In this document: piece after piece, positions 1-19,610 of the stretch
Layout of the letters: each line of letters begins with the position of its first letter
Numbering within the stretch: the first letter of the stretch is position 1
NCBI GenBank assembly: GCA_026388345.1
Contig: JAPLJY010000008.1
Location: 1-19,610, forward strand
Origin: Deltaproteobacteria bacterium
Lineage (GTDB): Bacteria; Desulfobacterota; Syntrophia; Syntrophales; UBA5619
Direction of reading: 5' to 3'
Length of the DNA: 19,610 bases
Notes under the pieces: generated by a model
Told to the model about the DNA's origin: nothing
Seen by the model: only the letters and a program-made list of their open reading frames with translations
Databases searched by the model: none
Program-made: the position numbers and the translations under genes

Positions 1-217
1 TGAAACCGGCGTTCCCGATCTGCAGTTCATCGTGGATCTTGCCCGGAGATATCCGGAGAAACCGATCTTCGCCACCTTCAGTGCGGAGAAAAAGCATATG
101 GAGGCCGCCAAGGCGTTTCTGGAACCGAGGGGCGTACCGACCTTTCCGATGATCGAGGAGCCGTTCGAGGTTCTTTCCATCTTGACGCAGTGCCGCAGAT
201 ATATGGATCGCGGTTGA
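1..217 (+). CDS. ADP-forming acyl-CoA synthetase, CoA-binding (alpha) subunit, C-terminal fragment
   Basis: The reading frame is open from the window's left edge (first full codon at base 2) and ends at TGA 215-217, so only about 71 C-terminal residues are visible. The piece reads like the last Rossmann/flavodoxin-like half of the succinyl-CoA-synthetase-type ligase domain: a strand-helix unit, a strand in 'KPIFATF', a helix carrying 'AAKAFLEPRGVPTFP', then the usual closing helix. ADP-forming acyl-CoA synthetases make acyl-CoA or, run in reverse, make ATP from it, and this half normally carries CoA binding and the phosphohistidine. The call rests mainly on context: the ATP-grasp partner starts ten bases downstream, and split alpha/beta genes are common in anaerobes. 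The acyl substrate cannot be told from this piece. It could also be the end of a longer protein. Confidence 0.7.
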   Translation, partial: ETGVPDLQFIVDLARRYPEKPIFATFSAEKKHMEAAKAFLEPRGVPTFPMIEEPFEVLSILTQCRRYMDRG

Positions 218-227
218 AGGAGACTGA

Positions 228-914
228 TTGGTTATGACTGAAAAAGAGATGATCTCAAACTCGGACAGGGGACAAAACCCCAAGACCCTTTCGGAATTTG
301 AAAGCGCCCGGCTGTTGGCGGGTTTCGGCATCCCGACGGCGAAGGGGATACTGGCGCAGAATTGGGAAGAGGTGAGAAAGGCCGCGGAAGGCATCGGCTA
401 TCCGGTGGTGCTGAAAGTGTGTTCTCCGGAGGTAAGCCACAAGACCGAAAGCGGGCTGGTTGCGGTCGACTTGCGCAATGAGGCTGACCTGGAGCTTGCC
501 TATCATCGGATCAGCGCGTCTTCTCCCGCAAAGGGGGGGGGATTTCTGGTCCAGGAGATGATCCAAGGGGGGAGGGAGCTGGTGATCGGGATGATCCGCG
601 ATCCCCAGTTCGGTCCCTGCGTCATGTTCGGTCTGGGGGGAATATTGACCGAGATCCTTGGCGATGTCACGTTTCGACCGGCGCCGCTGTCTGAAGCGGA
701 CGCCGAGGAGATGCTGATGGAAATCAAGGGGAAGAAAATCCTCGGTGCGATCCGGGGCATGCCGGCGGTCGATACCGATTCGCTGATTCAATGTCTCATG
801 GCGGTCGGCAGAATCGGTCTGGAGTGTGAGGAAGTTCAGGCGATCGATGTCAATCCCCTGATCGTTCAGGGAAGCAGACCGGTTGCGGTCGATTCACTGG
901 TGGTCTTGCGGTAG
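228..914 (+). CDS. ADP-forming acyl-CoA synthetase, ATP-grasp (beta) subunit
   Basis: This 228-residue protein is one ATP-grasp_5-type domain. Visible family blocks are 'AGFGIPTAKG' (about 31-40), 'YPVVLKVCSPEVSHKTESG' with the nucleotide-binding lysines (about 58-76), 'LVQEMIQGGRELVIGMIRDP' (about 107-126, carboxylate-amine ligase strand), 'VMFGLGGILTEILGDV' (about 132-147) and the C-terminal 'IDVNPLIV' that closes the Mg-ATP site. The length fits a stand-alone beta subunit. With the gene just upstream it should form an acetyl/acyl-CoA synthetase that couples acyl-CoA cleavage to ATP formation, as in fermenting and syntrophic anaerobes. AAGGAG at 217-222 overlaps the upstream stop and sits 5 nt before TTG 228 and 11 nt before ATG 234. 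Both starts are possible, and the spacing favours the TTG. Acyl-chain specificity is unknown. Confidence 0.85.
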   Translation: MVMTEKEMISNSDRGQNPKTLSEFESARLLAGFGIPTAKGILAQNWEEVRKAAEGIGYPVVLKVCSPEVSHKTESGLVAVDLRNEADLELAYHRISASSPAKGGGFLVQEMIQGGRELVIGMIRDPQFGPCVMFGLGGILTEILGDVTFRPAPLSEADAEEMLMEIKGKKILGAIRGMPAVDTDSLIQCLMAVGRIGLECEEVQAIDVNPLIVQGSRPVAVDSLVVLR

Positions 915-951
915 GATCTTTTTGACGGCGCAGAGGGCAATTCCCCGCTCG

Positions 952-1995
952 TTATTCCGCACCACCGCCGGCCTGACCGCTCAACTGGCCGCAGGCGGCG
1001 AGGATGTCCCGGCCGTGATTTGCGCGGAGGATGGCCGTGTAGTGGTTATCGAGCAGGATCTGCTGAAATGCCGAAACCGCCTCCGGGGTCGGCGTCCGGT
1101 AGACAGAACCCGGGAATTCGTTGAAGGCGATGAGGTTCAATTTGCAGTGGAGGCCTCGAAGCAGCCGGGCCAGTTTTTCCGCATCGGCGGGGGAATCGTT
1201 GACGCCCGCCATGAGGATGTACTCGAAGGTCAGCATCCGCCGCCCCGGCATGGGGTAGTCGCGGCAGGCCCTGAGCAGTTCCGTCAGGGGGTATTTCCGG
1301 TTCACGGGCATCAGCTCGTCCCGCCGCCGGTCGTCCGGGGCGTTGAGCGAGATGGCGAGGTTGACGCAGACGTCCTTCCCCAGTTGCACGATCCACGGGG
1401 CGATGCCGCAGGTGGAGACGGTGACCTTCCGGCTGGAGAAGCCGAGGCCGTGATCGGAGGTGAGGATCCGGATCGCCTTCAGGGTGTGGTCATAGTTCGC
1501 GAGCGGCTCCCCCATCCCCATCAGCACAATGTTCTTGATCTCCGGCCCCTCGGGCGTATGGCGCCGGAGCATCGTCATCTGGCCGGTGATTTCAGAGGGG
1601 AGGAGGTTCCGCCTGAGCCCCTGCCGAGCGGTCAGGCAGAAGCGGCATCCCATCGCGCAGCCCGCCTGGGTTGAGATGCAGGCGGTCCAGTGGTTCCGGC
1701 CGGGGATGAGGACACTCTCGATGAAAAGATCGTCCTCGATGCGAAAGAGGACCTTCTTCGTCCCGTCCTGTGAAGTCTGTATCCGGTCGATTGCGGGTTC
1801 GGCGATGCGGGTGAACCCTTCCATCCGGGTGCGGAAATCCAGCGCCAGCGTCGTCATCTCCGCAAACGAGGTCGCCCCGCCCGCGTAGAGCCATTTCATG
1901 ATCTGCCGGGCGCGGTATTTCTCCTTGCCGAGGCTGGCGATCAGGGACTCGATCTCCTCCAGGGACATGTCCCGGATGTTGGGTTTTGCCATCAT
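952..1995 (-). CDS. rlmN: 23S rRNA (adenine-2503-C2) / tRNA methyltransferase RlmN
   Basis: RlmN is a cytoplasmic radical-SAM enzyme that methylates C2 of A2503 in 23S rRNA and of A37 in some tRNAs, which aids translational accuracy. The 347-residue product has the radical-SAM motif CX3CX2C at C113, C117 and C120 ('GCAMGCRFC'). It also has both catalytic cysteines in the family positions: C106, seven residues before the motif as in the E. coli enzyme (methyl carrier or proton abstraction), and C335 in 'ILAACGQL'. SAM-binding elements 'GMGEPLANYD' (160-169) and 'LAISLNAPDD' (213-222) are intact, so it should be active. A weak Shine-Dalgarno (GGTGA on the minus strand) lies just before an ATGATG start. 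It is the last gene of a minus-strand group and converges on the acyl-CoA synthetase gene. A Cfr-type resistance methylase is unlikely given the housekeeping context. Confidence 0.95.
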   Translation of the reverse strand: MMAKPNIRDMSLEEIESLIASLGKEKYRARQIMKWLYAGGATSFAEMTTLALDFRTRMEGFTRIAEPAIDRIQTSQDGTKKVLFRIEDDLFIESVLIPGRNHWTACISTQAGCAMGCRFCLTARQGLRRNLLPSEITGQMTMLRRHTPEGPEIKNIVLMGMGEPLANYDHTLKAIRILTSDHGLGFSSRKVTVSTCGIAPWIVQLGKDVCVNLAISLNAPDDRRRDELMPVNRKYPLTELLRACRDYPMPGRRMLTFEYILMAGVNDSPADAEKLARLLRGLHCKLNLIAFNEFPGSVYRTPTPEAVSAFQQILLDNHYTAILRANHGRDILAACGQLSGQAGGGAE

Positions 1996-2093
1996 TCATT
2001 CACCGTCGCCGATTCCTGCCGCACCCGAGTCACCATTTTACCATCCGCTTAGATGGGTATCATGATCACATTCCCCAGCGCCCCGCCTCCAAA

Positions 2094-2954
2094 TTATTCC
2101 TTCGGCAGAAGGATGATCGCGATCCGCCGGTTCTTTGCCCGCCCCTCGGGGGTGTCGTTTTCGGCGACCGGCTGGTATTCCCCGAAGGCCGCCGCCGACA
2201 GGATGGTGGGATCGATTCCCTGCTTTTCCAGATAGCGGGTGACGTTGAGCGCCCGCGCCGCGGAGAGCTCCCAGTTCGTAGGATACCTCTTCGCGAGGGT
2301 CCCCGCGATGGGGATGTTGTCCGTGTGTCCCTCGATGCGGATCACCTTGTCCGTCACGGTCATCAGGATCTCGACGACCCGCTTCAGGACGGCCAGCCCC
2401 TCCGGTTTGACCTCCGCCTGACCGGAGTCGAAGAGGATCCTGTCCACGACGTCAACGGTCAGTTTCCCCTGGAGCTCGGTGATGGCGATCTGCCCCTGTT
2501 CAATCTCACCCTTCATTTCGGCGAGCAGTTCTTCATAGGTCTTGCTCACCGTCTTCACTTCCGCCTCTTTTGATTTCTTCAGCAGCGCGATGCTTTCCCC
2601 GAGCATCTGCTTGTCGCCTTCCAGTTCGGTGTTCCGGTTCCGCAGCTCCTCGATGGTCCGGTTTGTCTCCTCCCTGAGCGTGTCCAGGCGGGCGTTGAGA
2701 CCATTCCGCTCGGCGGTGAGATTCTCTTTGTCTGCATCAAGACCGCTGATTCTCTCCTGAAGCCCCCTGATGTTTTCCTGAAGCCCCCTGATGTTTTCCT
2801 GGAGACCCTGGTTTTCCATGGTCAGCGTCGCCGCATCACGGCTCAGGGCATCAGCCTCGGCCTGTTTCCGGAGATAATCGTCCTTGGCGACACAGCCGCC
2901 GAGGACGAGAAATGCGGCAGTCACGGCCAAAAGGCCAAGAGATCTCTGAAACAT
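2094..2954 (-). CDS. OmpA-family peptidoglycan-binding lipoprotein with coiled coil
   Basis: The 286-residue product starts with a lipoprotein signal (residues 1-20) and a lipobox 'VLGGC' with the acylated cysteine at 21. An uninterrupted coiled-coil region runs from about 30 to 160, rich in E, L, K and N in heptads and including a doubled 'GLQENIR' heptad. The C-terminal OmpA_C-like domain covers about 170-284: 'ILFDSGQAEVKPEG' (173-186), 'EGHTDNIP' (208-215, diaminopimelate-binding region), 'NWELSAARA' (227-235) and 'GRAKNRRI' (271-278). Such proteins are anchored in the outer membrane by lipid and grip the cell wall. A strong AAAGGAG Shine-Dalgarno precedes ATG 2954. It follows the NlpC/P60 gene by 42 nt on the same strand, so the two are probably co-transcribed in an envelope operon. 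The long coil may act as a periplasmic spacer (inference). Confidence 0.9.
   Translation of the reverse strand: MFQRSLGLLAVTAAFLVLGGCVAKDDYLRKQAEADALSRDAATLTMENQGLQENIRGLQENIRGLQERISGLDADKENLTAERNGLNARLDTLREETNRTIEELRNRNTELEGDKQMLGESIALLKKSKEAEVKTVSKTYEELLAEMKGEIEQGQIAITELQGKLTVDVVDRILFDSGQAEVKPEGLAVLKRVVEILMTVTDKVIRIEGHTDNIPIAGTLAKRYPTNWELSAARALNVTRYLEKQGIDPTILSAAAFGEYQPVAENDTPEGRAKNRRIAIILLPKE
2755..2796 (-). repeat. Two exact tandem copies of a 21-bp unit inside the OmpA-lipoprotein coiled coil
   Basis: Two identical 21-bp units (2755-2775 and 2776-2796) are followed by a partly decayed third at about 2797-2815. Each unit encodes the heptad G-L-Q-E-N-I-R on the minus strand, so each added copy extends the coil by exactly one heptad without a frameshift. 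Copy number could vary by slippage and change the spacer length. Confidence 0.85.
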
Positions 2955-2996
2955 GGTGTTCTCCTTTGAATCGCGCGGGAGATTGCAGATGGTTTT

Positions 2997-3974
2997 CTAC
3001 AGGCCGTCATCGCTTCCCTTGAGGCGGACGGCCCGGATGAAACGCCGGTCGTAATAGGGCGTATTGAGGTCGTCCACCCGGACCCCCTTCTTCCGTGAGG
3101 CGGCGTGGACGAATTGGTTGTTGCCGATGTAGATCCCGACGTGACCGACCGGCTTTCTCGTTTTGAAGAAGATCAGATCCCCCTCGGCCAGATCGCCCCG
3201 TGCGACACGCATCCCGACGTGGGACTGCTCGAAGGCCGTCCGGGGGAGGTCGATGTTAAAGAATTGATAGATCTTCTGCACGAATGCGGAACAGTCGATC
3301 CCCGTGACCGAGGAACCTCCCAGACGATAGGGGGCGCCGAGGAAACCCATCGCCACCTTGACGAGCAGCTTCGGTTCGTCGGGATTGCTCCACTTGCCGA
3401 GGAGCGCCGCACTGTCCTGCTTACGTTTTTCGATCTCCGCCCAGGCCTCTTCCGGGCTGAGAAGGTCGTCAGCCTCTTCCTCTTCCTCCGCCTCTAATTC
3501 CGGATTGATTCCGCTTTTCGTGTATTCAAGGGGCGCCGCAGACGCGATTTCACGCCCCGGTTTTTTCTTCAGCGCGAGCCTCTGCCCGACCTTCAGGGCG
3601 TTCCCCCGGATCCGGTTCAATTCCCGGATCTCGGCGATGGGAATCCCCGTCTTCCGGGAGATGCCGGCGAGCGTGTCCCCTTTCTTCACCGCATAGACCC
3701 CTCCCCGGGGAAGGGAGGATGGCTTTGATTTTACGGTCTTTCCGCTTTTATGGGGGGGAATGACGAGGATCTGATGCGCCTGGAGGCGGCTGCTTTTCAG
3801 GTGATTGGCCGCCTTCAGCGCGTCGGGGGTAACGCCGGTCTTCGCGGCGATTCCGGCAATGGTGTCGCCGGGCTGAACCGGGTACGTCTCCTTCGCCAGG
3901 GTATTCCCGCAAAGGACCAGGGACGTGAACAGGACGCCAAGTCCCATCCAGAGCAAAATCCGCCGTCTCATCAT
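2997..3974 (-). CDS. Secreted peptidoglycan endopeptidase, two LysM domains plus NlpC/P60
   Basis: The frame is open to a start at 4028, but the start chosen is ATG 3974, because AGGAGG (minus strand, 3981-3986) lies 6 nt before it and a clean signal peptide follows. The 325-residue product has a signal sequence with an RRR n-region and probable signal peptidase I cleavage after about residue 28 ('TLA'). Two LysM repeats follow (about 31-73 and 92-136), then an acidic linker with a run of glutamates (about 161-170). The C-terminal NlpC/P60 domain has catalytic C228 in 'GIDCSAFV', H278 in 'VGHVGIYIG' and polar H290. These enzymes cut D-Glu-mDAP or related stem-peptide bonds during wall growth or cell separation, and LysM holds them on glycan. 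It is the first gene of the minus-strand envelope group. A lipoprotein reading at 'LVLCG' is rejected because the residue before Cys is Leu. Confidence 0.9.
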   Translation of the reverse strand: MMRRRILLWMGLGVLFTSLVLCGNTLAKETYPVQPGDTIAGIAAKTGVTPDALKAANHLKSSRLQAHQILVIPPHKSGKTVKSKPSSLPRGGVYAVKKGDTLAGISRKTGIPIAEIRELNRIRGNALKVGQRLALKKKPGREIASAAPLEYTKSGINPELEAEEEEEADDLLSPEEAWAEIEKRKQDSAALLGKWSNPDEPKLLVKVAMGFLGAPYRLGGSSVTGIDCSAFVQKIYQFFNIDLPRTAFEQSHVGMRVARGDLAEGDLIFFKTRKPVGHVGIYIGNNQFVHAASRKKGVRVDDLNTPYYDRRFIRAVRLKGSDDGL

Positions 3975-4241
3975 GAAGTGCCTCCTCATTGGTATTCGGG
4001 AGCTCCCCCACGTGCTGGAACGGTGCACAGATTAGGCCAATGGATGACAAGCTGCACACGGGAACCGGCGTGTTCTTTATCGGAATTGTTGCCGGAAGTC
4101 AAACCCAATTTTCCAATGGAGACTGTTTTGCCTGCATATTTACGGATTGCTGCCCCGTCTTCCACTTTCCAATGGGTGAAAAATAGGGTATGTTCCCGGT
4201 CATCCGGCGGCATGAACAAGTCTGGATTTAAGGATTGTAAA
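3975..4241. promoter_or_regulatory. Divergent intergenic region between the NlpC/P60 gene and mtgA
   Basis: This 267-nt stretch must hold the promoters of the two divergent cell-wall genes. It is AT-richer than its flanks. CCAATGG occurs three times (4037-4043, 4113-4119, 4169-4175); the last two extend to TTTCCAATGG (4110-4119 and 4166-4175). I cannot pick out convincing -35/-10 pairs and see no coding frame with a ribosome-binding site. Confidence 0.4.
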
Positions 4242-5108
4242 ATGTGGAAAAAGTGGATTTGGCGCGCCGCGATTGTGCTGGCGGCGGCCCTCTTGTTGAA
4301 CATCGCGTTTTATCTGGTCTATCCGGACATCTCCCGGCTGAAGCGGGAACATCCAGCAAAAACCGCATTCATGGCTTACCGGGAGCGGCAGTGGGAACAG
4401 GCAGGTCTCCACAAACATATCCGGCAGGTATGGGTGCCGCTTGCCGGAATCTCCCCCTATGCCGTCAAGGCGGTCATCATCGCCGAGGACGACAAGTTCT
4501 GGTCCCATGAGGGATTCGATTTCGAGGCGATCCAGAAGGCGATAGAGAAGGATATTCAGAAAGGACGCTTCAGGGCGGGCGGGAGCACGATCAGTCAGCA
4601 ACTTGCGAAGAACCTCTATCTCACCCCGGCGAAGAATCCCGTCCGGAAACTGAAGGAGGCGATCCTGACCTGGCGCCTGGAGCGGAACCTTTCCAAGCGG
4701 CGGATTATCGAGCTCTACCTGAACGTTGCGGAGTGGGGGGACGGGATCTTCGGCATCGAGGCGGCCGCACGGCATTATTTCGGGAAAGGGGCCGACGCGC
4801 TGACGGCGCGCGAGGCGGCGGCGCTTGCCGTGGTTCTGCCCAGCCCGCTCCGCTACAACCCTTTGGGGGGAGGCCGGTATGTGGAGAGTCGGACGGAAGC
4901 GGTCTACCGGATCATGGTCCGCCGGGGGAACGTCATTCCCGAATATGAGGAGATCCTGAACGAACCGGCCGGAAACGGCTCGCAGCCGATGCAGTCGACG
5001 GGCGATGCCGCAAACCCGGGCGCCGCGGGAGCTCCGGGCGGGAGGGAGATGGGGACGGGAGCGTCGGTGTCGGCCCCGATCGGCGCGGAGGGCGAAAAGG
5101 CGCAGTAG
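4242..5108 (+). CDS. mtgA: Monofunctional peptidoglycan glycosyltransferase (GT51) MtgA
   Basis: MtgA polymerises lipid II into glycan strands at the outer face of the inner membrane and has no transpeptidase domain. The frame is open from 3750, but ATG 4242 is preceded by AAGGA at 4230-4234 (7 nt spacing) and begins the natural N-terminus, giving 288 residues. A membrane anchor spans about 6-28. GT51 motifs follow in order: 'AEDDKFWSHEGFD' (81-93, catalytic Glu82), 'GGSTISQQLAKNLYL' (113-127), 'RKLKEAILTWRLE' (135-147, second Glu139), 'IIELYLNVAEWG' (155-166) and 'GIEAAARHYFGK' (171-182). All are intact. An alternative ATG at 4212 would add ten residues but has a poorer ribosome site. Beyond about residue 240 there is a 45-50-residue Gly/Ala/Ser/Glu-rich tail with no domain, longer than in typical MtgA. 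It is divergent from the LysM/NlpC hydrolase, so synthesis and cleavage genes share one control region. Confidence 0.93.
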   Translation: MWKKWIWRAAIVLAAALLLNIAFYLVYPDISRLKREHPAKTAFMAYRERQWEQAGLHKHIRQVWVPLAGISPYAVKAVIIAEDDKFWSHEGFDFEAIQKAIEKDIQKGRFRAGGSTISQQLAKNLYLTPAKNPVRKLKEAILTWRLERNLSKRRIIELYLNVAEWGDGIFGIEAAARHYFGKGADALTAREAAALAVVLPSPLRYNPLGGGRYVESRTEAVYRIMVRRGNVIPEYEEILNEPAGNGSQPMQSTGDAANPGAAGAPGGREMGTGASVSAPIGAEGEKAQ

Positions 5109-5249
5109 ACCCCTGCGGAAGTCAGGAAATAAAGTTCATCCGTTTCATGCGTACTTTTGAGTTGATAATCTGTTGAATTGAGCCTCGACTTCACCTACAA
5201 CTGTTCAGTGCTCATCATTCATCAAAACTAAGGATTACGTATCGAAAGA

Positions 5250-5316
5250 GCGTAACGCTCACAATGAGGGGCGCACGCCGCTCTTGCGCGTGTCCCTCTC
5301 TATTGTGCGGTTAGCC
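5250..5316 (-). other. Candidate integron attC recombination site
   Basis: Outer boxes TAAC (5253-5256) and GTTA (5310-5313) bracket a 53-nt imperfect palindrome. Inside, CACAAT (5260-5265) pairs with ATTGTG (5302-5307), GAG (5266-5268) with CTC (5298-5300), GGG (5269-5271) with CCC (5294-5296), and CACGC (5274-5278) with GCGTG (5288-5292). Unpaired single bases remain on one arm or the other (5272, 5297, 5301) around a short loop. Total length is 67 nt. Paired cores, a long arm pairing and a few extrahelical bases are the defining build of attC sites. Read on the minus strand, the boxes are GGCTAAC and GTTACGC, each one mismatch from the RYYYAAC and GTTRRRY consensus. The TAA stop of the minus-strand gene lies within the first box, as is common in cassettes. 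No complete integrase gene is in the window. Confidence 0.6.
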
Positions 5317-5700
5317 CTCAACCGCGGCCCTCCGCTCGGTGAAGAGTATTCGGATGTATACGAGCGCAAGAATGGACTCGATTACGACGCTCACCAGAAT
5401 GCCCGGCCCTGTGTGCCCCGCAGTGAGTTCGTAGACCCCAAGTAGGGCCAACAACGAAAATGCAACCGCTGTTCCGGCACTTAGAGCGGTACGGGCTACC
5501 GACACGGGCGCAGATCTGGCGAGAATAAACATGACCGATAGACCAAGATAAAAGGCCCCAATTCGTCTGCAAAGCAGAAGCACGCTGTCCGTAGACTGGA
5601 TTTGCCAACGGCCCACCATGAGCGCCCCGGCGAATAGGTACCCAAGACCGAGCGCAAAAAAACCGATTGCAGTGATGACTGCGATGGTTCTGAATCTCAT
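5311..5700 (-). CDS. Small four-helix membrane protein of unknown function, probable integron gene-cassette cargo
   Basis: I do not recognise the family. The frame is open to 5829, but ATG 5700 is preceded by AGGAAA at good spacing and starts directly into a hydrophobic segment. The 129-residue product has four likely transmembrane helices (about 5-29, 45-62, 71-91 and 99-119), short loops and a charged C-terminus ('FTERRAAVEG'). There are no catalytic-looking residues and a single Cys (44). The TAA stop at 5311-5313 is part of the candidate attC core, and the flanking DNA is AT-richer than the rest of the window, so acquisition as a mobile cassette is likely. It stands alone between mtgA and the TauE gene with no partner. 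A DUF4345-like or general inner-membrane accessory protein is possible but unsupported. Confidence 0.7.
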   Translation of the reverse strand: MRFRTIAVITAIGFFALGLGYLFAGALMVGRWQIQSTDSVLLLCRRIGAFYLGLSVMFILARSAPVSVARTALSAGTAVAFSLLALLGVYELTAGHTGPGILVSVVIESILALVYIRILFTERRAAVEG

Positions 5701-6060
5701 GACTTTTCCTTTCGTTTCTGGTTTGACGGCTAATAATGGCAGTTGAATGCCTGAATTTGTTTTATATGAAAATAGATACTCTGAGTACCGTAAAACGTAA
5801 GCTCCCATCAGAGGTATGGTTACCTCCACGGAAGCCGAAATATCGGCACCTTCCGGTAACTCTCTCTCACGCCGAACTCCAAAATGTTAAGGGGAAAGTT
5901 AATGGGTTTAATGAGCTAAAGGAAAACGATGATCAACTAATGTTCTTATGCGAATGAAAAGTCAAGGGGGAAATTACTTCGATTTTATTATGGATTACCG
6001 TTCGAAAGGATGGATCTCCGTAAGAATTGCCGCATGCTTGACTTCAGGAAGCTATACGCA
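5701..6060. other. AT-rich non-coding stretch with possible recombinase relic
   Basis: This 360-nt stretch is clearly AT-richer than the flanking genes and has no convincing gene. Two short plus-strand frames occur: 5736-5957 (73 codons) and 5948-6157, which runs into the antisense of the exporter gene. Neither has a good ribosome-binding site. The first contains 'RHLPVTLSHAELQNV', which loosely resembles the linker before the catalytic domain of tyrosine recombinases such as integron integrases ('LPVxLTxxEV'). It then meets a stop with no catalytic R/H/Y residues after it. The plus orientation, opposite to the cassette gene, would match intI/cassette geometry, but the resemblance is weak. 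Confidence 0.35.
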
Positions 6061-6813
6061 TCAACCGGATGAACCGGAAATAACCGTCCGGATGAAGAGA
6101 ATCGCCCCGACGAGGATCAGGAGGATGTGGATGTATCGGTCGAAACGTCCCGGTTGAAACGTCCGGTTGAGGCGGTTTCCGATCCACATCGTCAGCGGGA
6201 GCAGCGGCAGGGCAAGCAGAAAGTACCAGCCGACCACCGGCGTCCAGAGGCCACCCAGACCGTGACCGGCGACGATGATCATGCCGGACGGGAAGAAGTA
6301 GCCCTGGAGGTTCGCCCGGAAACGGTCGGGCGGCCATCTGCGGAGGGTTCCATAGATCGCGATCGGGGGGCCGTTGGAGTTGTAGGCGCCGCCCAGGATA
6401 CCGGCGAGGAAGCCGAAAGGGTAGGCCGTCCATTCCTGCTTCAGCCTGATCAACCTGGGACGGAAGAGCGCGTAACAGGAAAAGCCGATGATGATCAGGG
6501 CGAGGATGATCTTGCCCGTGTTTTCGTAAGGCCCCTTGAGGAGGATCAGACCGAGGGGGATCCCCGGAACGGTGGCGACGAGCAGCCGCCAGGTGCTCTT
6601 CAGATCGACAATGCGCCAGTCCTTCACGAGGATAAGGAGCGCCAGGATGATTGCAATCAGGGCGATGAGCGGCGTGGCCGTTTTCATGCCGATCGGGGTC
6701 ATGGCCAGAAGCGGCATGGCAACCAGCGCGTTGCCGAAGCCGAAGACGGCGCGGACCAGCGTCGAGACGAAGATGATGATGAGGACCGCAGTGGTTACGC
6801 CGTCGAAAACCAT
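6061..6813 (-). CDS. TauE/SafE-family membrane exporter (sulfite/sulfonate or organic anion)
   Basis: This 250-residue polytopic membrane protein has the TauE/SafE layout. The first helix carries 'LVRAVFGFGNALVAMPLLAM' (about 19-38), and a second related half follows after a polar break, with 'FGFLAGILGGAYNSNGPPIAIYG' (about 133-155). 'GFGxxLVxxP' and 'GxxGGxxNxxGPP' are family hallmarks. About eight transmembrane helices are expected. Members move sulfite, sulfoacetate or other small organic anions, and the substrate cannot be read from sequence. AGGAAG lies about 6 nt before ATG 6813. It follows the large minus-strand operon but is separated from it by about 260 nt with two strong hairpins, so it is probably its own unit. 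A link to sulfonate metabolism or carboxylate efflux is only a guess. Confidence 0.85.
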   Translation of the reverse strand: MVFDGVTTAVLIIIFVSTLVRAVFGFGNALVAMPLLAMTPIGMKTATPLIALIAIILALLILVKDWRIVDLKSTWRLLVATVPGIPLGLILLKGPYENTGKIILALIIIGFSCYALFRPRLIRLKQEWTAYPFGFLAGILGGAYNSNGPPIAIYGTLRRWPPDRFRANLQGYFFPSGMIIVAGHGLGGLWTPVVGWYFLLALPLLPLTMWIGNRLNRTFQPGRFDRYIHILLILVGAILFIRTVISGSSG

Positions 6814-6964
6814 GGCTTCTTCCTACATGAAATTTCAATAAAAGGAAACAGTCTTCCGGTTGTGATGATGGCGATGCCGGGTCCCGTGGTGAACTCAAAC
6901 ATGCTTGGCAGCACGCCATTTCTGATTTTGAAACGGCGTAACCGCCCGGTTAAAACATGAATGT

Positions 6965-6993
6965 GAAGCTACCCGCCCAGAGGGCGGGGCTTC
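6965..6993. terminator. GC-rich hairpin 1 between the TauE gene and the big operon
   Basis: GAAGC-TA-CCCGCCC, a three-base loop (AGA), then GGGCGGG-GCTTC gives a 12-bp stem with a two-base bulge. On the minus strand no tight T-run follows, so termination of the upstream operon is possible but not textbook. The shape and the flanking 'GGGCGGGTAGCTTCAC' (minus strand) also resemble the subterminal hairpin at IS200/IS605-type element ends. Confidence 0.5.
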
Positions 6994-7032
6994 CCGGCAA
7001 GGAGGCGGTCTGTTTTTTATTGCGCCCCTTAT

Positions 7033-7051
7033 CCCCGCCAACAAGGCGGGG
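7033..7051. terminator. GC-rich hairpin 2 just downstream of the TIM-barrel gene
   Basis: CCCCGCC (7033-7039) and GGCGGGG (7045-7051) form a perfect 7-bp stem with loop AACAA, 21 nt after the minus-strand stop at 7072. Minus-strand DNA beyond it is AT-rich ('CAATAAAAAACAG') but lacks a U-run right at the stem. It probably marks the 3' end of the large operon transcript, alone or with the similar hairpin at 6965-6993, with which it shares the minus-strand arm AAGCCCCGCC. Confidence 0.5.
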
Positions 7052-7071
7052 CTTGCGGGTTGCGCTCCCGG

Positions 7072-7899
7072 TCAGGGCATCAGCGCCTCTTTGAGGATTC
7101 CCAGTTCATCGAGAATCGGTTCCAGTCTCCTTTTGCTCAGCGCGCGGTCCTCGTTCGACCGGGGGAGCTCGATGTTCAGGGTCCCCTTAAACCCGAGTTT
7201 CATCAGGTTTTTGAAGACCCGTTTGAAATCGATCTTTCCGTTCCCGACGGGGAGGTGGTGGTCCAGGACCATGTCGTTGTCGCTCACATGGACGCTGATG
7301 ATCCGGTTGGGGAAGGCGTCCATGAACGATTCCGGGCCGCCGGGCAGCAGGCTCGCATGGGCGATGTCCAGCGTGAGGCCGAAGTACTTCGACGGAATGG
7401 CGTTGAAGACTCGGGCCAGTTCTTCGATCGTGACGCCGAGATAGGCGATCTCTGCCGCTTCGTGGATTTTGTTCATGTTCTCGATCCCGATCGGGAGTTT
7501 GTACTTCTCCGCCAGCTCGACGACGGGTCCGTAGGTCTTGATCAGGCAGTCGAAGACATGGTCCATGAAGAGGCTGAAGTGGTAACCGAAGTGCAGGACG
7601 ACGTATTCCGCCTCCAACTGGTGGGCGAGTTCGACGTAATCGATCAGGTGCTGCTGGACGGCCCTGCGGACGGTCGGTTCGATCTCGGCGGCGTTGACGA
7701 ACGAGGCGGAATGGAGGCCGTACTTGACGCCGGCTTTGTCCCGGAGCTTCTTGATGCCGTCGATCCTTGCGGGAGTCCATTTGTCCAGAAAGTTGTTCGG
7801 GTTGTTACAGCTCAGTTCCATCCAGGGGAAGCCGTTCTCCTTGGCAAAGGAAAAGTACTCCTCCATGGGTTGCGGTCCGGCATTGAAGCAGAGTTTCAT
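7072..7899 (-). CDS. Sugar phosphate isomerase/epimerase-like TIM-barrel protein (AP endonuclease 2 superfamily)
   Basis: Start ATG 7899 is chosen because GGAGG (minus strand, 7907-7911) lies 7 nt upstream; the frame is open further but overlaps the preceding gene. The 275-residue product has the xylose-isomerase-like barrel with the metal-binding carboxylates and histidines in order: 'GIENM' (E140), 'TLDIAHA' (D178, H181), 'SVHVSDND' (H204, D207), 'HHLPVGNGKIDF' (H214/H215) and 'NIELP' (E244). These proteins are divalent-metal enzymes that isomerise, epimerise or dehydrate sugars, inosose or related polyols; a few are endonuclease IV. The 'HLPVGNGKIDF' block is typical of the isomerase-like branch. 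It is the last gene of the large minus-strand operon, after a 6PGDH-like dehydrogenase, a pairing common in sugar-acid or polyol catabolism. The exact substrate is unknown. Confidence 0.85.
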   Translation of the reverse strand: MKLCFNAGPQPMEEYFSFAKENGFPWMELSCNNPNNFLDKWTPARIDGIKKLRDKAGVKYGLHSASFVNAAEIEPTVRRAVQQHLIDYVELAHQLEAEYVVLHFGYHFSLFMDHVFDCLIKTYGPVVELAEKYKLPIGIENMNKIHEAAEIAYLGVTIEELARVFNAIPSKYFGLTLDIAHASLLPGGPESFMDAFPNRIISVHVSDNDMVLDHHLPVGNGKIDFKRVFKNLMKLGFKGTLNIELPRSNEDRALSKRRLEPILDELGILKEALMP

Positions 7900-7994
7900 C
7901 TTGTAACCTCCAAGTGTGAATGAAAAATATTGAAGAAACCATCCCCTTTTCGCTGAAAGGGAATCCGCGGGAGGGGAATCGCTCCCGCTCCGTT

Positions 7995-8888
7995 TTACGC
8001 GTGAGATCCCTCCGCAGGGTTCTCCATCGCCCGGAGAACCTCGGTGAGTGTAGCCGGCAGTTCGCCGCCGAAACGTTCGCGCAGGCCGAAACCGGCGCAC
8101 CAGCGAAGCTTTTCCATCGCTGCGCGGGACATCCCGGAGGGCAAACCCATCCCTTCGAGTGTGGCGATGACCTCCTCCATCTCGTGGGCCATGCGCTCGG
8201 CGTTGACGCCCCCCTTCGTCATCTGGAGGCGCGCGGTCTCCAGGAAGGGAACGCCGTCCAGGGATTCCGCGATGGAACCGAGGACGGTTTCGTCGACGCC
8301 GTAACGGTGGGTGGCCGTGAGCATTTCGAGAAAGAGGGAGAGCAATCCCTTCATGAAGATGCTGCGGAACATCTTGATCGCGGAGGCCTGGCCCGGTTTT
8401 TCGCCGATCACGCGGATGTTCATTCCGTAGGGTTGCATGCATTTCCGAAACCGTTCCGCGCCGCCGCCGGAGGCGAGGATCGGCACCCGGTGGAGAAAGG
8501 TCGGAACCGCCCCCATCATTGCCGTATCGACGAATGCGGCCCCGGCCTTTTCGACGATTCCAGCGACCTGTTCCTTGATTTGCGGCGCGGCCGTGTTCAC
8601 ATCCGCGTAGAGCTTTCCGGGGGCAAGGAAGGGGGCCGCCTCCTCCGCAACGGAAACGGCCATTGCCCCGGTAACACAGGAGAAGACCACGTCGACCCGG
8701 GAGAGGAGTTCTCCGGCGGTTGCCGCCGGAAGGGCGCCGATCTCGGCCGCATGGCGGCGGATCACCTGCGCATAGGGCGGCGTCTGCTGCATGCGGTCGT
8801 AAAACAGGATCTCCGTGAGGCCCGTCTGATGGAGCCCCTTGGCCAGGCCGTAGCCGGCGCCTCCGAAACCGATGAACCCGATCTTCAT
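7995..8888 (-). CDS. NAD(P)-dependent oxidoreductase, 6-phosphogluconate/3-hydroxyisobutyrate dehydrogenase-like with DUF1932-type C-terminus
   Basis: The 297-residue product begins with a Rossmann fold: 'IGFIGFGGAGYGLAKGL' (3-19, GXGXXG) and acidic D31 followed by Arg at the end of strand 2, which leaves the NAD/NADP choice open. 'DVNTAAP' (96-102) is the substrate-side loop, equivalent to the 'DxST' loop of beta-hydroxyacid dehydrogenases. 'GQASAIKMFRS' (166-176) places the family's catalytic lysine at K172. The all-helical C-terminal part (about 190-265) looks like DUF1932 rather than a classical NAD_binding_11 domain. GGAGGGAAAAG lies directly before ATG 8888. It starts 16 nt after the stop of the Cys/His-rich gene, in an operon with TTT-type carboxylate uptake, so a hydroxy-acid substrate is a reasonable inference. 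The actual substrate cannot be read. Confidence 0.85.
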   Translation of the reverse strand: MKIGFIGFGGAGYGLAKGLHQTGLTEILFYDRMQQTPPYAQVIRRHAAEIGALPAATAGELLSRVDVVFSCVTGAMAVSVAEEAAPFLAPGKLYADVNTAAPQIKEQVAGIVEKAGAAFVDTAMMGAVPTFLHRVPILASGGGAERFRKCMQPYGMNIRVIGEKPGQASAIKMFRSIFMKGLLSLFLEMLTATHRYGVDETVLGSIAESLDGVPFLETARLQMTKGGVNAERMAHEMEEVIATLEGMGLPSGMSRAAMEKLRWCAGFGLRERFGGELPATLTEVLRAMENPAEGSHA

Positions 8889-8904
8889 CTTTTCCCTCCC
8901 GCCG

Positions 8905-9555
8905 CTACCAGCGATCCACCGTGTAGAGCGGCGCCTTTTCCCGGAGCAACTCCGCCGAACGGCAGGGGTTGTAAATCCCGCAGGTGCAGGGTTCCGCCAG
9001 GAGCACGCTCCCGTCCCACTCGCTCACCTTGCCGCTCTTGACACGGCGGATCATGTCCTTGACCAGAAAAGGAGAGACGACGCCGTGGCCGCACATGGTT
9101 GTAAACTCCCGGATGTCCGCCGGCGGAAGGCGATCCGTGTTCCCGTGGATGCCGAGCGACAGGTTGATCATGTGGGGGTTGATGCCGCACTCCGCGGCAA
9201 TTTCCCTGATGCGGTCGGTGACCCCGCTGACCATGATGGAGATCCCTTCGTCTGCCTCCTTGATCAGGATCAGCGCCTTCTTGAGCTTCTCCCGGTCATC
9301 GAAGACCGAATAGACGCGCGTCCCTTCGACGGTGATGCTGTCGAGGATCTCTTCGTTCGTGACCCCGCTGTACATGTTGCGGCGCAGCGACGTCGGGATC
9401 ATGTTGACCGGCCCCGCCTGGTAGAGCAGCTCGACATTGTGCCGAATCTTCGGTTCGCTCCCTTTGTAATTGAATCCCCTCGCCGGGTAGATGAAGAGGA
9501 CATACTCCCTCTCCAGCGATTCCAGACTTCCTTCTCTGTGTAGACTGTGAGTCAT
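8905..9555 (-). CDS. Conserved Cys/His-rich protein of unknown function ('MCGHG ... CTCGIYNPC')
   Basis: I cannot assign a function. The 216-residue protein is soluble, with no signal or membrane segment. The N-terminal two thirds look like an alpha/beta fold: strands 'YVLFIYPARGF' (18-28), 'VNMIPTS' (50-56) and 'GISIMVSGV' (104-112). The last third is striking: 'TTMCGHGVVS' (152-161; C155, H157) followed by 'AEPCTCGIYNPCRS' (187-200; C190, C192, C198), with C123, H128 and H137 before it. This suggests a metal or Fe-S site. I recall similar 'MCGHG' and 'C-CG-NP-R' blocks in hypothetical proteins of anaerobes, but this is memory, not a search. AAGGAT sits 6 nt before ATG 9555. The gene lies 48 nt after the second ferredoxin and 16 nt before the dehydrogenase, so it belongs to the operon and perhaps to its redox module. 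Confidence 0.75.
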   Translation of the reverse strand: MTHSLHREGSLESLEREYVLFIYPARGFNYKGSEPKIRHNVELLYQAGPVNMIPTSLRRNMYSGVTNEEILDSITVEGTRVYSVFDDREKLKKALILIKEADEGISIMVSGVTDRIREIAAECGINPHMINLSLGIHGNTDRLPPADIREFTTMCGHGVVSPFLVKDMIRRVKSGKVSEWDGSVLLAEPCTCGIYNPCRSAELLREKAPLYTVDRW

Positions 9556-9603
9556 AATTTCATCCTTGATAAACTTAAAATAATTGCATCAGCCGCCATT
9601 CCT

Positions 9604-10329
9604 TTATTCCCAGGCCCGTCCGAGGCCCATGTTGACCTTGGCGTTCGGCCGCCAGGTGAAACCCTCCGCCCGGATGCTTTCCAGGATCTCCTCCGGGATC
9701 TTGAGCCCCGGTTCGACGATGGTGCAGGCGTCAATGCAGAAGACGCTGTCCACCTCCTTGGCAACCTCCTTCAGGGTCCGCAGGATGCCGCGGAGCTGAT
9801 CCCGCTTTACATTGATCTCGATGATCGCCGAGAGAACCCGCTCCCCGAGCATCTCGGGCTTGAGATCCCCCGTCGCCTCGTCGGCGATCATGGAGTGGAT
9901 CGGGTTGTGCGGCTCGATCTTGTGGACGCCGGCGCGGGCAATCGCCCGGGTGATCTTCTGGATGTCCAGAATCGACATCCCGAGCGTGGGCCGGCCGATC
10001 TCGATGGCGACCCCGACCTCTCCGGGACCCACGCGGTGCGTCACGTCGTTGGTCTTGGACTCCTCCGTTCCGCGGCCCTGGATCCCGGTGGCCGCATGTG
10101 TCGCGCTCGGATCGCTGAAATACCGGCGCAGCGCCCGCGGATAGTCGTAAACATTGGGCGATTCCGCGATGGCGTCGACGGGGCAGTGTGCGGCGCGCAG
10201 ACAGGTGCTGCACTCATAACAGACATCCTGATCGATCATGCTTTTGAGTCCGTCGTAGCGGATCGCGGCGGTGGGACAGTAGGGTTGGCAGCGGCCGCAC
10301 CCCACACAGATTTCTTCATGGATCATCAT
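9604..10329 (-). CDS. Two-cluster [4Fe-4S] ferredoxin with an unrecognised C-terminal domain
   Basis: The 241-residue product has two ferredoxin motifs at the N-terminus. The first is CX2CX2CX3CP (C8, C11, C14, C18). The second is CX2CX2CX5CP (C37, C40, C43, C49), stretched by two residues. The following ~170 residues match no domain I know. They contain 'GVAIEIGRPTLGMSILDIQKI' (about 106-125), 'HKIEPHNPIHSMI' (136-148), 'FCIDACTI' with C198 and C202, and a closing 'NAKVNMGLGRAWE'. The start ATG 10329 overlaps the TGA of the FAD oxidoreductase (ATGA), with an AGAGG site 8 nt upstream, which implies translational coupling. Role (inference): cytoplasmic electron carrier or subunit working with the flavoprotein encoded just before it. 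The frame is open upstream, but that part is a shadow of the flavoprotein gene. Confidence 0.85.
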   Translation of the reverse strand: MMIHEEICVGCGRCQPYCPTAAIRYDGLKSMIDQDVCYECSTCLRAAHCPVDAIAESPNVYDYPRALRRYFSDPSATHAATGIQGRGTEESKTNDVTHRVGPGEVGVAIEIGRPTLGMSILDIQKITRAIARAGVHKIEPHNPIHSMIADEATGDLKPEMLGERVLSAIIEINVKRDQLRGILRTLKEVAKEVDSVFCIDACTIVEPGLKIPEEILESIRAEGFTWRPNAKVNMGLGRAWE

Positions 10330-11591
10330 AGACTTGACCTCTTTGGTGACAGAATCAGGGCCTCTCTGCGGCCCGTTTGTTCCGGAAAGCGGATCACGTT
10401 TCCCGTCTGCGGCCGGAGCAGTCCGGCATCCCGGGCGGTGAGCGGCCGCCCGGCGTTGATCAGCGCGTGGAGCGTTCCGGCGGCAGAAATGTCGCCGATC
10501 AGCGCGCCTCCGACCGGTCTTCCATCGATGAGGAACAGCTCTCGTCGGACGGAGGCTTCCGGTCGCGCATGGGAGATCACCTCCGCCCCGACCACCGGGG
10601 GGCCGAGAACAACCATGGCGATACCGTGGAGCTCCATCGCGTTGATCCGCGACCAATCCCGATGCGGCGCCGGTGAGCTCCGATAGAGATTTTCGGCCGC
10701 CAGTTTCCCCTGGGAGACGGCCTGCGGCCAGGTATTCGGACTGATCTTCTCCCCGCGGGATGCGATCACGGCCACGTCCCCCGCGGCGAAGATCCGCGGA
10801 TCGATGGTCTGCAGCGCCGGTGAAACGACAAGCTCCCCGTCCGTGAGGAGGCCTGTTCCCTCTAAAAACGAGGTATCGGGGGAGACCCCGGCCGCAACGA
10901 GGAGGGTGCTGCAGGGGAGCCAGCGTCCCCCCGCCTTCAGGGCGTCGATTCCCCCGTCGCGGATGCGGAGATCCTCCAGCGCGGCGTTTACGCGGACCTT
11001 GATCCCCAGGTTCCGGAGATGCGCCTCGACAACCTCCGCCGCTTCCGGAGAGAGGGCGCGCAGAAGGATATGCCCCCGCCGGACGACGAGGGAGACCTCG
11101 AAACCGGCCTGACTCAGATGGACCGCCGTCTTGACGCCGACAAGCGAGCCGCCGAAGACGACAACCTTCCGGTGATCGCTGATCCACGCCTTTGTCTTCC
11201 GGGCCGTCGTCAGATCACGGACCGGGAAGATTCCGCGGCAGGGCGGACCGGCCAGAATGCCCGGCAGATAAGACTCTCCACCGTGGGCGAGGATCAGGCG
11301 GTCGTAGCAGAGCGCCTCTCCGCTGTCGAGCAGCAGACATCTCCCGCTGCGATCCAGGGACTTGACCCGAACACCAGTCCGGACCGTCAGGAGAGGATCA
11401 TTTCCGCTGTGCGGGAAAAAAAGTTTCTCCTCCGGGAGCGCTCCGACCATGAACTGCGGCAAGAGGGTCCGGTAATAACCAATATCCATTTCGGCGTCGA
11501 TCAGCGTCACGGTCTGGTCCGGCCGCAAGGCCCGGCAGGTCGCGGCGGCCTGAAAACCGGCGGCGCCGCCGCCAACAATTAAACATGTCAT
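10326..11591 (-). CDS. FAD-dependent NAD(P)H oxidoreductase (pyridine nucleotide-disulfide oxidoreductase class, CODH-locus FNOR type)
   Basis: Start ATG 11591 is chosen because AGGAG (minus strand, 11599-11603) lies 7 nt upstream; the in-frame ATG at 11606 has no such site. The 421-residue product has the FAD dinucleotide fold 'CLIVGGGAAGFQAA' (3-16), a second NAD(P)H fold 'VVVFGGSLVGVKTA' (143-156) and the FAD-ribityl block 'IFAAGDVAV' (267-275). It also has a C-terminal domain of the kind seen in rubredoxin/nitrite-reductase-type reductases. There is no CXXC and no Cys at the CoA-disulfide-reductase position, so it should pass electrons to a protein partner rather than to a disulfide. It lies between the CODH-like gene and a ferredoxin gene, matching the CooF-CooS-oxidoreductase order known from CODH loci. 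Likely role: electron exchange between NAD(P)H and the neighbouring Fe-S proteins. Confidence 0.88.
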   Translation of the reverse strand: MTCLIVGGGAAGFQAAATCRALRPDQTVTLIDAEMDIGYYRTLLPQFMVGALPEEKLFFPHSGNDPLLTVRTGVRVKSLDRSGRCLLLDSGEALCYDRLILAHGGESYLPGILAGPPCRGIFPVRDLTTARKTKAWISDHRKVVVFGGSLVGVKTAVHLSQAGFEVSLVVRRGHILLRALSPEAAEVVEAHLRNLGIKVRVNAALEDLRIRDGGIDALKAGGRWLPCSTLLVAAGVSPDTSFLEGTGLLTDGELVVSPALQTIDPRIFAAGDVAVIASRGEKISPNTWPQAVSQGKLAAENLYRSSPAPHRDWSRINAMELHGIAMVVLGPPVVGAEVISHARPEASVRRELFLIDGRPVGGALIGDISAAGTLHALINAGRPLTARDAGLLRPQTGNVIRFPEQTGRREALILSPKRSSL

Positions 11592-11638
11592 GGAACTGCT
11601 CCTCATGGGCTTTCGTTAGCCGATCCGGACGTTTTTCG

Positions 11639-13081
11639 TTACGACCGGATAAACCAACTTAGGATCTCATCGGCCTGGGCCGGATGGTCGAAATGGGCCA
11701 GGATGCCGCCCGCGGCCGCCAGGTTCTCCCTGAGCGCCGTGCGAACCTTCTCGCTTCCCCAGAGGGGCAGGGGAGTGGCGACCATGACCTTCAGGCCGAG
11801 CGCGGCGAGCCCCAGTGCGAAGGTGAACTCGCGGCCGTTCCGCAGAGCCGTGAAACAGATCCCCTTGAGGGCCGGAAGCCTTCCGGTTTCCGCCAGGGCG
11901 CGGACCGCGGTCAGGGGACCATCCTGCGGGTCGAGGATGCCGACGGGGAGATCCTGCTTCAACATCCAGAGGGCCGCATCGCCCCAGGAGGCTACGTCAT
12001 GGTCCTCACCGCGGAGAGCCTTGGACAGTTCCACGGGAAGGTGTCCCAGGGACTGCAAGAGGGTGTCGGCGCCGCCGAGGAGTGCGATCCGGGCGCTCCC
12101 TTTCAGGGAGGATTCCACCTCTTTTGCGGCGAGTCTCACACGCCCCATGCCGACCATGGCCGGGTCGGGTGTGAAGACGCCCGGGATCCGGCGGTTGAAG
12201 GCGCCGCGGGCGCACTTCACGATTTCCGCCGTCCCGGCGTTCTTCCCACAGGAGACAACGGTGAGGTTCATCTTCCCGCAGAGGGCAAGGATGCCCGGAT
12301 CGGTCCCTTCTCCGGCCAGGATCAGGTTCAATTTTCCCGAACTGAGGACGGTCTCCGCCTCGCCGGCGGTACAGGCGATCGGGAGGAAGTCCTCTCCGGC
12401 GGGGATCCAGTCGCCGAGGGAAACCAGACGGACTTCGGGATTTTTCAGGCCCGCGGTCTCCTTGAGCAGCGTCTCAATCGTCGTCCGCGGGATCCGTCCG
12501 GTCATGCCGATCCGGATTGCCTCTCCGGCAAGGAGGCCGTATCCGACGCAGACGCCCCGAACCGCGGAGTCAGGTTGTCTCTGTTCCCGCAGACCGACGC
12601 TGAGAAGCCCGAGGCGGATCGCCTGGCGGACGAGTGCCTCAGGCGTTGCGGAGGGTCGGGACAGAAGCAGCGCGCTCTCCGGGATCTCCGCGTGGGAGAG
12701 GGAATCGCTGCCGGTCTGTTTCAGGGCCGCGGCCGCCCTGGAGGCGAGAGGCGCGGACCAGGCGATCTTTGCGTCATATGCACCCGAGTATTCGGCCGCC
12801 GTTTCGAGGGCGCCCTGGAGGGCCAAGCGGAGCAGGAGGGCCGCAACCATTCCGTCGCGGTCGAGTCCGCAGATCCCATTAAGCGCACCGCGTCCGAACG
12901 GATCGATCCGGCAGGGGCCCTGCATGCAGCCGTAGGGGCAGCAGAGGCCGAGGCGAAGAAATCCGTCCTGCGGCTGCTGTTTTTCATACCGTTCCCAGTT
13001 GAGACCGATCCCCTTGCGGGATGCGTCGCGGAGCAGTTCCTGGCTCACCGGGTCCACCGTCTTGAAATGAATCGTTTCCAT
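11639..13081 (-). CDS. Ni-CODH (CooS)-like protein apparently lacking the C-cluster ligands
   Basis: The N-terminus is plainly CooS-like: 'WERYEKQQPQDGF' (29-41) and 'GLCCPYGCMQGPCRIDPFG' (45-63), ending 'GICG'. Relative to C. hydrogenoformans CODH-II, B-cluster cysteines are present at C48, C52, C57 and C71, with one residue inserted between the first two. Of the two D-cluster cysteines C47 is kept, while the C39 position is Asp. The active-site Ni-Fe-S C-cluster looks dismantled. The His261 region reads 'LILAGEGTDP', C333 has no counterpart, C446 'VGCN' reads 'LLGGAD' (334-339), and C476 'TGC' reads 'SWGD' (365-368). Only C278 ('VSCGKN') and C409 ('GICF') may match C295 and C526. The His ladder after the B-cluster is absent. 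At 480 residues it is about 150 shorter than CooS. CO oxidation is unlikely; electron transfer or a new reaction is possible. Neighbours are a CooF-like protein and a flavoprotein. Confidence 0.8.
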   Translation of the reverse strand: METIHFKTVDPVSQELLRDASRKGIGLNWERYEKQQPQDGFLRLGLCCPYGCMQGPCRIDPFGRGALNGICGLDRDGMVAALLLRLALQGALETAAEYSGAYDAKIAWSAPLASRAAAALKQTGSDSLSHAEIPESALLLSRPSATPEALVRQAIRLGLLSVGLREQRQPDSAVRGVCVGYGLLAGEAIRIGMTGRIPRTTIETLLKETAGLKNPEVRLVSLGDWIPAGEDFLPIACTAGEAETVLSSGKLNLILAGEGTDPGILALCGKMNLTVVSCGKNAGTAEIVKCARGAFNRRIPGVFTPDPAMVGMGRVRLAAKEVESSLKGSARIALLGGADTLLQSLGHLPVELSKALRGEDHDVASWGDAALWMLKQDLPVGILDPQDGPLTAVRALAETGRLPALKGICFTALRNGREFTFALGLAALGLKVMVATPLPLWGSEKVRTALRENLAAAGGILAHFDHPAQADEILSWFIRS

Positions 13082-13115
13082 AAGCTATTCAACTCCCTGA
13101 GTATTTATTCTGGTT

Positions 13116-13655
13116 TTATGATCTTCCGAGATCAAGAAGGCGGATTCCTTCCCCGCCGTTGTCCGTCATGGCCTTCGCCGTCCGGAGGCGCTTTTCCCGG
13201 AGCAGTTCCTCGATCCCGTCGAGCTCCACCACATCGAGCGCCTTTGTCGGGCAGACGTCCACGCAGACCGGCTTTTCCATGTAGAGGCAGCGGTCGCACT
13301 TCAAGGCGATCTTTCGCTCGGGGGAGGGATAGATGACGCCATAGGGGCAGAAGGCGGTGCAGGTCCAGCAACCGATGCAGAGATCCTCGCGGATGATCAC
13401 CATGCCGCTCTTCTCATCCCTGCGGAGCGCGCCGGTCAGGCATGCGTCGAGGCAGGGTGCCTGTAGGCAGTGGCGGCATTGGAGCGGAAAGGCGCCATTC
13501 GGTCCCCCCTCGACGCGGACGCGGGACTGGGGGGCCGGGGTTTCCTGAACGGCGGCGAGGAGGGTTCTTCCTTCGCTTCCCCGCTCCGCCCCGCAGTAAA
13601 GCTCACAGGTCTTGCAGCCCGTGCAGCGGTCCATATGAATTCCGATAACTTTCAT
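13116..13655 (-). CDS. CooF/HybA-like electron-transfer protein with four [4Fe-4S] clusters
   Basis: ATG 13655 has AGGAG 6 nt upstream; the longer open frame runs back into tctA. The 179-residue product has sixteen cysteines in four groups: C11/C14/C17/C21, C60/C63/C68/C72, C93/C96/C99/C103 and C120/C123/C131/C135. This is the DMSO-reductase-B/HybA/CooF pattern. It has no Tat signal and no membrane segment, so it is cytoplasmic. Such proteins wire a catalytic Fe-S enzyme to a redox partner; CooF does so for CO dehydrogenase. Here it precedes the CooS-like gene by 34 nt, so it is presumably that protein's partner. The tail after the last cluster (about 140-179) is charged and has no recognisable domain. 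A hydrogenase- or formate-dehydrogenase-type partner is possible in principle, but none is encoded nearby. Confidence 0.9.
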   Translation of the reverse strand: MKVIGIHMDRCTGCKTCELYCGAERGSEGRTLLAAVQETPAPQSRVRVEGGPNGAFPLQCRHCLQAPCLDACLTGALRRDEKSGMVIIREDLCIGCWTCTAFCPYGVIYPSPERKIALKCDRCLYMEKPVCVDVCPTKALDVVELDGIEELLREKRLRTAKAMTDNGGEGIRLLDLGRS

Positions 13656-13723
13656 AAAAAACTCCTGAATTTGAATTTGAACTCCTGCATTATGCCTGTA
13701 ATGCTCCCTGCCGTCCGGCGTTG

Positions 13724-15253
13724 TCATGCGGCCGCCGTTTTCCCCGCCCGGTATTTCATCCAGAGGATGCGGAATAGGGGCGAGAAGAGGGAGACGAGGG
13801 CAAGGACGGTCAACACGCCGGAGATGGGACGGGTGAAGAAGATCGCCATGCTCCCGTGGGAGATCGTCAGCGATTGGCGGAGCGACATCTCCACCATGGG
13901 CCCGAGGACCAGAGCCAGGACCATCGGCGCCGGCGGATAATCGAGCTTCCTCATCAAATAGCCGGCCACGCCGAAGAAGAACATGACCCACATGTCGAAG
14001 ATGTTGTTGTCCGTTGCAAATACGCCTACGGCCGAGATCGTGATGATCAGCGGCATCAGGATCTTGTAGGGGACCTTGAGGAGGCGGACCCAGATGCCGA
14101 TCATCGGCATATTCAGGATGACAAGCATCACGTTGCCGATGTACATGCTGGCAATGAGCCCCCAGACGAAGTCGGGGTGCGTCGAGAAGAGGAGCGGTCC
14201 GGGACGCAGCCCGTGGATGAGCAGCGCCCCCAGCAGAACCGCCGTTGTCCCCGATCCGGGGATGCCCAGCGTCAGCAGCGATACCATCGCGCCGCCGGCG
14301 GCCGAATTGTTCGCCCCCTCCGGGGCCGCCACCCCTTCGATCACCCCCGTTCCGAACTTCTCCGGGTGCTTGCTCACCTTCTTCTCCACGGCGTAGGCCA
14401 TGAACGAGGCGATCGTCGCCCCCGCCCCCGGGAGCACGCCGATGAAAAACCCGATGATCGAGCCCCGCCAGATCGCCCCGAAAGAGTCCTTCCAGTCCTG
14501 GCGGTTCGGAAAGAGACTCCGAAAGTTCAGCTTTGCCTCCGTGAAGATCTGTTGCATCGGCTCCTCGATGTTCACCAGGACCTCCGAGGCGGCAAAGAGC
14601 CCCACCGCCATGCCGATGAAACCGACCCCGTCCAGAAGGTTCATGTTGTCAAAGGTGAACCGGGCCACACCGCTGATTGCATCGATCCCGACGCAGGCGA
14701 CCAGCAGCCCGAGGACACCGCTGATGAGACCCTTGAGGGGAGAATCACCGCCCAGAGAGGTGACGAGTGTCAGCCCCATGAAGGTGAGCGCAAAATATTC
14801 CGGCGGACCGAATGAGACGGCATAATCGGCCAGGGGCGGTGCGATGAACGTCAGCATCAGGACTGCAAACGTGCCCGCAATGAATGAGGATAGGGCCGCC
14901 ATTCCCAGCGCCGGTCCCGGTCGTCCGTTTTTGGCCATCTGGTAGCCGTCGAGCGTCGTCATGACCGAGGCGGACTCCCCGGGCACGTTGAGGAGAATCG
15001 ACGTCGTCGATCCCCCGTACATTGCCCCGTAATAGACCCCTGCCATGGTGATGATCGCCGTTGTCGCACTCATCCCGAAGGTGATCGGGATCAGAATCGC
15101 CACCCCCGTCGTCGGTCCGATCCCCGGCAGCACCCCGATCAGTGTCCCGATCAGCACCCCGACGAAGCAGAAAAGGAGATTCTCCCAGGTGGTGGCGACC
15201 TGAAATCCCAGAATGATGTTATGAAATATGTCCAAGATAATTTCTCCCACCAT
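13724..15253 (-). CDS. tctA: Tripartite tricarboxylate transporter, large permease TctA
   Basis: This is the large (about 12-helix) inner-membrane subunit of a TTT-family secondary transporter that takes up carboxylates delivered by a periplasmic binding protein. The 509-residue product carries the doubled TctA signature: 'GVLPGIGPTTGVAILIPITF' near residues 40-59 and 'GVLPGAGATIASFMAYAVEK' near 272-291. Further blocks include 'YYGAMYGGSTTSILLNVPGE'. The length is normal and no break is seen. ATG 15253 starts 2 nt after the tctB stop, with only a poor ribosome site, so translational coupling to tctB is likely. The upstream open frame is antisense or shadow. The substrate is not readable; TTT systems serve citrate, tartrate, terephthalate and other acids. 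Confidence 0.95.
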   Translation of the reverse strand: MVGEIILDIFHNIILGFQVATTWENLLFCFVGVLIGTLIGVLPGIGPTTGVAILIPITFGMSATTAIITMAGVYYGAMYGGSTTSILLNVPGESASVMTTLDGYQMAKNGRPGPALGMAALSSFIAGTFAVLMLTFIAPPLADYAVSFGPPEYFALTFMGLTLVTSLGGDSPLKGLISGVLGLLVACVGIDAISGVARFTFDNMNLLDGVGFIGMAVGLFAASEVLVNIEEPMQQIFTEAKLNFRSLFPNRQDWKDSFGAIWRGSIIGFFIGVLPGAGATIASFMAYAVEKKVSKHPEKFGTGVIEGVAAPEGANNSAAGGAMVSLLTLGIPGSGTTAVLLGALLIHGLRPGPLLFSTHPDFVWGLIASMYIGNVMLVILNMPMIGIWVRLLKVPYKILMPLIITISAVGVFATDNNIFDMWVMFFFGVAGYLMRKLDYPPAPMVLALVLGPMVEMSLRQSLTISHGSMAIFFTRPISGVLTVLALVSLFSPLFRILWMKYRAGKTAAA

Positions 15254-15255
15254 GC

Positions 15256-15717
15256 CTAAAACCCGAACATGTTCGAGGGCAATGTGATCCCCAGCAGGAC
15301 CTGGAAGATAACGTAGAGCCCCACTGTCGTCGATACTGCAACCATGATCGTCATCGGCCACTTCTCGCGTTCCACGATCCCAAGCAGAAAAGTTACATAC
15401 AGAAAGGTGTCCACCAGATATCCCAGGACCTCGATCAGTACGATATAGACCGCGAGTCCCCCCAGAACCCCTCCGATCGCGATGATCGCCCTCTTCCCCG
15501 GGAAGGGGGACTTGATCTCCTTCCCGGTCGCCTCACGGCGCCAGGCCGTTGCAAGCAGGATCAGCGCCAGGACCGCCAGGATCAAGCCGATCCAGAAGGG
15601 GAGGAATCCCGACCCCGGACCGAACGTCGCCGACGGCGGCATCCGCCAGGACTCCCAAGTCACGTATCCGGAAAGCAACAAAAGAAGAATGCCGGTAATC
15701 AAGTCCGCTTTTTTCAT
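15256..15717 (-). CDS. tctB: Tripartite tricarboxylate transporter, small permease TctB
   Basis: The 153-residue product has the four-helix TctB layout: helix 1 'DLITGILLLLLSGYVTW' (about 4-20), helix 2 'FLPFWIGLILAVLALILLAT' (about 39-58), a polar loop, then two C-terminal hydrophobic stretches including 'VAVYIVLIEVLGYLVDTFLYV'-like sequence (about 89-110) and 'TIMVAVSTTVGLYVIFQVLL' (about 121-140). The 'GPGSGFLPFW' loop is characteristic of TctB. ATG 15717 is preceded by AGGTGAGG; the frame remains open upstream but passes through the terminator-like hairpin and has no signal. It lies between tctC and tctA, the usual order. Confidence 0.9.
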   Translation of the reverse strand: MKKADLITGILLLLLSGYVTWESWRMPPSATFGPGSGFLPFWIGLILAVLALILLATAWRREATGKEIKSPFPGKRAIIAIGGVLGGLAVYIVLIEVLGYLVDTFLYVTFLLGIVEREKWPMTIMVAVSTTVGLYVIFQVLLGITLPSNMFGF

Positions 15718-15850
15718 CAGCCGCCTCACCTTTCCACACCCTTCGCTCCCCTGCCTGCAGGAAGGAAGTCTTCCGGTACAATATCGATTGGGTTTCGCGC
15801 CCGCCGTTTCCGGTGAAGGGAAGGAGGGGAGCAAACTCCCGGTCGTAAAA

Positions 15851-15880
15851 GGCGGGGGCGCGCAAATCCGCGCCCCCGCC
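15851..15880 (-). terminator. Terminator-like hairpin in the tctC-tctB gap
   Basis: GGCGGGGGCGCG and CGCGCCCCCGCC form a perfect 12-bp stem with a six-base loop. Read on the minus strand, the stem is followed by CTTTTACG, a short U-tract. It sits 25 nt after the tctC stop and well before tctB, so it probably ends or attenuates part of the transcripts and stabilises the tctC 3' end. That would make more binding protein than permease. A perfect 12-bp palindrome CCACTGCAGTGG lies just before it at 15893-15904. Confidence 0.75.
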
Positions 15881-15904
15881 GAAATGGTCAAGCCACTGCA
15901 GTGG

Positions 15905-16885
15905 TTACTTCTTCTTGATCAGGTTCATGTCCTTGAGGATGAGGGCGTACTTGCCGTTCCACTCATCGAGGAACTTCCCGAAGGCCGCCCCGTCCATCCA
16001 CGCCTCGGAGAGCATGTTGTCTTTGCAGTACTTCTTGAAGGTTTCGGTCTTTGTGTATTTGAAGAACGCCTCTTCGAGGACCTTCCTCGCGTCCGCCGGG
16101 ATGTCCGCCGGGGCGCAGAGGCCGCGGTTCTGGACATAGATGGCGTTGATCCCCTGCTCCTTCATCGTGGGGATCTCAAGGGAGGCGGCCAGACGCTTCT
16201 CGGCAAAGACGCCGAGGATCTTGACCTTGCCCGCCTTGTAGAGCTCCAGCGCCTCGCCGGGGTTCGTGATCGCCATGTCGATGTGGCCGCCGAGGAGGGC
16301 CGCGTTGACCTCGCCGCCGCCGTTGAAGACGATGAAGTTGAACTTGACGCCGGCCGCCTTCTCGATCAGGTAGGCGCAGATGGAGTCGGAGGAGCCGAGC
16401 TGCGTCCCGCCGACGGTAATCTTCTGCGGATTGGCCTTGGCAAAGTCGATTATCTCCCTCATCGATTTCAATTTTGAATTGGGGCCGACCATCAGCATGT
16501 ATTCGTCAAAGGCGAAGTTGGCGATGGGGGTGAAGTCCTTGAGCCCCACCGGGGTCAGACCCATCAGGGGCGTGGTCATGAAACTGGTAACCGCGGTGAC
16601 GAGGTAGTAGGGATCCTTCTTCTTGCCGGCCACGTAGGCGAAGGCGATGGCGCCGCTTCCGCCGGTCTTGTTCTCGACGATGATCGGCTGGGGAAGGAGC
16701 TTGTCCTTCTCAATCGCCGAAGCCAGGGTCCTCGCAAAGATATCGCTTCCGCCGCCGGCGCCCGCATGGACGACCATCGTGATGGGTTTTTCAGGATACT
16801 TTCCGGCGCCCAGGGCATTTCCCATCCCAATCGCGACAAATAAGACAACCAAAAACAATACAGACAACTTGGACAGGTTTTTCAT
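15905..16885 (-). CDS. tctC: Tripartite tricarboxylate transporter substrate-binding protein TctC
   Basis: This is the periplasmic binding component of the TTT system. The 326-residue product has a signal peptide (1-26, cleavage near 'ALGA') followed by the family start 'YPEKPITMVVHAGAGGGSDIFAR' with the glycine-rich ligand loop (about 30-52). Later come 'VENKTGGSGAIAFAYVA' (about 70-86), 'ITVGGTQLGSSDS' (ligand-contact loop) and a C-terminal helix 'KFLDEWNGKYALILKDMNL'. The length is typical. GGAGG lies 6 nt before ATG 16885. It is the first transport gene and follows the GntR regulator by 105 nt. The ligand is unknown; Bug-type proteins of this family bind many carboxylates, amides and aromatics. 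Confidence 0.95.
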   Translation of the reverse strand: MKNLSKLSVLFLVVLFVAIGMGNALGAGKYPEKPITMVVHAGAGGGSDIFARTLASAIEKDKLLPQPIIVENKTGGSGAIAFAYVAGKKKDPYYLVTAVTSFMTTPLMGLTPVGLKDFTPIANFAFDEYMLMVGPNSKLKSMREIIDFAKANPQKITVGGTQLGSSDSICAYLIEKAAGVKFNFIVFNGGGEVNAALLGGHIDMAITNPGEALELYKAGKVKILGVFAEKRLAASLEIPTMKEQGINAIYVQNRGLCAPADIPADARKVLEEAFFKYTKTETFKKYCKDNMLSEAWMDGAAFGKFLDEWNGKYALILKDMNLIKKK

Positions 16886-16990
16886 TCTTTTCCTCCATAA
16901 TCGTTCCGATGCGCAGCAGGGGCCAACATAGCCCTTCCGCGGCCGGACAGTAGATGGGACATCTCAAGAAAACCGATACCCGCTCTTTGT

Positions 16991-17794
16991 TCAGCGAATC
17001 CTGTCTTGATCACTCCCTTTGCCTTCTTCATTGCGGTTTGATTTGCCGTTCAAATCGGTATGGTTCTCGTCATTCCGGTTGTAGATCTGTTCGATCTGGA
17101 TATCGAAGTGAATCTCCAGTTCGCGGATCGTCCTTGCGGTATCCCGATTGGCGATCGCCTTCACGATCCGGTCGTGGATGTCCAGCATCAGCTCGATCCG
17201 GGAAGGGTCATCCCGGAAGTATTCCCGGCGCATGTTGATCCAGAGGGGCTGAATGGTCAGGTCGAGGAGTTTTTCCATGATCCCTTCAATGACACGGTTC
17301 TTTGTGGCCCGGGCGATGGCGAGGTGAAATTCCTTCCCATAGCGGAGGTATTCTTCGAGATCCCCCCGGCGGCCGCGTTCGCACTTTTCATCCCAGGCAT
17401 CCTTCAACGCGATGAGGTCGGCGTCCGTCGCGACCTGAATAGCGAGTTGCGCCGCACCGATCTCCATGGCCTTGCGGGCCTGCATGTTTTCGTAGGGGCT
17501 GTCGCATTCCTCCAGGACGGTCAGGGCCTGGCGTTTGAGATCTTCAGTCGCCAAAGGGGCGGAGACGTAGGTGCCGTCGCCGGGGCGGCTTTCGAGGATG
17601 CCGACGATCTGTAGCGCGCTGATCGCCTCGCGCAGGGATGGGCGGCTGACGCCCATCTGTTCGCTGATGACCCGCTCCGACGGCAGTTTGCTCCCCGTCT
17701 TGTAGCGGCCGGTGTTGATCATCCGCAGGATCTGGTCGGCGATGAACGAACTCTTCTTCTTGAACCGGGTTTGGGCTACCTTTTCGAAAGTCAT
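16991..17794 (-). CDS. FadR-subfamily (FCD domain) GntR transcriptional regulator
   Basis: Start ATG 17794 is chosen over an upstream in-frame ATG (17866) because GAGGGA lies 5 nt before it and the longer version would swallow the promoter region. The 267-residue product has an N-terminal winged helix (about 15-79) with 'LPSERVISEQMGVSRPSLREAI' (37-58) and wing 'SRPGDGTYV'. An all-helical FCD ligand domain (about 100-236) follows, whose metal-binding histidines are visible as H157 ('EFHLA'), H207 ('DIHDRI') and H229 ('EIHFD'). FCD regulators usually repress uptake and catabolic genes until a carboxylate or sugar acid binds. Placed directly upstream of tctCBA and divergent from a membrane-protein gene, it probably senses the imported acid. 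The C-terminal 30 residues are Asn/Asp/Lys-rich and probably disordered. Confidence 0.92.
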   Translation of the reverse strand: MTFEKVAQTRFKKKSSFIADQILRMINTGRYKTGSKLPSERVISEQMGVSRPSLREAISALQIVGILESRPGDGTYVSAPLATEDLKRQALTVLEECDSPYENMQARKAMEIGAAQLAIQVATDADLIALKDAWDEKCERGRRGDLEEYLRYGKEFHLAIARATKNRVIEGIMEKLLDLTIQPLWINMRREYFRDDPSRIELMLDIHDRIVKAIANRDTARTIRELEIHFDIQIEQIYNRNDENHTDLNGKSNRNEEGKGSDQDRIR

Positions 17795-17805
17795 CCGTTC
17801 CCTCG

Positions 17806-17847
17806 AAATTGGTCTGACCGGTAAGACTGGATAGCCGTCATTACCGG
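17806..17847. promoter_or_regulatory. Probable GntR/FadR-type operator and overlapping inverted repeat
   Basis: ATTGGTC-T-GACCGGT (17808-17822) is an imperfect dyad with a perfect GGTC/GACC core, close to the FadR-type consensus TGGTCNGACCA. It lies 14 nt or more upstream of the regulator's start codon. A second inverted repeat overlaps it: CCGGTAA (17818-17824) and TTACCGG (17841-17847). A weak minus-strand -35 (TTGACT, complement of 17861-17866) lies upstream, so binding here would block the regulator's own promoter. Autoregulation is inference. Confidence 0.5.
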
Positions 17848-17891
17848 AGCGGAAAGGGGAAGTCAAGGAGAAAATGATAACAAAAAGAGTC

Positions 17892-17920
17892 TTGACGGCC
17901 TACGTGATTTTCTGCATAGT
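17892..17920 (+). promoter_or_regulatory. Candidate sigma-70 promoter for the divergent membrane-protein gene
   Basis: TTGACG (17892-17897), 17-nt spacer, CATAGT (17915-17920). The -35 matches five of six consensus bases and the -10 four of six. TTGACGG recurs at 17933-17939, 41 nt downstream. The region is AT-rich, as expected of a promoter. No experimental support. Confidence 0.35.
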
Positions 17921-17974
17921 TTCAGCATCTTTTTGACGGATCCGGCAATATATTATCAAAAGGAGGTGCAACCG

Positions 17975-18076
17975 ATGCCGACACAAGCTTCACAGGCTGC
18001 CCTGAACGGGCTGCGGGACCTGACGATGATCAAATGGTACGTAATCCCTCTGCTGGCCATCGTCATCTATATCTAG
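17975..18076 (+). CDS. N-terminal 33 codons of a membrane protein, ending at an in-frame TAG
   Basis: A perfect AGGAGG (17961-17966) sits 8 nt before ATG 17975, the best ribosome-binding site on the plus strand of this half. The 33-residue peptide has an amphipathic start and a hydrophobic segment 'MIKWYVIPLLAIVIYI' (18-33), then TAG at 18074-18076. The next frame (18077 onward) continues in the same phase with no gap. I recall homologous membrane proteins in anaerobes where a similar segment continues without a break, with a Tyr near this point, so TAG probably replaced TAC. It may be the 5' part of a broken gene, a recoded or read-through gene, or a sequence error. A separate small membrane peptide is less likely. 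Confidence 0.6.
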   Translation: MPTQASQAALNGLRDLTMIKWYVIPLLAIVIYI

Positions 18077-18631
18077 GTGACGGAAATGAAGAAGGCCAGA
18101 GAGACGGGGAACTGGAACGCCATCTTCGCAGGCCTTACCGTTTTCGGCATGGATTTCTTCAATGAGACCTGGAACGGCTGGGTATTCCATTTCACCAACT
18201 ATTCAGCCTTCTGGACGACCCCTGGTGACACGGCTCTGAGAACCATGATCGGGTGGAACATCGAGATCATGTTCATGTTTGCCATCTCCGGGATCATCTA
18301 CTACCATACCCTTGCAGAGAAAAAAGAAGACAGGATACTGGGGGTTCCGAACCGGTGGTTCTGGGCGATCGGCTACTCGGTCTTCTGCGTTTTGGTGGAA
18401 TGTCTGCTGAACATCGGCGGGCACCTCGTCTGGGAATACTCCTTCTGGAAACTCTCATTCGGCGGCGTCTGGCTGATTTTCCTCATCGGGTATTTCCATT
18501 TTTACGTGGCGGCCATCCTCGTCATCGGCATGAAAACGGACCGCGGCAAGATCGCGGCGATCGGCCTGATCTACAGCGTTCCCATCATCATGAACATCAT
18601 CGGCAAGGGGATCTTTCACTGGGCCTATTGA
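18077..18631 (+). CDS. Polytopic membrane protein of unknown function (main part, continuing past the in-frame TAG)
   Basis: The frame continues from the 33-codon piece. If translated separately, GTG 18077 or, better, ATG 18086 (AGGTGA 5 nt upstream, overlapping the TAG) could serve as the start. About five hydrophobic helices are visible: 'AIFAGLTVFGMDFFNETWN', 'IGWNIEIMFMFAISGIIYY', 'FWAIGYSVFCVLVECLLNIGG', 'VWLIFLIGYFHFYVAAILV' and 'IGLIYSVPIIMNIIGKG'. Many Trp, Asn and Glu residues lie within membrane segments ('FFNETWNGWVFHF', 'LVECLLNIGGHLVWEY'), suggesting a polar pocket. I do not recognise a named family or function. It is divergent from the GntR regulator and may be under its control. 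With the N-terminal piece the product would be 218 residues and six helices. Confidence 0.75.
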   Translation: MTEMKKARETGNWNAIFAGLTVFGMDFFNETWNGWVFHFTNYSAFWTTPGDTALRTMIGWNIEIMFMFAISGIIYYHTLAEKKEDRILGVPNRWFWAIGYSVFCVLVECLLNIGGHLVWEYSFWKLSFGGVWLIFLIGYFHFYVAAILVIGMKTDRGKIAAIGLIYSVPIIMNIIGKGIFHWAY

Positions 18632-18663
18632 GGGGTCCAGGCTGAAAGGGCAGGTTGTGCAGG

Positions 18664-18687
18664 CGCCGCCGCATCAGACGGCGGGCG
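18664..18687 (+). terminator. Weak hairpin after the membrane-protein gene
   Basis: CGCCGCCG and CGGCGGGCG pair over eight base pairs with one bulged G and a seven-base loop, 32 nt after the stop at 18631. No T-run follows on the plus strand, so this is at most a poor or Rho-assisted terminator. Confidence 0.3.
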
Positions 18688-18789
18688 TGAACATTCGGGC
18701 GTCATTCTCACGGGGACGCATGCAGTACCCGGATGGGGAGGGAAGGGTCGTTTATTTCCCTTTCAAGAGGTGGAGATGGTCAGAAAACG

Positions 18790-18811
18790 GGGCGGGCTTG
18801 AAGGCCCGCCC
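18790..18811 (-). terminator. Rho-independent terminator of the thiolase gene
   Basis: GGGCGGGC (18790-18797) and GCCCGCCC (18804-18811) form a perfect 8-bp stem with a six-base loop, 11 nt after the thiolase stop. On the minus strand the stem is followed by CGTTTTCTG, a U-tract, which fits intrinsic termination of leftward transcription. Confidence 0.75.
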
Positions 18812-18822
18812 TGAAATTCCGA

Positions 18823-19610
18823 TCAGCACATCTCCAGCACGGTGGCCAGCGATACGCCGCCGCCGCCGCAGAGCGTCGCCATGCCGAGGGTCTTTCCCCG
18901 TTTCTTCATCGCATGGAGGAGGGTGACCATGATCCGGCAGCCCGTGGAACCCACGGGATGGCCGAGACCGACGCCCGAGCCGTTGACGTTCGTCAATTCG
19001 CGGTTGAGGCCAAGCTCCCGCTCGCAGCCCAGGTACTGGGCGGCGAAGGCCTCGTTCACCTCGATCAGTTCGAAGTCGTTCAGTTTCATGCCCGATCTGA
19101 GGAGGAGATTCCGGACAGCCGGGACGGGGCTCAGTCCCATGACGGAGGGATGGCAGCCGCCGCGGCCGATCGCCCTGATCCGGGCGAGGGGCTTCAGACC
19201 GAGCTCTGTTGCCTTTTCAGCGGACATGATGATCATGGCGCTCGCCCCGTCATTCACGCCGGAGGAGTTTCCCGCCGTGACCTTGCCGGTTTTGGGAACG
19301 AAGGCGGCGGGAAGGGCCGCGAGGTCGGCTGCCGTCAGGCCGGGGCGGAAATGTTCATCCTTCGAAAAGATCACGGGCGGCTTTCCTTTCCGCTGAGGGA
19401 TCTCCACGGGAACGATCTCCTCCCGGAAATCCCCTTCCTTTGTGGCCCTCTCGGCGTTGTTGTGGCTCCGCAGGGCGACCTCGTCGATCTCCTCCCGGCT
19501 GAGGTTATACATCTGGGCGATCAGCTCGGCGGTGACCCCCATGATGTAGGGCTTGCCGCGGAAGAGCTCGACCACGCCTCCCTCCTTCACCGGGCCTTTC
19601 TCCAGGCCGG
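18823..19610 (-). CDS. Acetyl-CoA C-acetyltransferase (thiolase), C-terminal part, truncated by window edge
   Basis: The frame runs off the right edge, so only about 262 C-terminal residues are seen. The internal GTG at 19590 is not a real start, since 'GLEKGP' precedes it in frame. Thiolases interconvert two acetyl-CoA and acetoacetyl-CoA, or cleave longer 3-ketoacyl-CoAs. Family blocks present are 'GNSSGVNDGASAMIIMS', 'EVNEAFAAQYLG' (oxyanion Asn), 'NVNGSGVGLGHPVGSTGCRI' with the catalytic His, and 'MATLCGGGGVSLA' with the acid/base Cys (codon 18868-18870). The nucleophilic Cys of the N-terminal half lies outside the window. The Cys block reads C-GGGG rather than the common C-x-GGGMG, a minor variant. 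The gene ends 11 nt before its terminator and converges on the membrane-protein gene. Substrate chain length cannot be told. Confidence 0.93.
   Translation of the reverse strand, partial: GLEKGPVKEGGVVELFRGKPYIMGVTAELIAQMYNLSREEIDEVALRSHNNAERATKEGDFREEIVPVEIPQRKGKPPVIFSKDEHFRPGLTAADLAALPAAFVPKTGKVTAGNSSGVNDGASAMIIMSAEKATELGLKPLARIRAIGRGGCHPSVMGLSPVPAVRNLLLRSGMKLNDFELIEVNEAFAAQYLGCERELGLNRELTNVNGSGVGLGHPVGSTGCRIMVTLLHAMKKRGKTLGMATLCGGGGVSLATVLEMC

Follow-up and report, generated by a model that had tools for sequence, protein, structure and literature searches.

The window analysed here, a stretch of 19,610 nucleotides from a member of the Syntrophales (contig JAPLJY010000008.1), encodes a homologue of the Ni-containing CO dehydrogenase (CODH) CooS in which the ligands of the B-cluster are kept and the Ni-Fe-S active site, the C-cluster, is lost. 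The evidence supports a CODH scaffold that has been kept by selection. The new part is its context, a conserved five-gene operon of the order CooF, CooS-like, FNOR, FdHnr and UNK216. With a probability of roughly 0.6, the CooS-like protein acts in this operon as a relay with one [4Fe-4S] cluster, or as a scaffold, within a module of CooF, CooS-like protein and FNOR that serves the FdHnr-UNK216 pair.

The CooS-like gene (11639..13081, minus strand) is an intact reading frame with an ATG start. Its product of 480 aa compares with about 620–670 aa in CODHs, in agreement with an earlier sequence-only reading of this DNA that had put the protein some 150 residues short. Only the N-terminal start is recognised by sequence searches: the CooS family model TIGR01702 matches residues 9–91 with 60.4 bits, below the family cut-off of 478, the Pfam Prismane model matches residues 47–99, and CODHs of the PDB match within residues 3–103 (best E 6.8e-20). 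A protein search returned 481 homologues at E <= 0.001, and among the 120 matches listed identity was 61–100% at a query coverage of 84–100%. Genome contigs yielded 14 further loci, mostly from Syntrophales and other Desulfobacterota, with one each from Rhodospirillales, Acetobacteraceae and a member of the Pseudomonadota of no finer rank; the genomes that bear them are mostly MAGs and may be incomplete.

Cluster ligands were assigned by motif with numbers that we take to be the CODH-II positions. The assignments come from a sequence alignment at about 20% identity, in which gaps may be off by a few residues; it holds 21 rows (12 window-type proteins, five diverged CooS-like proteins and four CODHs encoded by the same genomes), and the ligand columns were re-read in a second, larger alignment. 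The B-cluster set C48, C52, C57 and C71 is invariant in all 47 CooS-like orthologues, and its first two cysteines are one residue further apart than in CODH; in the window it is encoded at 12869..12940 on the minus strand (residues 48–71, CPYGCMQGPC...GIC; coordinates derived from the ORF). The D-cluster set of CODHs (C39 and C47) is complete in none of the orthologues, the C39 position being Asp in 47/47 and the C47 position being Ser in 34, Cys in 10, including the window protein, and Ala in three. Of the six C-cluster ligands, H261, C295, C333, C446, C476 and C526, the window protein has none. Among the 12 window-type rows, the columns of C295, C333 and C526 are gaps throughout (the residue that follows the C333 gap is Cys in w_P0040 and w_P0088), the C476 column is Asp throughout, the H261 column holds Ala (5), Cys (4), Ser (2) or Thr (1), and the C446 column Ala (9), Val, Thr or Phe (1 each). 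The acid-base residues are replaced as well: the His93 column is Thr, Ala or Ser in 12/12 rows, and the Lys563 column is Arg in ten, Ser in one and Lys in one. Three further cysteines outside the ligand columns, C237 (45/47), C268 (41/47) and C409 (44/47), are frequent and not invariant. Residue 368 occupies the C476 position, which is Asp or Glu in 18/18 rows that lack C476 and still align there. The sequence-only reading had described a complete B-cluster set with one inserted residue, Asp in place of C39, and no counterpart of at least H261, C333, C446 and C476. All of this was borne out, with the loss of C295 and C526 as two more than claimed, and orthologues with the same losses, for which it had proposed to look, exist in the 47 aligned here.

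The predicted model of the CooS-like protein shows a CODH fold over the whole length, as had been expected from the resemblance to CooS up to the C-terminal end. Residues 38–45, which adjoin the B-cluster, have a pLDDT below 50, and because this part is poorly modelled and the model is cofactor-free, the B-cluster rests on the sequence.

All genes of the surrounding cluster lie on the minus strand. A GntR/FCD (FadR-type) regulator (16991..17866) heads the cluster and is followed by the tripartite tricarboxylate transporter, consisting of the solute receptor TctC (15905..16885), TctB (15256..15891, Pfam match at residues 65–205) and TctA (13724..15361, Pfam match from residue 62), the true starts of the latter two probably lying inside the ORF. 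Next are the CooF-like polyferredoxin (13116..13655, 179 aa, start chosen at 13655), which has 16 Cys in four groups of four, the CooS-like gene, an FNOR-type FAD/NAD(P) oxidoreductase with a Pyr_redox_2 domain (10326..11606, 426 aa), FdHnr (9604..10329, 241 aa, start chosen at 10329), which combines an N-terminal ferredoxin domain of two Cys4 motifs with an uncharacterised C-terminal domain, and UNK216 (8905..9555, 216 aa), for which Pfam and NCBIfam gave no match. Two pathway genes named by Pfam complete the order: an NAD_binding_2/DUF1932 dehydrogenase (7995..8888), 16 bases after UNK216, and an AP_endonuc_2 TIM-barrel protein (7072..7914), whose start codon is not fixed. The gaps between the five central genes are 34, 32, -4 and 48 bases, the FdHnr gene overlapping the FNOR gene by 4 bases. 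ORF picking by composition was rough, and names are confident for genes scanned with Pfam or matched by custom HMMs.

This arrangement is conserved across the window and the 14 loci, of which L014 starts inside the CooS-like gene and L004, L011 and L013 end in or at this gene. CooF lies upstream of the CooS-like gene in 14/14 loci that span that side, FdHnr and UNK216 lie downstream in 12/12 loci that continue, and FNOR lies between the CooS-like gene and FdHnr in ten of these 12. No FNOR was found in the stretch examined at L005 and L014, and the NAD(P)H link is therefore not universal, which counts against the relay explanation. At L002, the identity to the window proteins is 96% for FdHnr and 92% for UNK216, compared to 76% for the CooS-like protein. 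A second FdHnr-UNK216 pair lies near the full module at two loci (L007:3963-5333 and L010:14254-15632). The losses of ligands, the conservation and the structure of operon and modules, seen in the sequences, and the fold, seen in the model, agree with the sequence-only reading of an intact frame in an operon and of a CODH scaffold repurposed rather than decaying, given the same losses in 47 orthologues, the CODH fold over the whole length of the model and the fixed operon.

CODHs above the TIGR01702 cut-off were present in five of the eight locus genomes searched, and none was found in G001, G006 and G008, which as MAGs may be incomplete; diverged CooS-like proteins were found too. At seven diverged loci (L035, L036, L037, L038, L039, L046 and L068) all five genes are present, and at three others (L098, L099 and L100), which are cut by contig ends, CooF adjoins CooS. 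The CooS-like proteins of modules with all five genes range from five C-cluster Cys to none. Both D-cluster Cys, the B-cluster, C333, C446, C476, C526 and Lys563 are retained in L036, L038 and L068, where one Cys beside the C295 column brings the C-cluster Cys to five; the H261 column is His in L038 and Met in L036 and L068. CooS-like proteins of 482 aa with D-cluster, B-cluster and five C-cluster Cys are thus encoded at L036:7434-8882, L038 and L068:7478-9034. In L035, L039 and L098, what is left is C39, the B-cluster and one Cys beside C295, with Asp at the C476 position; in L037, L046 and L100, which have Glu at that position, C39 and the B-cluster are left. The B-cluster Cys are kept in 9/9 diverged module rows and in both rows linked to an aldehyde ferredoxin oxidoreductase (AOR), described below.

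In a tree of 45 proteins, the 21 module CooS-like proteins form one clade (99/92). The two AOR-linked rows, the CdhA-like row L096 and also L112 were left out of this tree; in a first tree with the long-branch rows, the corresponding branch of module CooS-like proteins plus the two AOR-linked rows reached only 91/90. L090, L091 and L094 (partial or identical to the L100 gene) and L095 (identical to the L046 gene) were dropped before both trees, and both carry a long-branch warning at L037/L046. The most parsimonious history on the 45-protein tree has a single change between presence and absence of the C-cluster Cys. L072 and L073, with a D-1-like Glu at C295, do not group with the module CooS-like proteins in either tree, and L112, with Asp at C333, was in the first tree only. 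The CODHs in the trees are those of the eight locus genomes and of the relatives of a single genome (G002), with whatever CODH clades these happen to hold.

The two ferredoxin motifs of FdHnr account for eight of its Cys, and two more lie near its end. Its homologues bear generic names among the matches listed, and 6-hydroxynicotinate reductase is not among the names of the 120 listed. The 6-hydroxynicotinate reductase of E. barkeri may resemble FdHnr, with a ferredoxin-type N-terminus and a similar C-terminal domain. The UNK216 family, without match in Pfam or NCBIfam, numbers at least 620 proteins, and H3, H6, C155, H157, C190 and C192 are invariant in those aligned (38/38); the predicted model of UNK216 (pLDDT 88.6, pTM 0.84) gave no confident match to PDB folds. 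Among 100 relatives of G002, 15 encode UNK216; two genomes, one of them a Syntrophus MAG, have eight matches each. FdHnr adjoins UNK216 in 32 of 34 hits (L043-L069), the remaining two being at contig ends. At L044, the pair is accompanied by a Peptidase_M29 protein, MmgE/PrpD, an amidase and an amidohydrolase, of which the latter three would fit the breakdown of N-heterocycles, as for 6-hydroxynicotinate reductase. Neighbours elsewhere include a class-V aminotransferase (L035), IlvD (L039), a carboxyltransferase (L036) and PdxA (L038). The pair is also found near thiamine-salvage-like genes, namely hydroxyethylthiazole kinase (L057, L059 and L062) and thiamine phosphate synthase (L050). Reduction of an N-heterocycle or an unsaturated acid is one guess at the substrate chemistry of FdHnr-UNK216.

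The trio of CooF, CooS-like protein and FNOR and the pair of FdHnr and UNK216 also occur apart. CooS is present at two of 27 UNK216 loci (L043-L069), although several of these are cut by contig ends, L050 ending just behind FNOR, so that a few trios may be missed. At L048:9147-11270 and L053:4055-6181, FdHnr is fused behind a GltD-type flavoprotein (Pyr_redox_2 plus Fer4_20; 708–709 aa in total) and followed by UNK216, and no CooS-like protein, CooF or FNOR is found in the stretch examined. Most of the fetched FdHnr-UNK216 loci are without the trio and a replacement is seen only at these two, which counts against the relay explanation. Conversely, L105:2085-9252 carries, in this order, a Fer4 protein, an AOR (AFOR_N plus AFOR_C), CooF, a CooS-like protein of 322 aa, FNOR and an Oxidored_FMN protein, and L106:4243-11192 carries AOR, CooF, a CooS-like protein of 291 aa, FNOR and Oxidored_FMN. 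These short CooS-like proteins, smaller than the window protein by a third or more, retain the complete Cys sets of the D-cluster (two) and the B-cluster (four); C476 and C526 are absent. Since the trio is found with either AOR or FdHnr-UNK216, and the pair is found without the trio, CooF, CooS-like protein and FNOR would form the electron-transfer unit and AOR or FdHnr-UNK216 the catalytic part.

Taken together, the CooS-like protein would be a CODH-derived CooS homologue in which the catalytic C-cluster is gone and the B-cluster serves as relay or scaffold. It would form an electron-transfer module with CooF, through its four Cys4 groups, and FNOR, through FAD and NAD(P)H. Through this module, the NAD(P)(H) pool would be connected with an oxidoreductase of two proteins, FdHnr, with two clusters, and UNK216, which may convert, as its substrate, an organic acid that TctABC imports. 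Cluster assembly, contacts between the partners, the path and direction of the electrons and the substrate are what we infer here. The sequence-only reading had suggested electron transfer or another small-molecule reaction; of the two, electron transfer is the more likely, because the B-cluster is the only invariant cofactor motif of the CooS-like protein, and because the trio goes with two distinct enzymes and is missing from other FdHnr-UNK216 loci.

An unlikely but serious alternative is that the CooS-like protein is a structural scaffold only, in which the B-cluster steadies the fold and electrons pass directly from FNOR to CooF. The loss of the D-cluster ligands in window-type proteins, by which the electron exit of CODHs is gone, counts for such a role and against a relay, and the stepwise disappearance of cluster ligands across the modules points the same way. 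However, the B-cluster Cys are invariant in 47/47 orthologues although the D-cluster positions have changed, and they are kept in the nine diverged module rows and even in both AOR-linked proteins, which are a third shorter. It is less probable still that a new active site, for instance a metal or substrate site of D368, D339, E241 and K375, has arisen at the former C-cluster. W366, G367, D368, D339, E241 and K375 are all invariant (47/47), which could reflect a different function than a relay, and the acidic residue at the C476 position of all 18 rows without C476 that retain the region suits such a site. On the other hand, the adjoining C446 position varies with the same partners (Ala, Val, Thr, Phe, Gly or Glu, and Cys in L036, L038 and L068), and the AOR-linked proteins are shorter and unaligned there. 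By eye, L038, in which the C-cluster Cys are retained, also has a Lys where K375 stands, and K375 may therefore be structural.

A low-turnover CODH, or an enzyme akin to the hybrid cluster proteins (HCPs) with an unrecognised ligand set, is very improbable: C446, C476 and C526 are kept in both HCP-like rows (L030 and L097, which Prismane matches over their full length and which were treated as HCPs) and lost in 12/12 window-type rows, and C237, C268 and C409 are replaced in 2/47, 6/47 and 3/47 members. On the active-site Cys, membership of the HCPs themselves is improbable, the columns of C333, C446, C476 and C526 being Cys in both HCP-like rows compared to 0/4 in the window protein. Decay of a redundant CODH paralogue or an artefact, to which the loss of all catalytic ligands in the window protein might point, is scarcely credible in view of the 481 homologues, the high identity over most of the length among the 120 listed and the 47 intact aligned orthologues, and decay of one gene or a misassembly was rejected on the shared losses, intact frames and same operon across several lineages.

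Compared to Ni-CODHs (CooS, TIGR01702; C. hydrogenoformans CODH-II/IV and D. vulgaris CODH), the CooS-like protein shares the fold, over its full length in the predicted model, the B-cluster Cys and the N-terminal QQPQ...GPCRIDPFG...GICG block. It differs in lacking the C-cluster ligands, in the replacement of C39, the catalytic His and mostly the Lys, in being about 150 residues shorter and in having FdHnr and UNK216 among its operon partners. CooF and FNOR as operon partners are known for some CODHs, and G-1 CODHs are linked to FNOR (PMC6344411). Mini-CooS, placed in clade G, is reported to be small and to carry a complete metal-cluster motif (PMC8776680). As far as these descriptions go, mini-CooS and clade G (WP_007288589 and OGP75751; PMC8776680, PMC6344411) resemble the present proteins in small size and FNOR/CooF context, whereas their cluster motif is complete and that of window-type proteins is absent; by description only, the L036, L038 and L068 modules may belong to this group. 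A CODH-fold protein without CO activity is known in CooS-V, according to PMC13056359 and PMC13240472. In CooS-V and clade D-1 CODHs, as in hybrid cluster proteins, a modified active-site cluster is still bound, whereas its ligands are gone in the CooS-like protein.

Earlier surveys removed sequences with deletions in cluster or catalytic residues and mutants of B-cluster or the last three C-cluster Cys (PMC8776680), discarded hits that had cluster deletions or fell below 550 aa or 200 bits (PMC6344411), required all five C-cluster Cys for inclusion (PMC13240472) or did not cover clades G and H (PMC13056359). A CODH-fold branch without any C-cluster would consequently not appear in them. In a literature search with partial access, in which subscription papers were mostly outside the scope, no report of a CooS without C-cluster in such an operon was found.

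Tentatively, and with the odds somewhat against it, the trio may be viewed as a portable NAD(P)H cassette, in which a CODH has gradually turned from a catalyst into a wire and which serves at least two unrelated enzymes, the AOR family and FdHnr-UNK216, the latter being a new class of Fe-S oxidoreductase, perhaps for N-heterocyclic or other unsaturated carboxylic acids. For annotation, the finding means that a Prismane-based assignment would wrongly suggest CO metabolism at a CooS-like locus. FdHnr-UNK216 is a pointer to an undescribed two-protein oxidoreductase, and the graded series from five C-cluster Cys to none within one type of operon offers a natural experiment on the passage from a metalloenzyme to an electron carrier.
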